64,000 nucleotides of DNA from Acidimicrobiales bacterium. Lineage in GTDB: Bacteria > Actinomycetota > Acidimicrobiia > Acidimicrobiales > UBA8592. The DNA lies in contig JASLWO010000068.1 of assembly GCA_030740795.1 (NCBI GenBank), positions 1 through 64,000 on the forward strand, written 5' to 3'. Made by a program: the position numbers and the translations under genes. How positions within the stretch are numbered: the stretch's first letter is position 1; every line of letters starts with the position of its first letter. The notes below the pieces were generated by a model. That model saw only the letters and a list, made by a program, of their open reading frames with translations, did no database searches and was not told the origin of the DNA. Positions 1 to 64,000 of this stretch are shown in pieces.

Positions 1-1
1 T

Positions 2-664
2 GAAGGCGAAATAAAAATGGTTGCATCAATGATGTACCCCCACTCCACTATGCCTGAAGAACAACTTGAACGTCGTGTAGCTGCTATGAACCATGATGAC
101 CGCATGGCGATTGTTCGTGCGTATGTAGGAGACCGAGCCAATAGGCGCCATAAACCAGGAAGAGCTTTGGAAAGACCTTTCTATAGGTTCGATGTATTAG
201 TTGATTATGGGGCATTTCGAGATTTGCAACGCCACCGAATGCTTACCATGGAATGGCAAAAATTGAGCCCTTACCATGGCTACACTGGGTCGCCTTTGGT
301 AGATGCAGCTGGGATGGGATCAGTTTTTGATGACGCAATGGGTCGATCAGCTGATTTGCATGATCTCCTTATTGATGACTTCCCAGATCAGGCAGCATAC
401 GCAGTAAGTTTGGCTTATAAAATTCGTTTTAATATGAATATAAATGCCCGGTCAGCTATGCATATGATTGAACTTCGGACCACGCCTCAAGGACATCCTT
501 CTTATCGTGAAGTTGGGCAAGAAATGCACCGCTTAATATCCGAAGAAGCTGGACACCACGTAGTTGCAGAAATGATGAAATTTGTTGATCACACAGATGA
601 AACTGACCTCGAACGCTTACAAAGCGAAAGGCGAGCCGAAGAGAAACGACAGTCAAATAAGTAA
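2..664 (+). CDS. ThyX-like FAD-dependent thymidylate synthase family protein, 5' truncated
   Basis: The frame is open to the left edge, so the ATG at 17 is probably internal and the gene starts outside the window. The visible 220 residues resemble a ThyX domain: RPGRALER-type entry, then LQRHRMLTMEW near residue 75, and a later ELRTTPQGHPSYRE segment like the ThyX substrate-binding region (ELRTSPQ-type). Classical ThyX carries RHRxxSxNExSxRY; here RHR is followed by MLTMEWQKLSP, so the Ser/Asn-Glu part of the motif is absent. From memory, actinobacteria have long two-domain ThyX-like proteins of about 530 residues with this divergent motif, and this would be the C-terminal domain. Whether it makes dTMP is unclear. 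It ends 82 bases before the next gene. Confidence 0.75.
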   Translation, partial: EGEIKMVASMMYPHSTMPEEQLERRVAAMNHDDRMAIVRAYVGDRANRRHKPGRALERPFYRFDVLVDYGAFRDLQRHRMLTMEWQKLSPYHGYTGSPLVDAAGMGSVFDDAMGRSADLHDLLIDDFPDQAAYAVSLAYKIRFNMNINARSAMHMIELRTTPQGHPSYREVGQEMHRLISEEAGHHVVAEMMKFVDHTDETDLERLQSERRAEEKRQSNK

Positions 665-712
665 TAATCCTCAAAAACTGCGTTTTGACACCTATGAACC
701 GAAGAAACGCTC

Positions 713-718
713 TATAGT
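713..718 (+). promoter_or_regulatory. Candidate -10 box for the acidic zinc-ribbon protein gene
   Basis: TATAGT lies 28 bases before the ATG at 747. A TTGACA is present at 685-690, but the 22-base spacing is too long for a normal sigma-70-type pair, so only the -10 is proposed. A purine-rich Shine-Dalgarno-like GAGGG sits at 739-743. Confidence 0.35.
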
Positions 719-746
719 CCCGTGATAAGCGAAATAGTGAGGGACC

Positions 747-1169
747 ATGGCGACTGACCATAATTCTGATGAAGAAGAAAATGATGAAGCATTAGATCTA
801 GAAGATGTTACCCCTGAAGATGACGCAATTGAAGATGTTGAAGACTCAGAACTGTTTGAAGACCAAGATGATGATGATGACACAGATTTTGAAGAACCGG
901 CGTCGCTTGAAGAAGTAGCTGAATCAGAAGAAGCGGAGTCCGACTCCGATGAAGTAGAAGCTGATCTAAGCTCTATCCTCCAAGAAAGAATTTCAGCAGA
1001 GGATGATGATGCAACCGAGAAATCACCAACCAATGCCAAAACAGAAAATGATGAAACTCTTGTTTCGGAAAAAGACGACGAAGTCTTATGCTCCAGTTGC
1101 TTTACATTGGTAAGTCAAAAAGCAATAAACGCTGCGGACTCGTGCCCAAATTGCGGTGCAGACATTTGA
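747..1169 (+). CDS. Acidic DUF4193-like protein with C-terminal zinc ribbon
   Basis: A 140-residue protein. Residues 1-75 are almost entirely Asp/Glu/Ser and residues 110-138 form a compact zinc-ribbon-like end with CSSC and, 16 residues on, CPNC. The layout (ATD start, acidic body, CSSCF near the C terminus) matches my recollection of the actinobacterial DUF4193 family, whose function is unknown. Four Cys suit one structural zinc. The start is set by GTGAGGG a few bases upstream of the ATG. The extreme acidity suggests a disordered tail that could bind a basic partner, but nothing here identifies the partner. The GNAT gene follows after 21 bases, so the two are probably co-transcribed. Confidence 0.7.
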   Translation: MATDHNSDEEENDEALDLEDVTPEDDAIEDVEDSELFEDQDDDDDTDFEEPASLEEVAESEEAESDSDEVEADLSSILQERISAEDDDATEKSPTNAKTENDETLVSEKDDEVLCSSCFTLVSQKAINAADSCPNCGADI

Positions 1170-1190
1170 TATTCATCACCAACTATTTCA

Positions 1191-1655
1191 ATGATTGAGA
1201 ATGCCAGACTTGCAAATTTAAATGACCTTAAAGAATTTGAAAGTTTATTTACTGCAGCACGCCGAGAAACTACAACAAAAAAAGGTTCTGAACTTTGGCT
1301 AAAGTTCGATGCTGTCCAGGGTTCAGCAGAAAAAATTTTCGACGAATTTATTTCCACTAAAAGTAAAGCACTCATTATCGGCGAATTTGATTCCTGTCCA
1401 CTTGGATACATGCTACTTGAGTTGCTCATGATTGAAGACGCAGAGGCAAGCAACATCCAAGAAGTCTTCGTTCTTAAAGAAGCACGAGCAGTGGGGGTAG
1501 GGGAGTCAATGATGAAATTTGCAATTGATTGGTCACGTTCTAAAGGCGCCTCTTTGGTTCTTGGTCGGACATTGCCAGGTGATAGAGAAACAAAGAATTT
1601 TTTTGAAAAACACCGACTTACTGCAAGGTTGATCGAAGTCTCTAAGCAACTATAG
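1191..1655 (+). CDS. GNAT-family N-acetyltransferase
   Basis: 154 residues with the GNAT fold. After an N-terminal alpha/beta part, the motif VFVLKEARAVGVGESMM (residues about 92-108) is the acetyl-CoA pyrophosphate-binding motif A, of type V-x-x-x-x-R-x-x-G-x-G. The C-terminal part has the usual FFEKHRLTARLIE ending, where the helix and last strand complete the fold. The substrate cannot be read from sequence. It lies 21 bases after the acidic zinc-ribbon gene on the same strand and converges on the next gene, ending 21 bases before that gene's stop. Confidence 0.8.
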   Translation: MIENARLANLNDLKEFESLFTAARRETTTKKGSELWLKFDAVQGSAEKIFDEFISTKSKALIIGEFDSCPLGYMLLELLMIEDAEASNIQEVFVLKEARAVGVGESMMKFAIDWSRSKGASLVLGRTLPGDRETKNFFEKHRLTARLIEVSKQL

Positions 1656-1676
1656 GAAGATTACTGTTAGAGCTAT

Positions 1677-2840
1677 CTATTCACTGATAGCCAAATTAGC
1701 GATAGCCGGAAAGCGTTCCGCGTGTTTTGACAACAATTTTTCAAGGTCTTTATCTATCACTGAAGGCAGACTGACTGGATGGACTTTAAGGCGTATCGGA
1801 GAGAAAGCTATTGCTTCGGCTACGATCGCCCATCTATTCGTTGGTGTCTCACTATTGAGCGCTTCCCCTGCCTGTCTAGCTAATTCTAGTGCGAGTTCTT
1901 CAGGTAATTGAGCTCCTGCTTTGGGGGGGCGAGAACTGAAATTTAAAGCTCTAACTAGCTTTCCTTCTTCCAATGCACTCTGAATGATCTTAAGCCAATC
2001 TTCATGTTCTCTCTCAATCCTTTTTTTCAAAGCAAGTTCAAGTTTCTCTTTCAAAACGAGAGCTTCTGAAGATTTCGCTGAACTCTGAGATGCAGCGACT
2101 ACAGATCTAAAATCTTGTAAATCAATGGTATCGCTAGTCTTATCAACAGCTTCGGCTCGGTCTAGCCATTCAGCCGCTTTCAATTTGATTACGAGTTTCT
2201 CCGCATAATCAAGAATCGGTTCATTGAAACCTGTAGGTAAATCCATAGTCTTCAGCGTGTCTCTTAATTTAGGAATTGAACCACGCATCAACTCTCTTGC
2301 GAGTGGACGGTGCAGGACTGGCAAGCTATCTAAAAAATCATTTCGATTACGACGTTTGGGTTTCAACCGTTTCCCTCGAGGAGGTTTAAAAGTTCGCGAT
2401 TTTCTCTTTGGTTTAGTTTTCGAAGTGATTCTTGTCTTTTTTCTTTCTTGATTATTTCGTCGCGCCTTGTCGGAATTCTGGCTAGCTCTTTGCTTCCCAC
2501 CAGACTTTTTGCGTTTCCTCTTCGCAACAAGTGAAGTCGTTACACTGCCATCATTGTTACCGGAGCCGATTATTTCAAGAAGCTGAGGTTCTTCCCTTTT
2601 GGCCTTGGGCGGGAAAACAGAAATTATCTCTATACCGTCAAGCAAAAATTCAGCTTCAACTCTAAAAGTTTGACCAATTTCCGATCCAGTTGGAAGCAAG
2701 ACAGTTTTGATGACGCCTTTGGGCTCTTTCGCTCCAACTGCGCGCCACGTGTGTAATGATTCATCCACTTTGCTGGTAATTTCTATTTCTAGTCTACTAG
2801 ACATCAAAGAAAGGGTATCCGCATGATGCAGCCCTTCCAC
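1677..2840 (-). CDS. Conserved hypothetical protein with highly basic linker
   Basis: 387 residues, family not identified. Residues about 13-100 form a beta-rich domain (WRAVGAKEPKG, then TVLLPTGSEIGQTFRVEAEF and SVFPPKAKR), compatible with a small OB- or S1-like fold, which is a guess. Residues about 115-170 are a Lys/Arg-rich low-complexity linker (KRKRKK, KPKRKS, KRRNRND). The remaining 210 residues are helical, with an EHEDWLKIIQ segment and a tail dense in Leu and Ala. The basic linker suggests contact with nucleic acid or the ribosome. Two starts are possible: GTG at 2840, or ATG at 2804, which has TACCCT seven bases upstream. The gene is divergent from the riboswitch-controlled thiamine operon. 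Confidence 0.65.
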   Translation of the reverse strand: MEGLHHADTLSLMSSRLEIEITSKVDESLHTWRAVGAKEPKGVIKTVLLPTGSEIGQTFRVEAEFLLDGIEIISVFPPKAKREEPQLLEIIGSGNNDGSVTTSLVAKRKRKKSGGKQRASQNSDKARRNNQERKKTRITSKTKPKRKSRTFKPPRGKRLKPKRRNRNDFLDSLPVLHRPLARELMRGSIPKLRDTLKTMDLPTGFNEPILDYAEKLVIKLKAAEWLDRAEAVDKTSDTIDLQDFRSVVAASQSSAKSSEALVLKEKLELALKKRIEREHEDWLKIIQSALEEGKLVRALNFSSRPPKAGAQLPEELALELARQAGEALNSETPTNRWAIVAEAIAFSPIRLKVHPVSLPSVIDKDLEKLLSKHAERFPAIANLAISE

Positions 2841-2888
2841 ACAATGGTTATACAGGCGCTCAAATGGAGTAGGATGATCATATTCAAA

Positions 2889-2970
2889 TAGGGGAGCTTG
2901 TTAGCAGGCTGAGAATGCAGGAAGGACTGCAGACCCTGGAACCTGATCTGGATAATGCCAGCGGAGGGAA
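2889..2970 (+). promoter_or_regulatory. TPP (thi-box) riboswitch
   Basis: All conserved blocks of the thiamine pyrophosphate aptamer are present in order: GGGGAGC at 2891, GCTGAGA at 2908, ACCCTGGAACCTGATCTGG around 2933-2952, and AATGCCAGCGGAGGGA at 2953-2969. The last block, GGAGGG, is also the Shine-Dalgarno of the next gene, whose ATG is at 2974. Ligand binding would therefore directly hide the ribosome site, so control is most likely at translation initiation, shutting thiamine uptake when TPP is plentiful. No terminator hairpin with a U-run fits between aptamer and gene. Confidence 0.95.
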
Positions 2971-2973
2971 ATT

Positions 2974-4089
2974 ATGAAATTGGCAACGAAACTAACTTCG
3001 GTGATGCTAGCCATCGTATTAGTGCCGGCTTTAAGCATTGCCTGCTCTAGCTCAAACAAAAACAGTCATGAGACAAAGCCTGAATGTTTAGAAAATGGAG
3101 ATTCCACAGCAATAACCACAACTGAATTGGATAAGGCGAATGCGTCGGGAGAATCAATTGATTTAGTCGTTTACGATGCTTTTCTTGCTCCTGCTGGCGC
3201 ATTTGAGAGCTTTACACAAGAGACTGGGATCGCTGTAAATATTCTCACAACAGCAGATACAGGGACAATGGTGTCCCAAGCCGTCCTTACTTCCGGTAAT
3301 CCAATTGGAGATGTAATGTTCGGTGTAGATAACACATTCCTTTGCCGAGCATTGCTGAACAAAGTATTTACACCATACGAACCATCCACGTGGAATCAAT
3401 TAGACAATGATTTGAAATTAGATCAATTCGCGCGGGTTATTCCTGTTGATTATGGAGATATTTGCCTAAATTATTGGATAGATCAAGAAGAAATTCAGCC
3501 GGAAAGCATTAAAGATTTGACGCTAGAAAAATTTGCTGGAACTTTAGTAGTACAGAATCCAGAAACTTCAGCACCGGGTATGGGTTTTCTATTAGCTTCC
3601 ATAGCGATCTTTGGTGAGAATGATTGGGAACAATTCTGGGACGACCTCCGAAAGAACGACGTAGCAGTAAGATCAGGTTGGACTGAAGCATATTACGAAG
3701 ACTTCTATAACGGTGAACGAAAGATCGTGACAAGCTACGCGACGAGTCCTATAGCTGAGTATATTTTCGCTGATCCACCAGTTGAGAAACCGCCAACTGG
3801 AATTATAGAAGATTCTTGTTTCCGTTCCATAGAGTTTGCAGGTGTTCTGCGAGGAACGGATAGCCCGGTAGCTTCAGCTATGCTCATTGACTTTTTGACA
3901 TCAACTTATTTCCAAGAACTTATTCCAGAAACTAACTTCGTATTACCTGCTAATACTCATGCTAAATTGCCTGACACGTTCCTTAATTTCCTCCAAACTG
4001 ATGTCGAACCAGTGATGATTAGCCCTGATTTAATTGAGCGAAATAGAAACGATTGGACTGAGCGCTGGACACAGATCGTTCTTCGTTAG
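2974..4089 (+). CDS. thiB: Thiamine ABC transporter substrate-binding lipoprotein
   Basis: 371 residues. The N terminus is a lipoprotein signal (MKLATKL, hydrophobic run, lipobox LSIAC with Cys at about 24). The mature protein is a periplasmic-binding-type fold of the ThiB/iron-binding family: LVVYDAFLAP, FTQETGIAV, VLTSGNPIGDVMFGVDNTF and VIPVDYGDICLNYW are characteristic of TbpA/ThiB. It captures thiamine or its phosphates outside the membrane and hands them to ThiPQ. It is the first gene of a three-gene operon (4 bases to thiP) under the TPP riboswitch, which strongly supports thiamine as ligand. Confidence 0.93.
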   Translation: MKLATKLTSVMLAIVLVPALSIACSSSNKNSHETKPECLENGDSTAITTTELDKANASGESIDLVVYDAFLAPAGAFESFTQETGIAVNILTTADTGTMVSQAVLTSGNPIGDVMFGVDNTFLCRALLNKVFTPYEPSTWNQLDNDLKLDQFARVIPVDYGDICLNYWIDQEEIQPESIKDLTLEKFAGTLVVQNPETSAPGMGFLLASIAIFGENDWEQFWDDLRKNDVAVRSGWTEAYYEDFYNGERKIVTSYATSPIAEYIFADPPVEKPPTGIIEDSCFRSIEFAGVLRGTDSPVASAMLIDFLTSTYFQELIPETNFVLPANTHAKLPDTFLNFLQTDVEPVMISPDLIERNRNDWTERWTQIVLR

Positions 4090-4092
4090 GGG

Positions 4093-5736
4093 ATGCCAAA
4101 CGTGAACGCAACAGTAAAAAAAATTTCTGCACTGACAACAGTTATCGCATTTCTTATTGTCAGCGCTTTCTATACCGTCTTCTATTTCTATCCAGTCGGC
4201 AAAGTACTGAATTATGGAACAGGATTTTCAACTGTCTCACGAGTCTTCAATTCATCAGCAACGTGGAAAGTGATTTGGTTCACGACTTGGCAAGCAATAG
4301 TTTCGACTTTCATTTCAGTTATTGTCGGAATTTGCATAGCGAATGTTTTCACTAAATTTGAATTCCGGGGCAAGCAGGTACTAAAAGCACTTGCAATAAT
4401 CCCTTTCGTAATGCCGACAGTTGTGGTGGCTACAGCATTTATTTCAGTAAATGACTTTCTTCACTTAAATGGAACTCCATTTAGCCTGCAAGGCAGCACG
4501 TTGGGGATAATAGTTGCCCACGTTTTTTTCAATACAGCGATTGTTATCAGAACAGTTGGAAGTATTTGGCCTCAAATAGATTTCGAATCAGAAATGGCAG
4601 CGAGAACATTAGGGGCCAACTCATGTACTACGTTCTTTCGCGTTACTCTACCTCAATTAAAAACCAGTATTTTTGCATCAGCCTCATTAGCATTTCTATT
4701 CACATTTACTTCTTTTGGAGTGATCCTCCTTCTGGGTGGTTTAGAGAAGGCAACCTTAGAGACAGAAATTTGGCGTTATGCTACACAGCGTACTGACTTC
4801 GAAACTGCAGCCACGCTTGGCATAATACAACTTGTAATTATCATTATAATGCTAGCTGTAAATACCAGATCAAGAAGCCTGATCACGCCTGCAAAGAAGA
4901 GCGCTGCTGCTTATAATCGGTCCAATTATACAAACCCCCGTCTCATACGACTACGACTGACTTCGTGCATTGTGTTTATAACAGGTTTTTTAGGGCTACC
5001 GTTCGCCATCCTTATAGAACGCTCCTTAAGTGCATCTAATGGCTATTCTTTCCAATATTACAAACAGATATTTCTGGAATCTTCTGAAAGATTTAGTATC
5101 TTCGGAACGCGAAGAGCAATTTTCAATTCACTACTATGGGCATCATTAGCAATGGTGATCGCCACTATTTTGGGTCTTCTCGCAGCTGTGTTAATGACGC
5201 ATAAGTCAAAAAAAATATCACGATCATCGGATATATTCCTTCTGTTGCCGCTTGGGACCTCAGGTGTTCTAATTGGCTTCGGAATAATCGTTGGTTTAAA
5301 CACATCCATTTTAGATGTGCGCTCTGAATGGTGGATAGTCCCAGTTGCACAATCAATACTAGGTGTGGGATTCGTTTCTCGTATTGTGTCGACTGCTATA
5401 ACAAATCAAGATCCCGAATTGAAACAAGCAGCTCAAACATTAGGAGCTGGACCTGCAAAAGTGTGGTGGCACATAGATATGCCTATAGTTTCCCGCTCGC
5501 TAGTAGCTGGAGCAACATTCGCATTTGCGATAGCGATAGGAGAATTCGGAGCGACAGCTTTTTTAGCCAGACCACAACGCCCAACTATTCCAACGGCAGT
5601 ATTTAATCTGCTTGGGCGACCAGGTGCAGCGACATTCGGTCAGGCTATGGCGTTAAGCGTTATTCTGGCTTTAATAACTGCAACTGCAGTTTCGTTGCTA
5701 GAGAGAACTGGTCAGGTGGTTGGTAATGAAATCTGA
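4093..5736 (+). CDS. thiP: Thiamine ABC transporter permease, fused double-domain
   Basis: 547 residues with about 12 membrane segments, formed by two tandem binding-protein-dependent permease domains. Each half has an EAA loop: EMAARTLGANSCTTFFRVTLPQ in the first half (about residues 166-187) and LKQAAQTLGAGPAKVWWHIDMP in the second (about 440-461). This double-domain form is the ThiP/FbpB type. The start is ATG at 4093, only just behind AGGGG; GTG at 4102 has better spacing and is an alternative. It overlaps thiQ, indicating translational coupling. It forms the channel moved by ThiQ. Confidence 0.92.
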   Translation: MPNVNATVKKISALTTVIAFLIVSAFYTVFYFYPVGKVLNYGTGFSTVSRVFNSSATWKVIWFTTWQAIVSTFISVIVGICIANVFTKFEFRGKQVLKALAIIPFVMPTVVVATAFISVNDFLHLNGTPFSLQGSTLGIIVAHVFFNTAIVIRTVGSIWPQIDFESEMAARTLGANSCTTFFRVTLPQLKTSIFASASLAFLFTFTSFGVILLLGGLEKATLETEIWRYATQRTDFETAATLGIIQLVIIIIMLAVNTRSRSLITPAKKSAAAYNRSNYTNPRLIRLRLTSCIVFITGFLGLPFAILIERSLSASNGYSFQYYKQIFLESSERFSIFGTRRAIFNSLLWASLAMVIATILGLLAAVLMTHKSKKISRSSDIFLLLPLGTSGVLIGFGIIVGLNTSILDVRSEWWIVPVAQSILGVGFVSRIVSTAITNQDPELKQAAQTLGAGPAKVWWHIDMPIVSRSLVAGATFAFAIAIGEFGATAFLARPQRPTIPTAVFNLLGRPGAATFGQAMALSVILALITATAVSLLERTGQVVGNEI

Positions 5737-6763
5737 GGGCTTAAGAGTGGCTGGCCTTTCCGTACATCTGAATGAAACGCCAATTCTTTCTGACATTAAT
5801 TTTGAAATCAGAGCAGGAGAGACTCTTGCTATTCTAGGCCCCAGTGGATGCGGGAAAAGCACCTTACTGAAATCCATATCCGGATTAGTTCCTATAACTA
5901 CTGGTGATATTTTTTGGAATTTGCAAAGTTTGCTTTCCAGTCCGGTTCATAAAAGGGGTATTGGGCTGATGTTTCAAAATCATGCTCTATTCCCGCACAA
6001 AACCGTTCAAGAAAATGTTCGTTTCGGTTTGGAAATGAAAAAAATACCTAAAGGTCAATCCGATGATGCAGTGAGAGAACTACTCGATCTAGTTGGATTA
6101 CGAGGGTACGAGTCACGATCAGTTCAGACACTATCAGGTGGTGAAAGTCAACGAGTTGCATTAGCAAGAGCCCTAGCGCCGGAACCCAAACTCATAATGC
6201 TTGATGAACCATTCAACGCGCTTGATCGTTCTTTACGGCGACGGTTAATAGAAGAAATTTATGGGATTCTCACGTCGCTAGGGATAACAACGATTCATGT
6301 CACCCATGACAGTGAGGAAGCATCGCAGGTAGCTGACTCAGTCCTTCTCATGGATAATGGAAAGATAATGGACCATGGAGAATTTAGTGAAGTTATCAAA
6401 TCGCCGAAAAATGCTATATCGGCAGAACTTTTGGGCCTACAAACACTATGGAAACCAAAATTGGAAAACAAAAATGGGTTGCACGGCTTAAATTCACCTT
6501 GGGGTTATAAAGAATTCCCTGAGCCTACTGCCTCAAGTTACAAAGTATTGGTCCGGCCTGAAAACATTAAAGTCGATCCTGCTGGAGTCGAAGCAGTTGT
6601 TCTTAATAATGTGTACATCTCTGGTCAGAAGTTAGTGAAATGTAGCGTATTGGATAGTTTCAGCGTGCATGTAAAGACTGACGAAGAATTTAGCATCGGC
6701 CAAAGTATCAAACTTCTGTTGAACCTTGAGGACATTGAAATCCTTTTAGAACACGCCGAGTAA
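5726..6763 (+). CDS. thiQ: Thiamine ABC transporter ATP-binding protein
   Basis: 345 residues from ATG at 5726 (GGTGG just upstream); TTG at 5720 would add two residues. Walker A GPSGCGKST at 38-46, Q-loop in MFQNHALFP, signature LSGGESQRVALARAL, Walker B LIMLDEPFNALD, and the switch His in TIHVTHDSEEA are all intact. The C-terminal 100 residues are a regulatory TOBE-like domain, as in CysA/PotA-type ATPases; classical ThiQ is shorter at about 230 residues, so this is a longer form. It overlaps thiP by 11 bases and is the last gene of the riboswitch operon. A convergent gene starts its stop codon two bases later. Confidence 0.9.
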   Translation: MKSEGLRVAGLSVHLNETPILSDINFEIRAGETLAILGPSGCGKSTLLKSISGLVPITTGDIFWNLQSLLSSPVHKRGIGLMFQNHALFPHKTVQENVRFGLEMKKIPKGQSDDAVRELLDLVGLRGYESRSVQTLSGGESQRVALARALAPEPKLIMLDEPFNALDRSLRRRLIEEIYGILTSLGITTIHVTHDSEEASQVADSVLLMDNGKIMDHGEFSEVIKSPKNAISAELLGLQTLWKPKLENKNGLHGLNSPWGYKEFPEPTASSYKVLVRPENIKVDPAGVEAVVLNNVYISGQKLVKCSVLDSFSVHVKTDEEFSIGQSIKLLLNLEDIEILLEHAE

Positions 6764-6764
6764 G

Positions 6765-7754
6765 TTAATTTTTGAATGCTTCTGCTATGAGCCGATATGA
6801 GTTGAGTCGTTTTGAATGGTCGTGGCAAATGCTTACAAGTAACAATTCATCGCTAGCATACGCTTTTGCAATGTCTTCAAGGCCTTGGCGAACGTGATCA
6901 GGAGTTCCAACTACCATCGGTCTGTTAGGATCCGGCAACTTAAGTTTGTTTGGCGAGTTCCTGTCTGAATTAGTTTTCGGTATTGGACCGCGTAAACCAT
7001 CAGAACGCCATCGTTCAAGACTTTGCAGCATCTCTTGAGCCTCGTCTTCAGTATCAGCACACAAAACACTGACTCCTACTGAAACTTCTGGCGTAGGATG
7101 CTCATCAGAAGGGGAGTAGTGCTCACGATACAGATTGCATGTGCCCGCACCGTTTCCATTTATAAAGTGCGCCCAGCTCAATGGCAGACCGCAATGTGCG
7201 GCCACGCTAGCTGAACCCTCACTTGATGCTAGTAACCACATTTCAGGAGTTGAGTCCGTTTTCGGTAAAGCTTCAATTCCAGCTAGGGGACCACTAACAA
7301 CACTAAGTCCTCGTAATAGTTGACGTATTTCGAGTACCGAATTCAGGTAATTCTCCGAACCAGATGCATTGCCGTTTGATTGAAGTGCATAAGCTGTTCG
7401 TGCATCAGAACCTGGCGCCCTACCTAAACCCATATCTATGCGATTGGGGTGAAGAGCTTCCAGAACTTGGAAGTTTTCAGCAACCTTCAAAGACGAATAG
7501 TGACTTAACATCACTCCGCCAGAACCAACACGAATCCGATCAGTGTTCTCAGCGATATGGCCAATAAGTATTTCTGGGCTTGAACCAGCTAAGCCATGCA
7601 TACCATGATGTTCAGCAACCCAATACCTATAAAAACCAAGTTCATCAGCTAATACAGCTAAATCTATTGAATTTCGTAATGCCTCTGATGGGGAAGTGCC
7701 TTCGGGGACAGGGCTTTGATCTAATACGGAAAGACGCACAACATATGGTCCCAT
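6765..7754 (-). CDS. Luciferase-like (LLM class) flavin-dependent oxidoreductase
   Basis: 329 residues of the bacterial luciferase superfamily, closest to the YhbW/MsnO8 group: LSVLDQSPVPEG at the N terminus, ADELGFYRYWVAEHH, then IRVGSGGVMLSHYSSLKVAE (typical flavin-phosphate region), and HPNRIDMGLGRAPGSD. Members use FMNH2 or F420H2 to oxidise or reduce small organic substrates; the substrate here is unknown. The start has no clear Shine-Dalgarno. It converges on thiQ with one base between the stop codons and is monocistronic. Confidence 0.85.
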   Translation of the reverse strand: MGPYVVRLSVLDQSPVPEGTSPSEALRNSIDLAVLADELGFYRYWVAEHHGMHGLAGSSPEILIGHIAENTDRIRVGSGGVMLSHYSSLKVAENFQVLEALHPNRIDMGLGRAPGSDARTAYALQSNGNASGSENYLNSVLEIRQLLRGLSVVSGPLAGIEALPKTDSTPEMWLLASSEGSASVAAHCGLPLSWAHFINGNGAGTCNLYREHYSPSDEHPTPEVSVGVSVLCADTEDEAQEMLQSLERWRSDGLRGPIPKTNSDRNSPNKLKLPDPNRPMVVGTPDHVRQGLEDIAKAYASDELLLVSICHDHSKRLNSYRLIAEAFKN

Positions 7755-7845
7755 TAATGCTCATTTAAGTCACATCAAACCCAAAACGTCAACTAGAGGC
7801 GCAGTTATGGTAAGTATGTTAGTAACAATATCAACAAGGAGAGAT

Positions 7846-8208
7846 ATGAAACCTAAACTATTACATGCCTGGGTTAGTAACCGAGCAAATGACCTCAGGA
7901 CTACATTGCTGGTTTATACCGGAGCCACCGTAGCTACTTTATTTCTAATCCGTGATGCAAGCGGATTTACGAGCGAGATGCAGTTTGCAGTAGCAGTTGC
8001 AATTATCTCATTTGGTGTAAATGCACTTGTATGGTTTGATGGGGCAATAGCGGACATCGGAGCAAGCACTTCATCTATGGACGAGGAACTTGCCAACTCT
8101 GAAATGGGGAAGAATTTTAGAAAGGCCCCCTTTATCGCTTTCAGAGTTATGGCTTTTGCCATTGTTGTGTTGAATACGGTTGCACAAGTAATAGCACTAT
8201 ACGCATAG
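7846..8208 (+). CDS. Small membrane protein of unknown function
   Basis: 120 residues from ATG at 7846, chosen because AAGGAG lies 4 bases upstream. An in-frame ATG at 7807 would add 13 residues without such a site. It has three hydrophobic stretches: about residues 19-36 (LLVYTGATVATLFLI), 46-65 (FAVAVAIISFGVNALVWF) and 98-118 (VMAFAIVVLNTVAQVIALYA), separated by an acidic loop with SMDEELANSEMG. I do not recognise the family. It stands alone on this strand, with 197 bases to the next gene. Confidence 0.6.
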   Translation: MKPKLLHAWVSNRANDLRTTLLVYTGATVATLFLIRDASGFTSEMQFAVAVAIISFGVNALVWFDGAIADIGASTSSMDEELANSEMGKNFRKAPFIAFRVMAFAIVVLNTVAQVIALYA

Positions 8209-8405
8209 GCTAAACATAGGACGGGGCATTACGCAGAACATCATCAGTTCGCCGGAAATACACGTTATGTAAAGTAATGTTTACCAGAAACCCTTAAATT
8301 CCTGTATTGCGCTTATTTGCCCTGATATAGGGTCGAGGTAATAAATATCGGATTTTTAGTGAACTGGTAACTGGTTTATCCTAGAGATCTACTAACGGAG
8401 GAAAT

Positions 8406-10127
8406 ATGCTTGGAGAAAAATGGATTACTGATAGGACTCCTACTGAAAGATTCCCTCATTACACTCGTGCTAATGCCGGTGAAGTGCTTGCCGACCCTGT
8501 AACTCCGCTTGGGTGGACATTTGGCTGGGAATCTGGAATTGTCCTCGGATGCCGAGATGGATTTGTTTCATACGGTGTCTTTGACGCCGATGAATACGGC
8601 GACCCTCCTGAAACATTCGGTCTTTTCGGAGGTTATTTCTACAATTGTTTGACGTCGGCTCGGATGATGGGCGTACGCATGCCTGGCGTTACTCCTGAAG
8701 CTATTGACGATGCATATTTTGATGCTCATCCAGATGTCCCACCTTACGTTGCAGAGGATTGGCATGAAAGTCCACGACACAGTGAAATGCTCACTGAAAC
8801 AGGCGCTTACTTGCTAGGTGCAGAATCTCATCCACCTACGGAGGAACACAAATTGCTCGCTCAAAAGATTCGAGCAGGACGCCCTGATTTATCATCTTTA
8901 ACAAACTCAGAGCTATTGGCCAGAGCTCGTTCACTGCAGCCGCATCTTGTCGCCATGTTCGAACAACATGTTTGGGTGTCTTTAGGAGCATCAAATGGTC
9001 CAGGAATACTCTCAGCACTTTTAGCCGAGGTCGATCGGCTTGATGATGTGGTTAAACTACTGTCCGGTATCGGAGATGTGGACTCTGCAGACATTGGCCG
9101 AGAACTTTGGAAATTATCTCGGATGATTAGGCAAAACTCAAATCTCTCTAATGCTTTTGATCAGGGAGTTGACGACTTAATCCTTGATCGTTGTTCCGAA
9201 GAATTTGGTGCAGCCTTTAATGATTTCCTTTACAACCATGGTTCCAGAGGTCCGAATGAATGGGATATTGGTGCAGATACCTACGAAACGAAGCCTGAAT
9301 TGGCTCTTTCAATGCTTAATTCAATGAGGCAGCAAGATGACAGCGCTGACCCGGAAATAGCAATTCAAAGAAATGGAGAGATCCGCGAAGAATTGAGGAT
9401 TGAATTTTCAGAAATGTTTGCAGGCAATGAGGAAGCAGCCGCCATGTTTGCTGCTGGAATGCAATCCGGTGAAGTTTGGCTAGCTGCGAGAGAGCGACAG
9501 AAAAGCTCAATTGTGAAACCCATTCAAGAGATTCGACTATGTTTCATTGAACTGGCTTCAAGACTCGTCGAAAGTGGATCGATATCTGATGCCGACCTTA
9601 TTTTTATGCTGCTTGAAGGTGAATTAGATGAGTTCATAGCTGATCCCTCTTCCTTTGATGAGCTACTATCTGAACGAAAGTCAGATTTTGCACTCCTCTT
9701 TGATCTAGTCCCACCTTTTATCGTTAATACTAAGTGCGCTCCCCTATCTGAATGGGATAAAAGATCTGAACGTCAAATAGATCCTGTCGGTGGAGGCGAT
9801 GTCCTTTCTGGAGTTGCTTGCTCACCGGGATTGGTCACAGGGATTGCAAGGGTAATCTTGGATCCAAACGACTCTGCAAGTTTAAAGCCAGGAGACATTT
9901 TGGTTACCCAAAATACCGACCCTGCTTGGACCCCTTTATTTCTTGTAGCTGGAGCAGTTGTAGTGAATGTCGGCGCTATTGCTAGCCATGCAAGCATAGT
10001 GAGCCGAGAACTAGGAATCCCATGCGTAGCCTCAGTCCCAGACGCAAGTTTACGTATACCAGATGGTGCAACAATTACAGTTGACGGTTCAAACGGAACT
10101 GTATCTATTGACCAATTGCCCAATTGA
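8406..10127 (+). CDS. PEP-utilizing enzyme mobile-domain protein lacking an ATP-grasp domain
   Basis: 573 residues. The C-terminal 100 residues (about 468-570) are the swivelling phosphohistidine domain of PEP synthase, pyruvate phosphate dikinase and rifampin phosphotransferase: GVACSPGLVTGIARV, KPGDILVTQNTDPAWTPLF, GAIASHASIVSRELGIPCV. The phospho-acceptor would be His528. The N-terminal 450 residues are mostly helical and acidic and resemble the middle part of rifampin phosphotransferase-like proteins. No ATP-grasp nucleotide-binding motif is visible, so a separate partner would have to supply phosphoryl transfer. GGAGG four bases before the ATG sets the start. The 197 bases upstream (8209-8405) hold nothing I recognise. 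Confidence 0.75.
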   Translation: MLGEKWITDRTPTERFPHYTRANAGEVLADPVTPLGWTFGWESGIVLGCRDGFVSYGVFDADEYGDPPETFGLFGGYFYNCLTSARMMGVRMPGVTPEAIDDAYFDAHPDVPPYVAEDWHESPRHSEMLTETGAYLLGAESHPPTEEHKLLAQKIRAGRPDLSSLTNSELLARARSLQPHLVAMFEQHVWVSLGASNGPGILSALLAEVDRLDDVVKLLSGIGDVDSADIGRELWKLSRMIRQNSNLSNAFDQGVDDLILDRCSEEFGAAFNDFLYNHGSRGPNEWDIGADTYETKPELALSMLNSMRQQDDSADPEIAIQRNGEIREELRIEFSEMFAGNEEAAAMFAAGMQSGEVWLAARERQKSSIVKPIQEIRLCFIELASRLVESGSISDADLIFMLLEGELDEFIADPSSFDELLSERKSDFALLFDLVPPFIVNTKCAPLSEWDKRSERQIDPVGGGDVLSGVACSPGLVTGIARVILDPNDSASLKPGDILVTQNTDPAWTPLFLVAGAVVVNVGAIASHASIVSRELGIPCVASVPDASLRIPDGATITVDGSNGTVSIDQLPN

Positions 10128-10133
10128 GCTCCT

Positions 10134-11522
10134 TTGTTGGGTAAGAGCAGAATAGGCACTAAAACGAATCAGAATCGCATAAAGGGAAATTTAAAACTTG
10201 CAGCTTTAATGGCTGGATTTATTGGTGGTTGGGACGCCTCTGCGTCTTTCTTTGTCTTCCCAGATATACGTGACAATTTTGCTGGCGGAGACGCTGCAGC
10301 AGCATCATGGGTACTAACCGTGACAAATATCGTTGGCGCAGCATTACTTCTCCAGTCTGGGAGACTGACAGATAAATCTGGACCGCATCGACTCTATAAA
10401 TTCGGAGTGCAGATATTTGTACTAGGCGTAGTGCTGTCTACAATTGCTCCTTCTCTATGGTTCCTTATCATCGCTCGAGGTTTATCTGCTGCTAGTCAGG
10501 CCCTTATGGGACCTGCTGCCATTGCGCTTGTAATCAAATACTCGGGTCGGGGGCACGAATCTGAAGCCGTTGGCCGCTGGGGGTTCTACACTGCTGTTGC
10601 CGGTGCTATCTCACCACTAATCGTGACTCAATTGATTAGTACTTTTACTTGGCGTTCATTATTTGCTCTTCAAGTACCAATAGGTTTATTCGTATTGTAT
10701 TGCCTATCCGGCGTTGACCTCCCCAAAGGAGGAGACAGTTCAGTCTCTATAAAACCATTAGATTCGATCATAACGATATCTGGTTTAACACTGATAATAC
10801 TTCCAATCGTAAAAGCTGATAACTGGGGAATTACATCACTAAAAACACTTAGTTTTTTCGTAGCGGGATTGCTTCTTCTGGTACTTCTTGTGAAGAACTC
10901 AAGCGAATCACCCTCTTCACCTCTTCAATTGCAATTGTTCAAAAATAGAAATTTTGTATGTGCAAGCATTATGTCTTTATTCGCCGGAATTGCATTTTAT
11001 GCCCATTGGATGTCTGTACTGCTTTACATGACTGAAATTTGGGATTATGGAATCGTGAAAGCAGGTTTAATCTTGACAATCATGCCTGGGTCAATGAGCC
11101 TATTTTCAATTACATCTGGGCGCATGTCAGATAATTACGGATTTCGTTGGGTGATTATTCCGGGAATATTAGTGTATTCGTCACTGTTTTTCTTTCTATG
11201 GCTCTGGGTAGGTCCGAATGAGTCAATGACGTTTCTTATCCCTGCTCTGGTCGGTTCTGGAATTGGCATGGCAACTGTTTGGCCGACCCTGACTGCAATA
11301 GGCGCTAGCGGAACCGAAGAGTCACTCCTTGGTAGTGCTACATCTGTAATTCATACCATTCAACGTGTCGGAGGAGCGCTTGGTATCGCTGTTGTACTTG
11401 CCATTGTTGGTTCAGTTGGTGAAGTTGGTTCATATGAAGCATTTCGTGCTGGTTTACTAGTTATGCCAATGGCTGGAGCAATTACCCTTATTTCTGCTTT
11501 GTTTCTAGATAACCGTTCTTGA
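10134..11522 (+). CDS. MFS transporter, DHA2-like (14-TM) drug:H+ antiporter
   Basis: 462 residues with about 14 hydrophobic segments. Motif A-like GRLTDKSGPHRLYKFG occurs after TM2 (about residues 77-92), and RGLSAASQALMGPAAIALV is the TM4 motif of drug-exporting MFS proteins. The DHA2 family normally has 14 TMs and about 460-500 residues, which fits. The substrate cannot be predicted. The only start that keeps the whole N terminus is TTG at 10134, six bases after the previous stop, so coupling to the PEP-domain gene is likely. The gene converges on tesB. Confidence 0.8.
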   Translation: MLGKSRIGTKTNQNRIKGNLKLAALMAGFIGGWDASASFFVFPDIRDNFAGGDAAAASWVLTVTNIVGAALLLQSGRLTDKSGPHRLYKFGVQIFVLGVVLSTIAPSLWFLIIARGLSAASQALMGPAAIALVIKYSGRGHESEAVGRWGFYTAVAGAISPLIVTQLISTFTWRSLFALQVPIGLFVLYCLSGVDLPKGGDSSVSIKPLDSIITISGLTLIILPIVKADNWGITSLKTLSFFVAGLLLLVLLVKNSSESPSSPLQLQLFKNRNFVCASIMSLFAGIAFYAHWMSVLLYMTEIWDYGIVKAGLILTIMPGSMSLFSITSGRMSDNYGFRWVIIPGILVYSSLFFFLWLWVGPNESMTFLIPALVGSGIGMATVWPTLTAIGASGTEESLLGSATSVIHTIQRVGGALGIAVVLAIVGSVGEVGSYEAFRAGLLVMPMAGAITLISALFLDNRS

Positions 11523-11526
11523 CGAA

Positions 11527-12339
11527 TTAACGTGAAGCTCGTTGCAGTATCTCCTGAACAACAGTTGCAACATGAGTTCCATCCAGAGAATAGACTTTCC
11601 CTGTTGCTAAACCTCGATTTCCGATGTGATTAATTCCTTCATGTACATGCAATTGCCAAGCATATGGGTTTTTTGACCGATGAAACCATACGGCATGGTC
11701 AAGACTCGCTCCGAAAAAAGGTGGTTCAGTTTCGCCACCCCAAAGCCCATCAAAATTAGGATTCTTTCTAATTGCCGCGTCGAATGGAACATCATCACTT
11801 GCGTAGGCAACACCCAATTCATTCGCAATGACACTTGATGTCTCCCCATTAAGTTTTAGCCAAACCGCATGTCCGTATGGCGCTTCGCCAGTCGGGATTA
11901 CGCGTCTTTCCATGAGTTCCGACCAATTATCACTTTCTAAATCAGTCGGGCTTGGGACTAAAGACATATCAAATTGGGCAGAAATGTCTGGCCCAGTTTC
12001 AAGTACCTGAAAAGATGCCGACAGACTTAAGATAGCCCCGTCAGACTGAGTTGCAACAACGCGGCGAGTAGCAAAGGATTTACCATCTCGTAATAAATCA
12101 ACTTCGAAATTAATCACCTGTTCGGAAGTACCACCTCGTATAAAGTAAGCGTGAACGGAGTGAACTTTCATTTTATTATCAACGGTGTTTTGAGCGGCTG
12201 CCAATCCCTGAGCTACTACTTGCCCCCCGTAAACTCTCCCCCATTGATAATCAGGACTGTTTCCTCGATAAGTGGTTTCAGATAGTTGTTCCAGTTCAAT
12301 TAAGTCGTTAAAAGAATGTATTTCGTCTGATGATTTCAC
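11527..12339 (-). CDS. tesB: Acyl-CoA thioesterase II
   Basis: 270 residues with a double hotdog fold. First-half motifs: YRGNSPDYQWGRVYGGQVVAQGLAAA and VHSVHAYFIRGG with SFATRRVVATQSDG. Second half: FFGASLDHAVWFHR (catalytic Asp region of TesB), WQLHVHEGINHIGNRGLATGKVY. These match TesB closely, as does the length (about 285 usual). It hydrolyses medium- to long-chain acyl-CoAs to free acid and CoA. The start is GTG at 12339 with AAGG upstream. It is divergent from the SDR at 12394. Confidence 0.9.
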   Translation of the reverse strand: MKSSDEIHSFNDLIELEQLSETTYRGNSPDYQWGRVYGGQVVAQGLAAAQNTVDNKMKVHSVHAYFIRGGTSEQVINFEVDLLRDGKSFATRRVVATQSDGAILSLSASFQVLETGPDISAQFDMSLVPSPTDLESDNWSELMERRVIPTGEAPYGHAVWLKLNGETSSVIANELGVAYASDDVPFDAAIRKNPNFDGLWGGETEPPFFGASLDHAVWFHRSKNPYAWQLHVHEGINHIGNRGLATGKVYSLDGTHVATVVQEILQRASR

Positions 12340-12393
12340 GGTGAATCCTTATTAGCTTTCTCTGTTTGCTCCGCACAAGGGTATTATCTTTAT

Positions 12394-13176
12394 ATGCAAA
12401 ACGCTGTCATCATAACAGGTGGAGGCTCGGGACTTGGGAAAGCATTATCTAAATTGCTCAAATCCAGGGGCGAGGATGTTATAACGATTGATTGGTCAGG
12501 TGAAGTAAATATAGAAGCAGATTTATCTACTGAGTCTGGAAGAGCACTAGCGGTTAAAGAATCTTTGAATTTATGCAAAACGCCAAAATCAGTTATTTCG
12601 AATGCTGGCTTAAGCCCTATCCATAAAGACCCGACTCAAATTTTAGAAGTGAACTGGTTTGGAGCTGTATACGTTTTAGAGCATTTTTTAAAACCACTTT
12701 CTAAAAATCCTTTCGGTGCGGCAGTTGCCATCTCGTCAATTGGAGCGGCTATCGGTGGCGACACCAACCTTGAACGCTATTTGCTTGATTATGATGCTTC
12801 CGCGGCGAAGGACTACATAAGTGAGATAGCTCAAGACAAACCTTTAGATGCCGGAATAATTGCTTACAGCACATGCAAAGCTGCTTTAGCTCGGTATGTT
12901 CGTTTAAATGCGAGTAGTTGGGGGGCCGAAGGCGTTCGTTTGAACGCTATCGCTCCAGGTCGCATGGAAACTCCCATGCTAGATGGGTTGCTATCAAATC
13001 CGGATGTTTCTCCGGGTATTAAGGCGATGCCAACCGGAATCTCCAACTCGGCGACGGCTGATGAAGTGGCAAATGTTGTTGACTTCTTTCTTGACCCTAA
13101 GTCATCTTTCGTCCATGGTCAGGTGCTGTATGTTGACGGAGGGTCAGAGGCAATTCTACGCCCAGACCTTATATAA
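12394..13176 (+). CDS. Short-chain dehydrogenase/reductase
   Basis: 260 residues. NAD(P)-binding TGGGSGLG at 8-15, SNAG at about 69-72 (NNAG equivalent), catalytic Ser in AISSIGAA and Tyr-Lys in YSTCK, and the C-terminal LYVDGG. About 30 residues are inserted between the catalytic Ser and Tyr (GGDTNLERYLLDYDASAAKD), as in the 3-alpha-hydroxysteroid dehydrogenase-like SDRs, so a steroid- or terpenoid-like substrate is possible but unproven. TATTAT at 12382-12387 lies exactly six bases before the ATG and there is no Shine-Dalgarno, so the mRNA is probably leaderless. Confidence 0.85.
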   Translation: MQNAVIITGGGSGLGKALSKLLKSRGEDVITIDWSGEVNIEADLSTESGRALAVKESLNLCKTPKSVISNAGLSPIHKDPTQILEVNWFGAVYVLEHFLKPLSKNPFGAAVAISSIGAAIGGDTNLERYLLDYDASAAKDYISEIAQDKPLDAGIIAYSTCKAALARYVRLNASSWGAEGVRLNAIAPGRMETPMLDGLLSNPDVSPGIKAMPTGISNSATADEVANVVDFFLDPKSSFVHGQVLYVDGGSEAILRPDLI

Positions 13177-13226
13177 GAATTAATGCATTCACACACCTTG
13201 TATCTTTCTTGGGGCACACTCTTGTA

Positions 13227-13556
13227 ATGCGGTTTTTAATAGATGATTTGAGTGATTTGGATGATGCCATTTTGGATCGACTACCGGAAGAGATAAAGAA
13301 CCAGATTTCAAATGGGAATTTGAAAAAACTTCCGAAATCTTTGGTTGATTCACTTCCCGATCAGATTTCTGAAACAATCCCAAACTCTTTGGTTGAAGCT
13401 GCGAATACAAACCCGATCCTAACGTTGATTATTGTTATTTGTGGAACTATTGGAATTCTTGGCTTCATCTACGGTGTGTTTAAAAGCGGATTCAAAACAG
13501 CCTTATTCTTCGCACTTGTTGCTATCTGCTCATGGGGTTATTACGCGATACTCTAG
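13227..13556 (+). CDS. Small protein with C-terminal membrane hairpin, unknown function
   Basis: 109 residues from ATG at 13227; an upstream TTG at 13209 is less likely. The N-terminal 60 residues are hydrophilic with repeated Asp/Leu/Pro segments (DDLSDLDDAILDRLPEEI, then KKLPKSLVDSLPDQI, then SETIPNSLVEA), which look like three loosely repeated helices. Two hydrophobic segments follow (about 65-85 and 90-108). Family not recognised. It converges on the SDR at 13557 with no gap between the stop codons. Confidence 0.55.
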   Translation: MRFLIDDLSDLDDAILDRLPEEIKNQISNGNLKKLPKSLVDSLPDQISETIPNSLVEAANTNPILTLIIVICGTIGILGFIYGVFKSGFKTALFFALVAICSWGYYAIL

Positions 13557-14279
13557 CTATCGCCCAGTGGTACCTGCGGTTACTCCCCCATCGATGTAGA
13601 TTATTTGCCCGTTAACGTATCGCGCTGCTTCGGAAATTAAAAATTTGATCACTTCAGCAATATCAAGTGGTTCTCCAACCCTCTTTAGCGGAACTGCGTT
13701 AGCTCGTTGTTCGCGCGCACTACCTTCATAATTCGCTGAGGTTCCTTCAGTGACGATTAGCCCTGGCCCCACCGCGTTGACTCTTATTGGGGCTAATTCC
13801 AATGCCCACTGTTGAGTGAGGGTTTCAATCGCTGATTTTGATGCTGCATAAAGACCCAAACCAGGGGAATTGGTTTTTGCTGCAGCTGAGGTGAGGTTGA
13901 TTATTGCGCTTTTGCTGGTCTTGCGCATCTTTGGGAGAGCATATTTTGTGCAGTGTACAGTCCCCATGAGATTTACTTGAATTACTTCTGACTGGAGTGT
14001 GAGTGACATTTCGGACAGTTGTTGTGGGATCCAAATTCCAGCATTATTGACCAAGGCATCTATCTCTTTGAGTGAAGCAAAAAAGTCCGCAACTTCGGTT
14101 TCATTGGTCACATCAAAATTCGCTGTTTCGCAGTTAAGCTTTTTACCTGCCTCTTTCAGAGTGTCGGGGTTCTTGTCTACAATAATTACTTCGTAGTTTT
14201 CGCTTAATAATGTTTCGGCTGTGGCGAAACCTATTCCTTGCGCTCCACCAGTTACAACAATCCGCATGGTTTCTGTCAT
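13557..14279 (-). CDS. Short-chain dehydrogenase/reductase
   Basis: 240 residues, classical SDR. TGGAQGIG at 10-17, NNAG at about 77-80, Ser in NLTSAAA, YAASK catalytic Tyr-Lys, NAVGPGLI, and the C-terminal IIYIDGG. These are the features of NAD(P)H-dependent oxidoreductases with an acyl or alcohol substrate (FabG-like). It lies 28 bases downstream of the small membrane protein on the minus strand, at the tail of the long array with the branched-chain-type ABC importer, so it could act on the same substrates. Confidence 0.85.
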   Translation of the reverse strand: MTETMRIVVTGGAQGIGFATAETLLSENYEVIIVDKNPDTLKEAGKKLNCETANFDVTNETEVADFFASLKEIDALVNNAGIWIPQQLSEMSLTLQSEVIQVNLMGTVHCTKYALPKMRKTSKSAIINLTSAAAKTNSPGLGLYAASKSAIETLTQQWALELAPIRVNAVGPGLIVTEGTSANYEGSAREQRANAVPLKRVGEPLDIAEVIKFLISEAARYVNGQIIYIDGGVTAGTTGR

Positions 14280-14307
14280 TATTGTGATTCCGATTCTTGT
14301 TAGAAGG

Positions 14308-14628
14308 CTATTTCGATTGTGACTCGTATATTTGTCGCAAGAGCCAGAATCGCAAAAATCTACCGATACTGTACCGAAGGTAGACGAACCCGCCGACTAT
14401 TGACAGTGTTAAACCGAAGATTGCAAGAATCACATGTTCGTTGTGCTCTAAGTTGTCGATAGCTAAATCTCCACTATTTTGAGAGCCAGCGACGAAGTAC
14501 GCTATGAAAGCTAAGACTGAACCCCCTACCAGAAGTATTAATCCTAGAATCTCGTATACGCGATCACGGTCTGTCTTCCCTTTTTTCTTTCTCATATCTT
14601 CGACTGCTTGTTGAAAATCATCTGTCAT
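14308..14628 (-). CDS. Small two-TM membrane protein downstream of the ABC importer
   Basis: 106 residues. Charged N terminus (MTDDFQQAVEDMRKKKGKTDRDR), two membrane segments (about 26-47 and 67-85, the latter LAIFGLTLSIVGGFVYL), and a basic C-terminal tail. Family not recognised. It follows the LivF-like gene by 12 bases on the same strand, so it is almost certainly in the same transcript. It might be a helper of the importer, but nothing in it shows this. Confidence 0.6.
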   Translation of the reverse strand: MTDDFQQAVEDMRKKKGKTDRDRVYEILGLILLVGGSVLAFIAYFVAGSQNSGDLAIDNLEHNEHVILAIFGLTLSIVGGFVYLRYSIGRFLRFWLLRQIYESQSK

Positions 14629-14640
14629 AATTGAATTCCC

Positions 14641-15366
14641 CTATTGCTCACTTCTATCTTTCTCCCTTCTGCCAAGATAGGCAGCTGAGAGTTCTTCCTC
14701 AAGTTCGTTCGGATCTCCCTCACGAACTATTTTCCCGTTAATCATTATTCCTGCTTTATTTGAAACACCTAATACAGTTCTTGCGAATTGTTCAACAACA
14801 AGGACGCCTATTCCTTCTTCTGAAATTTGATGAACTATCTCGTATAGATCTTTAACAATTTTGGGGGCTAAACCCATAGACAACTCATCCAATAAAAGAA
14901 TTTTGGGGTTGGTTCCAAGAGCTCGCGACATCGCTAACATTTGTTGTTCCCCACCGGAAAGCGTTCCGGCTAGTTGCTTCCGACGAGTTGCTAACTGTGG
15001 GAATCTGTCAAAGGTCGCTGTCTCAATTTCGTCCAGTTCTGCCCCTGTGTGTGTCATCACCACTAGATTCTCTTGGACACTTAGATTAGGGAAGATACCT
15101 TTACCTTCGGGGATCGTGCATATTCCAACTTTTGATAAGATTTCGGGATTTATCCCTTCCATTGACTGGCCGGAGACTCGTAGTTCCCCTGTGGAGATCC
15201 CGATCTGCCTGCTACAGACTTTTAACGTTGTTGACTTCCCTCCCCCATTAGGACCTAGTAGAGCATAAATATCTCCTGCTTGTAATTCAAGGTTGACTCC
15301 GTCCAGTACAGGTATCCTCCCATATCCTGCAGTAACCTCAACTAATTGCATCAACGGTTTACTCAT
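14641..15366 (-). CDS. livF: Branched-chain-type ABC importer, ATP-binding protein (LivF-like)
   Basis: 241 residues. Walker A GPNGGGKST at 38-46, signature LSGGEQQMLAMSRAL, Walker B ILLLDELSMGLAPKIV, then VVEQFA for the switch region (Gln rather than His is usual in LivF). The LSMGLAP sequence after Walker B is diagnostic of LivF over LivG. It overlaps livG by four bases. It powers import with LivG; actual cargo may be amino acids, amides, urea or carboxylates, since this family is broad. Confidence 0.9.
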   Translation of the reverse strand: MSKPLMQLVEVTAGYGRIPVLDGVNLELQAGDIYALLGPNGGGKSTTLKVCSRQIGISTGELRVSGQSMEGINPEILSKVGICTIPEGKGIFPNLSVQENLVVMTHTGAELDEIETATFDRFPQLATRRKQLAGTLSGGEQQMLAMSRALGTNPKILLLDELSMGLAPKIVKDLYEIVHQISEEGIGVLVVEQFARTVLGVSNKAGIMINGKIVREGDPNELEEELSAAYLGRREKDRSEQ

Positions 15367-16106
15367 AAGTCGCCACCAAGATAAGCGTCTATGACCCTCT
15401 TGTCGATTTGGATCTCATCAGTTGAACCGCTCGCAATAATTGACCCGAAATCTAAGACATACACGTGGTCACACACAGACATGACTAAAGACATATCATG
15501 TTCCACAAGGAATATCGTGATTCCCTCGTTAGTTAATGTTCGGAGAATGTTCCCAAATTCTGCCGTTTCAATATCGTTTTGCCCAGACGCTGGTTCGTCA
15601 AGCAGTATCAATTTAGGGTCTTGCATCAATGAGCGTGCGAGTTCAACCAATCTAGCTTTCCCAGTTGGTATTTCAGCGACGTGGTGATCCGCCAACTCAG
15701 TTAATCCGGTTAGTTCAAGAGTGTCTTCAATCTTTTGATCAATTAATTTTCGAACGATTGTTGAAGTATTACCTCTTGTCCACTGGTTTCTTATTTCAGC
15801 GGAGACTCGTATGTTTTCTTCAACTGTTAGAGATGGGAAAAGTTCAAGTCTTTGGAAAGTTCTACCGACTCCGCTTCGTGCCCGCTTATACGGCGCCATG
15901 TTCGTGATTCTTTCCCCATCCAAACTGATAGCGCCTTCATCGGCCCGGTGAAGACCACTCACCACATTAAATAGGGTTGTTTTTCCAGCTCCATTGGGCC
16001 CAATCAATCCAGTGATTATTCCACGTTCTACGGACATTGACACGTTGTTTAAGGCTATGTGCCCGCCGAATCTGACTGTTATGTCTTTTATGTCTAGGTA
16101 ACTCAT
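15363..16106 (-). CDS. livG: Branched-chain-type ABC importer, ATP-binding protein (LivG-like)
   Basis: 247 residues. Walker A GPNGAGKTT at 36-44, GVGRTFQRLELFP (Q-loop, typical LivG), signature-like IPTGKARLVELARSL, Walker B LILLDEPASGQND, and switch FLVEHDMSLVM. The signature motif is IPTGK where LivG usually has LPYGQ/LSYGQ, and GQND replaces the common GLN, so it is a slightly divergent member. Its start shares one base with the permease stop, and livF overlaps its end by four bases, giving tight coupling. Confidence 0.9.
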   Translation of the reverse strand: MSYLDIKDITVRFGGHIALNNVSMSVERGIITGLIGPNGAGKTTLFNVVSGLHRADEGAISLDGERITNMAPYKRARSGVGRTFQRLELFPSLTVEENIRVSAEIRNQWTRGNTSTIVRKLIDQKIEDTLELTGLTELADHHVAEIPTGKARLVELARSLMQDPKLILLDEPASGQNDIETAEFGNILRTLTNEGITIFLVEHDMSLVMSVCDHVYVLDFGSIIASGSTDEIQIDKRVIDAYLGGDL

Positions 16107-18571
16107 CAGTGAGACCTATCTTCAAAGTCTTTGGGATGAGAAAATGGTAAATTCAATTCTTTGTTTAAATCCTCAACTATTTGATCCGTGTAACTATGGT
16201 CAATACCAATAAGTTCTAGTGGGTGCATTTTTTCTGTTTCTAGGTCTTTCTTCTTAGCTTCGGCGATTAAGGGGCACAGGAGAAGAGTCGGAACAAATAA
16301 GAGCAGGAATGTCCAACCGTCAATGACGTCTGTTATTCGAAAGATCCAAAAGCATGTCGTTGCTGCCACTCCTATTGACAAGAGCGTTCTATTGCTTTCT
16401 TCTTTGAGAATTCTATAGCCATCAAATATTTGAGCGGCGATTCCATTTGGGTTACGTCCCAATCCGATTCCCGCCATAGCAGGACCGAGGAATATAAAAA
16501 AGTCATGTATGACTGTGAAAAGCCAATCGAAACTTGACCAGTCATTTGCTAATTTATCCCAGAAGTCTCCCATGACAAGAAAAGCTGTTCCATAGAGGAT
16601 CCCTCCGATTAAGGCTCCACTGATATATCCGATGCCACTTACCACGGTAAGCATAAATAGTGCCAGTCCTTCAAAAACTGTAAATGGTGCGTCCTCCTGA
16701 ATGGCTCGCAAGTTGGACGCGTGCAGCGCTCCACCGAAGCCAGCGATGGCCGCTGCCAGAGTGAATACCGATAGTTTGAGTTTGAGCATGTTTAAGCCAA
16801 GCGTCGCGCATGCGGCGGGGCTGTCTTTCATTGCCGATAGTTGCCTGCCGTATGTGCTTCTTCTAAGGATTACAAGCAAAATAGCAATTAACGAGAACGT
16901 GATTGTTAGAAGTATCAACATAGCTGATTGATTTTTTCTAAAATCTATCCCAAAGAATCCTGGGCGGGGTATGTTCAGCGCCCCGTTATTGAATACATTG
17001 AACGTCACGTCTTTCCCGTCCCCTATAAATGGGATATCTAAGCTCAAAGTTTGTCGTTGCTTGTATACCATTTTGTCAACAAAGATAGCGAACGCAAAAG
17101 TCGCTAATCCCAAATAAAGACCACGTAATCGTAACGCTGGTACAGCGACGACGGCACCAATTGCCCCTGCAATAAGTGCAGCAACTATGAGTCCGCTAAA
17201 AGACATGCTTTCCCGACTTGCTATCCCCGTACCCGATGTTCCATCAAAAATAGTTACTAACCCAAGTACTCCAATCGTAAATACTGAAACCGCTCCCCAT
17301 AATCGCGCACGTGCAAGTCCAAATGCTGGGAAAACCAGATATCCAAAGAAAGCAGCTAAGAATACCGCCAGCGTAGCGAATCCTGCTCCAGTTTCTACTC
17401 CCGAACCAACATCAAATTGATAAGCGGATATTGCTCCGATTCCTGCGAAAGCAAGTGGAGCTAAGTTTATCTCTCCCGCATATCCAGTTAATAAAACCAT
17501 TGAAAGACCTATGATCGCGAATCCGATTCCTTTTGCAAGGCTAAATTCCCACTTGTTCTCGAGGATAAGTGTCAAGGCAGAAATGAATATTATAAAAATT
17601 GCTCCCCACGTAATTGATGACTTGATTGTGGGAACTTTGAAACTTTCGCGATATTTGGCTAGCGAACTTCCTCGTAATCGCTCTTGAGGTAGAAGTATGA
17701 GAATTACGAAGAGGATAACTACCGGTATCGCTGACCGTAATTCGGACAACCACGGCCACTTTCTTCCTGTTCCAGAAAGCCAATTCCAGTATGACACCGC
17801 TAAACCTATAACTAGACCCCCCATAAATGTTAAAGGAAGATTTTTCAGTCGACCAAATATTGCTGCCGCATAGGCATTAACTACAAGGAGCGTGAGCGCG
17901 AGAACATTAAGACTTCCTAGGAGCGGGGAAATGAGAATTCCTGCTACTGCTGCCATCATTGCTCCGATAGCCCAGCTCAGTAATGCTGCGAAATCTGGTT
18001 TTCCTCCATTGAGCTGAACGAGTTCTCGGTTATCAACTACTGCTCGCATTGTTATGCCAATTCTTGTATTCGTCAGAAGGAATTTCAGAAATAAGGCAAG
18101 CAATAATGCGGTGACGACCACGATTGTTTGATGTGTTGTTATGTAAGCGTCTCCTATTGACCATTTTGATTCCCTTCCGAAGAATGGTTCGGGGATCCGT
18201 GATTCTAGGTCTTGCCAGATCCAATTTGTTCCACCTATAAAAGCCAGCATAACTGCGATAGGTATCACCAATTTTGTTGTTTCGTTGGTACCTTCTAATC
18301 CGCGCATAACGACCAATTGAAGAAAAATTCCGATAATGGGTGCAACTACAAATAGTACAAACAACATGGCGATGGGTGCAGGCCATTGTCCTCCCCACCC
18401 GGCATCCCAACGTAACTGCCAGTAGATAAATGCTGTGAACATGCCAATCGCCCCATGAGCAAAATTGAATATGCCTGACGTCGTGTAGGTAACGACGAGC
18501 CCCGCTGAAGCGATTGAGTAGATAGAACCAATCGCTAATCCAACGACTGTGAACGTAACCAGTTCAGTCAT
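16106..18571 (-). CDS. Branched-chain-type ABC importer permease, LivH-LivM fusion
   Basis: 821 residues. The first half (about 1-300) is LivH-like: GLAIGSIYSIASAGLVVTYTTSGIFNFAHGAIGMF, with RAVVDNRELVQLNG as the coupling loop. The second half (about 320-740) is LivM-like: YAGEINLAPLAFAGIGA, VPALRLRGLYLGLATFAFAI, and MKDSPAACATLGLN as its coupling loop. Both are normally separate proteins of about 290-350 residues. A cytoplasmic tail of about 80 residues follows two extra C-terminal hydrophobic segments. One chain therefore forms the whole translocation pore for LivF and LivG. Confidence 0.9.
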   Translation of the reverse strand: MTELVTFTVVGLAIGSIYSIASAGLVVTYTTSGIFNFAHGAIGMFTAFIYWQLRWDAGWGGQWPAPIAMLFVLFVVAPIIGIFLQLVVMRGLEGTNETTKLVIPIAVMLAFIGGTNWIWQDLESRIPEPFFGRESKWSIGDAYITTHQTIVVVTALLLALFLKFLLTNTRIGITMRAVVDNRELVQLNGGKPDFAALLSWAIGAMMAAVAGILISPLLGSLNVLALTLLVVNAYAAAIFGRLKNLPLTFMGGLVIGLAVSYWNWLSGTGRKWPWLSELRSAIPVVILFVILILLPQERLRGSSLAKYRESFKVPTIKSSITWGAIFIIFISALTLILENKWEFSLAKGIGFAIIGLSMVLLTGYAGEINLAPLAFAGIGAISAYQFDVGSGVETGAGFATLAVFLAAFFGYLVFPAFGLARARLWGAVSVFTIGVLGLVTIFDGTSGTGIASRESMSFSGLIVAALIAGAIGAVVAVPALRLRGLYLGLATFAFAIFVDKMVYKQRQTLSLDIPFIGDGKDVTFNVFNNGALNIPRPGFFGIDFRKNQSAMLILLTITFSLIAILLVILRRSTYGRQLSAMKDSPAACATLGLNMLKLKLSVFTLAAAIAGFGGALHASNLRAIQEDAPFTVFEGLALFMLTVVSGIGYISGALIGGILYGTAFLVMGDFWDKLANDWSSFDWLFTVIHDFFIFLGPAMAGIGLGRNPNGIAAQIFDGYRILKEESNRTLLSIGVAATTCFWIFRITDVIDGWTFLLLFVPTLLLCPLIAEAKKKDLETEKMHPLELIGIDHSYTDQIVEDLNKELNLPFSHPKDFEDRSH

Positions 18572-18583
18572 TGCATACTGAAA

Positions 18584-20098
18584 TTACTCAGTGATGAATT
18601 TCTGAGAAACTCTGTTCTCATCAAGTTGAGCGTCATCTGTCCATCTATTTGTGAATTCCCCAGCCCATGCATCATCACACGCATATGTCCCTGGCTCCGG
18701 TGGAAATATTCTTTCATAAGTATCTCCTACTAGCTCAAGGACGATTCCGCATGGTGGTGGTTCGTTCACGCCAGGATTACTAGCGACATGAAGTCCGCCA
18801 CCACTCCATTCCTCTATTTTCTCTGCTTCTGAGAGAACACATTCCCTCGTGAGTTCAGATCCACAGGCTTTCGCTGCCGTAGCCCACAACATAAATGCCG
18901 AAGCTGCCTGCATGCCCAGCAAAGCAATTTCACCACCGGCAACTTCCATAATGTCTAAATAGTCAGAAACTGCTTTCGAGTATTCACGTTCTTCAAAGGG
19001 CACAAATGCCATCCGCACATAGGTCCGATCCATGACGCCATCGCTATTAGCTTCCCGGCAGCTATTTTCGTAGAAATTAGCGTCTGTCGTGTAAATAGCC
19101 TCAAATCCATTAACAGACGCAGTAGCACGAAAGGCTTGATAGTTGGGCAAACACGCACCAGTAAAATAAACGTGTTCCACGCCGGCATTTTTTAAGTCAA
19201 GGACAAATGGTGTCCAATCATCTTCGCCGACAATGTTGTATTCAAGATTAATAACAAATTCGAATCCCAGTGGTGGGTAAGAAGAAAGCGTTTTATCTTT
19301 AGTTTCTATCGTTGCCCCAAAGTTTCCATACATTGTCCCCGATTTCCCTATGGAATCTGGATAAGTGTCTGCGATGTAAGCGGCCATTGACAACGGGTTC
19401 CGATCCGATGGATTTGGAACAGGCTGTATCATCCATGGACCATGGGCTGCAGCGGCGCTAACCGTGTAGGTCGGAATATGAGCGAGTTCACATTGAACCC
19501 GAGATTCTTCGCCGATTCCATCAACTGCGAATCCTTCAGCAACCATCATAAACATGCGTGGGCATGCGTCTAGCCATACATTATTGACCTCGAAGATCTT
19601 TGCGTCATACAGTTCTACTTCTATCTGACGCCCGTTGATGCCACCAAGTGAGTTGCATTTGTCAACGAAAGCTTGCAACGTATCTGTCTGTGTGATGTTT
19701 AAACCAAGTGCTGCAGCGTAACCTCGGTCGTCACCACCTCCAATAAGAATAGACTCATCGGTAACTCCTTGTTCAGTATTTCCAGAAGCATCTCCGGGGT
19801 TGCATGGCCATGTTAGATCTCCGAAGGTTTCATATTCCGGTTCAGGTTCAGGCTGAGGCTCAGGCTCAGAAGCGGGCTCTGGTGTATCAGTAGTTCCATC
19901 TTCTTGTGTCTCTACTTTTTCCGCAACTGGTTCATCACTTTCTTCAGTTGCGGCATTGTCAGTGCCTGACTGACTTTCTGTTGGGGCGGTTGTCTCATTC
20001 GAGTTTGTGGAAGTCGCTCTATCGCCTCCCCCACCGCAAGATGTAGTTATAAGCAATAAGGTCGAAATAATTGACAGTACTTTTAGTCTGGTCCGCAT
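18584..20098 (-). CDS. Branched-chain-type ABC importer substrate-binding lipoprotein
   Basis: 504 residues from ATG at 20098 (GGGGG just upstream; the longer TTG start at 20113 is less likely). Lipoprotein signal MRTRLKVLSIISTLLLITTSC, then a Ser/Thr/Glu/Pro-rich linker to about residue 90 with a Glu-Pro repeat (EPEPQPEPEPE), and a type-I periplasmic-binding fold from VTDESILIGG onward. It has few diagnostic residues for ligand. The acidic Pro-Glu spacer would hold the binding domain away from the membrane, as expected for an actinobacterial lipoprotein. Twelve bases separate it from the permease. Confidence 0.87.
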   Translation of the reverse strand: MRTRLKVLSIISTLLLITTSCGGGGDRATSTNSNETTAPTESQSGTDNAATEESDEPVAEKVETQEDGTTDTPEPASEPEPQPEPEPEYETFGDLTWPCNPGDASGNTEQGVTDESILIGGGDDRGYAAALGLNITQTDTLQAFVDKCNSLGGINGRQIEVELYDAKIFEVNNVWLDACPRMFMMVAEGFAVDGIGEESRVQCELAHIPTYTVSAAAAHGPWMIQPVPNPSDRNPLSMAAYIADTYPDSIGKSGTMYGNFGATIETKDKTLSSYPPLGFEFVINLEYNIVGEDDWTPFVLDLKNAGVEHVYFTGACLPNYQAFRATASVNGFEAIYTTDANFYENSCREANSDGVMDRTYVRMAFVPFEEREYSKAVSDYLDIMEVAGGEIALLGMQAASAFMLWATAAKACGSELTRECVLSEAEKIEEWSGGGLHVASNPGVNEPPPCGIVLELVGDTYERIFPPEPGTYACDDAWAGEFTNRWTDDAQLDENRVSQKFITE

Positions 20099-20185
20099 AA
20101 TCCCCCAATTCAAACGCTGTGATGAAAGAGTACACGGATTTTGAGTTTGGGTCAGATCCAGATGATTTGTTAAGAAAAAATTACG

Positions 20186-20932
20186 TTAGCGCTGTCCGTC
20201 AAGGAACGCTTGTCGAGCTTTTTCTCCTTCTCCAACTAAATTCAGTTCGAACGTGTATCCCTGCTCGTACCGGTAACTGTTGCGTATATCAATAATTTCT
20301 ATCCCATTTGCGGATCTTTTAGCAGCTCGTATCGTTCGAGCTTGTTTCTTTGCAATTCGCTTAGCTAAATTACGGGCGGTTTCCATGAGTTCCGTTTTTG
20401 GGACGACGTCATAGATGGTTCCGTAACTTGCTAGTTCTTCGGCTGGTGCTGTTTCACATGTATAGAGCATTTGACGGGCGCGTTGCTGAGGGACAAGTCT
20501 TTGCAGATGGGTCAAAGCTCCTAGAGCGCCGTTATCGACTTCAGGTAGCCCAAATTGTGCTTGATCTGCAGCTACAACAATATCGGCGGAGCCAGCCAAG
20601 CCGATTCCAGAACCTAAGCAAAAGTCATTGACTGCTGCAATTACCGGAACGGCACATTCGTAGACCGCAGCAAACGCGTCATAACATGCCTGATTGACGT
20701 TGAGAATACCTTCATTTCCAGAAAGAGCTTGGATTTCTTTTATATCAACTCCGGCACAGAAGCCTTTACCCGAAGCAGTAAGAATCGCTACTTTGATTTC
20801 CTGGTTTTTCGCAACATTATTGAAAATAGCCGCGATTTCGAAGGTGTCGTCAATATTGAGTGCGTTTACGGGCGGGTTATCCATAGTGATTTCTAGGATT
20901 CCGTCTTCGTTCATATTTTGTAGTATTGCCAT
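20186..20932 (-). CDS. Enoyl-CoA hydratase/isomerase family protein
   Basis: 248 residues, crotonase fold. DNPPVNALNID at 18-28, oxyanion-hole blocks GFCAGVDIKEI (about 57-67) and CLGSGIGLAGSADIVVA (about 104-120), PEVDNGALGALTHLQRLV. The second catalytic Glu of hydratases is in PEVDNG, where the position next to it differs from the mitochondrial enzyme, so isomerase or hydrolase activity remains possible. It starts from GGAGATAA directly behind the thiolase stop (no gap), and 87 bases separate it from the transporter lipoprotein. Confidence 0.87.
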   Translation of the reverse strand: MAILQNMNEDGILEITMDNPPVNALNIDDTFEIAAIFNNVAKNQEIKVAILTASGKGFCAGVDIKEIQALSGNEGILNVNQACYDAFAAVYECAVPVIAAVNDFCLGSGIGLAGSADIVVAADQAQFGLPEVDNGALGALTHLQRLVPQQRARQMLYTCETAPAEELASYGTIYDVVPKTELMETARNLAKRIAKKQARTIRAAKRSANGIEIIDIRNSYRYEQGYTFELNLVGEGEKARQAFLDGQR

Positions 20933-22129
20933 TTATCTCCTCGCTATCACTGAACTGCCATGTCCAAACATTCCGTAGTTAATGGACATGCCTATTTTTG
21001 CGTTTTCTACTTGTCGCCCATCAGCGTCTCCGCGAAGCTGCCAGGTGAGCTCACATACCTGCGCTATTGCTTGAGCTGGTATTGCTTCACCGAACGCTCC
21101 TAATCCACCTGACGGGTTAACGGGGATTCGTCCGCCTAGGCTTGTATCACCGTTATGGAGCATGTTTCTTGCCTCTCCTGTCTCACATAACCCAATGTGC
21201 TCGTACCAGTCGAGTTCGTAGGCGGAGCTTAAGTCATAGACTTCAGCAAAGTCAAGGTCGTTTGGTGTTATGCCAGCTTCTTTGTAGGCATGTTGTGCTA
21301 TTTGGTTTTTGAAAGTGTGACTTGAATCTCCTGCCGCCACCCACGAATCAGAGGCGAAGTATGGCATATCTATTATCGCGTTTGGATACACAGGGCTCAC
21401 AGTAGAAATTCCTGATATTTTTACTGGGTCTTGTACGCCTTTTTTCTTAGCGTAGTCAAGGCTTGAAACGACTAAGGCAGCTGCTCCATCGCTTGTCGAG
21501 CAGATTTCCAGTAGTCGAAGGGGATCTGCGACGACGGGTGATGCGTTAACGTCATCGATAGTAAAAGATTTGGCGTATCTGGCATTAGGGTTTTGTGCAC
21601 CGTGGTTTGAATTTTTGACTTTAACTGCAGCAAAATCGTCTTGGGTATCTCCATAGAGTGCCATTCTTCGTCTAGCAAACATTCCAAAGTAAGCGGGGTT
21701 TGATAATCCCATGAGGCGAAAACGTAGCCAATCAACGTCATTTGGACGGTCTCCAGGTACTGGAGCAAACATGCCTTTCGCTACTTGGTCAGCGCCTACA
21801 ACGAGGGCGACGTCACAAATGCCAGAGAGAATTTGGGCCCGTGCTATGGATAAAGCGGTAACTCCAGAGGCGCAAGCGGCATAACTCGAAGCTAGTTGGC
21901 AACCTTGGAAACCAAGCGCGTTCGCGAATGTAGAGGCAGATACCCAGCCCGGGTAACCGTTTCTTACCGTATTCGCTCCCGAAATAAATTCAATTTCTTC
22001 CCAATCAACACCGCTGTCACCCAATGCTTCTTTAGCGGCATGCACACCGAGGTCAACGAATGATTTACCTGGAAATTTTCCCCATTGGTGCATCCCGACT
22101 CCCAGTACTGCTATTTCATCTACCGCCAT
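20933..22129 (-). CDS. Thiolase / lipid-transfer-protein-like acyl-CoA enzyme
   Basis: 398 residues. N-terminal LGVGMHQWGKFPGKSF and the nucleophile region SYAACASGVTAL with Cys near 87. NPSGGLGAFGEAIPAQAIAQ near 325-345 replaces the usual NPSGGAxxxGHPxGATG. The classical C-terminal Cys of biosynthetic and degradative thiolases is missing: the segment is SINYGMFGHGSSV. This pattern belongs to the SCP2-thiolase/Ltp-like group which often pairs with a DUF35 protein, as here (13 bases upstream). Such pairs include BbsA-BbsB thiolase and Ltp2-ChsH2 aldolase. Either cleavage type is possible. Confidence 0.85.
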   Translation of the reverse strand: MAVDEIAVLGVGMHQWGKFPGKSFVDLGVHAAKEALGDSGVDWEEIEFISGANTVRNGYPGWVSASTFANALGFQGCQLASSYAACASGVTALSIARAQILSGICDVALVVGADQVAKGMFAPVPGDRPNDVDWLRFRLMGLSNPAYFGMFARRRMALYGDTQDDFAAVKVKNSNHGAQNPNARYAKSFTIDDVNASPVVADPLRLLEICSTSDGAAALVVSSLDYAKKKGVQDPVKISGISTVSPVYPNAIIDMPYFASDSWVAAGDSSHTFKNQIAQHAYKEAGITPNDLDFAEVYDLSSAYELDWYEHIGLCETGEARNMLHNGDTSLGGRIPVNPSGGLGAFGEAIPAQAIAQVCELTWQLRGDADGRQVENAKIGMSINYGMFGHGSSVIARR

Positions 22130-22142
22130 ATTCGGTCACCCA

Positions 22143-22571
22143 TCACGCTAGGTCCCATTTCCAAACGATGTAGTCATGATCATCGTCTGAGTAGAGCACG
22201 TCTAAAGCAAGTTTGACGTCTAGTCCCACTTCTAAATCGTTGATATCTATTCCTGACATCATTTGCCCACATATAACCATGTTTTCTTCCTCTAATTGCG
22301 CAGCACAGATAAGAAAAGGTTCAAAAGGTTCGGTGATCTGGTATGGAAGTGCTGGAGGGTATCCAGCGGACGTGTAACTCCATATTTTGGCGTGCGACGA
22401 TAAATATACTTCTACTCGTTCATCATCATTGACACATCTGGGGTCTCCGCCACTGAGATCTTTGGGGAAGTAGTAACTTTGGCTAGTTACACCTCGACCG
22501 CCGATTAAACGTGGATTATCAAAATCCATAGTAAACATGCCATCTACGGCTGGTACACGTATCTTTGCCAT
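22143..22571 (-). CDS. DUF35/OB-fold protein partner of thiolase, degenerate zinc ribbon
   Basis: 142 residues. The C-terminal OB-fold part (PFLICAAQLEEENMVICGQM, then VGLDVKLALDVLY) and position directly before a thiolase gene identify it as a Zn-ribbon-plus-OB acyl-CoA-associated protein. The ribbon region, SYYFPKDLSGGDPRC, has kept only one of the four Cys, so it probably binds no zinc. The family usually reads CxxCGxxxFPPR-x-x-CxxC. It leads the array on the minus strand: TAGACT at 22578-22583 is six bases before the ATG, so the transcript is likely leaderless. Confidence 0.82.
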   Translation of the reverse strand: MAKIRVPAVDGMFTMDFDNPRLIGGRGVTSQSYYFPKDLSGGDPRCVNDDERVEVYLSSHAKIWSYTSAGYPPALPYQITEPFEPFLICAAQLEEENMVICGQMMSGIDINDLEVGLDVKLALDVLYSDDDHDYIVWKWDLA

Positions 22572-22634
22572 AGGTGTAGTCTAGGGGATCTATTCTATGC
22601 TTTGCCTAAACGACGACAAGGAGAGGGTTGAATT

Positions 22635-23441
22635 TTGGATAATAAAACTTTACTTGTTACCGACCTGGATGGAACTTTATGGTTCGACGGAGAGACATGC
22701 CACCCGAAATCGTTGGAAGCTTTCCGCACCATTCAAGATCGTAATATCCCTATCCTCGTTGCTACTGGGCGAAGATTACGCATTGTGGCTGATTCCTTTA
22801 AGCAATTCGGATGGAGAGTCCCCTGCTTGCTTTTGAATGGTTCTTTGTGTTATGACTTCAACAGAAACTACAATCTTTTCTCGGTTCCGTTTTCACAGGA
22901 AGCGAGCACATCCATTTTGGAAATATTTGAATCACATGATTTGTCTCCAACTGTTTATGCAGATGATAGTTATGTGTACGCAAATGAGCCCACAACTAGT
23001 AGCGGTCATATTGAAGCAATCGGAACGGACTTAATCCAAACCCAAAACCTCAACGTCTACAAACAAGGACTAAATGCTCTCAATTTCTGTATTCTTGGCC
23101 TACAAAAAACCGAATTAAATAATGTCGTTAGTGAGTTACGTTCAACTGGCTTTGGGAACCCATCTTTTTACATTGATAGACTCTTTGGAGGATACTCACT
23201 TACCGTCCAACCACCCGAAGTTTCAAAGTGGTCTGGAATCATGCAATGGTGTACCACAGTGGGATTCAAACCTTCACGGATTGTGACTATAGGCGACGCA
23301 GGCAATGACCTTGAAATGCTCTCGAATGCTGACACAGCAATCGTCGTGAAAGGCGCTGAGCAACGACTTCTGGATCTCTCTGACCACACTATTGATATTC
23401 CCGAGGTAGGTGGCTGGGCGCAGATACCAGAATTGCTTTAG
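22635..23441 (+). CDS. HAD-family phosphatase, Cof/sugar-phosphatase type
   Basis: 268 residues. Motif I DLDGT at about 10-14, motif II in VATGRRLR (near 48), Lys in VSKWSGIMQW, and motif IV TIGDAGNDLEML (near 218-229). The large alpha/beta cap between motifs II and III is the Cof (type IIB) arrangement. It hydrolyses phosphate from small metabolites such as sugar phosphates or flavin precursors. It starts at TTG (22635) with AAGGAGAGG about ten bases before, a good site. It is divergent from the DUF35 gene. Confidence 0.85.
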   Translation: MDNKTLLVTDLDGTLWFDGETCHPKSLEAFRTIQDRNIPILVATGRRLRIVADSFKQFGWRVPCLLLNGSLCYDFNRNYNLFSVPFSQEASTSILEIFESHDLSPTVYADDSYVYANEPTTSSGHIEAIGTDLIQTQNLNVYKQGLNALNFCILGLQKTELNNVVSELRSTGFGNPSFYIDRLFGGYSLTVQPPEVSKWSGIMQWCTTVGFKPSRIVTIGDAGNDLEMLSNADTAIVVKGAEQRLLDLSDHTIDIPEVGGWAQIPELL

Positions 23442-23513
23442 GTTTAACATACGATTTCTGAAAAATGTGCGAAGCGAATATGCTCTAGTCATAATCTTTA
23501 GTTAAGGAGTCAC

Positions 23514-24614
23514 ATGTCTATTTCTTCTTGGGATGACTATCCGGTCCATCAAGCACCTGAATATATTCGCCATCCAGCTACTAGTGACAGGAATTTCTAT
23601 GACCGGTATTATTTCAATCTTCATGCTTCCTCAGATGAAGTTATGACAATTTTTGGCTTAGGTCAGTATCCGAACCTAGGCGTTACTGATGCTTTCATTG
23701 TTGTTGGGACGAAAGAGAAACACAGAGTCGTTAGGGCTTCAATGCCTTTAGAAGATAGATCCATTCTTCAAGTGGGTCCTATATCCGTTGAAATACTAGA
23801 TCCTTTAAAATCTCTTCGTGTTCAATGTGAGCCAAATGAATGGGGAATAGAAATGGATGTCACGTGGACTGCGAGCCATTACCCGCTTGAAGAACCGCGC
23901 CAATATTTACGTAGGGAAGGCAAAGTCGTTTTTGACACGATGCGCTTCGCTCAGTTAGGACGGTGGGAGGGAACCCTGCGCACTCCGGACCATTCATGGA
24001 CCGTAACGCCTGATTTGTGGGGTGGGAGCCGAGACCGTTCCTGGGGTGTCCGTCCAGTCGGCGAGAAAGAATCTGATGGCATACGACAAGGCGTTTCTGT
24101 CATGGAGGGATTATGGAATTATTTTCCGATAGATTTTGAAGATCATTCAATCATTTACATGCTTCAAGAAACCAACGACGGTGTCCGCGAGTTAGAAGAA
24201 GCTATGCGCGTGTGGCATGCTCCTGGCAGATCGAATGAATGGCTCGGGACTCCAACTTATAAACACCACCTCGTGCCAGGTACTCGAATGCTTGAAGGGT
24301 CCACAATTCATTTCCCTGATGCGGGAATTGATATGCGGTGTACTCCCCTGTTGGCTAATTATGTCGCTATGGGTACTGGATATGGTATTGAAGATGATTG
24401 GCGTCATGGTATGTACCAAGGGCCAGAACTAGTAGTGCAAGGTTTAGAAAATAATGTCAGTGATATATCAGGAATAGGTCAATACGGCATCGTTGACCAT
24501 GTTGGGCGCTTTGAATACGATGGCAATGTTGGGTACGGCTTGTATGAACACGGTTTTTGGGGGCGTTTCGAAAAATACGGTCTACATGATCGAACTTCTA
24601 CTTTTCCAACATGA
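23514..24614 (+). CDS. CrtC/AttH-like lipocalin-type protein, function unknown
   Basis: 366 residues, strongly beta-rich. YYFNLHASSDEVMTIFGLGQYPNLG near the N terminus and GSRDRSWGVRPVGE near residue 177 resemble proteins with two lipocalin-like halves of the AttH/CrtC (hydroxyneurosporene hydratase-like) superfamily, often found beside fatty-acid and steroid degradation genes in actinobacteria. No signal peptide is evident. No catalytic residues can be assigned. AAGGAGTC seven bases before the ATG sets the start. It stands alone, 72 bases after the HAD gene. Confidence 0.65.
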   Translation: MSISSWDDYPVHQAPEYIRHPATSDRNFYDRYYFNLHASSDEVMTIFGLGQYPNLGVTDAFIVVGTKEKHRVVRASMPLEDRSILQVGPISVEILDPLKSLRVQCEPNEWGIEMDVTWTASHYPLEEPRQYLRREGKVVFDTMRFAQLGRWEGTLRTPDHSWTVTPDLWGGSRDRSWGVRPVGEKESDGIRQGVSVMEGLWNYFPIDFEDHSIIYMLQETNDGVRELEEAMRVWHAPGRSNEWLGTPTYKHHLVPGTRMLEGSTIHFPDAGIDMRCTPLLANYVAMGTGYGIEDDWRHGMYQGPELVVQGLENNVSDISGIGQYGIVDHVGRFEYDGNVGYGLYEHGFWGRFEKYGLHDRTSTFPT

Positions 24615-24676
24615 AATCTGCTTCTAACAGCGAAGTAGTTCATGTTTAAGGTATTCTGTCTGTAGGTCATAAATTG

Positions 24677-24842
24677 ACTGCGGGAGAGTTCAACTATGTT
24701 GACGCCGAAGGAGCAAGGGTCCCTCCGAAACTCTCAGGCACAAGTACCGCAGAAAATAGGCCTATCTGGAAAGAACGTTGATTCGTTCACCGAAGGGGAA
24801 AGACTGAAAAGTCGAAGCTCTCAGGTACCGAGACAGAGGGGG
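24677..24842 (+). promoter_or_regulatory. Tandem glycine riboswitch
   Basis: Two consecutive glycine aptamers. Aptamer 1 spans about 24678-24753: GGGAGAGTT, GACGCCGAAGGAGCAA, then CCGAAACTCTCAGGCA and CCGCAGA closing against CTGCGG. Aptamer 2 spans about 24757-24842: CACCGAAGGGGAAAGACTGAAAAG and CGAAGCTCTCAGGTACCGAGACAGAGGG. The linker AAATAGG is short, as usual for cooperative tandem elements. The gcvP ATG (24870) is 28 bases on with GAGGT at 24859-24863. Glycine should switch the glycine cleavage P-protein on. TATTCT at 24652-24657 is a plausible -10 box. Confidence 0.95.
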
Positions 24843-24869
24843 ACGCTACGAAAAGTCTGAGGTACTGAT

Positions 24870-27701
24870 ATGTCAAACATTGAGCAATTCTCCGAACGCC
24901 ACATTGGTCCAACAAACAGTGAAGTTCAACATATGTTGACGCTACTGAATGTTTCAGATTTGAAAGAACTCGTTGATTCAACTGTTCCTCAAAGCATTCG
25001 TGACATGTCGGATGATTTGGTACTGCCTAAACCGTTAACGGAACAGGCAGTGTTAGCGAAACTCAAGGAAATCGCTGCAATGAATACTGTAAAGACGTCC
25101 ATGATAGGTCTTGGATATTACGATACGTACACTCCAGCAGTAGTTCAACGAAATATTCTTGAGAATCCTGCGTGGTATACGGCTTACACTCCATATCAGC
25201 CTGAAATCTCTCAAGGTCGTCTTGAAGCTCTTTTGAACTTTCAGACCCTAGTCAGTGATTTGACGGGTTGTGACATTGCGAATGCTTCTTTGTTGGATGA
25301 ACCAACAGCTGTCGCAGAGGCAATGACAATGCTGAAGCGAGTCTATAAAGGTGACGGAAATACGTTCCTTCTAGATAGTGAATGTTTTCCGCAAACAATT
25401 TCTGTAGTTCAGACTCGTGCCGAAGCTATGGGAATAAATGTCATTGTTGGAAATCCCGATAATCCTCCAGAAAACTGTTTCGCCGTTATGTATCAATCAC
25501 CTAGAACAAGCGGAGAAATACCTGATTTAACGACCGCTATCACCACTCATAAGGAAAATAATCTACTTGTAGGTGTAGCTGCTGACCTGTTATCTCTCTG
25601 CTTACTTACTCCCCCAGGGGAACTCGGAGCTGATGTAGTTGTCGGAAGCGCTCAACGTTTTGGTGTTCCTTTGGGTTTTGGCGGACCACATGCTGGTTAT
25701 ATAGCGACACGTCATGAATACCGGAGATCCTTACCTGGAAGAATTGTGGGAGTCTCTATTGATTCGCATGGCAATCGCGCACTCAGGCTTGCTCTACAAA
25801 CACGGGAACAACACATACGGAGAGAAAAAGCCACGAGCAATATCTGTACCTCTCAAGTGCTCCTCGCAATTATTGCTGGAGCCTACGGTGTTTACCATGG
25901 ACCGGAAGGTTTAAAGAATATCGCTGAAAGAACACATAATTTAATGACTCAATTTGCGACAAGTTTGAAGTCTTCTGGTTACAAAATCCTGACGAAGCAA
26001 TGGTTTGATACGGTCACAATCTCAACTCCAACTGAAGCAGAGTCACTCATTGCTAAAGCTAATGACATCGGCTACAACCTGCGATACGTAGACGCTGATC
26101 ATATAGCCATCGCTTTTGATGAAACAACTAAGATTTCTGACCTCAAATCACTTCTTCCTGTGTTTGGGGCCACCAATCTCCAAGAAAGAACTCCAAGTCC
26201 TATTTCAGCAGCGATGGTCCGCACATCTCCATTCTGTGAACATCCAGTGTTCCATTCGTATAGAAGCGAAACTGAAATGCTCAGGTACTTGAGGCGACTA
26301 TCAGATAAAGACCTCGCTTTGGATAGAACCATGATCCCTCTCGGATCATGCACAATGAAACTCAATGCGTCTACAGAGATGATGCCGATCACGTGGCCCG
26401 AGTTCGGGAGAATTCATCCATTCGTACCAAGTAATCAACGAAAAGGATACGCCCGTTTAATTTCGGAACTAGAAGATTGGCTTGTAGCCATAACGGGTTA
26501 TTCCGCTGTCAGTCTGCAACCGAACGCGGGTTCTCAAGGGGAACTCGCAGGTCTTTTGGCAATACGGGCGTATCACGAATCACGAAATGACCACCAACGA
26601 GATGTTTGCCTCATCCCCGCATCAGCGCATGGCACCAATGCAGCAAGTGCCACAATGGCGGGGATGAAAGTATTAGTTGTTGAATGTGATCCAAATGGAA
26701 ACGTTGATTTATCTGATCTAACCAAAAAATCAGAAGAAAACAGTGACACACTTAGTGCAATCATGATCACCTACCCATCAACACACGGTGTTTATGAGGA
26801 GTCAGTGATAGAAATATGTGACATAGTTCACCGCCATGGCGGGCAGGTCTACCTTGATGGTGCCAACCTCAACGCATTAGTTGGCGTGGCGCAACCAGGC
26901 AAATTTGGTGCTGATGTCTCTCATCTGAATCTCCATAAAACATTTTGTATCCCACACGGAGGTGGCGGTCCTGGGGTGGGACCCGTCGCTGTTGCGGAAC
27001 ACCTCGTTGAATACCTACCAAGTCACCCTCTCGTTAATGATTGCGGAACTGGAAGTGCTGTTGGTCCTATAAGTGGAGCTCCGTGGGGATCGGCGGGCAT
27101 ACTCCCCATATCGTGGTCATACATTGCCATGATGGGCTCAGAAGGACTAACACAAGCCACACACACGGCCATACTGTCTGCAAATTATGTCGCTAAGCGT
27201 CTTTCCGGTGATTACGAGATCCTCTTCACGGGTAACAATGGATTCGTCGCCCATGAATGCATCATCGATATCCGCCCGATCACGGCTAAAACAGGTATTT
27301 CCGCAGACGATATCGCCAAGCGGCTTATGGACTACGGCTTTCATGCGCCGACAATGTCATTTCCAGTCACAGGAACCTTAATGATCGAACCGACAGAATC
27401 CGAGTCGCTTTTGGAATTAGATAAATTCTGCGCAGCAATGATCACGATCAAAAGAGAGATTGATGAAGTCGAGAACGGTGTCGTAACTTATGAAGATTCA
27501 ATGCTTTATCATGCCCCGCATACTGCTATGCATGTAACTTCAAACGATTGGGCGCACCAGTACACGAGAGAGGAAGCAGCGTATCCTCTCCCAGAAGTGA
27601 AGTTGGATAAATATTGGCCACCAGTAGGACGAATCGATGGTGCCTTTGGTGATAAGAATCTTGTCTGTAGTTGTCCAAATATTGATGATTATCGAGACTG
27701 A
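24870..27701 (+). CDS. gcvP: Glycine dehydrogenase (decarboxylating), P-protein
   Basis: 943 residues, the single-chain form (two fused halves, normal about 950). N terminus [12 protein letters not shown] is typical. The C-terminal half carries the PLP site: [17 protein letters not shown] with the Schiff-base Lys at 690. ATG at 24870, seven bases after GAGGT, follows the tandem glycine riboswitch. The enzyme decarboxylates glycine and passes the aminomethyl group to lipoylated GcvH, the first step of the glycine cleavage system. gcvT and gcvH are 6-10 kb away on the other strand. No sign of truncation. Confidence 0.96.
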
Positions 27702-27738
27702 TTTATACTTATTGTCTCCGAGGAAAGAAGACTGAAAT

Positions 27739-28539
27739 ATGCCAGACGCAATTGTTGAAACAGACGGTAATTTAATGATCGTCACCATGAACCGCCCGAA
27801 GAGAATGAATGCCATTTCCGGACCGATGATTGTACGAATGTATGACGCTTTTGTTCAAGCGTCTGAAGACGATGACATCCGATGTATTATCGTGACCGGC
27901 GCTAACGGGAACTTTACTTCTGGTGCAGACCTGCGGGCAATGTCCGGCGACGGAGATGACACCGACACTGGAATAGATATGAAGGCTCGATCAAAAGAAG
28001 ATCCTGAAATTCATTGGAAAGGTTTATTACGTTCATATCGGCCTACCAAACCCATCATTGCCGCCATTGAGGGAGTCGCTATAGCTGGTGGAACAGAGAT
28101 CCTTCAAGCCATGGATATACGAGTCGCTGGTGAGAGCGCCAAATTCGGAATCTCCGAAGCCAAATGGAGCCTGTACCCAATGGGAGGATCAGCTGTGCGT
28201 CTCCGAAGACAAATCCCCTACACAGTTGCTGCTGAATTACTTCTAACCGGTAAGCATATAACCGCTCAGGAAGCGAAAGATATTGGTTTAATTGGTCAAG
28301 TTGTTCCAGATGGATCTGCCCTGGACAAAGCAAAAGAGATCGCAAGTCAAATTTGCAAGAATGGCCCACTCGCTATTGAGGCTATTCTAAAAACCCTTCA
28401 TGAAACTGATGGCATGACAGAACAGGAAGCACTTGACCATGAATACTCATATGGATGGTCTGTGTTTTCCAGTGAAGATGCAAAGGAAGGTCCAAAAGCC
28501 TTTTCAGAAAAGCGCACTCCACAGTTTAAAAAGCGATAA
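27739..28539 (+). CDS. Enoyl-CoA hydratase/isomerase family protein
   Basis: 266 residues, crotonase fold: [14 protein letters not shown] at 16-29, oxyanion-hole [10 protein letters not shown] (about 56-65) and [14 protein letters not shown] (about 116-129). [14 protein letters not shown] takes the place of the catalytic-Glu loop of hydratases, so one of the two Glu is missing and the reaction is uncertain. GAGGAAAGAAG is 7-8 bases before the ATG. It is 37 bases after gcvP, possibly transcribed from the same promoter, though unrelated in function. The next gene converges, leaving three bases between the stops. Confidence 0.85.
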
Positions 28540-28542
28540 CCC

Positions 28543-29568
28543 TCAGACAAGGTTGATTAGGTTTTCCCCGCTCAGTAAGCGCAGAGCATTGTCTGAAATC
28601 AAGCGAATCGCATTTGCTTCGTAAGTATCAAATGAAACTGAACAGTGCGGTGACAAGTATAAGTTAGGAGCGTTCCAAAGCGGATCTTCTTTTGTTAGGG
28701 GTTCATTGCGTACTACATCAAGGATCGCAGCTCGTAAATGACCTGTACGTAGATAGGCGATGAGATTTTCTTCTACCACGTGTGTGCCGCGAGCAATATT
28801 TATAAAAATAGAGCCCTCTTTCATTAACGAAAATAATTCTTGATCAAACATATTTTCTGTTTCTCTGGTTGCAGGTGCTGCCATCACCACTACATCACAC
28901 AAAGGAAGCATTGTCGTAACGTCTTGACTAGGGAATAAGTGATCAACCAGAGATACGGCTGATGCGTCTTCTACATTTCGTTTGCACGCTAGAACGTTCA
29001 TGCCAAAAACTTTTGCCTTCTTTGCAATTTCAGTTCCTATTGAACCCAGTCCAACAATTCCAATGGTTCTTCCTTCAGCTTGATTCCCAAATTGCACTTC
29101 CCACTCCTTGCGTTCCTGCTGGTCATCAAGTTTTCGTAAATGTTTGAGTTCCTGGAGCAATCGAGCGAAAACAAATTCTGAAATAGCTGAGGAGGCGATA
29201 CCGCGTGAACTTGTTTGTTGCACACCCATCTCTGCCAAGGCATCGGCATCTATATGGTCGTATCCGGCCGAAACTCCTTGAAACCATTGAGCTTCAGGAA
29301 AAAGATTTTTCGGATTCGATGGCAAGTCCATGGATACAATCGCGTTACATCCCTGCCACTGTTCAAGATATTCGGAAGGAATCTCTGGTTCTTCCAGATT
29401 CTCTACGTTAAGACCCCGATTATGCCCTCGTGAGGAGCGCAATTCCGAACTTTCCAAATATGGGGTCCAACAAAAATCAATCGGTCTATCTTCGCTCAAA
29501 GCCATTAATGCTTCCTTATGCGAGCGTAAGGGGAAAAGGACAGCCACTTTTAGTTGATTTATTTCCAT
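28543..29568 (-). CDS. D-2-hydroxyacid dehydrogenase
   Basis: 341 residues from ATG at 29568 (AAGG about nine bases upstream; an in-frame TTG at 29574 is the longer alternative). NAD-binding GLGSIG near 172-177, NIARGTHV with the substrate-binding Arg, NEPL with the acid Glu, and SPHCS with the catalytic His, all in the normal order for the 2-hydroxyacid dehydrogenase family. The N-terminal substrate domain is shorter and divergent. It reduces 2-keto acids such as glyoxylate or hydroxypyruvate, but the precise substrate is unknown. It faces a divergent SDR 74 bases away. Confidence 0.87.
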   Translation of the reverse strand: MEINQLKVAVLFPLRSHKEALMALSEDRPIDFCWTPYLESSELRSSRGHNRGLNVENLEEPEIPSEYLEQWQGCNAIVSMDLPSNPKNLFPEAQWFQGVSAGYDHIDADALAEMGVQQTSSRGIASSAISEFVFARLLQELKHLRKLDDQQERKEWEVQFGNQAEGRTIGIVGLGSIGTEIAKKAKVFGMNVLACKRNVEDASAVSLVDHLFPSQDVTTMLPLCDVVVMAAPATRETENMFDQELFSLMKEGSIFINIARGTHVVEENLIAYLRTGHLRAAILDVVRNEPLTKEDPLWNAPNLYLSPHCSVSFDTYEANAIRLISDNALRLLSGENLINLV

Positions 29569-29641
29569 GTTCAAGCCTTAAATTACATTTTCACTTTCCT
29601 TCAGGGTAGTCTCCTTTCACTACATCTGGTAGAAAGTCACT

Positions 29642-30505
29642 ATGGAGAAACATAACAGAACAGTCATTATCACCGGTGGTGCGAGCGGCATAGGAAAATC
29701 ACTTGCCTTTCATTATGGGCAGAAGAAATACAATGTCGTCCTCGGTGACATTGAAGAACCAGCGCTAGAAAGTACAGTCAACGAATTGCGTGCAGATGGC
29801 ATTAATGCATTAGGTGTCACAACTGATGTATCTGACTTGAACTCAGTCCAATCCTTATCAGACGCATCAAACGCGGCATTCGGTCCACCTACCGTTGTAT
29901 GTTTAAATGCAGGAGTGGGCGCCGGTGGAGAAATCGGCCAAATACCCATGTCTGATTGGGAATGGGTTTTGTCAGTGAATTTATGGGGAGTTATCCACGG
30001 ATTATCAGTATTTCTCCCCACGCTACAGAAACAAGATGTAGGACACATAGTCATTACTTCTTCTATTGCTGGACACCTGTCTTATCCTCGGATGGGCCCC
30101 TATAACGCCTCGAAACATGCTGTACTTACAATTGCTGAAACCCTGTACTTTGAACTCGCGGAAGCACAATCAAATGTTGGTATCAGCGTTCTATGCCCGG
30201 GACTAGTACGCACACAAATCCTAAATAGTGAACGAAACCGCCCAGAGACATTAATGGAAACACCCATCGCCGTTTCTGACAAAGAGCAAGAAACCCGTGA
30301 AGCCATCGTGCGAGAAATCTACGACCAAGCTCTCGACCCGTCCATCGTCGCCGAACTTGTTTACGATGCAGTTGAAGCAAAAAACTTCTACATATTTACT
30401 GACGATTCATTTGTTGATGCTCTCCGTCAACGCCATCACAACATAGAGAATGCCCAAAATCCTAACCTTCGCGCTAATTTAATAGAGGAGCATTTGAATG
30501 ACTGA
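29642..30505 (+). CDS. Short-chain dehydrogenase/reductase
   Basis: 287 residues. TGGASGIG at 11-18, LNAGVG at about 89-94, catalytic Ser in TSSIAGHL, YNASKHA with Tyr-Lys, and CPGLVRT. A C-terminal extension of about 45 residues ends NPNLRANLIEEHL. This resembles the SDR group often annotated as SDR family NAD(P)-dependent oxidoreductases with a hydrophobic alcohol substrate. Possible -10 TAGAAA six bases before the ATG and no Shine-Dalgarno. It is 24 bases ahead of the mycothione reductase gene. Confidence 0.85.
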   Translation: MEKHNRTVIITGGASGIGKSLAFHYGQKKYNVVLGDIEEPALESTVNELRADGINALGVTTDVSDLNSVQSLSDASNAAFGPPTVVCLNAGVGAGGEIGQIPMSDWEWVLSVNLWGVIHGLSVFLPTLQKQDVGHIVITSSIAGHLSYPRMGPYNASKHAVLTIAETLYFELAEAQSNVGISVLCPGLVRTQILNSERNRPETLMETPIAVSDKEQETREAIVREIYDQALDPSIVAELVYDAVEAKNFYIFTDDSFVDALRQRHHNIENAQNPNLRANLIEEHLND

Positions 30506-30529
30506 AACTTCCATACTGTAAGAACGGCT

Positions 30530-31912
30530 GTGCAAAAATACGATCTGATAATCATTGGAACAGGTTCCGGCAACACCATAATCACCCCTGAATTCGATGA
30601 CTTAGAGATAGCGATCATTGAGAAAGACGTTTTTGGCGGAACATGTCTAAATCGCGGATGCATTCCTTCCAAAATGCTTATACACGTCGCCGATGTCATC
30701 ACAGAAATTACTCACAGCCATGAACTTGGCATAACAATCGGGTCACCCACGGTGAACTGGCCGGAAATCCAATCACGAATCTTTGGGCGCATTGACCCAA
30801 TATCTAATAGCGGCGAAGATTACAGAAAAAATTTACCAAATGTGACTGTGTACAGTGGCGAAGCTTCTTTCGTGACAAGTCATGAAATCATGGTAGGAGA
30901 TGAGGTGATTCGCGGAGATCAGATAGTTATCGCTACCGGAGCTACTCCTGTTCTACCAACGATTAACGGTTTAGCTGACGTCCCCTTCCATACTTCTGAT
31001 TCAATTATGCGTATTGATGAGCTACCAGGTCGTTTAGCAATCATTGGCGGGGGCTACATTGCGACTGAACTCGCTCATGTGTTCAGCGCATTCGGATCTG
31101 ATGTAGTGATGCTTGTGAGAGGCAACACCTTGCTGCCACAAGAAGATATCTCAATTCAAGAACGGTTTGTGAAGGTATTCTCAGAAAGAGTGGACGTCCG
31201 TTTCAACACCACAATTAACCAAATCAAACAAAAAGACAACGTCATAGTTTGCGAATACGGGGATAACGGACCATCTCTACTTGAGGTTGACATGCTTCTC
31301 ATCGCAACTGGAAGACTACCGAACCTAGACTCTCTTAACGTCGGTACTGCTGGAATAAATACTAAAAATGGTTACATCGTCACTGATGAGTACATGCGAA
31401 CTTCTGTGGAAAATATTTGGGCGCTAGGTGACGTTACGAACCCACACCAGTTAAAGCACACCGCTAACGCAGAAGCAAAAATAGTGTCACATAACCTCAT
31501 TCATTCAGATTTACGACAAGTAGACCTTAAACCGATCCCCCATGCAGTATTCACCAACCCGCAAATATCATCAGTCGGCTACACGCAACAAACCCTTGAT
31601 GATATGAACGCCTCATATGTCACCGCAACCGAGGAATACAGTGATGTTGCCTATGGATGGGCGATGGAAAACACGACAGGGTTCTGTAAAATCATTGCCG
31701 ATCCGACATCGGGTATGATTCTCGGCGCTCATATCATAGGTCCACAATCATCTACTATGATTCATCAACTTATCCAAGGTATGAAATTCAACCAAACAGT
31801 CAAAGAACTCTCAAAAGGTTTTTTGTACGTTCACCCCGCTCTAAGTGAAGTCGTAGAAAATGCATTAATAAAAGCATCGGACGAATGCGAACAAAGGCAA
31901 TCAGGCTTCTAA
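30530..31912 (+). CDS. mtr: Mycothione reductase
   Basis: 460 residues of the pyridine nucleotide-disulphide oxidoreductase family. FAD site IGTGSGN at 9-15, redox pair Cys39-Cys44 in GGTCLNRGCIPSK, NAD(P)H site IIGGGYIATELAHVF near 180-194, ALGDVTN near 301, and the C-terminal VHPALSEVVE His-Glu dyad. IGTGSGN followed by the short EFDDLEIAIIEK loop is characteristic of mycothione reductase rather than lipoamide dehydrogenase. It keeps mycothiol reduced with NADPH. Start is GTG at 30530. This is one of the best clues that the organism is an actinobacterium. Confidence 0.87.
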   Translation: MQKYDLIIIGTGSGNTIITPEFDDLEIAIIEKDVFGGTCLNRGCIPSKMLIHVADVITEITHSHELGITIGSPTVNWPEIQSRIFGRIDPISNSGEDYRKNLPNVTVYSGEASFVTSHEIMVGDEVIRGDQIVIATGATPVLPTINGLADVPFHTSDSIMRIDELPGRLAIIGGGYIATELAHVFSAFGSDVVMLVRGNTLLPQEDISIQERFVKVFSERVDVRFNTTINQIKQKDNVIVCEYGDNGPSLLEVDMLLIATGRLPNLDSLNVGTAGINTKNGYIVTDEYMRTSVENIWALGDVTNPHQLKHTANAEAKIVSHNLIHSDLRQVDLKPIPHAVFTNPQISSVGYTQQTLDDMNASYVTATEEYSDVAYGWAMENTTGFCKIIADPTSGMILGAHIIGPQSSTMIHQLIQGMKFNQTVKELSKGFLYVHPALSEVVENALIKASDECEQRQSGF

Positions 31913-31971
31913 TAGCAATTTCATCATTTAATGCACAGTGTTACTACTGAGAAGTGATCTATCCTAGGACA

Positions 31972-33066
31972 ATGACGAGTTCATACGGTTCTATATTCAA
32001 AATTCAAACGTTCGGAGAATCGCACGGTCCGGGAGTGGGTGTTGTGATTGATGGCTGCCCTCCAAGGCTGCCTATCTCTTTGGATGAAATCCAAAGAGAT
32101 TTAGACAGAAGGCGACCCGGTCAGAGCTCAATCGTGACACAACGTGATGAAAAAGATGATGTTGAGATCTTAAGTGGTTGGAGAAATGGAGTTACACTCG
32201 GCTCTCCCCTCGCACTACTTGTTCGAAACGAGGACCACGAAAGTGGAGCATACGACCATTTGGAAAACGTATATAGACCCTCACACGCTGATTACACAAC
32301 CGATCAGAAGTACGGTATCAGGGCACACGAAGGAGGTGGACGGTCAAGCGCCAGAGAAACAATTGGAAGAGTCGCTGCTGGAGCAGTCGCCCGCAAATTG
32401 CTTCACCACACAGCCAACATTGAGGTTCTTGCCTGGGTGCAACAAGTGCACGGTATTTCGGCTTCTTATGACATAGATAAGATTTCAATCACTGACGTTG
32501 AAGCAGACCCAACGAGATGTCCAGATCCTGATACTGCAGCCGTAATTACAGAAGCGATAGAGAAAGCTCGTAAGGACGGGGACAGCTTGGGAGGCGTTAT
32601 TCAATGCCGTGTCCGAAACACTCCATCCGGACTAGGCGATCCTGTATTTTCTAAACTTGAAGCTGAATTAGCTAAAACCATGATGAGTCTCCCTGCCTCA
32701 AAAGGGTTTGACATAGGAAGCGGCTTTAACGGAGTCACTATGACTGGCCGCGAACACAATGATGCATTTGAACTTGACCCTCATGGAAATATCCACACAG
32801 TGACCAATAATTCGGGCGGTATCCAGGGCGGTATATCAAATGGTGAGAACATCTACTTTAGAGTTGCCTTTAAGCCCACTGCGACTATTTCTTCTTCTCA
32901 GAGAACAGTTGATACCGAGGGAAATGAAGTACACCTTGAAGCCAAAGGCCGTCATGACCCTTGCGTCTTACCTCGGGCTGTACCCATGGTTGAAGCTATG
33001 GCATGCCTAGCCCTTTGCGATGCTCTACTTCGACAAGCAACGGTTGATTATCTGTCAATAGATTGA
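31972..33066 (+). CDS. aroC: Chorismate synthase
   Basis: 364 residues from ATG at 31972. The true start is [22 protein letters not shown], the usual chorismate synthase N terminus; an in-frame GTG at 31954 is unneeded. FMN/phosphate motifs: [67 protein letters not shown] at 31960-31965 lies six bases before the ATG, so it is likely leaderless. It converts EPSP to chorismate using reduced FMN and ends the shikimate route. It converges on gcvT with one base between the stops. Confidence 0.96.
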
Positions 33067-33067
33067 T

Positions 33068-34141
33068 TTACGATTTATAAAACGGTAATGAAACGATGGT
33101 TGCTTCTATTTCATCTCTTCGGCCGGAAATAAACACTTTGTCATCAATGGAACATGTTGGAGGCAACAATGCCATGGCTATTCCGTGTTTCAACGTCGGA
33201 GAATAGTTCCCACTCGTAACAATACCTATTTCGGCACCTCTACTCGATACTACTTGCCCCGACCTTGGAGGACGCCGCTCACTAGTTGCAAGCCCGTAGA
33301 GTTTTTTCTTCACCCCGTTCTCCAACTGGTTTTTGATCGCTTCTTTCCCTAAGAACTCCGACTTCTTCATGGAAACGACCCACTTTAAGTTCGCTTCTAT
33401 AGGTGTTATCTGCGGTCCCAGTTCATTTCCGTGGAGCGGAAGCCCTGCTTCTAGTCGCAGAGTGTCTCTCGCCCCAAGTCCGGAAGGACTCGCTCCACTT
33501 TGAACTAGCTGCGACCACATATCGACTGCGAGTTCCAGTGGAACGCTTATTTCCACCCCGTCTTCACCGGTATATCCCGTTCCAGCGACCGTGATAGAAG
33601 AACCAAGAAAGTCAATTTGTTCAACACAGAACCTTGGTACCGACGATATCGCTGTTGATATAGAGGCAAGGACTTCTCTTGCTTTGGGACCTTGCACTGC
33701 GATAACGGCTCGGTCACGCGTAGTTTCGATTATTTCAAGTTCCCGAGACATATTCTCCAAAGCTGTAACGACTCGCATGGTATTAGATGCATTGGGCATG
33801 ATTTCAAAACAGAATTCGGAGATCCACCAAATAATCACATCATCCATCACGCCACCGTTATCATTAAGCAGGTGGCTGTATTGGGCTTTCCCAGGTGTTA
33901 TACGATCAAGATCATTGGTAAAGGTTCGCTGAAGAACGTTAAAGGATTCACTTCCACTGACGCGAACACTTCCAAGGTGAGAAACGTCGAATATCGCGCA
34001 CTTTGAACGACATTCATGATGTTCGGACAGCGTTCCTTCAGAATAAGAAAGTGGCATGTTCCAGCCACCAAATTCAGCGAATTTTGCCCCTGCCTCTATA
34101 TGAGCGTAATGCAATGGAGAATTTAGCAGTTCCGCAGACAC
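33068..34141 (-). CDS. gcvT: Glycine cleavage T-protein (aminomethyltransferase)
   Basis: 357 residues. Characteristic LHYAHIEAGAKFAEFGGWNMP at the N terminus, VSHLGSVRVSG, FTNDLDRITPGKAQYSHLLNDNGGVMDDVIIW, GYTGEDGVEISV, and ARDTLRLEAGLPLHGNEL with the catalytic Asp of the folate site. It transfers the aminomethyl carbon from GcvH to tetrahydrofolate, giving methylene-THF and ammonia. Starts at GTG 34141, eight bases after the MerR gene stop. It is the last of a run of six minus-strand genes that includes gcvH at its other end. Confidence 0.94.
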   Translation of the reverse strand: MSAELLNSPLHYAHIEAGAKFAEFGGWNMPLSYSEGTLSEHHECRSKCAIFDVSHLGSVRVSGSESFNVLQRTFTNDLDRITPGKAQYSHLLNDNGGVMDDVIIWWISEFCFEIMPNASNTMRVVTALENMSRELEIIETTRDRAVIAVQGPKAREVLASISTAISSVPRFCVEQIDFLGSSITVAGTGYTGEDGVEISVPLELAVDMWSQLVQSGASPSGLGARDTLRLEAGLPLHGNELGPQITPIEANLKWVVSMKKSEFLGKEAIKNQLENGVKKKLYGLATSERRPPRSGQVVSSRGAEIGIVTSGNYSPTLKHGIAMALLPPTCSIDDKVFISGRRDEIEATIVSLPFYKS

Positions 34142-34149
34142 AAGGTCGG

Positions 34150-34635
34150 TTAGCTTCCAGAGATTACCTGAGGAGAAATTTCTTCATCAGAATCTTCAGA
34201 TCCTGCAGGTCGCAATTCAACAATCGCAGAATCTACTTCTTCTTTAACCGTTGCTAGTGGCAATATATTAAGAACGCCTTGGCCCTGCTTCAACAAATCA
34301 ACAAGCTCTTCACCGGTTTGTACGAGCACAGTCTTGCTCCCTGAAATAACTAAATTTACTTTTGTGACGTCTTCACCGAGCCCATCTTTTAAGTATTCAA
34401 ATATCTGGCGGATTTTCTCTACCTTTATCCCTCCGTCAATGAGGTTCTTAATTACTCGCAATTCCAAAAGATCTTTATAGGAGTATCTGCGACGGCGACC
34501 ACTTCCCTCACCCTTATCAATAGAAGGAACGACCAACTCAGTACGAGTCCAATAGTCGAGCTGCCTATACGAAATACCCACGATCTCTGTTACTTTCGTT
34601 CCAGAAAACGATTGTTCTACGTTTGATTTGTCCAT
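34150..34635 (-). CDS. MerR-family transcriptional regulator (second MerR of the GarA block)
   Basis: 161 residues from ATG at 34635 with AAAGG upstream; GTG at 34665 adds ten residues. Winged-helix MerR DNA-binding domain at about 15-80 (GISYRQLDYWTRTELVVPSIDKGEGSG with RRYSYKDLLELRVIKNLID), then helices and a C-terminal tail rich in acidic residues (GSEDSDEE). No Cys suited to metal sensing. By order relative to DUF151, FtsR-like MerR, GarA-like and GcvH, it corresponds to Rv1830 of M. tuberculosis. The regulated targets are unknown. 111 bases separate it from the DUF151 gene. Confidence 0.85.
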   Translation of the reverse strand: MDKSNVEQSFSGTKVTEIVGISYRQLDYWTRTELVVPSIDKGEGSGRRRRYSYKDLLELRVIKNLIDGGIKVEKIRQIFEYLKDGLGEDVTKVNLVISGSKTVLVQTGEELVDLLKQGQGVLNILPLATVKEEVDSAIVELRPAGSEDSDEEISPQVISGS

Positions 34636-34746
34636 GAGCTGCCTTTCATAGTGATCGTTAATCACATATAGGAAATTACGCCTTTGTAACTACCACTAGG
34701 GTAAGGTCAAAATTGTTGATACACAACATGAGGGTCTTCGTATTGA

Positions 34747-35241
34747 TCAAGCACTGAAGTCATCAGGGCTTACTTCTTCAAGGAAGTCTCTGAAATCAGC
34801 GAGGACATTTTCTTCTGGTTCGCCTTTTTCTTCATCCTGCAATTTTTCCCCTGCTTGGTCTAATACGGCTTCTTCCGCAAAAATTGGTGATTGCATACGC
34901 ATCGCAAGAGCTATCGCATCACTTGGTCGACTGCTTATACGTTTCTCCCCTGCTGAAGTCAGTAAGTGAAGTTCCGCGAAGAAAGTTTTATCCTTTAGTG
35001 CCGTCACCACTACCCTAGATAACGTAACTTCCATTTCCTTTAGTGCTGTTTGGAAGAGGTCGTGAGTCATGGGGCGAGGTGATTGTTCGTCGCGCAGAAC
35101 GATGTCAATTGAGTTCGCTTCGTTTCTGCCAATGTAGATTGGAAGCAGGAGTCCGCGTTCATTATTTTCTCGTAATAGGACAATGGGGCTAAAGCCTTGA
35201 AACCCCACTCCTCGGACTCCAACCAGTTCCATTTCAATCAT
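34747..35241 (-). CDS. DUF151 / bifunctional nuclease-family protein
   Basis: 164 residues. Motifs of the DUF151 family: LLLPIYIGRNEANSIDIVL near 30-48, RPMTHDLFQTALKEM and SRPSDAIALAMRMQSPIFAEEAVLDQAG. SRPSDAIALA with the nearby HDL is the signature of the group that includes plant bifunctional nuclease and bacterial homologues. Biochemical role in bacteria is not settled. Synteny matches Rv1829 in M. tuberculosis. C-terminal 25 residues are acidic. Starts with ATG at 35241, 39 bases from the FtsR-like gene. Confidence 0.88.
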   Translation of the reverse strand: MIEMELVGVRGVGFQGFSPIVLLRENNERGLLLPIYIGRNEANSIDIVLRDEQSPRPMTHDLFQTALKEMEVTLSRVVVTALKDKTFFAELHLLTSAGEKRISSRPSDAIALAMRMQSPIFAEEAVLDQAGEKLQDEEKGEPEENVLADFRDFLEEVSPDDFSA

Positions 35242-35280
35242 ATGTAGAACATAACTGCTTTTTGGAGAAATTGCTCCCTG

Positions 35281-35958
35281 TTATTTCTCTATCTGTTGTG
35301 TAGTTTCGTGTATTGATCTTCGAAGTAAGAGAGATTTTAAATCATTTCCCAATTTCGCCAGTTCTGAGACTGCGCGGCTTACTTCTTTTCCGCTTAAACC
35401 AGTTAATCTTTGGTCGATAAGCGCTGCTTCGGAATCTGATGATCGCTTAACATGGCGCAAATGACGTGGCTCAATTCCAAACGATAGAAAGCGAACAATT
35501 ATTTGTGTTACGAACAGGTCATCAGCGTTATATGTTTCCCCTGCTTTATGACTTCTTTTTGGAAGTATCCCGTACTGTTCTAGATCTGAAAAAGTTGGTT
35601 CTGGGATTCCCGTTCTCTTTATTAAATCCTCTTTGGAGAATTCAAGCGTTTCATCTGGTGGAATTGCTGGATCAATTTGTGGTAGTTGAAAGGAAGTTGA
35701 GTCACTTTTTTTATTTGGAGTGCCTAATCGTTCTCTAATAACATTCAGCGGGAGAAAATGGTCGCGTTGCATTTTGAGAACCCAACGCAATTGATTTAAG
35801 TCCTTCTCGCTATAGCGGCGATAACCTGATGCGGATCTTTCTGGGGTTATCAGACCTTTTGTCTCTAGAAATCTCACTTTGGATATTGAGATATCAGGGA
35901 ATTCGTCTCGCAAAGCTTCCACTAGACGTCCTATGGAGAAGAACGCAGGTGAGTTCAC
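35281..35958 (-). CDS. MerR-family regulator, FtsR-like
   Basis: 225 residues. N-terminal MerR-type winged helix: FSIGRLVEALRDEFPDISISKVRFLETKGLITPERSASGYRRY, a hallmark of the actinobacterial FtsR/Rv1828 group, followed by a second half with FSKEDLIKRTGIPEPTFSDLEQYGIL and a C-terminal helix. In corynebacteria this protein has been reported as an activator of ftsZ; that role here is by homology only. Starts with GTG sharing one base with the GarA-like stop codon, so it is translationally coupled. 39 bases separate it from the DUF151 gene. Confidence 0.87.
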   Translation of the reverse strand: MNSPAFFSIGRLVEALRDEFPDISISKVRFLETKGLITPERSASGYRRYSEKDLNQLRWVLKMQRDHFLPLNVIRERLGTPNKKSDSTSFQLPQIDPAIPPDETLEFSKEDLIKRTGIPEPTFSDLEQYGILPKRSHKAGETYNADDLFVTQIIVRFLSFGIEPRHLRHVKRSSDSEAALIDQRLTGLSGKEVSRAVSELAKLGNDLKSLLLRRSIHETTQQIEK

Positions 35959-36341
35959 TAGTTACTTTCTTGAAAATAAACAAGTCTGAATTTGCCGATT
36001 TGAAGCACGTCTCCAGGGACGAGGCGTTCATCAACCTCTATCTGCCTTCGGTTCAAATACGTTCCATTAAGCGATCCCACGTCACTTACACGAGCGGCGT
36101 TGTCAACCAGTTCAATTTCAGCATGCCTTCTAGAAACGGTAATATCGTCAAAGAATAAATCGCTTTTAGGGTGTCGTCCGAGTGTCGATTTCCCTGTATT
36201 AAGAATATATTTTGCTCCAGCTATTGGCCCATCTGTGGCAACGAATCCAGCTATTGAAGGATTCGGATTTGGTTGAGCATTAGCTATATCATCAATTGAT
36301 AGAGTTTCCGTTGGCTCTTCATTTCCTAGTTCCTTGTCCAT
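35958..36341 (-). CDS. garA: FHA-domain protein, GarA-like
   Basis: 127 residues. FHA domain in the C-terminal 85 residues: GKSTLGRHPKSDLFFDDITVSRRHAEIEL and VGSLNGTYLNRRQI with the phosphothreonine-binding Arg, Ser, Arg-His and Asn in place. An N-terminal tail of about 40 residues carries TETLSIDD, aligning with the phosphorylated ETTS of mycobacterial GarA; the second Thr is replaced by Leu-Ser. GarA switches 2-oxoglutarate enzymes according to its phosphorylation by PknB/PknG. Kinases are not in this window. Two bases separate its ATG from the gcvH stop. Confidence 0.88.
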   Translation of the reverse strand: MDKELGNEEPTETLSIDDIANAQPNPNPSIAGFVATDGPIAGAKYILNTGKSTLGRHPKSDLFFDDITVSRRHAEIELVDNAARVSDVGSLNGTYLNRRQIEVDERLVPGDVLQIGKFRLVYFQESN

Positions 36342-36343
36342 AG

Positions 36344-36724
36344 TTAACCTTCAATCAATTCTCGGTACTGTTGAGCTGTCATAAAGTCTGGAAGAGTCGA
36401 TTCATCTTCGATCTCTAAAACAAAAATCCATCCATCCCCATAGGGATCGGCGTTTAAAAGCTCTGGACTTTCATCCAATTCTTGGTTTATTTCTATTATC
36501 GTCCCAGCAAGCGGTGCGTAGATATCAGAGACCGATTTTGTTGATTCAACCTCAGTGATCGTTTGTCCGCTAGTCACATTTTCTCCGAGAGTCGGGACAT
36601 CAACAAAAACCACATCCCCAAGCGCATCTTGAGCATAATCAGTGATCCCAATTTTTGCCCTGTTTCCTTCTAAGAGTATCCATTCATGGTCACTGGTATA
36701 CATCAGGTTCTCTGGAACGTTCAT
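36344..36724 (-). CDS. gcvH: Glycine cleavage H-protein
   Basis: 126 residues, the usual length. YTSDHEWI near the N terminus, IGITDYAQDALGDVVFVDVP, and the lipoylation motif EVESTKSVSDIYAPLAG with the lipoyl Lys at 63. The lipoyl arm carries the aminomethyl group between GcvP and GcvT. Between pgsA-like (41 bases) and the GarA-like gene (two bases) it starts the same transcript as the GarA-type block. Confidence 0.95.
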   Translation of the reverse strand: MNVPENLMYTSDHEWILLEGNRAKIGITDYAQDALGDVVFVDVPTLGENVTSGQTITEVESTKSVSDIYAPLAGTIIEINQELDESPELLNADPYGDGWIFVLEIEDESTLPDFMTAQQYRELIEG

Positions 36725-36765
36725 ATGATGACTCTACATCATTGAGCTAGCTTAGCGCTATCCCT

Positions 36766-37371
36766 TTAAAGCATCTGGTCCCGATGCTCTTTCAGAGCTG
36801 CTTTGGCAAGTGGCACGTATCCAAAAGCTGCCCAAAAATGAAGTGCGAGAGAAGGAACACCTATTGCATACGCTAAAACTTCGTACACAGTTGATTGTGT
36901 TCCCTCAACTGCGACAGAGAATAGAAAAAGAGGAAATGCGAACATCAATCCGAAACTGCTCGTCTTACCAGCCCATGTAACTCTTAGCGCTCGGGCTCCC
37001 AAACCTCCGAGGATCAGTGCTGCAATAGCAACAACTCCTTCTCTAACTAAGGTAAGGAGTCCGAACCATCCAGGAACTGACCCGTCTATAAGCATTGAGA
37101 AGACAGCTACCAGAAACATGACTCGATCAGCTGTTGGGTCTAGAATTTTTCCAAGTTCTGAAACTTGATCGAACCTTCTTGCTACCCAACCATCAACCCA
37201 GTCGGTTGCTCCGAGAGTAGCTAAAAGGATTGCTGCAGCCATTGGATTATTTTTTTCAAGCAAAAGCCACACAAAAATTGGCACAGAGCAGAGCCTTAAA
37301 ATCGAAATTATATTTGGGATAGTTACGATATTGTCTCGCCATCTATCAGGGGAAATACTGCCTTCTTCCAT
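36766..37371 (-). CDS. CDP-alcohol phosphatidyltransferase (PgsA-like)
   Basis: 201 residues, about five to six membrane segments. The family motif is complete: DWVDGWVARRFDQVSELGKILDPTADR, fitting DG-x2-AR-x8-G-x3-D-x3-D with the divalent-metal Asp residues. N-terminal VTIPNIISILRLCSVPIFV is typical of phosphatidylglycerophosphate synthases. It makes a phospholipid head group precursor at the membrane; glycerol-phosphate is the most likely acceptor. Leaderless start: TATGCT on the minus strand ends six bases before the ATG. In M. tuberculosis a pgsA gene also lies near gcvH and garA. Confidence 0.88.
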   Translation of the reverse strand: MEEGSISPDRWRDNIVTIPNIISILRLCSVPIFVWLLLEKNNPMAAAILLATLGATDWVDGWVARRFDQVSELGKILDPTADRVMFLVAVFSMLIDGSVPGWFGLLTLVREGVVAIAALILGGLGARALRVTWAGKTSSFGLMFAFPLFLFSVAVEGTQSTVYEVLAYAIGVPSLALHFWAAFGYVPLAKAALKEHRDQML

Positions 37372-37416
37372 TTAGATAGCATACGCTTATGTTTAACCGT
37401 TGGGAAAGGAGAGACT

Positions 37417-37848
37417 ATGACATCAATCTTTACATCAATCATCAAAGGTGAACTCCCTTCTCATTCTCTCTGGAGAGATGAGCTTTGTGTGTCATTTCTA
37501 TCAATAAATCCTCTCACGACAGGGCATTCACTTATCGTGCCGCACGAAGAAAAAGATCATTGGTTGGATTTACCAACAGAAACCATTAAGCACCTCATGC
37601 ATGTCGCTTCGCTCATCGGAAAAGCTCAGATGGAAGTGTTTAAACCTCTTCGCATTGGTCAAATCATCGCTGGGTTCGAGGTACCTCACACCCATTTACA
37701 TGTTTTGCCGGTTTGGACAATGCGTGATTTAGAATTCAGTCAAAACCCTCAAACTGCAGATCAAAGTGATTTAGCTGAAACTGCTAAAATCCTTCGTTCA
37801 GTTCTGTTGTCTAATGGTCATGAACAAGTAGCTGAGTCTTTCGCTTAG
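37417..37848 (+). CDS. HIT-family nucleotide-binding protein
   Basis: 143 residues. IFTSIIKGELPSHSLWRDEL at the N terminus, LTTGHSLIVPHEEKDHWLDL, and the histidine triad in PHTHLHVLPVW with His-x-His-x-His. Members hydrolyse or transfer nucleotidyl groups (AMP-lysine, ApppA and others). GAAAGGAGAG precedes the ATG. It overlaps the convergent DUF2079 gene by four bases. Confidence 0.9.
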   Translation: MTSIFTSIIKGELPSHSLWRDELCVSFLSINPLTTGHSLIVPHEEKDHWLDLPTETIKHLMHVASLIGKAQMEVFKPLRIGQIIAGFEVPHTHLHVLPVWTMRDLEFSQNPQTADQSDLAETAKILRSVLLSNGHEQVAESFA

Positions 37849-39371
37849 CCAACCGGACCCAATCCCAGCGACGCTACTGTCTGGGGAGTTGCATAAGCTT
37901 CTATTCCTGAGTTGTCGTACACCTGAACAAACCGTTGAGTGATCCTTAGATCAGCTTGGAAATCAAGAATATCAACTCCAGTCCAACCTATAGGTACTTC
38001 GCTTCTATCAAAAATGAACCAATTAACGTTCCTTACCGCTTCGCTAGCCAGTCCGTCATCGTATATCTCTGGTAGATTAAATTCCCATAGTGCGATTCGT
38101 TCAGTTAGAAGAGGCAATAGTTTAGGTGCGGCTCGAACTACAGCATCATCTGGAATCAATTCAGCAACCTCTAACCTCGCTACGTCTACTGGTTGGCGGC
38201 GCCCCCATCCCCATGGGTCTTCGTATGGGGAGGTAACTGAATTAGCTACAAAAAATACTGCGGCTGTTATTAATAGCGCCCCTAAGACAGTCCGGTCTAC
38301 GTTAACTCTTTGCACGATGACCCGTCCAGTCTTTCTTAAAGCAAATACCAGAGCAACAAACATGCACACAGTTACAGGAACTCGCTGCCCAGCTTCTGCA
38401 AATTCGCCTGATGGCACATCTGCAATTAGGTATAGAGCGAAGACGGGCAAGCACGGTAGCAAGTACCGTGGCGCAACCATTGGCAGGAACAGAACAGGAG
38501 CTAGTAAAGCAACTGCAACGTCAAAATTAGCTTCTGAGAACAATTCCGTCACGAAAGACGCCGGGTGAATGATTATTCCCCATAAAACAGAGAAAGGGTT
38601 TCCTGAGCCATATTTAGCGAATGCTGAAACGTGAGGGAACACACCCCCGTTATACATAGGCTGTATGCCCAATATGAAGATTGTTGACCAAGCAAAACCA
38701 GCTGCGAGAGTTTGGTAACCTAGCCTTTTTTTGCCTTCTAAAATCCACATTACCCCTAGCCCAGCGATCAATAGGCCAAGGTCTGAACGTGTGAGTAGTG
38801 CAAATAGTACTAGCATCCAATACTTATATTTTTTATCTGTGAAGCCACAGAGAATTAGAGTTAGAAGCGCAGGGACGGCTAATGACTCTAGGTGAAATCC
38901 AGCTAGATTCAAAGCATGAATAGCGCTGTACAAAGCATAAACGGAAATAATCACAGTGCTTGTTCCTGCTCGCAAATTACCTACATCTCTGGCTAGTCGC
39001 CACAATGGCACGACTGCAAATGCTAACGCAGCCGATTGAATTGTGATTAAAGTAATTGCAGTGGGCAGAATGCTTGTCATTAAAGCTATTGGATAAATAA
39101 GGAAACCACCTTGACTAGCTAGGTAATTTTGCCCAAACAATGATGACTCAGGAGTGAACCCTTCTCCGATCAACCACACCGACTGCATTACAGATGCCAA
39201 GCCCGAATCTTGTCCAAGTTCACGAGATTTTGCTAGAGCTAAAAGTATGAAAAAAATCCAAAGAAGTGTTCCAGCGAACCAAGGGAAAGATCGGTCAAAG
39301 ACGGCGCCTTCAAACCTGGCTTGCCATCTCAAGAGACGATATTCAAGTCTTTTCCTCCAGTGCAAACTCAT
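37845..39371 (-). CDS. DUF2079 integral membrane protein
   Basis: 508 residues, about 11-12 membrane segments. LGQDSGLASVMQSVWLIGEGFTPESSLFGQNYLASQGGFLIYPIALM in the first external loop and AGFHLESLAVPALL match the DUF2079 family, relatives of dolichol-phosphate-type glycosyltransferases. The C-terminal 120 residues are a soluble domain outside. Lipid-linked sugar transfer is suspected but unproven. Minus-strand TAAACT lies seven bases before the ATG, so probably leaderless. The end overlaps the HIT gene by four bases. Confidence 0.8.
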   Translation of the reverse strand: MSLHWRKRLEYRLLRWQARFEGAVFDRSFPWFAGTLLWIFFILLALAKSRELGQDSGLASVMQSVWLIGEGFTPESSLFGQNYLASQGGFLIYPIALMTSILPTAITLITIQSAALAFAVVPLWRLARDVGNLRAGTSTVIISVYALYSAIHALNLAGFHLESLAVPALLTLILCGFTDKKYKYWMLVLFALLTRSDLGLLIAGLGVMWILEGKKRLGYQTLAAGFAWSTIFILGIQPMYNGGVFPHVSAFAKYGSGNPFSVLWGIIIHPASFVTELFSEANFDVAVALLAPVLFLPMVAPRYLLPCLPVFALYLIADVPSGEFAEAGQRVPVTVCMFVALVFALRKTGRVIVQRVNVDRTVLGALLITAAVFFVANSVTSPYEDPWGWGRRQPVDVARLEVAELIPDDAVVRAAPKLLPLLTERIALWEFNLPEIYDDGLASEAVRNVNWFIFDRSEVPIGWTGVDILDFQADLRITQRFVQVYDNSGIEAYATPQTVASLGLGPVG

Positions 39372-39514
39372 ACCCTAGAGTTTAGTCCCTACGAACCTAT
39401 CTATCGGTTTTAAGTAATTTCAATAATGAGAAGATTAACGAACTAAATCAACCTATTTATACCAAGTTGATCCCTTAATTTATGTCGCTAAGAATTGTCA
39501 TCTACGATTGCTTG

Positions 39515-40228
39515 ATGGGTTATTCGGTCGTTTTATTTGATCTTGATTACACGCTTTTTGATTCAGCGCTGTCAGAAAGAGACGCTCTTCAAAAGTCCCT
39601 AGATAAAATCTCGATTAACCTAACTGAAGAATTGCTGGTGGAATATCAGAAGATAAACAAGCGACTCTGGGCAGATCTAGAAAGAAACAAGATCTCACTA
39701 GAGAGACTTAGAGTACAAAGATTCGAAATTTTTCTGAGCGACCTCGGAAGCGATCAACAACCCCTAGCTCTTGCAGATACCTACACGCATAACCTCGGGC
39801 TATGCGGTTCGTTATTGCCTGGAGCTCGTAAACTTCTTAGTGAACTCATTGGGAAATTCAAAATTGCTCTGGTTACGAATGGAGTGAGCGAAACACAAAG
39901 ACACAGAATTGAGAAATTTGACATAGAGAAATATTTTGACGCGATAGTAATCTCTGGTGAATTTGGTTCTGCTAAACCCAATTCGCCAATTTTTGCAGAG
40001 ACTTTACGGTTACTTAACCACGATTCCAAAGATGAGGTATTGATGATCGGTGACAGCCTAAGTTCAGATATCGCTGGTGCTGCGGATTTCAATATTGATT
40101 CGTGTTGGTTCAATCCTGACTCTAAACCCTTAACCGGAATAGCAAAACCTACATTTATTGCTCAGTCATTTAATGACATATGGGAGGTTATTCGGTACGA
40201 TTCTAATCTTTTCATCTCGGAATTGTAA
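39515..40228 (+). CDS. HAD-superfamily hydrolase, YjjG-like
   Basis: 237 residues from ATG at 39515, chosen because TACGAT lies six bases upstream and the product then starts MGYSVVLFDLDYTLFD, typical of the family. ATG at 39482 would add 11 residues. Motif I DLDYT, motif II LVTNG near 122, Lys in AKPNSPIF, motif IV MIGDSLSSDIAGA. Helical cap (type I). YjjG-like members dephosphorylate noncanonical nucleotides; the substrate here is inferred only from similarity. Confidence 0.85.
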   Translation: MGYSVVLFDLDYTLFDSALSERDALQKSLDKISINLTEELLVEYQKINKRLWADLERNKISLERLRVQRFEIFLSDLGSDQQPLALADTYTHNLGLCGSLLPGARKLLSELIGKFKIALVTNGVSETQRHRIEKFDIEKYFDAIVISGEFGSAKPNSPIFAETLRLLNHDSKDEVLMIGDSLSSDIAGAADFNIDSCWFNPDSKPLTGIAKPTFIAQSFNDIWEVIRYDSNLFISEL

Positions 40229-40320
40229 TTTAAATGATATTCCGGTTACACAAACCAGTTTGTAGACCTATTCAAAGGAAAGAGTCATGTTGGGTTTTCA
40301 TAACGAATTTTATGTGAATA

Positions 40321-40956
40321 TCAGAAACGATCTTGGATTTCTCTTAACACATTCTGCGCATTCTTGAAATGGATCCCCGTCATTCCAGTTTTTTCTGCGC
40401 CGGTTACGTTGTGAAGAAGGTCGTCTACCATCAGGCAAGATTCAGTCGGAACTCCAAGTCGTTGAGCAGTGAGTTCGTAAATGCGACAGTCAGGCTTACG
40501 GAATCCCACTTCCGATGAATCAACGATTACATCAAAAAGCTCATAGATCGGGACTGTTTTTTCAATTACAGGTCGAAATTCAGGAACAGCGTTTGTCAAT
40601 AGGGCTACCGGAATACCCTTCTTCTTTAACCATTTCACAGCTTCATCCATTAGTTCATCGGGTTCATTTTGCGCTTCAGCTACCCAAGGTAGGAAGATTC
40701 CAAGGTCAAACGTTATTCCATAGGGATCTAGTATCTTTTGCATTTCTCTTGCGAAAGTACTATCAAGCGGTTGCCTGCCGCATTCTGCCTCAAACCACGG
40801 ATTTCCGTAGCTTTCATTCCCCCCTAAAATCAGTGACATTAGGAGGTTGGGCTCAGCATTAAATTCTTCAGCCAGCATATGAACTCTCCCTATAGGGGAT
40901 TTTGCCATCACTCCCCCATAATCAAAGATTGCTGCTTCCAAAGAATCCCCAGTCAC
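40321..40956 (-). CDS. HAD-IA family hydrolase
   Basis: 211 residues. Motif I AIFDYGGVM with DYGG in place of DxDGT (the second Asp is absent), as in epoxide-hydrolase N-domain-like and haloacid-dehalogenase-like HADs; motif II LLTNAVPEF, Lys in GFRKPDCRIYE, motif IV MVDDLLHNVTGA. Absence of the second Asp argues against a standard phosphatase. It starts at 40956 with GTG/ATG ambiguity not resolved, 52 bases from the divergent leuS. Confidence 0.8.
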   Translation of the reverse strand: MTGDSLEAAIFDYGGVMAKSPIGRVHMLAEEFNAEPNLLMSLILGGNESYGNPWFEAECGRQPLDSTFAREMQKILDPYGITFDLGIFLPWVAEAQNEPDELMDEAVKWLKKKGIPVALLTNAVPEFRPVIEKTVPIYELFDVIVDSSEVGFRKPDCRIYELTAQRLGVPTESCLMVDDLLHNVTGAEKTGMTGIHFKNAQNVLREIQDRF

Positions 40957-41008
40957 TTTCTCACCCTACAGCGCATATATTCGCCTCCATTGCTCTATTC
41001 TTTATCAA

Positions 41009-43801
41009 ATGGCATCAGGTAACAGTGTTCCGTCAAATAGGTACGATGCTTCTTTGGCTAACGTAATTGAACTTAAATGGCAGAAACGCTGGGAAGACGA
41101 AGGCACATACCATACTCCAAATCCATCTGGCCCTTTGGCAAGTAGCTCCGACAGAATCAACTTACCTAAATTGTTCATTATGGATATGTTCCCTTATCCC
41201 TCTGGAACGGGACTTCATGTCGGGCATCCGTTAGGGTTCATCGGAACCGATGTATATGCCCGTTATAAACGGATGACTGGATACAACGTTCTACACACTA
41301 TGGGTTACGATGCTTTCGGTTTACCAGCTGAAGAACATGCCCGTCAGACAGGTCAACATCCTCGGGAAAACACAAACTCAAATATTGACAACATGCGTGG
41401 TCAATTACGACGACTAGGGCTGGGGCACGACCAACGAAGATCTGTTGCCACCACAGATCTAGATTACTACCGGTGGACTCAATGGATTTTCCTTCAACTA
41501 TTCAATTCGTGGTACGACCATGAACAAAATTGTGCTCGCCCCATATCAGAACTTGAAAAAGCTCTATCAAATGGCTCACGGGCATTAGAAAGTGGCATTC
41601 TTTGGGATGACTTAAGCAACCATGAAAAAAAGGAGTTAATCAATTCATTCCGATTGGCTTACCTTGATGAAGCTCCAGTCAATTGGTGTCCCGCGCTTGG
41701 AACCGTTCTCGCCAATGAAGAAGTAACAGCAGAAGGACGAAGTGAACGCGGAAACCATCTGGTATACCGGCGACCATTGAAACAATGGATGATGCGCATT
41801 ACTGCATATGCTGATCGACTCCTTGAGGACTTGGAGAATCTGGATTGGAGTGATGCCATAAAAACAATGCAACGAAACTGGATAGGCAAAAGCAAAGGTG
41901 CCGAAATCGTTTTCCCAATTTCGGGTGAAGAAATCAGTGTCTTTACTACTCGGCCAGACACACTTTTCGGAGCAACGTACATGGTTTTAGCTCCCGAACA
42001 TCCCCTTATCGAGAAAATATCAGCCACTTCATGGCCTGACGGAACACCCGAAAAATGGCTGCAGGGATTTTCTAACCCGCAAGCAGCTATAGAGTCATAC
42101 CAACAATTAGCAGCGCAGAAATCTGATCTAGACAGACAAGAGAACAAAGAGAAAACAGGAGTTTTTCTCGGCGTTTACGCCACAGTCCCAGTTAATAACA
42201 AAAAAATACCTGTTTTCATATCTGATTATGTACTCATGGGGTACGGCACGGGAGCCATTATGGCTGTCCCAGGGCAAGATGAACGAGATTGGGAGTTCGC
42301 TGAACTCTTTAACTTGGAGATCGTGAGGACAGTTGAACCTCCACCTTCTTGGGATGGGAAAGCTTTTCCTGGAGATGGTCCAGCGATAAACAGTGATTTC
42401 TTAAACGGTCTAGGAGTTGACGATGCGAAATCAAAAATCATAGATTGGCTCGTCACATCAGGAAACGGAACAAAGAAAACCACATACAAATTAAGGGATT
42501 GGTTATTTAGCCGCCAACGCTACTGGGGTGAACCATTTCCGATCGTGTATGGCGATGATGGGCTTCCCATCGGAGTTGATGAAAGTCACCTTCCAGTAGA
42601 ACTTCCAGACCTAATAGACTGGGCTCCAAGAAGCTTAGAAGAAAACAGTGAGCCAGAACCGCCTTTAGGACGCTCTGCCGGTTGGGGAACCATTGAACTA
42701 AACCTTGGGAACGGTTTGCAAACCTACAAGCGCGAGCTTAATACCATGCCTCAGTGGGCTGGGTCGTGCTGGTATTACCTTCGTTACCTTGACCCAACTA
42801 ATGATGATGATTTCGTTGCGGCCGATATTGAACAATACTGGATGTCAGGAGACGTTGGTGGGGTCGATCTTTACGTTGGAGGAGTTGAACATGCAGTCCT
42901 TCACCTCCTCTACAGTAGATTTTGGCATAAGGTCCTTTACGATTTGGGACATGTAAGCTCTCTAGAACCATTTCAACGTCTATACAATCAAGGCTACATT
43001 CAAGCAGCGGCGTATCAGGATACTAGAGGCATATATGTTGAAGCTGCTGAAGTGACGGAAGAAAATGGCGGATTCGTATATAAAAATGAACCGGTAACAC
43101 GTTCTTTCGGAAAAATGGGCAAATCACTCAAGAATTCTGTCACACCAGATGAGATGTACGATGAGTTCGGGGCTGACACACTACGCCTCTACGAAATGTT
43201 CATGGGACCCTTAGACCAAGATCGACCGTGGGAAACTAAATCTGTTGTCGGCTCACAGCGCTTAATTCAAAGAGTGTGGAGAAATCTGGTGGACGAAGAA
43301 ACAGGCAACCTAAATGTTTCTGACGAAGAAACCTCAAAAGAGTTACTCCAACTTCTACACCGAACTATTCAAGCCGTGAATGACGACATGGAGAACCTGA
43401 GATTTAATACAGCTATAGCCAGGATTACTGAATTAAATAATGAAATCACGAAAATTCCTACCAGCACACCTAGGAAAGTAGCGGAAACCTTAGTACTCCT
43501 TTTGTCACCGCTAGCACCCCATATAGCAGAAGAGTTATGGGAAAAACTCGGCAACGAAACTAGTGTTGTTTATGCCCCTTTCCCGGAAGCCGATAAGGCG
43601 TTCTTGATTGAAGACTCAATTGAAATTCCAATTCAAATAAATGGCAAAGTAAAAAGCAAGATAATTGTGCCAAGCGGATCCACAGTTGAAACGATCCGTG
43701 AAACCGCGTTACAGGACCCAAAAATTAATTCGATCCTGTCTGGAGAGAAGATTCGAAAGGAAATAATAATTGAGGGCAAACTTGTGAATTTTGTATTCTA
43801 G
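41009..43801 (+). CDS. leuS: Leucyl-tRNA synthetase
   Basis: 930 residues, longer than E. coli LeuRS (860) because of a short N-terminal extension and inserts. Class I signatures: HVGHPLG (HIGH) at 70-76 and KMGKS (KMSKS) at 702-706. MDMFPYPSGTGLHVGHP, YDAFGLPAEEHA and the CP1 editing block TTRPDTLFGATYMVLAPEHP are all present. The C-terminal domain ends IIVEGKLVNFVF-like. TATTCT is seven bases before the ATG, so likely leaderless. It charges tRNA-Leu. Next gene is 32 bases on. Confidence 0.97.
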   Translation: MASGNSVPSNRYDASLANVIELKWQKRWEDEGTYHTPNPSGPLASSSDRINLPKLFIMDMFPYPSGTGLHVGHPLGFIGTDVYARYKRMTGYNVLHTMGYDAFGLPAEEHARQTGQHPRENTNSNIDNMRGQLRRLGLGHDQRRSVATTDLDYYRWTQWIFLQLFNSWYDHEQNCARPISELEKALSNGSRALESGILWDDLSNHEKKELINSFRLAYLDEAPVNWCPALGTVLANEEVTAEGRSERGNHLVYRRPLKQWMMRITAYADRLLEDLENLDWSDAIKTMQRNWIGKSKGAEIVFPISGEEISVFTTRPDTLFGATYMVLAPEHPLIEKISATSWPDGTPEKWLQGFSNPQAAIESYQQLAAQKSDLDRQENKEKTGVFLGVYATVPVNNKKIPVFISDYVLMGYGTGAIMAVPGQDERDWEFAELFNLEIVRTVEPPPSWDGKAFPGDGPAINSDFLNGLGVDDAKSKIIDWLVTSGNGTKKTTYKLRDWLFSRQRYWGEPFPIVYGDDGLPIGVDESHLPVELPDLIDWAPRSLEENSEPEPPLGRSAGWGTIELNLGNGLQTYKRELNTMPQWAGSCWYYLRYLDPTNDDDFVAADIEQYWMSGDVGGVDLYVGGVEHAVLHLLYSRFWHKVLYDLGHVSSLEPFQRLYNQGYIQAAAYQDTRGIYVEAAEVTEENGGFVYKNEPVTRSFGKMGKSLKNSVTPDEMYDEFGADTLRLYEMFMGPLDQDRPWETKSVVGSQRLIQRVWRNLVDEETGNLNVSDEETSKELLQLLHRTIQAVNDDMENLRFNTAIARITELNNEITKIPTSTPRKVAETLVLLLSPLAPHIAEELWEKLGNETSVVYAPFPEADKAFLIEDSIEIPIQINGKVKSKIIVPSGSTVETIRETALQDPKINSILSGEKIRKEIIIEGKLVNFVF

Positions 43802-43833
43802 ATTCTTTGAGACCTTACATGTAGGGTTGTCCT

Positions 43834-44709
43834 ATGGGAAGAGATGATAGATCTGGTTTATTCCTCGCATATCCAGGAATCGGAGAACGATTCGGTGACC
43901 TGTATGGTACTTTCTGGTGCGAAGGCAACCTGCCCCATGATTTGAAAGAAGCCGTGAGGCTTCGCAATGCGCAGTTAACAGATTGCGGATATTGAAAGAA
44001 TGTTAGATTTTCGCTCGCCCGTGAGGCGGGATTCACAGAAAAAGAAGCTTCTCGAATCAACGCTGGCCGGTTGCCAAACGACTTACCCAAACATTGGCTA
44101 CCAATACTTAAATTTACCGACCACTTCATAAACACTCCTTCTCCCCTGCCACACGAGCTTTTCGCAGAGATCACAGATATCTACACCAAAGCAGAAATAA
44201 CTGAAATAGCTCTCGGATTAGGACTTTTCCATGGATTTTCTAAAATGCTGATTGCACTAGGCCGGGAGCCCGTCGAAATGGATACTACAATCATTCCCAC
44301 ACCTACAGCTCCGATGACTAAATTAGAAATTCAAGTGCCTGATTCGCATCCAGTAGCTTCTCTTCTTTCACCCACTCCTGATCTAAGGGATCGTTGGATC
44401 GATCTTGAAAATACTCTTTGGAAGATGAACAATTATCCAAGGATGGAACTTGAAAAAATCCGTTCAAGATTGGCGACTTTATTAGATGTAAGTCTTGAAT
44501 ACGAAAATTTTTATCACAGTGGTGACTCATCTCGAGATTTGCAGAATATTTCGGATCAATTCGTTTTTGACATTCGCTCTTTCACGGATGAACAAAGGCG
44601 TGCGATCATTGACGAATTTGGGTCTGATGGCCTTTTAAATCTGATGATTTGCCTAGCGCTCTATGATGGAATTTTTAGAGTAGCCACAACCCTTGATTCA
44701 TGGCATTGA
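43834..44709 (+). CDS. Selenocysteine-containing CMD/AhpD-like protein (in-frame TGA at codon 54)
   Basis: 291 residues if TGA at 43993-43995 is read as selenocysteine. Before it: LYGTFWCEGNLPHDLKEAVRLRNAQLTDCGY; after it: KNVRFSLAREAGFTE. In the carboxymuconolactone-decarboxylase/AhpD family this place normally reads CxYCxNVRF, a thiol redox pair, so the TGA takes exactly the second Cys position, giving CGYU. The frame stays open through TGA to 44709, and the C-terminal 200 residues are a normal helical protein. A SECIS-like hairpin follows. TAGGGT six bases before the ATG suggests a leaderless transcript. Likely role is peroxide or thiol-disulphide reduction. A nonsense pseudogene is the main alternative. 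No sel genes are in the window. Confidence 0.85.
44008..44042 (+). promoter_or_regulatory. Candidate bacterial SECIS hairpin within the selenoprotein gene
   Basis: CTCGCC (44014-44019) pairs with GGCGGG (44025-44030) in six pairs (one G-U), closing a five-base loop CGTGA whose second base is G, as bacterial SECIS elements require a G in the first two loop positions. A lower stem TTTTC (44008-44012) with GAAAA (44038-44042) is possible across an asymmetric internal loop. The loop begins 25 bases after the TGA, inside the usual window. SelB would bind it to insert Sec. Confidence 0.65.
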
Positions 44710-45387
44710 CTTTGTGCTGTAAGCGACACAATATCCACCTCCGATTTGAGACCGATATTCGTAGCTGAGTCCTGAAGAACACTTTTCGTTAACTCCTACG
44801 ATTTCCCAAACGCTAGCGTCTTCTCTCCCATCACAGGGAACTTCTTCGACTGGTGCAATGTCAATACATAGCTTCGGCGTTTCATCAGATACTTCAGGTA
44901 CATATACCGCATTTGATTTGGTGGTATTTCCGCCGCCCCCGATAACGAAACCAGCAATAACTACGGCTACAACGAGAAACAACAAAAGGAAAAGGGGTAG
45001 TGGTTTCATCAATTTAGCAAACCCTCGTATTTCCATTTCTTTCAGGGATGCAACTTTCGTTTTTCGATCTTCCCTAGGTTCTTGAGCTATTAGAAACTCT
45101 TGCGTGATTTTTCTATTTGTCTGGCGAAGCGCATCTTCCATGATTCCTTTGTTAAATGATTCATCATATTCTTTTCTTTTATCTGGATTAGAAATAATGT
45201 TCCAAGCGACATTTATGTCTTTCATTTCTCTTTCACGCTTTTCCAATTCAAGTTCCGTGAGTCCCGAATTATTGTCAGGATGTAGAAGTCGTGCCTTCTT
45301 CAGGTATTCCCTCTTAACTACATCTGGTTCAGCTTTGGGATCAACGCCGAGAGTCTCATAATGGTTCTTAATTGATGGCACTTTCAT
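44698..45387 (-). CDS. Membrane-anchored J-domain protein
   Basis: 229 residues from ATG at 45387 (AGGA upstream); ATG at 45399 and GTG at 45408 are longer starts. J domain at about 10-75: YETLGVDPKAEPDVVKREYLKKARLLHPDN with the essential HPD, then KEYDESF. A basic/acidic linker follows, one membrane span at about 128-152 (PLPLFLLLFLVVAVVIAGFVIGG), then an outside domain of about 80 residues with four Cys (LCIDIAP, VPCDG, KCSSG, GYCVAY), possibly disulphide-linked. It would call DnaK to the membrane. It overlaps the selenoprotein gene end by 12 bases, tail to tail. Confidence 0.8.
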   Translation of the reverse strand: MKVPSIKNHYETLGVDPKAEPDVVKREYLKKARLLHPDNNSGLTELELEKREREMKDINVAWNIISNPDKRKEYDESFNKGIMEDALRQTNRKITQEFLIAQEPREDRKTKVASLKEMEIRGFAKLMKPLPLFLLLFLVVAVVIAGFVIGGGGNTTKSNAVYVPEVSDETPKLCIDIAPVEEVPCDGREDASVWEIVGVNEKCSSGLSYEYRSQIGGGYCVAYSTKSMP

Positions 45388-45459
45388 ATTTCCTGTCATG
45401 ACTTCCACTGGTTAGATTAATCCGTAGACTATTTAGAAGCACCATCGGGGTATTTAAAC

Positions 45460-45777
45460 ATGAGTCACCTAGTCGTTTGCAAACAATGCAACGAGAGTGA
45501 AGATCTAGAAGGTTTCACTGAAAACGATCAGATCTCTGTCCGCTGTATGAAATGTGGACTTACCTGGGTTCGCGACCTCACCCCAAAATGTTCAAAATGT
45601 GAATCGACTAAAGTTAGACCCGCTTTTGAAGCAATTGTTGCTAAATCTCGCGGAACCCAACTTTCTGTACAGAGTTCAAAGTTGATTTACCTATGCGAGG
45701 ATTGTGATGCCTCGCGTCTTAAGGACTACCAAACACGAAATTCTCCAATAATGCCTAAAGACCTCCCAACTACGTAA
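45460..45777 (+). CDS. Zinc-ribbon protein with four CxxC pairs
   Basis: 105 residues. Four CxxC pairs: CKQC (7-10), CMKC (29-32), CSKC (44-47) and CEDC (79-82), enough for two structural zinc sites. The third and fourth are further apart (SKLIYLCEDC). No other motif is visible. Family not identified; a small nucleic-acid or assembly protein is typical but is only a guess. Its end overlaps murF on the other strand by eight bases. Confidence 0.65.
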   Translation: MSHLVVCKQCNESEDLEGFTENDQISVRCMKCGLTWVRDLTPKCSKCESTKVRPAFEAIVAKSRGTQLSVQSSKLIYLCEDCDASRLKDYQTRNSPIMPKDLPTT

Positions 45778-47107
45778 CCTCTTTATACAAAGCGTTAGCA
45801 AGGTTTTCTAAGCCCGCCACTCGGGAACCTTTTACAAGAACTACCGAATTTGACCCAAGCAAATCTCCCTCATCAAGCTTCATTCCGGCTTCCTCCCAAG
45901 AAGAGACGTGAACACCGCCGTATTCCTCTACCCCTACCGAAATAACATGTACACCTGCAGTTTTGAGTCGATTCCCTATCGAAGCGTGTTCAGCTTCACT
46001 TCTATCTCCAAGCTCTGCCATAAGTCCCAGAACAGCTATTTTGATTTCAGCTTCGCTCAGAAGAAGAGTATCAATTGCTGCATTCATAGAAGCTGGATTA
46101 GCATTGTAGGAATCATTAATAACGAGCGTTCCATCAGCCAAATGTCTCAGATCCATACGCATTGGTGACAGTTCAATTTGGTTAAGTGACTCAACCAATG
46201 CACTCTGTTCTACACCGAGGGCCAATCCCACCGAAACTGCTGCAAGGGCGTTAGAAATGTTATGCACGCCTGGAATATTTAAATCCACCACTTCAGAACC
46301 CCACGGTGTTGTGAGTGTAAATGAGGCGCACATGTTTTTTCCCATGACTATATCGCTTGCAACAACATCGCCAAAAGAGTCAACACTGAATGCCAACACA
46401 TTTGCTTGTGTCCTTGACCTCATTTCCCATACAAGGGGGTCGTCGGCATTAAGTATCGCTGTGCCATGACTTGGTAAACTCCCAATGAGTTCACCCTTGG
46501 TCAAAGCAATTTGTGCTTCGCTTTCAAAAAACTCTGTATGAGCGGCGCTTACCTGTGTCACCACTCCAATATCTGGAGATGCTATTTCACAAAGTTCTCT
46601 AATTTGACCCGGTCCTCTCGCCCCCATTTCCAAGACGACAACGCATGGTCCTATTGAGTCATCGCATGAAAGAAGGGTAACTGGGACACCTATCTCGTTA
46701 TTATATGAGAACTTACTTACGTGCGTTGGGTAGGTACCCGACAAGCAAGCATAAGCAATGTCTTTCGTAGTTGTTTTCCCGACCGATCCAGTAATTCCAA
46801 TAACGTTTCCATCAATGCGCCCCCTTGCATGCTTTGCTAAGTCTTGAAGCGCTACGAGTGTGTTTTCTACTTGCACAGCAGTTCCAACTGCGTTTCCATG
46901 ACTGAATAGGTGCGCTCCAGCACCTTGTTCAAATGCCTCACGCACATAATCGTGCCCATCTCTTTCTGCGATAAGCGGTATGAAAATCTCCCCTCTCTGC
47001 AGAGTCCTTGTATCAATAGACACGCCGTTAACACTATGAGATCCATCGCCAAATACCTTTCCCTTACAGGCATCAGCTATTTCCCTAATCGTGAATTTCA
47101 TTGACAC
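45770..47107 (-). CDS. murF: UDP-N-acetylmuramoyl-tripeptide--D-alanyl-D-alanine ligase
   Basis: 445 residues. Mur-ligase nucleotide-binding loop GITGSVGKTTTKD at 104-116 with Lys111; N-terminal VNGVSIDTRTLQRGEIFIPL; NNEIGVPVTLLSCD; VVLEMGARGPGQI; C-terminal VINDSYNANPASMNAAID and VLGLMAELGDRSE-type ending. This set distinguishes MurF from MurC/D/E. It adds D-Ala-D-Ala to the UDP-MurNAc-tripeptide in the cytoplasm, the last step of the precursor. It is 12 bases from the M23 peptidase gene and convergent with the zinc-ribbon gene. Confidence 0.94.
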   Translation of the reverse strand: MSMKFTIREIADACKGKVFGDGSHSVNGVSIDTRTLQRGEIFIPLIAERDGHDYVREAFEQGAGAHLFSHGNAVGTAVQVENTLVALQDLAKHARGRIDGNVIGITGSVGKTTTKDIAYACLSGTYPTHVSKFSYNNEIGVPVTLLSCDDSIGPCVVVLEMGARGPGQIRELCEIASPDIGVVTQVSAAHTEFFESEAQIALTKGELIGSLPSHGTAILNADDPLVWEMRSRTQANVLAFSVDSFGDVVASDIVMGKNMCASFTLTTPWGSEVVDLNIPGVHNISNALAAVSVGLALGVEQSALVESLNQIELSPMRMDLRHLADGTLVINDSYNANPASMNAAIDTLLLSEAEIKIAVLGLMAELGDRSEAEHASIGNRLKTAGVHVISVGVEEYGGVHVSSWEEAGMKLDEGDLLGSNSVVLVKGSRVAGLENLANALYKEVT

Positions 47108-47119
47108 AGCACGCCCACT

Positions 47120-48316
47120 CTATGGAAGGTACGGAACTGGGTCAACGGTCGCTCCACTAATACGGACTTCAAAATGTAGGTGGGGACCAGTTGATAGTCC
47201 AGTAGTGCCGCACGCTCCCACTTGTTCTCCAGCAACCACATAATCCTCGACTTGTATAAATATGTTCGACAAATGTGCGTAAAGTGTCGCAGTAGAATTT
47301 GCGTGCTGAATTATGACCGCATTTCCGTAGCCTCCATAATACTCAGCTGTTATCACTATCCCATCAGTCGCAGCGCGGATTGCGTCCCCAGTTGAGCAAG
47401 TGAAATCAGCACCTGTATGCATTCTTGCGTAACCCAAGATTGGATGCATACGCATTCCGTAGCCGGACGTCATAGCCCCAGCGGTCGGGTATACCCATCC
47501 AGCTTCAGTGATTTGTCCCAAACGCGCTTCTAACTCTGCTCGTCTTCTCGCTTCTTCTAATTCACGAGCTATACGTTCTTCTTCAGCAGCGATAAAATCG
47601 CTGATATCTTCCTGTTCTTGAACTGAGGTAGCCAACATTGAGTCCCAGTGCTCTCGCCGTACATCCAGTTCAGCTTTTATCTCTGCTTGCATTGCTCTCT
47701 GCGCTTCCAATTTGACTCTAACTTCTTCCAATTCAGCGCGAATGGCATCGGCTTCATCTTGAGCGGTAGCTGCTTTGGTAAGGAGATATGATCGTTCTTG
47801 CTGGATTAATTTCAGCTGGTCAAGCACATCGTTCGTGTCGCTGCTCACTAAATCTAGAAGTGCTATCTTGTGAGCAGCAATGGTGGCGTCTTCCGCTTCA
47901 AACCATGCCTCTGTTCTTCGGTCACTAAGACCTATATATGACTCAACCGCATAGGTAATTGCTCTCTCCTCAAGAAGACTTATTTCACTGGCAATCGCAA
48001 GAAAGCCTTCTTGTGCTTCGATTTTCTGATCCAATGCTACTTGAAGCCGTTGTTCAGCTGCTTGCTCTTTGGCTTCTTGTAGATTCACTAAATTTATTGC
48101 AGCTTGCAGTGCTGCGACAATTTCAAAATCTTCAGCTTCAAGCAAAGCTATTTCTGCTTCCGCTGATAATTGTTCTTGGCGAGCTAGTTCTCGTTGTTCC
48201 TTCGCTTGCTCAATAGAATCGTCATCTTGGGCATTTATAGACACCATAGGAGTCATGATTACAGCAAAACAGATTGCTCCAATTACCAATTTCGAAATAT
48301 GATTTCTAGATCTCAC
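47120..48316 (-). CDS. Secreted M23 peptidase with coiled coil (EnvC/NlpD-like)
   Basis: 398 residues. Signal peptide at 1-29 ending SINAQ. Long coiled coil about 33-275 (Glu/Ala/Leu-rich), then a C-terminal LytM/M23 domain: HPILGYARMHTGADF, GDAIRAATDGIVITAEYYGGYGNAVIIQH, LYAHLSNIF, and GLSTGPHLHFEVRI. The zinc ligands (His and Asp in HTGAD, His in HLHFE) and catalytic His are all present, so it should be active against peptidoglycan cross-links rather than a degenerate activator. Close to murF, 12 bases apart. Confidence 0.9.
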   Translation of the reverse strand: MRSRNHISKLVIGAICFAVIMTPMVSINAQDDDSIEQAKEQRELARQEQLSAEAEIALLEAEDFEIVAALQAAINLVNLQEAKEQAAEQRLQVALDQKIEAQEGFLAIASEISLLEERAITYAVESYIGLSDRRTEAWFEAEDATIAAHKIALLDLVSSDTNDVLDQLKLIQQERSYLLTKAATAQDEADAIRAELEEVRVKLEAQRAMQAEIKAELDVRREHWDSMLATSVQEQEDISDFIAAEEERIARELEEARRRAELEARLGQITEAGWVYPTAGAMTSGYGMRMHPILGYARMHTGADFTCSTGDAIRAATDGIVITAEYYGGYGNAVIIQHANSTATLYAHLSNIFIQVEDYVVAGEQVGACGTTGLSTGPHLHFEVRISGATVDPVPYLP

Positions 48317-48371
48317 ATCATAATGATAGTTCGCTTCTTACTAGTTTGTGGTTCAACGCAAATCAGTATTA

Positions 48372-48401
48372 TTAACAAAACTTCTCAGAAAGCGGTAATG
48401 T
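48372..48401 (+). promoter_or_regulatory. Promoter of the 2OG-Fe(II) oxygenase gene
   Basis: TTAACA (48372-48377), 18-base spacer, TAATGT (48396-48401), then six bases to the ATG at 48408. This predicts transcription starting at or next to the start codon. It may serve the whole run 48408-51009. Confidence 0.5.
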
Positions 48402-48407
48402 GACGAT

Positions 48408-49379
48408 ATGAGTGAAACTGTTTTAGACGTTGATCTTCTTGCTTTCGAACAAGGAAACGAAAAGGATCGCAAAGTTGTAATTGATGGAGTCATGCGTAGC
48501 CTGAAAACTGGATTTGTTTACACTTCACATGACATGTCACAGGATTTTCTTGATCAGGTGTACGAGATGCTTGAACTTTTCTTTACCTTATCTACCGAAG
48601 AAAAGCAGACGGCAGCCGCAGACAAGACTAACGGTCAGCGTGGATACACAGGTCTACTAGTTGAGACTGCTGCGATTTCTGATGTCCCTGACTGGAAAGA
48701 AATGTTGAATTGGGGAAAGAATCTCCCCGTTGGACATCCACTTAACCTCCGGTACCCACATAGATTCTTTGACAATGTTTTTCCAGAAGATCTAGTACCA
48801 GGAATAACTGAGACCTTGGAAACGTTTCATGAGCAGGTCCTTGAACTTCAATTACGTTTCTTACGGGTGATAGCTCTTGGATTGAATGTTTCTGAAGGGT
48901 TTTTCGATTCAATAGTGCCAGGTGGTGCGAATCTAACTCGAGCTATCCATTATCCATCTATGGATTTAGCCCCCAATAGTTCTCATGTTTGGGCCGAAGA
49001 GCATGGAGACATAAATCTGATAACTGCCTTACCAAGAGCTACAGCTCGTGGTTTGCAGATACAAGGAGAAGACGACTGGATTGATGCAGCTCCACCAGAT
49101 GACCACTTAATCATTAATACTGGAATCATGCTAGAACACTTAACCAACGGCGTAATCCCTACTGGAGTTCATCGGGTCGTAGCTGATCCTGCCCAACCTG
49201 GGAGTCGTATGTCAATTGTCCAGTTCTGTCATCCAACTCCTTGGACCGTACTTTCTCCGTTGGGATCTTGTATCAGTAGCCATAATCCTCAACGTTATGC
49301 ACCGATTACTGCTGCTGACAGACTGGACCAAGTCTTGTGGGAAATAAACTTGTTAGAGGACAATCGAAGAGTGGGCTAA
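48408..49379 (+). CDS. 2-oxoglutarate/Fe(II)-dependent oxygenase, isopenicillin N synthase-like
   Basis: 323 residues. N-terminal DIOX_N-like part (GVMRSLKTGFVYTSH and STEEKQTAA), then a double-stranded beta-helix with the metal triad: His and Asp in AEEHGDINLIT, His in TGVHRVVADP, and the 2OG-binding Arg-x-Ser in RMSIVQF. YLFNTG-type NTGIMLEHLTNG is the usual turn. The substrate is unknown. The promoter at 48372-48401 gives a leaderless mRNA. It heads an oxygenase cluster: next gene 43 bases on. Confidence 0.88.
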   Translation: MSETVLDVDLLAFEQGNEKDRKVVIDGVMRSLKTGFVYTSHDMSQDFLDQVYEMLELFFTLSTEEKQTAAADKTNGQRGYTGLLVETAAISDVPDWKEMLNWGKNLPVGHPLNLRYPHRFFDNVFPEDLVPGITETLETFHEQVLELQLRFLRVIALGLNVSEGFFDSIVPGGANLTRAIHYPSMDLAPNSSHVWAEEHGDINLITALPRATARGLQIQGEDDWIDAAPPDDHLIINTGIMLEHLTNGVIPTGVHRVVADPAQPGSRMSIVQFCHPTPWTVLSPLGSCISSHNPQRYAPITAADRLDQVLWEINLLEDNRRVG

Positions 49380-49422
49380 TACGGGCTTTGCTTCGGCCAC
49401 TTCGGACTGCAATACTTTCTCT

Positions 49423-49842
49423 ATGGCAACACTTCTAGCTCATGTTACGATAAAACCCGATTTTGAAGACCACTGGGAATCAATCGCTAAACGCGTTTTT
49501 TCTGGAACCCACGAGAATGAAACAGGATGTGTCCGTTATGAATACTGGAGAGGAACTGATGAACGAACGTATTACGTTCTTCTATCTTTTAAAAGTTTTA
49601 ATGATTTCATAATTCATCAAGTCGCTGATTATCATCACAATACTGATTTCAAAGATTGTTTTGAAAAATTTCGCTTGGAATGGGTTGACCCAATCCGTGG
49701 AGCATCACCGCTGAATGAATCTCAAACATCGGGACCAACAGATGAAAACAAAAACAATGTTTGGAACCAATACGTCAAAAACCACAGTGTCCAAACGCCA
49801 GACTGGTGGTTACAACAACGGACTAAACGAATTAGCTGCTAA
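49423..49842 (+). CDS. ABM-domain (antibiotic biosynthesis monooxygenase-like) protein
   Basis: 139 residues. N-terminal 95 residues are a dimeric alpha/beta-barrel ABM domain: LLAHVTIKPDFEDHWESIAKRV, ENETGCVRYEYWRG, YYVLLSFKSFNDFIIHQVADYH. The C-terminal 45 residues (after NESQTSGPTDEN) are an unusual Trp-containing tail ending PDWWLQQRTKRISC. These small proteins can be cofactor-free oxygenases or heme-degrading. No cofactor residues visible. It lies between two metal oxygenase-type genes, which suggests a joint pathway. Confidence 0.75.
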   Translation: MATLLAHVTIKPDFEDHWESIAKRVFSGTHENETGCVRYEYWRGTDERTYYVLLSFKSFNDFIIHQVADYHHNTDFKDCFEKFRLEWVDPIRGASPLNESQTSGPTDENKNNVWNQYVKNHSVQTPDWWLQQRTKRISC

Positions 49843-49869
49843 CATTGCCATTTACAACGCGGAGGTAAC

Positions 49870-51009
49870 ATGGCAATCCTAGAGAATGAGCAACCCAGAT
49901 CAGCTGAAGAACGCCTTGAAGCATTTGAGGAAATGCTTTGCAGAACAAATATCGACCCTGATGAAGAAATCAGGCTAGTTCAAGACAATGCTGATGCCAT
50001 CTTTACTTGGGACTACGGAAAAGGCCGCCGTGAAAAACTAGACAAATTGTACGAAAAAGCAAAGAGAAGCCAATGGAACGCAACAACTGATCTTGATTGG
50101 AATGCCCGCATAGAAGTTGAGCAGGTGGCTAGCGAAATGAACAACAATGATTACCGCGGTCAATACGTTGCAAGGCTTATGGAAGCTGAAGGTTCCCCAA
50201 TTAGCAATTGGGGCGATAAGGAATGGGCAGAATATTCTGTTGAAAGTTTCTCTTGGAGAATTTCACAATTTATGCACGGTGAACAAGGGGCTTTGCTTGC
50301 CACTGCAAAGATTGTTGAAACTGTGCCTTGGATAGACGCTAAGTACTACGCAGCTACCCAAGTAATAGATGAAGCAAGACATGTGGAGGTCTTTGCTCGA
50401 TACCTCCAGGAAAACTTACCTCACGAATACGCCGTAAATCATCATTTACAAGACCTCCTTGAAGACATCATTTCTGACTCCAGGTGGGACATTACTTATT
50501 TAGGAATGCAAATCATGGTTGAAGGTTTAGCTTTAGCCGCGTTTGGGTCTATGCATCGGGCTACCGCTGAACCACTGTTGAAGAACTTATTACGATACGT
50601 AATGAGTGATGAAGCACGACATGTAGCTTTTGGCGTAATAAGCCTGGAGGAGTACTATCAAGAATTGACAACTGCAGAATTGCGTGAGAGGCAGGAATTC
50701 GCTCATGATGCTGCCGAAAGAATGCAGGGTCGTTTCCTCCAGCAAGAAGTTTGGGACCGAATGGGTGTAGATGTTCGGGCAATGAGCCGTGTTTTTCTTC
50801 AACAGGACCCTGCAGAAAATATTTTTCAACAAATGTTATTCTCAAAGATTGTACCGAACTGCAAGAAGTTGGGCCTACTTGATGCTGGTGACGGGTACTT
50901 GCGAGGAGCGTTCACCGACATGGGTGTTATCCAATATGAAGATCATGCCACCACCGACGATGAATACGGGACACTTGACGAAGTGGCGAAAGACCGCGAA
51001 GTCGTATAG
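49870..51009 (+). CDS. Ferritin-like diiron protein
   Basis: 379 residues, helical. Two carboxylate clusters match a four-helix diiron core: HGEQGALLATAK near 137-148 and VIDEARHVEVFARYL near 166-180, then GMQIMVEGLALAAF near 216-229 and YVMSDEARHVAFGVI near 243-257. The two EARH blocks plus the earlier Glu residues follow the R2/AurF-like E-x-x-H order. Such proteins oxidise amines, acyl chains or aldehydes. GGAGGT six bases before ATG. 27 bases after the ABM gene; 61 bases before menB. Confidence 0.8.
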   Translation: MAILENEQPRSAEERLEAFEEMLCRTNIDPDEEIRLVQDNADAIFTWDYGKGRREKLDKLYEKAKRSQWNATTDLDWNARIEVEQVASEMNNNDYRGQYVARLMEAEGSPISNWGDKEWAEYSVESFSWRISQFMHGEQGALLATAKIVETVPWIDAKYYAATQVIDEARHVEVFARYLQENLPHEYAVNHHLQDLLEDIISDSRWDITYLGMQIMVEGLALAAFGSMHRATAEPLLKNLLRYVMSDEARHVAFGVISLEEYYQELTTAELRERQEFAHDAAERMQGRFLQQEVWDRMGVDVRAMSRVFLQQDPAENIFQQMLFSKIVPNCKKLGLLDAGDGYLRGAFTDMGVIQYEDHATTDDEYGTLDEVAKDREVV

Positions 51010-51050
51010 CCCGCAAGTTTTAATCGAAAATTCTTAATCAGATTTTATGA

Positions 51051-51062
51051 CTTACGCGTAAG
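51051..51062 (+). promoter_or_regulatory. Perfect 12-base palindrome overlapping the menB-like promoter
   Basis: CTTACGCGTAAG is its own reverse complement. Its last four bases are part of TAAGAT (51059-51064), the -10 box six bases before the menB-like ATG. A protein bound here would block initiation, as TetR-type repressors do. No regulator gene adjoins. Confidence 0.45.
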
Positions 51063-51070
51063 ATAGAGAT

Positions 51071-51979
51071 ATGACAAAAAGTGTTTCTCGCATTTTCGAT
51101 GTAAGTAAGTGGGATGAAGTCACCGCATTTGAATTTTCCGACATCACCTATCACAGAGCGAAAGATCAAGGAACTGTAAGAATCGCTTTTGATAGACCAG
51201 AGGTTAGAAATGCGTTCCGTCCGCAGACAGTTGATGAACTTTACCGAGCGTTTGACCATGCCCGTATGAGTACTGATATTGGTTGCGTGCTACTTACGGG
51301 TAACGGCCCATCGCCAAAAGATGATGTGTGGGCATTCTGTTCAGGTGGTGATCAACGTATCCGTGACAGGGACGGTTATAAGTACGCTGAAGGAGACTCC
51401 AGAGAATCAATTGATCCTTCTAAAGTAGGAAGACTCCATATTCTGGAAGTACAAAGACTTATCCGAGTTATCCCTAAACCAGTTATTGCAGTGGTGCCGG
51501 GTTGGGCAGTGGGTGGAGGTCACAGCCTCCATGTAACTTGCGACTTAACCATTGCAAGCAAAGAACATGCCAAATTTAAGCAAACAGACACCGATGTTGC
51601 TAGTTTCGATGGCGGATTTGGCTCAGCTTATTTAGCCCGACAAATAGGTCAAAAGTTCACTAGGGAGATTTTCTTTCTGGGTGATGAATACTCAGCTACC
51701 GAAGCTAAAGAAATGGGCATGGTTAATAAAGTCGTTCCTCACGAAACGCTTGAAGATGAGGCCTTAGCATGGTCAAGAAAAATTAATGGCAAATCGCCTA
51801 CAGCTAACCGAATGGCGAAATTTGCCTTGAATTTAATTGACGATGGCTTGATCGGGCAGCAAGTTTTTGCAGGTGAAGCAACCCGCTTAGCGTATATGAC
51901 CGACGAAGCCCAAGAAGGGCGGGATGCTTTTTTAGAAAAGCGAGATCCTGACTGGACTCCATTCCCTTATCACTTTTAG
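51071..51979 (+). CDS. menB: 1,4-dihydroxy-2-naphthoyl-CoA synthase (MenB-like)
   Basis: 302 residues. Strong MenB features: FSDITYHRAKDQGTVRIAFDRPEVRNAFRPQTVDEL, CSGGDQ, GWAVGGGHSLHVTCDLTIAS, FKQTDTDVASFDGGFGSAYLARQIGQK, and C-terminal FPYHF. The Asp in QTDTD is the type II (mycobacterial-like) catalytic residue. The enzyme closes the second ring of menaquinone. Other men genes are absent from the window. A leaderless start under TAAGAT, with the palindrome overlapping its promoter. It converges on the first P450 with two bases between stops. Confidence 0.9.
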   Translation: MTKSVSRIFDVSKWDEVTAFEFSDITYHRAKDQGTVRIAFDRPEVRNAFRPQTVDELYRAFDHARMSTDIGCVLLTGNGPSPKDDVWAFCSGGDQRIRDRDGYKYAEGDSRESIDPSKVGRLHILEVQRLIRVIPKPVIAVVPGWAVGGGHSLHVTCDLTIASKEHAKFKQTDTDVASFDGGFGSAYLARQIGQKFTREIFFLGDEYSATEAKEMGMVNKVVPHETLEDEALAWSRKINGKSPTANRMAKFALNLIDDGLIGQQVFAGEATRLAYMTDEAQEGRDAFLEKRDPDWTPFPYHF

Positions 51980-51981
51980 GG

Positions 51982-53253
51982 TTAACGTTTTTCAAATGTC
52001 ACGTGCAAGTCTTTGAACGATCTGAGAGTAAAATTCATGTGGTGCTGAAAAGTGTTTTTTTTCTCAGCAAATCGGAAATTCTTTATTTTCTTTAGTAGCA
52101 AGCCTGTTGCAATGTTTTGTTCTAGCCTTGAAAGTCCAGCTCCTGGACAATGAGTTTCCCCTATTGAGAATGCCAAATGTTTAGATGCATTCTTTCTCCC
52201 TAGTTCAATGTTTTCTGGGCAATTGAATTGAAGTTTGTCTCTGTTTGCCGCCGCATACCTCATATGTATATGGGAGCCCTTTGGAATTTTCACTCCAGCT
52301 ATCTCAGTATCTCTGACAGCATGCCTATCCATTCCTTGTGTTGGTGATTCAAGCCGAAGAACCTCTTCAACGAAAGTTCGTACTTGTTTCGGATTCGATG
52401 CCAATGCATCTTGAAGTTCAGGATTTTCTATGAGGATCCAAAGGCCTGAAGTTAGGGCAAAAGTTGTTGTTTCATTACCACCGATATAAAGGTGATCAAT
52501 CATATTTATGATTTCGGTGTCATTAAGCATTCGTGTTCCCGAATGTAGTTTGACAGGAGTGCTAACAAGATAACTGACCACATCCTCGGTCGGGTCCTTC
52601 CTGGGATTTTCTCTACGGTCTTTAATATGGTCATGAATATAGTGTTGGAACTCAACCATCAATCGTGAAACTTCTCGCTCTTGTTCAACGTCAAGTTGTA
52701 AGGAGAAAGGGGCAACCCAAGCTTCACTCCAAATTTTAAGCTTCGGCAGATCCTCTAATGGAAATCCCATCATGACAGTGATAACCATTGCTGGTAAAGT
52801 TTCTGCGAATTGGGCAACGTACTCTACCTCACCATCATCTATCCAGTTATCAATCAGTTGTTCTGCGATGTCAGTGATTAGTCCAGTTTGTTTCTTAGCC
52901 CCTTTTACTGAAAAAAAGTGGTCAACCATGTCTCGGTAACGCCTGTGATCTGGAGGGTTAGATCCAAGAACTGAGATTTTTTGCCAGCCATTTTCGTTGA
53001 AATAGTCTTGCGCTTCCTTATCAGTAATAAGTGGTCTAGATTTTCCTGCACCGCGACGAAATAGGTCCGTTTGACGAAGCACATTGTATATATCTTCATA
53101 CCTCGTCAAAAAGTATGTCTGCGTATCGGGTACGTGATATACAGGGCATTCTGATCGCAAAAGATCATAGGTTGGGTACCAATTCTCAATTGTGTCAGCA
53201 GCAAAAACATCTACTTCGTCTAATGTTTCAGGCTTTCCAGGACAACCAGTCAT
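51982..53253 (-). CDS. Cytochrome P450
   Basis: 423 residues. I-helix IGGNETTTF (A/G-Gx-D/E-TT) near 265, EVLRLESP for the K-helix ExxR (near 305), heme-ligand Cys369 in FSIGETHCPGAGLSR, where the consensus FGxGxHxCxG is changed to FSIGETHCPG. Bacterial soluble type, so it needs separate ferredoxin and reductase, which are not in the window. GAGGAGGG before the ATG is a strong site. Divergent from RidA-like. Confidence 0.9.
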   Translation of the reverse strand: MTGCPGKPETLDEVDVFAADTIENWYPTYDLLRSECPVYHVPDTQTYFLTRYEDIYNVLRQTDLFRRGAGKSRPLITDKEAQDYFNENGWQKISVLGSNPPDHRRYRDMVDHFFSVKGAKKQTGLITDIAEQLIDNWIDDGEVEYVAQFAETLPAMVITVMMGFPLEDLPKLKIWSEAWVAPFSLQLDVEQEREVSRLMVEFQHYIHDHIKDRRENPRKDPTEDVVSYLVSTPVKLHSGTRMLNDTEIINMIDHLYIGGNETTTFALTSGLWILIENPELQDALASNPKQVRTFVEEVLRLESPTQGMDRHAVRDTEIAGVKIPKGSHIHMRYAAANRDKLQFNCPENIELGRKNASKHLAFSIGETHCPGAGLSRLEQNIATGLLLKKIKNFRFAEKKNTFQHHMNFTLRSFKDLHVTFEKR

Positions 53254-53341
53254 ATACCCTCCTCATACAAGAGTACCAGTCATAGATGCTTGGAGATCTA
53301 TTCCATATGCATATTTTTCTTTCACATGGCAAGATATAACT

Positions 53342-53725
53342 ATGAATTACCGAATTAATCCCCGTACTATTCATCCGCCCGCAGCGAAATACAATCACGG
53401 GATGCTCTCATCCAAATTTGAAAAAATACTCCATTCTTCGGGTGTCGTTCCAGTAGATATCGATGGTGACACACCTGACGATATCGGAGATCAAGCGGCC
53501 TTGGTTTGGAATAACATACGCGAAATACTCTCCGAAGCAAACATGGGCCTAAACGACATCGTCTCTGTAGTTACTTATGTTGTAGCCGGTCAGGATCTTC
53601 AATCAGTAATGCGAATGAGAGATTCTATTTTGCAAGGTCATACCGCTGCTTCAACACTTGTCACGGTCCCAGAACTAGCTCAAAAAGATTGGAAAATGGA
53701 GATAGCAATTGTTGCCATTAGCTAA
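53342..53725 (+). CDS. RidA/YjgF-family protein
   Basis: 127 residues from ATG at 53342; upstream in-frame codons are not needed. SSKFEKILHSSGVVPVDIDGDTPDDIGDQAALVWNNIREILSEANMGLNDIVSVVTYV follows the RidA domain. The canonical Arg that binds the substrate carboxylate, normally in R-P-A/T-R near the C terminus, is not evident (RMRDSILQGHTAASTLV), so it may not be an imine deaminase. Divergent from the P450; converges on the next P450. Confidence 0.8.
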   Translation: MNYRINPRTIHPPAAKYNHGMLSSKFEKILHSSGVVPVDIDGDTPDDIGDQAALVWNNIREILSEANMGLNDIVSVVTYVVAGQDLQSVMRMRDSILQGHTAASTLVTVPELAQKDWKMEIAIVAIS

Positions 53726-53750
53726 CCAAAGAATTTATACCACTAGAAAT

Positions 53751-55031
53751 TCATAAACGAGGTTCGTATGTCACGTGAAGTTCTTTCAGTCCCCGCAACA
53801 CGAACGATTCCTCATATTCAAATTTATTCTTGCCTTCAGCCAGTTTGATATTCTCAATGTTTTCTAACAATCGGTTTATCGCTATCTTCGTTTCCGTTCT
53901 AGCCAACAAAGCCCCAATGCAATAATGTTCACCATGCCCAAATGCTAAATGCTCACGAGCATTCTCGCGGTCTGCGGAAAACAAATCAGGGTCAGTAAAA
54001 ATTTCTGGATCCCTGTTTGCTGCTGCAAAGATGACCCAGATATGTTCACCTTCACTTATCTTCACACCATTAACTTCTGTATCGTGTTTCGCAGCCCGAA
54101 AGAGCCCACCTACCGGAGCTTCATAACGAAGACCTTCTTCAATGAAGTTTTCAATTAAGGAGGGATCATCTCTTAGCATTTCCTCTAGACCATCATCCAA
54201 CGCTAAACGATGCATCAGATTCGTTAGAAGTTTCGTAGTGGTTTCATTGCCCGCAACGAGAAATTGTTGAAGCATAGACAGCATTTCTGCTTCGTTAAGC
54301 ATTTCACCGTTTACTTCCGCAGTCGCAACGTCCGAAATAATGTCTTCAAGGGGAGATACTCGACGTTCTTGAAGTAACTGTCCAAAAAATTCATTAAATC
54401 CCTTTAATGAGATCAAGTAATCACGAACTTTTTCAATAGATGGATCAGGATTACCTACTGGCATCACCAAGTCATCTGACCATTTTTTAAATGTCGCTAA
54501 GCCATCTATTCCTACTCCCAAAGCGTAGGCGATGATAGTCATCGGTAGTCCTACAGCAAATTCAGCTACAAACTCCATTTCTTCTTTTTCGATGATTGGC
54601 GCCAGAAGAGCTTCGGTTACTTCCTCAATCATTGGCTCCATTCCACGTAACCTGCTTGGTCGAAACGCTCTATTCACAGCTTTTCTTTGAACGCGGTGTT
54701 CAGGCGGATCTGCATTTAACAAAACCGCTGCATTGGCGGCATTAGCGAGGAATGTTTGGAAATATTCCGCCATTCCGGGATCTTTGGCTAATTCCTCCAT
54801 CGCTACAGCGAACCCTCCGCGACCATCCCGTGGCCCTGTCGGCATCAAAGAAGAAAACCTGTCAGTGTCATGCAGGATTTCCATTGCATCTTCATATCTT
54901 GTGCAGACCCAAGTACCAAGCTTCTCACTGAAATGTATAGGGCTTTCTTTCCGCAATTCAGAAAAAATAGGGTACGGGCAGCCTATAGCAGTTTGTTCCC
55001 GATCTATTAGTGCATCAAGTTGATCAGCCAT
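53751..55031 (-). CDS. Cytochrome P450
   Basis: 426 residues. I-helix VAGNETTTK (near 262), EEGLRYEAP (K-helix ExxR), heme Cys371 in FGHGEHYCIGALLART, the consensus. Similar in length and layout to the P450 at 51982-53253, with which it shares the C-terminal LRGLKELHVTYE ending, so the two are likely paralogues of the same broad family. Redox partners not seen. 34 bases separate it from the SDR upstream on the same strand. Confidence 0.92.
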   Translation of the reverse strand: MADQLDALIDREQTAIGCPYPIFSELRKESPIHFSEKLGTWVCTRYEDAMEILHDTDRFSSLMPTGPRDGRGGFAVAMEELAKDPGMAEYFQTFLANAANAAVLLNADPPEHRVQRKAVNRAFRPSRLRGMEPMIEEVTEALLAPIIEKEEMEFVAEFAVGLPMTIIAYALGVGIDGLATFKKWSDDLVMPVGNPDPSIEKVRDYLISLKGFNEFFGQLLQERRVSPLEDIISDVATAEVNGEMLNEAEMLSMLQQFLVAGNETTTKLLTNLMHRLALDDGLEEMLRDDPSLIENFIEEGLRYEAPVGGLFRAAKHDTEVNGVKISEGEHIWVIFAAANRDPEIFTDPDLFSADRENAREHLAFGHGEHYCIGALLARTETKIAINRLLENIENIKLAEGKNKFEYEESFVLRGLKELHVTYEPRL

Positions 55032-55065
55032 TCATTACCTTTCTATCATTTTCCATAACTTAATG

Positions 55066-55818
55066 CTAAATATTGAGCATTCCCCCATCAACTCTGATGA
55101 TTTGTCCCGTCACATAGGAAGCAAGATCAGAAGCGAGGAAGCAGATCACGTTTGCGATCTCTTCAGGTGTTCCCCATTTACCTAATGGGACACGTTTGAC
55201 GAAGTTCTCGAGCACGTTCTCTTCACCTAACAGTTCAAATGTTGGTTCCCACATCTCGGTCAAGCAAAGGCCTGGCGCAACACTATTCACTCGAACTCCC
55301 TTGTTCGCCCATTCATTGCTCAGGTTCTTTGAGAGCGTATTCAGTCCACCCTTTGAGGCGGCATAGGCTCCTTGAGTTCCTCCAGCTCCAGCAGCTGCTG
55401 TTGAGGATACGTTCACAATGTTCCCCTTAGTAGCAAAGAGATCTTTTGCGAAGACTGAACACAGCATGAATGCTTGACGCAGATTCACAAGAAGCGTTTC
55501 ATCAATCGCTTGAGCTGTTGCTCGATGTGCTGGTTCATTTCTCTCGACTGCAGCATTGTTTACAAGAATGTCGATCTTCTCGAACTTCTCCATTGTCCTC
55601 AATCTGATGAGGTCAATGGTCCTATCAGCACTCAGGTCACAATCAACAACTAATGATTCATTCTCTAATTCAACAACGATCTCATTCATCTTGTCTTTGC
55701 TTCTTGCTACCAGAACAACATTTGCTCCACCAGCATCCAACTGTCGAACTGTAGCTTCCCCGATCCCACGACTAGCACCAGTGACCACAGCGACCTTGCC
55801 TTTAAAATTAAACCCCAT
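55066..55818 (-). CDS. Short-chain dehydrogenase/reductase
   Basis: 250 residues from ATG at 55818 (AAGGGG six bases before); ATG at 55833 is a longer start. TGASRGIG at 12-19, NNAA (near 83), SSTAAAG with the Ser, YAASKGG Tyr-Lys, and IIRVDGG. Classical FabG-like SDR. It precedes the second P450 on the same strand and may oxidise the alcohol that enzyme forms. That link rests on position only. Confidence 0.87.
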   Translation of the reverse strand: MGFNFKGKVAVVTGASRGIGEATVRQLDAGGANVVLVARSKDKMNEIVVELENESLVVDCDLSADRTIDLIRLRTMEKFEKIDILVNNAAVERNEPAHRATAQAIDETLLVNLRQAFMLCSVFAKDLFATKGNIVNVSSTAAAGAGGTQGAYAASKGGLNTLSKNLSNEWANKGVRVNSVAPGLCLTEMWEPTFELLGEENVLENFVKRVPLGKWGTPEEIANVICFLASDLASYVTGQIIRVDGGMLNI

Positions 55819-55886
55819 TAGATCCCCTTTCATGAATCATTCTTACAGGTAAAGCAAATTATGTCTGATAATGGCACAATAGAACT

Positions 55887-56717
55887 ATGGATACTCTATT
55901 TGACCCTTCTACATATGAGACGATTTCTGTGGAGATAAGAAATAACGTTGGAATAGTCACCTTAAACCGCCCCGATGTATTAAACGCATTCAATGACACT
56001 ATGTGCGCAGAAATAAAAAATACTTGGCGAGCTTTTCGCGAAATTGATGAAGTCCGCACCATCCTTTTAACAGCTGCTGGTCAAAAAGCATTTTGCGTTG
56101 GGATTGACCGAAGTGGTGAGATGTCAGCGCTTGAAGAAACAGAGAACCTATACGGTACTTCCAACAACTATATGTATAACGATCCGGGTGATGATTTAGG
56201 ACCTAAATCCTGCGATCTTTGGAAACCTGTCATTTGCGCTGTGAACGGCATGTGCTGCGGAGGAGCATTCTATTTTCTCGCTGAATGCGACATTGTCCTA
56301 GCTTCGGAAAATGCCAGCTTCTTTGACCCTCATGTCACCTATGGAATGCCAGCAGTTTATGAACCAATGAAAATGACACAACGCATACCTTTAGGGGAAA
56401 TATTAAGACTGACTTTAATGGGCAACCACGAACGAATTAGCGCTGACACCGCACTCAGGATAGGTCTTATCAGTGAAGTAACTTCAATTGATGACTTGCA
56501 AGAAAAAGCTGCATGGATAGCAGAAACAATTGCTAGCCAACCTCCAATAGCAGTCCAAGCTAGTCTGCGCGCCATTTGGGCTGCCAACGACCTTGGTCGA
56601 CTAGACGCCCTATCTCTAGCTCCTTCTATCCTTACCTCTGGCATGTCCAAATCTGCCATGAAAGCAGGGCAAGAGGTCTTTGAAAGCGGTGAACGACTTA
56701 ATTACCGCACTCGGTGA
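55887..56717 (+). CDS. Enoyl-CoA hydratase/isomerase family protein
   Basis: 276 residues, crotonase fold. LNRPDVLNAFNDTM near 31-44, oxyanion loops AFCVGIDRSG (near 71) and CCGGAFYFLAECDIVLA (near 126-142). PHVTYGMPAVYEPMKMTQRIP takes the place of the Glu-bearing loop. CACAAT six bases before the ATG is a weak leaderless -10. Substrate unknown. 44 bases before the leuA leader promoter. Confidence 0.87.
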   Translation: MDTLFDPSTYETISVEIRNNVGIVTLNRPDVLNAFNDTMCAEIKNTWRAFREIDEVRTILLTAAGQKAFCVGIDRSGEMSALEETENLYGTSNNYMYNDPGDDLGPKSCDLWKPVICAVNGMCCGGAFYFLAECDIVLASENASFFDPHVTYGMPAVYEPMKMTQRIPLGEILRLTLMGNHERISADTALRIGLISEVTSIDDLQEKAAWIAETIASQPPIAVQASLRAIWAANDLGRLDALSLAPSILTSGMSKSAMKAGQEVFESGERLNYRTR

Positions 56718-56726
56718 CTTTGAACA

Positions 56727-56755
56727 TTGGGATATAGAAAATTTCTCAGTAGCAT
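56727..56755 (+). promoter_or_regulatory. leuA leader promoter
   Basis: TTGGGA (56727-56732), 17-base spacer, TAGCAT (56750-56755), then six bases to the ATG of the leader peptide. Good spacing; the transcript should begin at or next to the leader ATG. Confidence 0.6.
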
Positions 56756-56761
56756 TTAAGC

Positions 56762-56809
56762 ATGCACAACCTACTCCTTGATCTACGACTTACGTGCCCG
56801 GTGGTCTGA
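56762..56809 (+). CDS. Leucine-rich leader peptide of leuA
   Basis: Fifteen codons, MHNLLLDLRLTCPVV, with five Leu codons (CTA, CTC, CTT, CTA, CTT), 49 bases before leuA and directly at the predicted start of the transcript. No two consecutive Leu tRNAs of one type are needed, but one third of the peptide is Leu, so scarcity of charged Leu-tRNA would stall ribosomes here. This is the usual arrangement for amino-acid-controlled attenuation of leucine synthesis. Confidence 0.75.
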   Translation: MHNLLLDLRLTCPVV

Positions 56810-56839
56810 TTCATCCAGCCATCGGGAACATCCGTCGTA
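56784..56839 (+). promoter_or_regulatory. leuA attenuator-type RNA structure
   Basis: CCCGGTGG (56797-56804), covering the last codons of the leader, pairs fully with CCATCGGG (56819-56826) over a 14-base loop. Outside it TACGAC (56784-56789) pairs with GTCGTA (56834-56839). A ribosome stalled at the Leu codons would open the outer stem. No U-run follows, so control may be on translation through the region near GAGAGG (56847-56852), though this is inferred. Confidence 0.5.
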
Positions 56840-56857
56840 ACAAGTTGAGAGGAAAAA

Positions 56858-58567
56858 ATGAGCACCAGTAAAAACCCAACAAATCGCCAAGTGAAAAGCC
56901 CAATGGCTTACCAAAGATATCGACCATTTGCACCGATAGACCTACCAGATAGAACCTGGCCAAATGCAATTATCGAAAAAGCTCCTTTATGGTGTTCGGT
57001 TGATCTTAGAGATGGCAACCAAGCTCTAATAGAACCAATGGACCCTGATAGGAAATGGCGCATGTTCACGAAACTCGTTGAAATTGGGTTCAAAGAAATT
57101 GAGGTGGGATTCCCCTCAGCGTCTGAAGCTGACTTCACTTTCGTTCGTGAAATCATTGAAGAAGGAGCCATACCAGATGACGTAACCATTCAGGTGCTCG
57201 TACAAAGTCGACGTGAATTGATTGATAGGACATATGAAGCTATAAGCGGAGCAAAACAAGCAATCGTGCATTTCTATAACTCAACCTCAACTTTGCAAAG
57301 AGAAGTTGTCTTTGGGCTTGATACCAATGGCATCAAACAAATCGCTACTGATGCTGCTGCTTATTGCAAGGAACTTGAATCCAGCGTTCCAGAAACTCAC
57401 ATTCGATATGAGTACTCTCCAGAGTCATTCACTGGCACTGAACTTCCATTTGCGAAAGAAATTTGTGATGCCGTAGTAGACGTGATTGACCCTACTCGAG
57501 AAAATAAGATTATTCTAAACCTCCCAGCCACTGTTGAAATGGCATCAGCAAATACCTATGGTGACATGATCGAATGGATGCATAGAAACCTAAATCGCAG
57601 AGATGAAATCATCCTGAGTCTCCACCCGCATAATGATCGAGGTACCGGAGTTGCAGCTGCAGAGTTCGGAATAATGGCCGGCGCAGATCGGGTAGAAGGA
57701 ACGTTATTTGGGAATGGAGAACGAACTGGCAATGTCGATCTCATAAATATCGCAATGAACATGTTTAGTCAAGGGATTGACCCAATGCTAGACATAAGAG
57801 ACATTAATGAAATTAGGAGAGTCGCCGAATACTGTAACCAACTCCCCGTCCACCCTCGTCACCCTTATGTAGGTGACCTTGTATACACCGCTTTTTCTGG
57901 TTCACATCAAGATGCAATCAAAAAGGGTTTCGAAGCCTTAACTAAATCGGATACAGAAATCTTTGAAGTCCCTTATATCCCGATTGACCCATTAGACGTA
58001 GGGAGAACATACGAAGATGTCGTACGAGTCAATAGTCAGTCAGGAAAAGGCGGCGTCTCTTATCTCCTGAAGACAGAGAGCCAATTCGACTTACCTCGAA
58101 GAATGCAAATTGAATTCACTAGGTCAATCCAAAAGATCACTGATACCACAGGCAAGGAAATTACTGCTCAACAGATCTTTAACGAATTCGCCGGAGAATA
58201 CTTAGACATTGATTACCCGTATGTACTTCATGGGTATGAGTCAGCCCAGAACCCTGAAGGTCGCGACCGGACTCTGCTCACTGCGCGTTTGTCCTGTGAA
58301 GGTGAGCAAATGATAGTGCAAGGTGAAGGCTCTGGCTCACTTGATGCTTTCGTAAGAGGTTTACGAGAAGCTTTAAGTAAAGATTTACGGGTCTTGGATT
58401 ATCATGAACATTCAAAAGGGGCCGGAGTTGACGCAACGGCCGTTGCGTATGTGGAAATGGCCATTGATGGCACCGAATTATGGGGATGTGGATTACATAC
58501 CGACATAACCCGAGCTTCCATGAGAGCTATCATTAGCGCAATAAACAGGGCAGCTAAAGACGCATAA
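56858..58567 (+). CDS. leuA: 2-isopropylmalate synthase
   Basis: 569 residues of LeuA type 2 (yeast- and actinobacterium-like). DLRDGNQALIEPMD near 50 and GFKEIEVGFPSASEADF; HPHNDRGTGVAAAEF with the metal His residues; GNGERTGNVDLINI. The C-terminal 130 residues are the regulatory LeuA dimer domain with SKGAGVDATAVAYVE. It condenses acetyl-CoA with 2-oxoisovalerate. Start from GAGAGG five bases before ATG. Leader peptide and pairing region precede it. Confidence 0.95.
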   Translation: MSTSKNPTNRQVKSPMAYQRYRPFAPIDLPDRTWPNAIIEKAPLWCSVDLRDGNQALIEPMDPDRKWRMFTKLVEIGFKEIEVGFPSASEADFTFVREIIEEGAIPDDVTIQVLVQSRRELIDRTYEAISGAKQAIVHFYNSTSTLQREVVFGLDTNGIKQIATDAAAYCKELESSVPETHIRYEYSPESFTGTELPFAKEICDAVVDVIDPTRENKIILNLPATVEMASANTYGDMIEWMHRNLNRRDEIILSLHPHNDRGTGVAAAEFGIMAGADRVEGTLFGNGERTGNVDLINIAMNMFSQGIDPMLDIRDINEIRRVAEYCNQLPVHPRHPYVGDLVYTAFSGSHQDAIKKGFEALTKSDTEIFEVPYIPIDPLDVGRTYEDVVRVNSQSGKGGVSYLLKTESQFDLPRRMQIEFTRSIQKITDTTGKEITAQQIFNEFAGEYLDIDYPYVLHGYESAQNPEGRDRTLLTARLSCEGEQMIVQGEGSGSLDAFVRGLREALSKDLRVLDYHEHSKGAGVDATAVAYVEMAIDGTELWGCGLHTDITRASMRAIISAINRAAKDA

Positions 58568-58597
58568 CATCAAGTCTGAAAGCAAAGGAGGTGTGCA

Positions 58598-59821
58598 GTG
58601 GGCAATACAGAATCAAATCATGAAATGATTCAACCGCTAAATGGGATCCGCGTACTCGCAGCTGAACAGATGCAATCTCTTCCATATGCGACTCAGATGC
58701 TAGCTAGCCTTGGAGCAGAGGTTGTTAAAGTAGAACACCCAACTCGCGGAGATTTAGGAAGGTCGAGCCTTCCTGCAACAAGTGACACCGAAGGGAACCC
58801 TGTCGGAGCTACTTTCCTACGAAACAACCTTTATAAGAAAAGTATTGCCTTGGATCTCAAACACGAATCAGGGCAAGACTTATTTAGACGTTTGGCAAAA
58901 GGTTTTGATGTCGTAGCAGAGAATTTCAAAGCAGGGACCATGGAACGTTTCGGTCTCGGTTACAGTGACCTTAGAAAACACCAGCCCAAACTTATATATC
59001 TCTCAATCTCAGGTTTTGGTAACACTGTTGACACCCCGTACAGTGAATGGCCCGCTTTCGCTCCCATCGCTGAAGCAATGTCAGGCATCTACAATTTTAA
59101 CCGTGGAGATGATGAAGAGATCAAAGTTTCACCGGTTGGTGCTTTAGGTGATACTGGAAGCGGCCTATTCGCCGTTATCGGTGTCCTTTCTGCATTACGA
59201 CAAAGAGACCTCACAGGAGAAGGTCTATATGTAGATATTTCCATGCTTGATTCAATGGTCGCATTTGCAGATATCGTGCCGAACTACTTATCCCTTGGTA
59301 AGAATCCTCGCACGCCGAGTTCACTTATAAATCACGGATTCAAAATTCAGGCTGGAGAAATCGTTATCCAAATTGGGCGCGAGCACCAGTTTGAAGCGTT
59401 AACTAAGGTGCTGGGAAAGTCTGAGTGGCTTATTGACGACCGTTTTAACACTAGATCAGGGTGGGTCGAAAACATCGGTATCATACGAACTGCCATTTAT
59501 GATTGGGCAGGAACCAAAAGCTTAATAACAGTATGCGATAACCTTGCGAAGGCTGGCATAGCAGCAGCCCCAGCATTTGAAGCAGAGGATGTAGTCAACG
59601 ATCCGCACATACTTGCTCGCGAAATGCTTATTGAGGTGCCTACCGGCGGTGACCATCAGGTCCTAACTGCTGGAAACCCGGTTCGGATGACAGGAGTTAC
59701 CAAAAGAGCAATAACCGCACCTCCGTCACTGGGAGCCGATACCAAAAGTTTGCTGCAAGATGAGCTTTCAATCTCTGATAGCGAATACGAGAACCTGCAA
59801 TCTCTAGGCATCATTAACTAA
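58598..59821 (+). CDS. CaiB/BaiF family CoA transferase
   Basis: 407 residues, class III. LNGIRVLAAEQMQSLPYATQMLASLGAEVVKVEHP, GDLGR, KKSIALDLKHESGQ, ENFKAGTMERFGLGY. The catalytic Asp is in GALGDTGSG, and the C-terminal APAFEAEDVVNDPHILAREM is present. It moves CoA between acids. GTG start with AAGGAGGTG upstream, a strong site. 30 bases after leuA, so it may share the leuA transcript. Confidence 0.9.
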   Translation: MGNTESNHEMIQPLNGIRVLAAEQMQSLPYATQMLASLGAEVVKVEHPTRGDLGRSSLPATSDTEGNPVGATFLRNNLYKKSIALDLKHESGQDLFRRLAKGFDVVAENFKAGTMERFGLGYSDLRKHQPKLIYLSISGFGNTVDTPYSEWPAFAPIAEAMSGIYNFNRGDDEEIKVSPVGALGDTGSGLFAVIGVLSALRQRDLTGEGLYVDISMLDSMVAFADIVPNYLSLGKNPRTPSSLINHGFKIQAGEIVIQIGREHQFEALTKVLGKSEWLIDDRFNTRSGWVENIGIIRTAIYDWAGTKSLITVCDNLAKAGIAAAPAFEAEDVVNDPHILAREMLIEVPTGGDHQVLTAGNPVRMTGVTKRAITAPPSLGADTKSLLQDELSISDSEYENLQSLGIIN

Positions 59822-59822
59822 A

Positions 59823-60368
59823 TCAAGGATTGCTTTCGTTTCGAAACTTCCTAACTGCAACATCTTCTAAAGGCATTCGTCCTATTCCTATATTGCTCTT
59901 AGGCCAAGATGCTTCAGGAAGTTTAAGAGGTGATTCTCTACCCTCTCCAAACCATAGCAAATGCCGCCTGCTCTTAAATTTCCATCTCTTGTTCTCTTCG
60001 TCGTCATGATCGGTTACCTGATATTGGTCCACATATTTGATTAACTGTTCGTAATATCCTTCACTTCCATTCTGCGCATAACATCTAGCCCAGACTTCTC
60101 CATTTGCTAGTTCAGAGTTCTCAAAAGAAATTGTGTGGTTGGCTATGAGAATTACAGCGAATTCTAAATCACCCATCGTTTTATCCATCATTGACCTTAA
60201 AGCTTTCTCTCCAGAACCAAGCGATCCGAAAGAAGCGTTTTGCACGTACAGTGACACCATCAGATCCGTATCCTTGGTGGTTACAGCTTGCGAGTATAGG
60301 TAGACCAATTCTCTAATATGGTCTTTCGCAATTAATTTCTGCACTGCACTTGAGTTGTTATCTGACAT
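59823..60368 (-). CDS. SnoaL/NTF2-like protein
   Basis: 181 residues. KDHIRELVYLYSQAVTTKDTDLMVSLYVQNASF at 15-48 is a SnoaL-like cone-shaped fold opening; then GEVWARCYAQN and RWKFKSRRHLLWFGEG. The usual catalytic His-Asp is not clear. C-terminal 45 residues beyond the domain are unplaced. Divergent from the PPOX gene 75 bases away; convergent with CaiB (one base between stops). Confidence 0.72.
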   Translation of the reverse strand: MSDNNSSAVQKLIAKDHIRELVYLYSQAVTTKDTDLMVSLYVQNASFGSLGSGEKALRSMMDKTMGDLEFAVILIANHTISFENSELANGEVWARCYAQNGSEGYYEQLIKYVDQYQVTDHDDEENKRWKFKSRRHLLWFGEGRESPLKLPEASWPKSNIGIGRMPLEDVAVRKFRNESNP

Positions 60369-60407
60369 TTGTACAGTTTCTCACACCTTTGTGGTAATGA
60401 CCTGAGT

Positions 60408-60437
60408 TTGGGAAATTGATTGTATGTACTTTACAGT
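60408..60437 (+). promoter_or_regulatory. Promoter of the PPOX/hotdog operon
   Basis: TTGGGA (60408-60413), 18-base spacer, TACAGT (60432-60437), then six bases to the GTG at 60444. Leaderless arrangement, same -35 hexamer as the leuA leader promoter. Confidence 0.55.
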
Positions 60438-60443
60438 TAAAGT

Positions 60444-60974
60444 GTGGGTGAAGAAGAAAAACATGATGCGTGGGAAACACGGCGAAACATTTCCACGTTC
60501 ACTCTTTCTGGTAACGAAATTGAAGACATTATTAACAACTCAAGCCATGCGGTTGTTTCATGGGTTACTAAATCGAATGAGCCTGTAACCGCGGTGATGC
60601 TTTACGTAGTTTTGGATGGACGTATAACCGTTACCTCTACTACTAATCGAGCGAAATACCATGCTTGGAAACGCAACCCATCAGCTTCATTTTGTATTTG
60701 GGATGAGAGAAATATTGGCAGGCAGGTAACTCTTCGCGGAACGATTCAGATCACAAAGGATGATGAACTTCTTCGCCGATACACGCAAGCTTTTTTAACT
60801 AGGGCGATGGGAGGAAATCCGCCGACAAACGACAGATTAGAAAAGGAATTAGCTACTTTCCAAGCCCCTGATCGTCATATGATGCAATTGCATGTTCAAA
60901 CAAAACTGAGCCATGACCTGAACGCTCTCTTGGAAAAAGAAGTACGCATGCGTTCTTTGGAGGAACTGCAGTGA
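60444..60974 (+). CDS. Pyridoxamine 5'-phosphate oxidase-fold (FMN/F420-type) protein
   Basis: 176 residues. Split beta-barrel: NSSHAVVSWVTKSNEPVTAVMLYVVLDGRITVTSTTNRAKYHAWKRNPSASFCIWDE is typical of the PPOX/FDOR superfamily. Such proteins use FMN or F420 to reduce small compounds, or bind heme; no definite choice can be made from the sequence. GTG start under TACAGT six bases upstream. It overlaps the next gene by four bases (GTGA), so translation is coupled. Confidence 0.82.
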   Translation: MGEEEKHDAWETRRNISTFTLSGNEIEDIINNSSHAVVSWVTKSNEPVTAVMLYVVLDGRITVTSTTNRAKYHAWKRNPSASFCIWDERNIGRQVTLRGTIQITKDDELLRRYTQAFLTRAMGGNPPTNDRLEKELATFQAPDRHMMQLHVQTKLSHDLNALLEKEVRMRSLEELQ

Positions 60975-61411
60975 TTGTTTCAGAAGAAGAAATGCTTGAT
61001 CTGCGTGGGTATAAATTTCCTGGTGGTGTCCGAACTGTAGAGCATTGGGAGAACTGGTTACTCACTGACTGCACCACTGGTCAACAATTGCCAGATAACT
61101 TGGTACACCCAATAGCGCTTTTCCATGTTCCAATCCAAGGTTCTGGTTGCTCAATCTCGGAATTATTCTCCTTAGTGCGTGTTCAAGGGGCTGGGTCTGT
61201 TGGTCTTGATGGTTACGATTGGGAATATTTTCATCCATTAAAAGAGGATGTCCCGTACCTCTGCGAAGGTGAAGTCATAGACGTCCAAAGGGTCAAAACA
61301 GACAATGGAAAAATATACGACCGTTTCGTTTTCTCTATAGATCTCTTAAATGAAAGTGATTTATTGATTGCGAGAGTCACGAACCATTGGCGGTTATGGA
61401 GGAAAAGATGA
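60971..61411 (+). CDS. Hotdog-fold MaoC-like subunit (N-type)
   Basis: 146 residues. Start GTG overlapping the preceding stop. WEYFHPLKEDVPYLCEGEVIDVQRVKTDNGKIYDRFVFSIDLLNES followed by VTNHWRLWRKR matches the N-terminal half of two-part hotdog dehydratases such as HadA/ChsH1-type (FAS1-like N). The catalytic Asp-His is not present, so it is likely the non-catalytic partner of the next gene. Overlaps the next gene by four bases. Confidence 0.7.
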   Translation: MIVSEEEMLDLRGYKFPGGVRTVEHWENWLLTDCTTGQQLPDNLVHPIALFHVPIQGSGCSISELFSLVRVQGAGSVGLDGYDWEYFHPLKEDVPYLCEGEVIDVQRVKTDNGKIYDRFVFSIDLLNESDLLIARVTNHWRLWRKR

Positions 61412-61830
61412 GTGACCTCTCTTCCTACATAGGCTTTGACCTCCCGACTCTAGAGGTGAATCTTATAGACCCACAGAAAATGAAAACTATGGCTGCCTTG
61501 CTTCGAGATCCATACCCCGTACATTGGGACCAGAATGCAAATGAATCATTAGGTTTTGGTAATCGCGTCATCAATCAAGGACCACTTAACCTTTCTTACA
61601 TCGCCAACATGCTTATGGAGTGGCAGGGTCCAACTTGCATCAAAAGACTCAAAGCAAAATTCTTGAAACCTGTGTTTGATGGAGAGACTGTAGTGGCTGG
61701 AGGGAAAGTACTTGACGTATTGGAGGAATCTTCATCACGAATCCTTTGCCAGATATGGTTATCGCGCGGAGATGAAATTGTTCTAACAGGTGAAGCAGAA
61801 ATTATCGTAACTAAAGAAGAGACTGATTAA
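61408..61830 (+). CDS. MaoC-like hotdog subunit
   Basis: 140 residues from ATG at 61408, overlapping the previous stop by four bases (ATGA), with GAGG upstream. LLRDPYPVHWDQNANESLGFGNRVINQGPLNLSYIANML resembles the hydratase-2 motif, in which Asp and His (DPxPxHxD) act with GxxIAQG. PVHWDQN keeps His; DPYPVH keeps Asp. It would pair with the N-type neighbour to hydrate enoyl-CoA. Substrate not known. Confidence 0.75.
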   Translation: MSDLSSYIGFDLPTLEVNLIDPQKMKTMAALLRDPYPVHWDQNANESLGFGNRVINQGPLNLSYIANMLMEWQGPTCIKRLKAKFLKPVFDGETVVAGGKVLDVLEESSSRILCQIWLSRGDEIVLTGEAEIIVTKEETD

Positions 61831-61831
61831 C

Positions 61832-62302
61832 TTATTGCGAATTCTCACGACTTACGTGTACGAGAGCTGGGCAAACACACGCTAAGAGGGTTTCGCCTGT
61901 TTCAGCAACGACACGGTACTCATGCGTAACAATTCCCCTTGACGAATCTTTCGTAGAAATTCGCATACCAAGCAATCGGCTTTCAGCTCTAAATTTAATT
62001 CCAGGTCGGAGTGGATTCGGAAAACTGAAATCTTCAAATCCCATACCGGCTATCCAAGCAATATCCCCGTTTACTTCCAAATTCAATTTATTCCACATAG
62101 CAAACGTATAAGTCCCGGACGCGATGATCCCACCAAACGGCGATTCTTTCGCTGAAACAGGGTCTGTGTGAAAGTATTGTTGATCGTACTCTAAAGCAAA
62201 CTTAATCAGTTCCTCTTCGCTTGATTCGTGCCATCTTGAAACAAATTCTTCCCCCACTTCAAGGTCGTCAAAATAACGAGTAGGTCTGACATCTTCACTC
62301 AT
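61832..62302 (-). CDS. MaoC-family dehydratase
   Basis: 156 residues, one hotdog domain. FDDLEVGEEFVSRWHESSEEELIKFALEYDQQYFHTDPVSAKESPFGGIIASG is the R-hydratase pattern Y/F-D-x-x-x-H-x-D-x-x-A-A-x-x-x-x-F-G-x-x-I-A-x-G: here Asp-Gln-x-x-x-His. Asp and His present, so activity as an enoyl-CoA hydratase is likely. It is four bases after the CaiB gene on the same strand. Confidence 0.87.
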   Translation of the reverse strand: MSEDVRPTRYFDDLEVGEEFVSRWHESSEEELIKFALEYDQQYFHTDPVSAKESPFGGIIASGTYTFAMWNKLNLEVNGDIAWIAGMGFEDFSFPNPLRPGIKFRAESRLLGMRISTKDSSRGIVTHEYRVVAETGETLLACVCPALVHVSRENSQ

Positions 62303-62306
62303 CCTC

Positions 62307-63524
62307 TTAATGTTCCTTTGAATACAAAACCCCTATTTTCCCAAGGTCGGTTATCCGTTCTGCGCTTAAGCCTAAGAGAGTATTCAGAATTTCGTAATTA
62401 TGTTCACCCAATGCTGACGCAACATAATCATCATCAGGCAAAGGGTCGGAGCTTTTGAATGGAAATCCAGGAATTTGCACTTCTCCAGCCAAAGGATCAT
62501 TCACAGTCCTAACTGTTCCTCTTTCAAGAAAATGAGGGTGAGAAAGCGCATCTTGAGGCGCTAAGGCGGGACCACAGGGAACGCGATGCGATTGGAGTTT
62601 CTCCAATACAGCATTGTCCGTTTCATAGGTTGACATCCACATCTCAATGATCTCAGTGAGAGCCGCACGATTTTCTAAACGCGCTGGATTTCCTTTGAAA
62701 CGTTCATCGTTTGCCAATTCTGGATATCCCATAGCTTCATACAGGTTAGCGATTTGGGCTTCAGCACATAGAATTACTATCCAACCCTCAGGACCATGAA
62801 ATGACCCAGCTGGTGAAAGCATTTGAAATTCAGTTCCCTGTCTCATAGGAATATATTCTCCATTAGTCATTGATGAAGCGTGTACCGGCATGTCTTGCAT
62901 ATGGAATAGCGCATCAACCATTGAAATATCTAAATGAGTGCCTCTTCCAGTCCGTTCTCGATGGAACAACGCATGCCCTATGGCTGCAAAGGCGTGTACC
63001 CCAGCGTTGGTATCACCCATACCTATCCCAACAAACATAGGGGGTCGGTCAGGTTCTCCGGTCATGTGCATAATGCCCGCATACCCTTGAGCTATCAAGT
63101 CAAAGCATGGAAGGGAAGATAACGGTCCGGTCTGTCCAAAACCTGATACCGATGCCATTATCAGTTTCGGATTATTTCTTTTGAGTGAGCCATATCCTAA
63201 TCCTTTTCTGTCAAGGACTCCCGGGCTGAAATTTTCAACTACGACATCTACATGGCTAGCCAAATCAAGGATCAGCTTTTTCCCATCATCAGTATTCATG
63301 TCTATACAAACACTTCTTTTTCCTCGATTCTGTTGAATGTGTGTGCCTGCCCGTTTGTTGATTCTCGGTCTATTGGACCTGTTTGGGTCTCCATAAGGCG
63401 GCTGTTCAATTTTGATCACATCTGCTCCCAGTTCGGTAAGAAGCCGAGTGCATGCTGGCCCTGCGAGGTATCGTGTCAGGTCCAACACTTTAATTTCTTC
63501 AAGCCACCTCTCTGAAATTGCCAT
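62307..63524 (-). CDS. CaiB/BaiF family CoA transferase
   Basis: 405 residues. EIKVLDLTRYLAGPACTRLLTELGADVIKIEQPPYGDPNR, NRGKRSVCIDMNTDDGKKLILDLASHVDVVVENFSPGVLDRKGLGY, the catalytic Asp in GIGMGDTNAGVHAF, and VPCGPALAPQDALSHPHF. All class III motifs are in order; it pairs by position with the MaoC-like gene downstream. Acid and donor unknown. 33 bases after the truncated SDR. Confidence 0.9.
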   Translation of the reverse strand: MAISERWLEEIKVLDLTRYLAGPACTRLLTELGADVIKIEQPPYGDPNRSNRPRINKRAGTHIQQNRGKRSVCIDMNTDDGKKLILDLASHVDVVVENFSPGVLDRKGLGYGSLKRNNPKLIMASVSGFGQTGPLSSLPCFDLIAQGYAGIMHMTGEPDRPPMFVGIGMGDTNAGVHAFAAIGHALFHRERTGRGTHLDISMVDALFHMQDMPVHASSMTNGEYIPMRQGTEFQMLSPAGSFHGPEGWIVILCAEAQIANLYEAMGYPELANDERFKGNPARLENRAALTEIIEMWMSTYETDNAVLEKLQSHRVPCGPALAPQDALSHPHFLERGTVRTVNDPLAGEVQIPGFPFKSSDPLPDDDYVASALGEHNYEILNTLLGLSAERITDLGKIGVLYSKEH

Positions 63525-63557
63525 CTGAACCCTTTCTTTTGCTTCTCCTAATGTAGT

Positions 63558-64000
63558 TCAGGCATATTGCCAGCCACCGTCAACAGGGATAACAGCCCCA
63601 TTGATCTGAGCAGCTCTTTCACTGGCAAGGAACGAGACTATTTCCCCTATACTTTCTGGAGTTGAAATTCCCCCCGTTAGAGTTGGCATGAAATGAGTGG
63701 TGGCCCACTCAACTAATTCTTCCCAATTCCCTGTTACGCCATCTGCGGAAGCACGTTTTTCGATCATTTTTTTGACTTCCTGTGTTGCTATTAAGCCTGG
63801 ATTTATCATATTAACGGTGATTCCTGTGCCGCGCAGTTCAACTGCAAGGCTTCGTATTATTGGCTGCAAAGCGGCTTTTGATCCGTAGTACCCCGGGCTA
63901 TGCGAACTAGGTCGGTTGATTCCGATGGTCCCTAGGAAAAGAATTCGACCCCATTCCCGTGATTTCATACCGGCCATCACGGCTTGGGTAAATCTCACGC
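63558..64000 (-). CDS. Short-chain dehydrogenase/reductase, cut by the window edge
   Basis: About 147 C-terminal residues are visible; the nucleotide-binding start lies outside the right edge. FLGTIGINRPSS has the catalytic Ser region less clear, GYYGSKAALQPIIRSLAVELRGTGITVNMINPGLI gives Tyr-x-x-x-Lys, and VIPVDGGWQYA ends the protein. A classical SDR tail. The apparent GTG at 63998 is only an internal Val. It precedes the CaiB gene on the same strand. Confidence 0.85.
   Translation of the reverse strand, partial: VRFTQAVMAGMKSREWGRILFLGTIGINRPSSHSPGYYGSKAALQPIIRSLAVELRGTGITVNMINPGLIATQEVKKMIEKRASADGVTGNWEELVEWATTHFMPTLTGGISTPESIGEIVSFLASERAAQINGAVIPVDGGWQYA

Follow-up and report, generated by a model that had tools for sequence, protein, structure and literature searches.

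How could a very short, leucine-rich open reading frame (ORF) placed just ahead of leuA control this gene, if it does so at all? The question is raised by one locus in an Acidimicrobiales bacterium, found in a window of 64,000 nt (the whole stretch of DNA that was analysed) from a 2.05-Mb assembly of 72 contigs. The first-pass annotation took the ORF for part of a leucine-sensing leader with an attenuator, and left the mechanism open. Our analysis supports this interpretation, which was right in outline, and narrows the mechanism, for which the best reading, based on comparison and modelling, is that the Leu codons of the leader would sequester the Shine-Dalgarno site of leuA. The features on which the argument is built are listed in Table 1.

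A leucine-rich leader ahead of leuA

The product of the downstream gene scores 779.6 bits against TIGR00970 (cut-off 697.4) and 863.1 bits against NF002991 (cut-off 455), and, judged by leuA, the closest relatives that have a name are Acidimicrobiaceae and other Acidimicrobiales metagenome assemblies. Upstream of this gene, the sequence bears out what had been proposed, that is, a 15-codon ORF (MHNLLLDLRLTCPVV) with Leu at five of its 15 residues, the ATG of which (56762) lies 6 nt downstream of the TAGCAT box (56750-56755) of a TTGGGA-17-TAGCAT promoter. The -35 box of this promoter is weak, since a scan of 56600-57000 at a strict cut-off returned no sigma-70 promoter, and the leuA mRNA is predicted from the sequence to start, probably, at or adjoining the leader's own ATG. 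Among the 8-28-codon ORFs that follow a TAnnnT box in the window, the leader is the only one on the plus strand in which a single amino acid makes up at least 30% of the residues, and it is because of this unique bias, together with conservation upstream of leuA in 47 loci, that we do not regard it as a chance ORF. Other biased short ORFs linked to a TAnnnT box, on the minus strand (26046 and 32259), were rejected as chance-like, being antisense inside long genes.

Table 1. Features of the leuA leader region (positions in the window)
Feature	Position	Strand	Details
Promoter	56727..56755	+	weak -35 TTGGGA 56727-56732, 17-nt spacer, -10 TAGCAT 56750-56755
Leader ORF MHNLLLDLRLTCPVV	56762..56809	+	15 codons, stop TGA 56807-56809, putatively leaderless
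CCUACUCCUUG, Leu codons CUA CUC CUU and flanking bases	56770..56780	+	anti-Shine-Dalgarno segment; MFE fold, duplex test, covariation
Helix 2 5' arm TACGAC	56784..56789	+	MFE fold
CGACTT (codons Arg-Leu)	56786..56791	+	invariant; switch-like, two possible downstream partners
Helix 3 (hairpin) 5' arm CCCGGTGG	56797..56804	+	covariation
Helix 3 3' arm CCATCGGG	56819..56826	+	MFE fold, covariation
Helix 2 3' arm GTCGTA, proximal partner of CGAC	56834..56839	+	MFE fold, GTCG enrichment
Base stem 3' strand CAAG-UU-GAGAGG (CAAGUUGAGAGG)	56841..56852	+	MFE fold; includes leuA Shine-Dalgarno GAGAGG 56847-56852
AAGUUG, distal partner of CGACUU	56842..56847	+	overlaps base stem 3' strand; AAGT[CT]N?G enrichment
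leuA, 2-isopropylmalate synthase	56858..58567	+	NCBIfam TIGR00970, NF002991

Occurrence among relatives

That the element is real and conserved was confirmed by comparison of leuA loci. Among 80 loci collected with the LeuA protein as query, 29 encode the peptide motif LR[LMI]xxP in a frame ahead of the gene, and in every one of these, found with no codon constraint in the search, Arg-Leu is encoded by CGA CTT, codons that account on average for ~15% of Arg codons (CGA) and ~17% of Leu codons (CTT) in leuA genes (28 of the 29 loci were counted, one N-rich locus being left out). A DNA pattern drawn from the 29 loci matches 42 of the 397 genomes of the order, with at most one copy per genome, and the reversed control pattern has no match among the matches listed; CGACTT and CCC are fixed by this search, and their invariance in the pattern-derived loci is therefore not independent evidence. 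Removal of duplicates left 47 distinct loci, all with leuA downstream, so that the conserved peptide that had been looked for upstream of leuA in relatives does exist, and among the loci checked the element was seen only there. One further pattern match (L189), with neither leuA nor the stop, was discarded as chance.

Across the class, a covariance search gave six strong matches, the window included, all upstream of leuA, while no leuA was found near the weaker matches of 27 bits and below; the search scored 13 candidates per genome and is thus no proof of absence elsewhere. A DNA search with the whole region found strong matches among relatives within the genus only. Compared with Rfam, 55500-57800 matched no family up to E = 1, and five loci of both types (the Acidimicrobiales element and the LEU type discussed below) had none at gathering score. 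Duplications were seen in two leaders: in L048, TTCGACTT occurs twice within one leader (GACTTTCGACTTCTTGCGCTTCGACTT), the second copy ~15 nt upstream of CGACTT, and in L173 a tandem CGACTTCGACTT lies at CGACTT.

Evidence that the leader is read

A stop codon is found at the same place, 15 nt on from CGACTT, in 47/47 loci (TGA in 24, TAA in 19 and TAG in 4); the collection pattern required YTRR at this site and already favours a stop, a constraint under which the peptide-motif loci were not collected. Immediately ahead of CGACTT, all 47 have a Leu codon, written in five ways (CTT, CTG, CTA, CTC and TTA) under a local expression, [CT]TN, that Phe would also pass. It is because the stop codons vary at a fixed place and the Leu position uses five codons that we consider the leader to be read by ribosomes. 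In 42 of the 47 loci, an in-frame ATG, GTG or TTG follows a TAnnnT box at a distance of 5-9 nt (the other two frames have 1 and 0), a spacing that, in terms of sequence, is the layout of leaderless transcripts; it served as an indirect check on the transcript start, whose position near 56762 the first-pass annotation had made a condition. Leu makes up 31% of the residues in 45 leaders, and a short Leu-rich ORF upstream of a leucine-pathway gene, here leuA, is what marks an amino-acid leader.

Pairings and their conservation

The fold of 56755-56860, which the first-pass annotation had proposed as a check, has an energy of -34.7 kcal/mol (z -4.1), with one of 200 shuffles as good, and that of 56762-56880 has a z of -3.6. 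The minimum-energy fold is closed by CCUACUCCUUG against CAAGUUGAGAGG, which carries GAGAGG, and this base stem encloses a TACGAC/GUCGUA helix and a CCCGGUGG/CCAUCGGG hairpin (helix 3), the 5' arm of which overlaps the last leader codons, with the leader stop just 3' of that arm. The two pairs of complementary segments noted before (56784/56834 and 56797/56819) were both confirmed, the second with a single G-U pair. The pairing of the Leu codons (56770-56780) with the leuA Shine-Dalgarno region (56841-56852) is a third one, missed at first, and is functionally the most telling of the three.

Relatedness of the loci inflates pairing and covariation tests, which are thus support rather than proof, and they point the same way for hairpin and base stem. 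For the hairpin, alignment A1 has 31 cells with two-sided changes vs 13.2 in shuffles (0/500), and 100% of cells are paired in the genus alignment A2 (12 sequences). When base stem and hairpin are taken together in A2, 94.3% of cells are paired vs 89.5% in shuffles and at most 44.7% once they are slid out of register, no shuffle out of 500 reaches the share of paired cells, and none the covariation score, and compensatory changes occur in both helices. The Leu-codon segment pairs better with its own Shine-Dalgarno region than with permuted partners (-9.8 vs -8.7 kcal/mol, P = 0.0005, n = 46), and shuffled Leu-codon segments reach -6.2 kcal/mol over the 46 loci. Sequence comparison thus shows conservation of the ORF, the -10 box, the Leu codons, the stop position, the hairpin and the Leu-codon/Shine-Dalgarno pairing.

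The base stem alone does not account for the invariance of CGACUU, which two alternative downstream partners may explain. GTCG occurs downstream of the hairpin in 27 of 46 loci (6.9 in shuffles), AAGT[CT]N?G between hairpin and start codon in 26 (1.8 in shuffles), and one or the other in 36 (8.1 in shuffles). In a permutation test, the downstream region showed no significant relation to the third position of the Leu codon that precedes CGACTT (P = 0.27), which is why we do not claim that helix 2 covaries over 9 bp. The complement of CUNCGACUU carries an additional base, always at one position, in L115, L182 (AAGTCCGAAG) and L149-L153 (AAGTTTGCA or AAGTTCGCA), which suggests a conserved bulge in that helix.

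A predicted leucine-responsive attenuator

What would this arrangement do? In masked folding of 45 loci, a ribosome being assumed to cover the RNA from 15 nt upstream to 12 nt downstream of the A-site codon's first base, opening the Shine-Dalgarno site costs on average 4.85 kcal/mol in naked RNA, 2.35-2.67 kcal/mol with a ribosome on a Leu codon and 4.40 kcal/mol with a ribosome at the stop codon (stop codon vs stalled, Wilcoxon P = 1e-5). The corresponding costs in the window are 5.5, 1.8-3.4 and 5.5 kcal/mol. For about one locus in four, the modelled stall does not free the site, and in many stalled states opening it still takes more than 2 kcal/mol. When the leader is recoded with synonymous codons, sequestration drops slightly, from 4.83 to 4.22 kcal/mol (P = 0.046), a weak effect because an AGGAG-type site can pair with most CU-rich Leu codons in any case. 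Leader codons that sequester the Shine-Dalgarno site and stalling that frees it, the hallmarks of a translational attenuator, were thus found by comparison and modelling, and we consider it likely, on these grounds, that the element is a leucine-responsive translational attenuator ahead of leuA.

We infer a leaderless start, stalling, the direction of control and its translational level, as follows. The leuA mRNA would begin at the ATG of the 15-codon leader, and ribosomes would read it as a leaderless message. By default, CCUACUCCUUG would pair with the Shine-Dalgarno-bearing CAAGUUGAGAGG and close a rod together with the CGAC helix and the CCCGG hairpin, in which state leuA would go untranslated. 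With ample leucine, ribosomes would run on to the stop codon, which lies within the rod, so that the Leu codons are no longer covered, and would then dissociate, upon which the rod would re-form. When charged tRNA-Leu is scarce, a ribosome would stall on the Leu codons, cover them along with the CGACUU segment, and thereby release the Shine-Dalgarno site for translation of leuA.

Relation to known leaders

In actinomycetes, predicted leuA leaders known as the LEU element also have Leu codons paired with the leuA Shine-Dalgarno site (Seliverstov et al., 2005; PMC1262725); its authors found no terminator and considered the mode of action uncertain, and mutations in the S. coelicolor leuA leader had effects inconsistent with classical attenuation, as quoted in that paper. 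The two elements have much in common, including their place upstream of leuA, a short ORF with a run of Leu codons, the lack of a terminator, a base stem between Leu codons and Shine-Dalgarno site, and a hairpin overlapping the end of the ORF. They differ in (i) conserved sequence, which is CGACUU...CCCGG in one and LLLxCRGEA with UGCCGCGGCGAGG in the other, (ii) putatively, structure, with a published pseudoknot in the LEU element and two possible downstream partners of CGACUU here, and (iii) hosts, which are here Acidimicrobiales, absent from the genome list of the LEU paper (PMC1262725). The conserved sequence and structure of the LEU element (the hairpin of the CRGE region) is not shared: a model (R2) built from nine actinomycete LEU-type leaders found here did not match the element of the window, L112, L162, L170, L183, L187 or L190 (E up to 10), and in the reverse comparison the covariance model R1 had no credible match in actinomycete loci. 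As judged from sequence, the Acidimicrobiales element is a lineage-specific version that would work like the LEU element but differs from it by sequence. A bolder proposal, which we find doubtful, is that CGACUU is a true three-way switch, bound to the proximal GUCG in one state and to AAGUCG by the Shine-Dalgarno site in another, and that the element is a separate RNA class, independent of the LEU element, that converged on the same hiding of the leuA ribosome-binding site.

Other leaders share only part of the design. In S. lividans, leuL1, which lies before leuA, is leaderless by RNA-seq and has no typical Rho-independent terminator (PMC8079986); like the leader in the window, it is Leu-rich and 15 residues long, but its peptide (MRFGLLLLSCRGEGL) is of the LEU type. 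In the cys operons of mycobacteria, leaderless polycysteine short ORFs (Canestrari et al., 2020, cited in PMC13236596) likewise carry sensor codons and are described as cases of translation attenuation, but these codons are for cysteine and the genes are others; the citing paper (PMC13236596) discusses mycobacterial translation attenuation by upstream ORFs that block access to a Shine-Dalgarno site. Among the papers searched, none joins Acidimicrobi- with a leader peptide and attenuator.

Closer to home, other Acidimicrobiia in the same collection of leuA loci have leaders such as MSRIHTHLLLL, MTCTNLLLLM and MTFLTGLLLM, which resemble that of the window in being a leaderless Leu run upstream of leuA but differ in that a GC-rich hairpin and a T-run follow; these leaders probably act by transcription termination. 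Near-identical MSRIHTHLLLL peptides ~125 nt before leuA, then a hairpin and T-run, were seen in L054, L058, L061-L066, L069, L071, L085, L099 and L102, a group that includes a Candidatus Poriferisocius assembly. MTCTNLLLLM, MTFLTGLLLM and LLLT leaders, with two hairpins and a T-run before leuA, occur in freshwater and other Acidimicrobiia (L075-L083, L087-L091, L093, L095, L101, L107, L109 and L111).

Weighing other explanations

These U-run leaders suggest that related bacteria control the same gene at transcription, and Rho-dependent control has been proposed for actinobacterial Cys leaders (PMC1262725). Could the element in the window then be a transcriptional attenuator without a U-run, in which a finished leader exposes RNA to Rho and a stalled ribosome shields or refolds it? 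We consider this unlikely, since just 48 nt, for the most part structured, separate leader and leuA in the window, and the preference of the Leu codons for their own Shine-Dalgarno partner is something that termination would not require. As for an intrinsic terminator, none was found in the scan of 56600-57000, and the 3' arm of the hairpin is followed by AACAUC, not by the U-run that follows the GC-rich hairpin of a classical attenuator. The first-pass preference for translational or non-canonical attenuation over intrinsic termination is thus supported.

Quite improbable, to our mind, is that the RNA is primarily a binding site in which a protein or small molecule recognises CGACUU and CCC/GGG, with the ORF secondary. 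The invariance of CGACUU at the nucleotide level, wobble positions included, would fit such a site, and protein binding was favoured by Seliverstov et al. for the related LEU element (PMC1262725), but the enrichment of CGACUU partners means that pairing can explain much of this invariance, and a fixed stop with three different codons, synonymous variation at the Leu position and a conserved start close to a -10 box argue that translation matters. Leu-Arg-Leu-x-x-Pro, present in 47/47 peptides, could be taken for a nascent-peptide arrest motif that holds the ribosome near the stop in response to leucine or another effector, which is very improbable because the search itself imposes part of the motif, and because the motif can follow from constraints on the RNA (Arg-Leu from CGACTT, Pro from the CCC of the hairpin arm). 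That there is no regulation at all, the short ORF, weak -35 box and hairpin having come together by chance, is the least credible reading in view of the fixed geometry, the covariation, the conservation in different genera and families, and the contrast between 42 matched genomes and the reversed pattern without a match among the matches listed.

Outlook

Leader-mediated translational attenuation, the reading that we prefer, would extend leucine-codon control of leuA to the largely uncultured Acidimicrobiales, through an RNA element that is defined, has an invariant core and is absent from Rfam. The codon-masking design is simple enough for direct reporter testing. One phylum would then hold three leader designs upstream of leuA, that is, Shine-Dalgarno masking with CGACUU, the actinomycete LEU element and the terminator attenuator.
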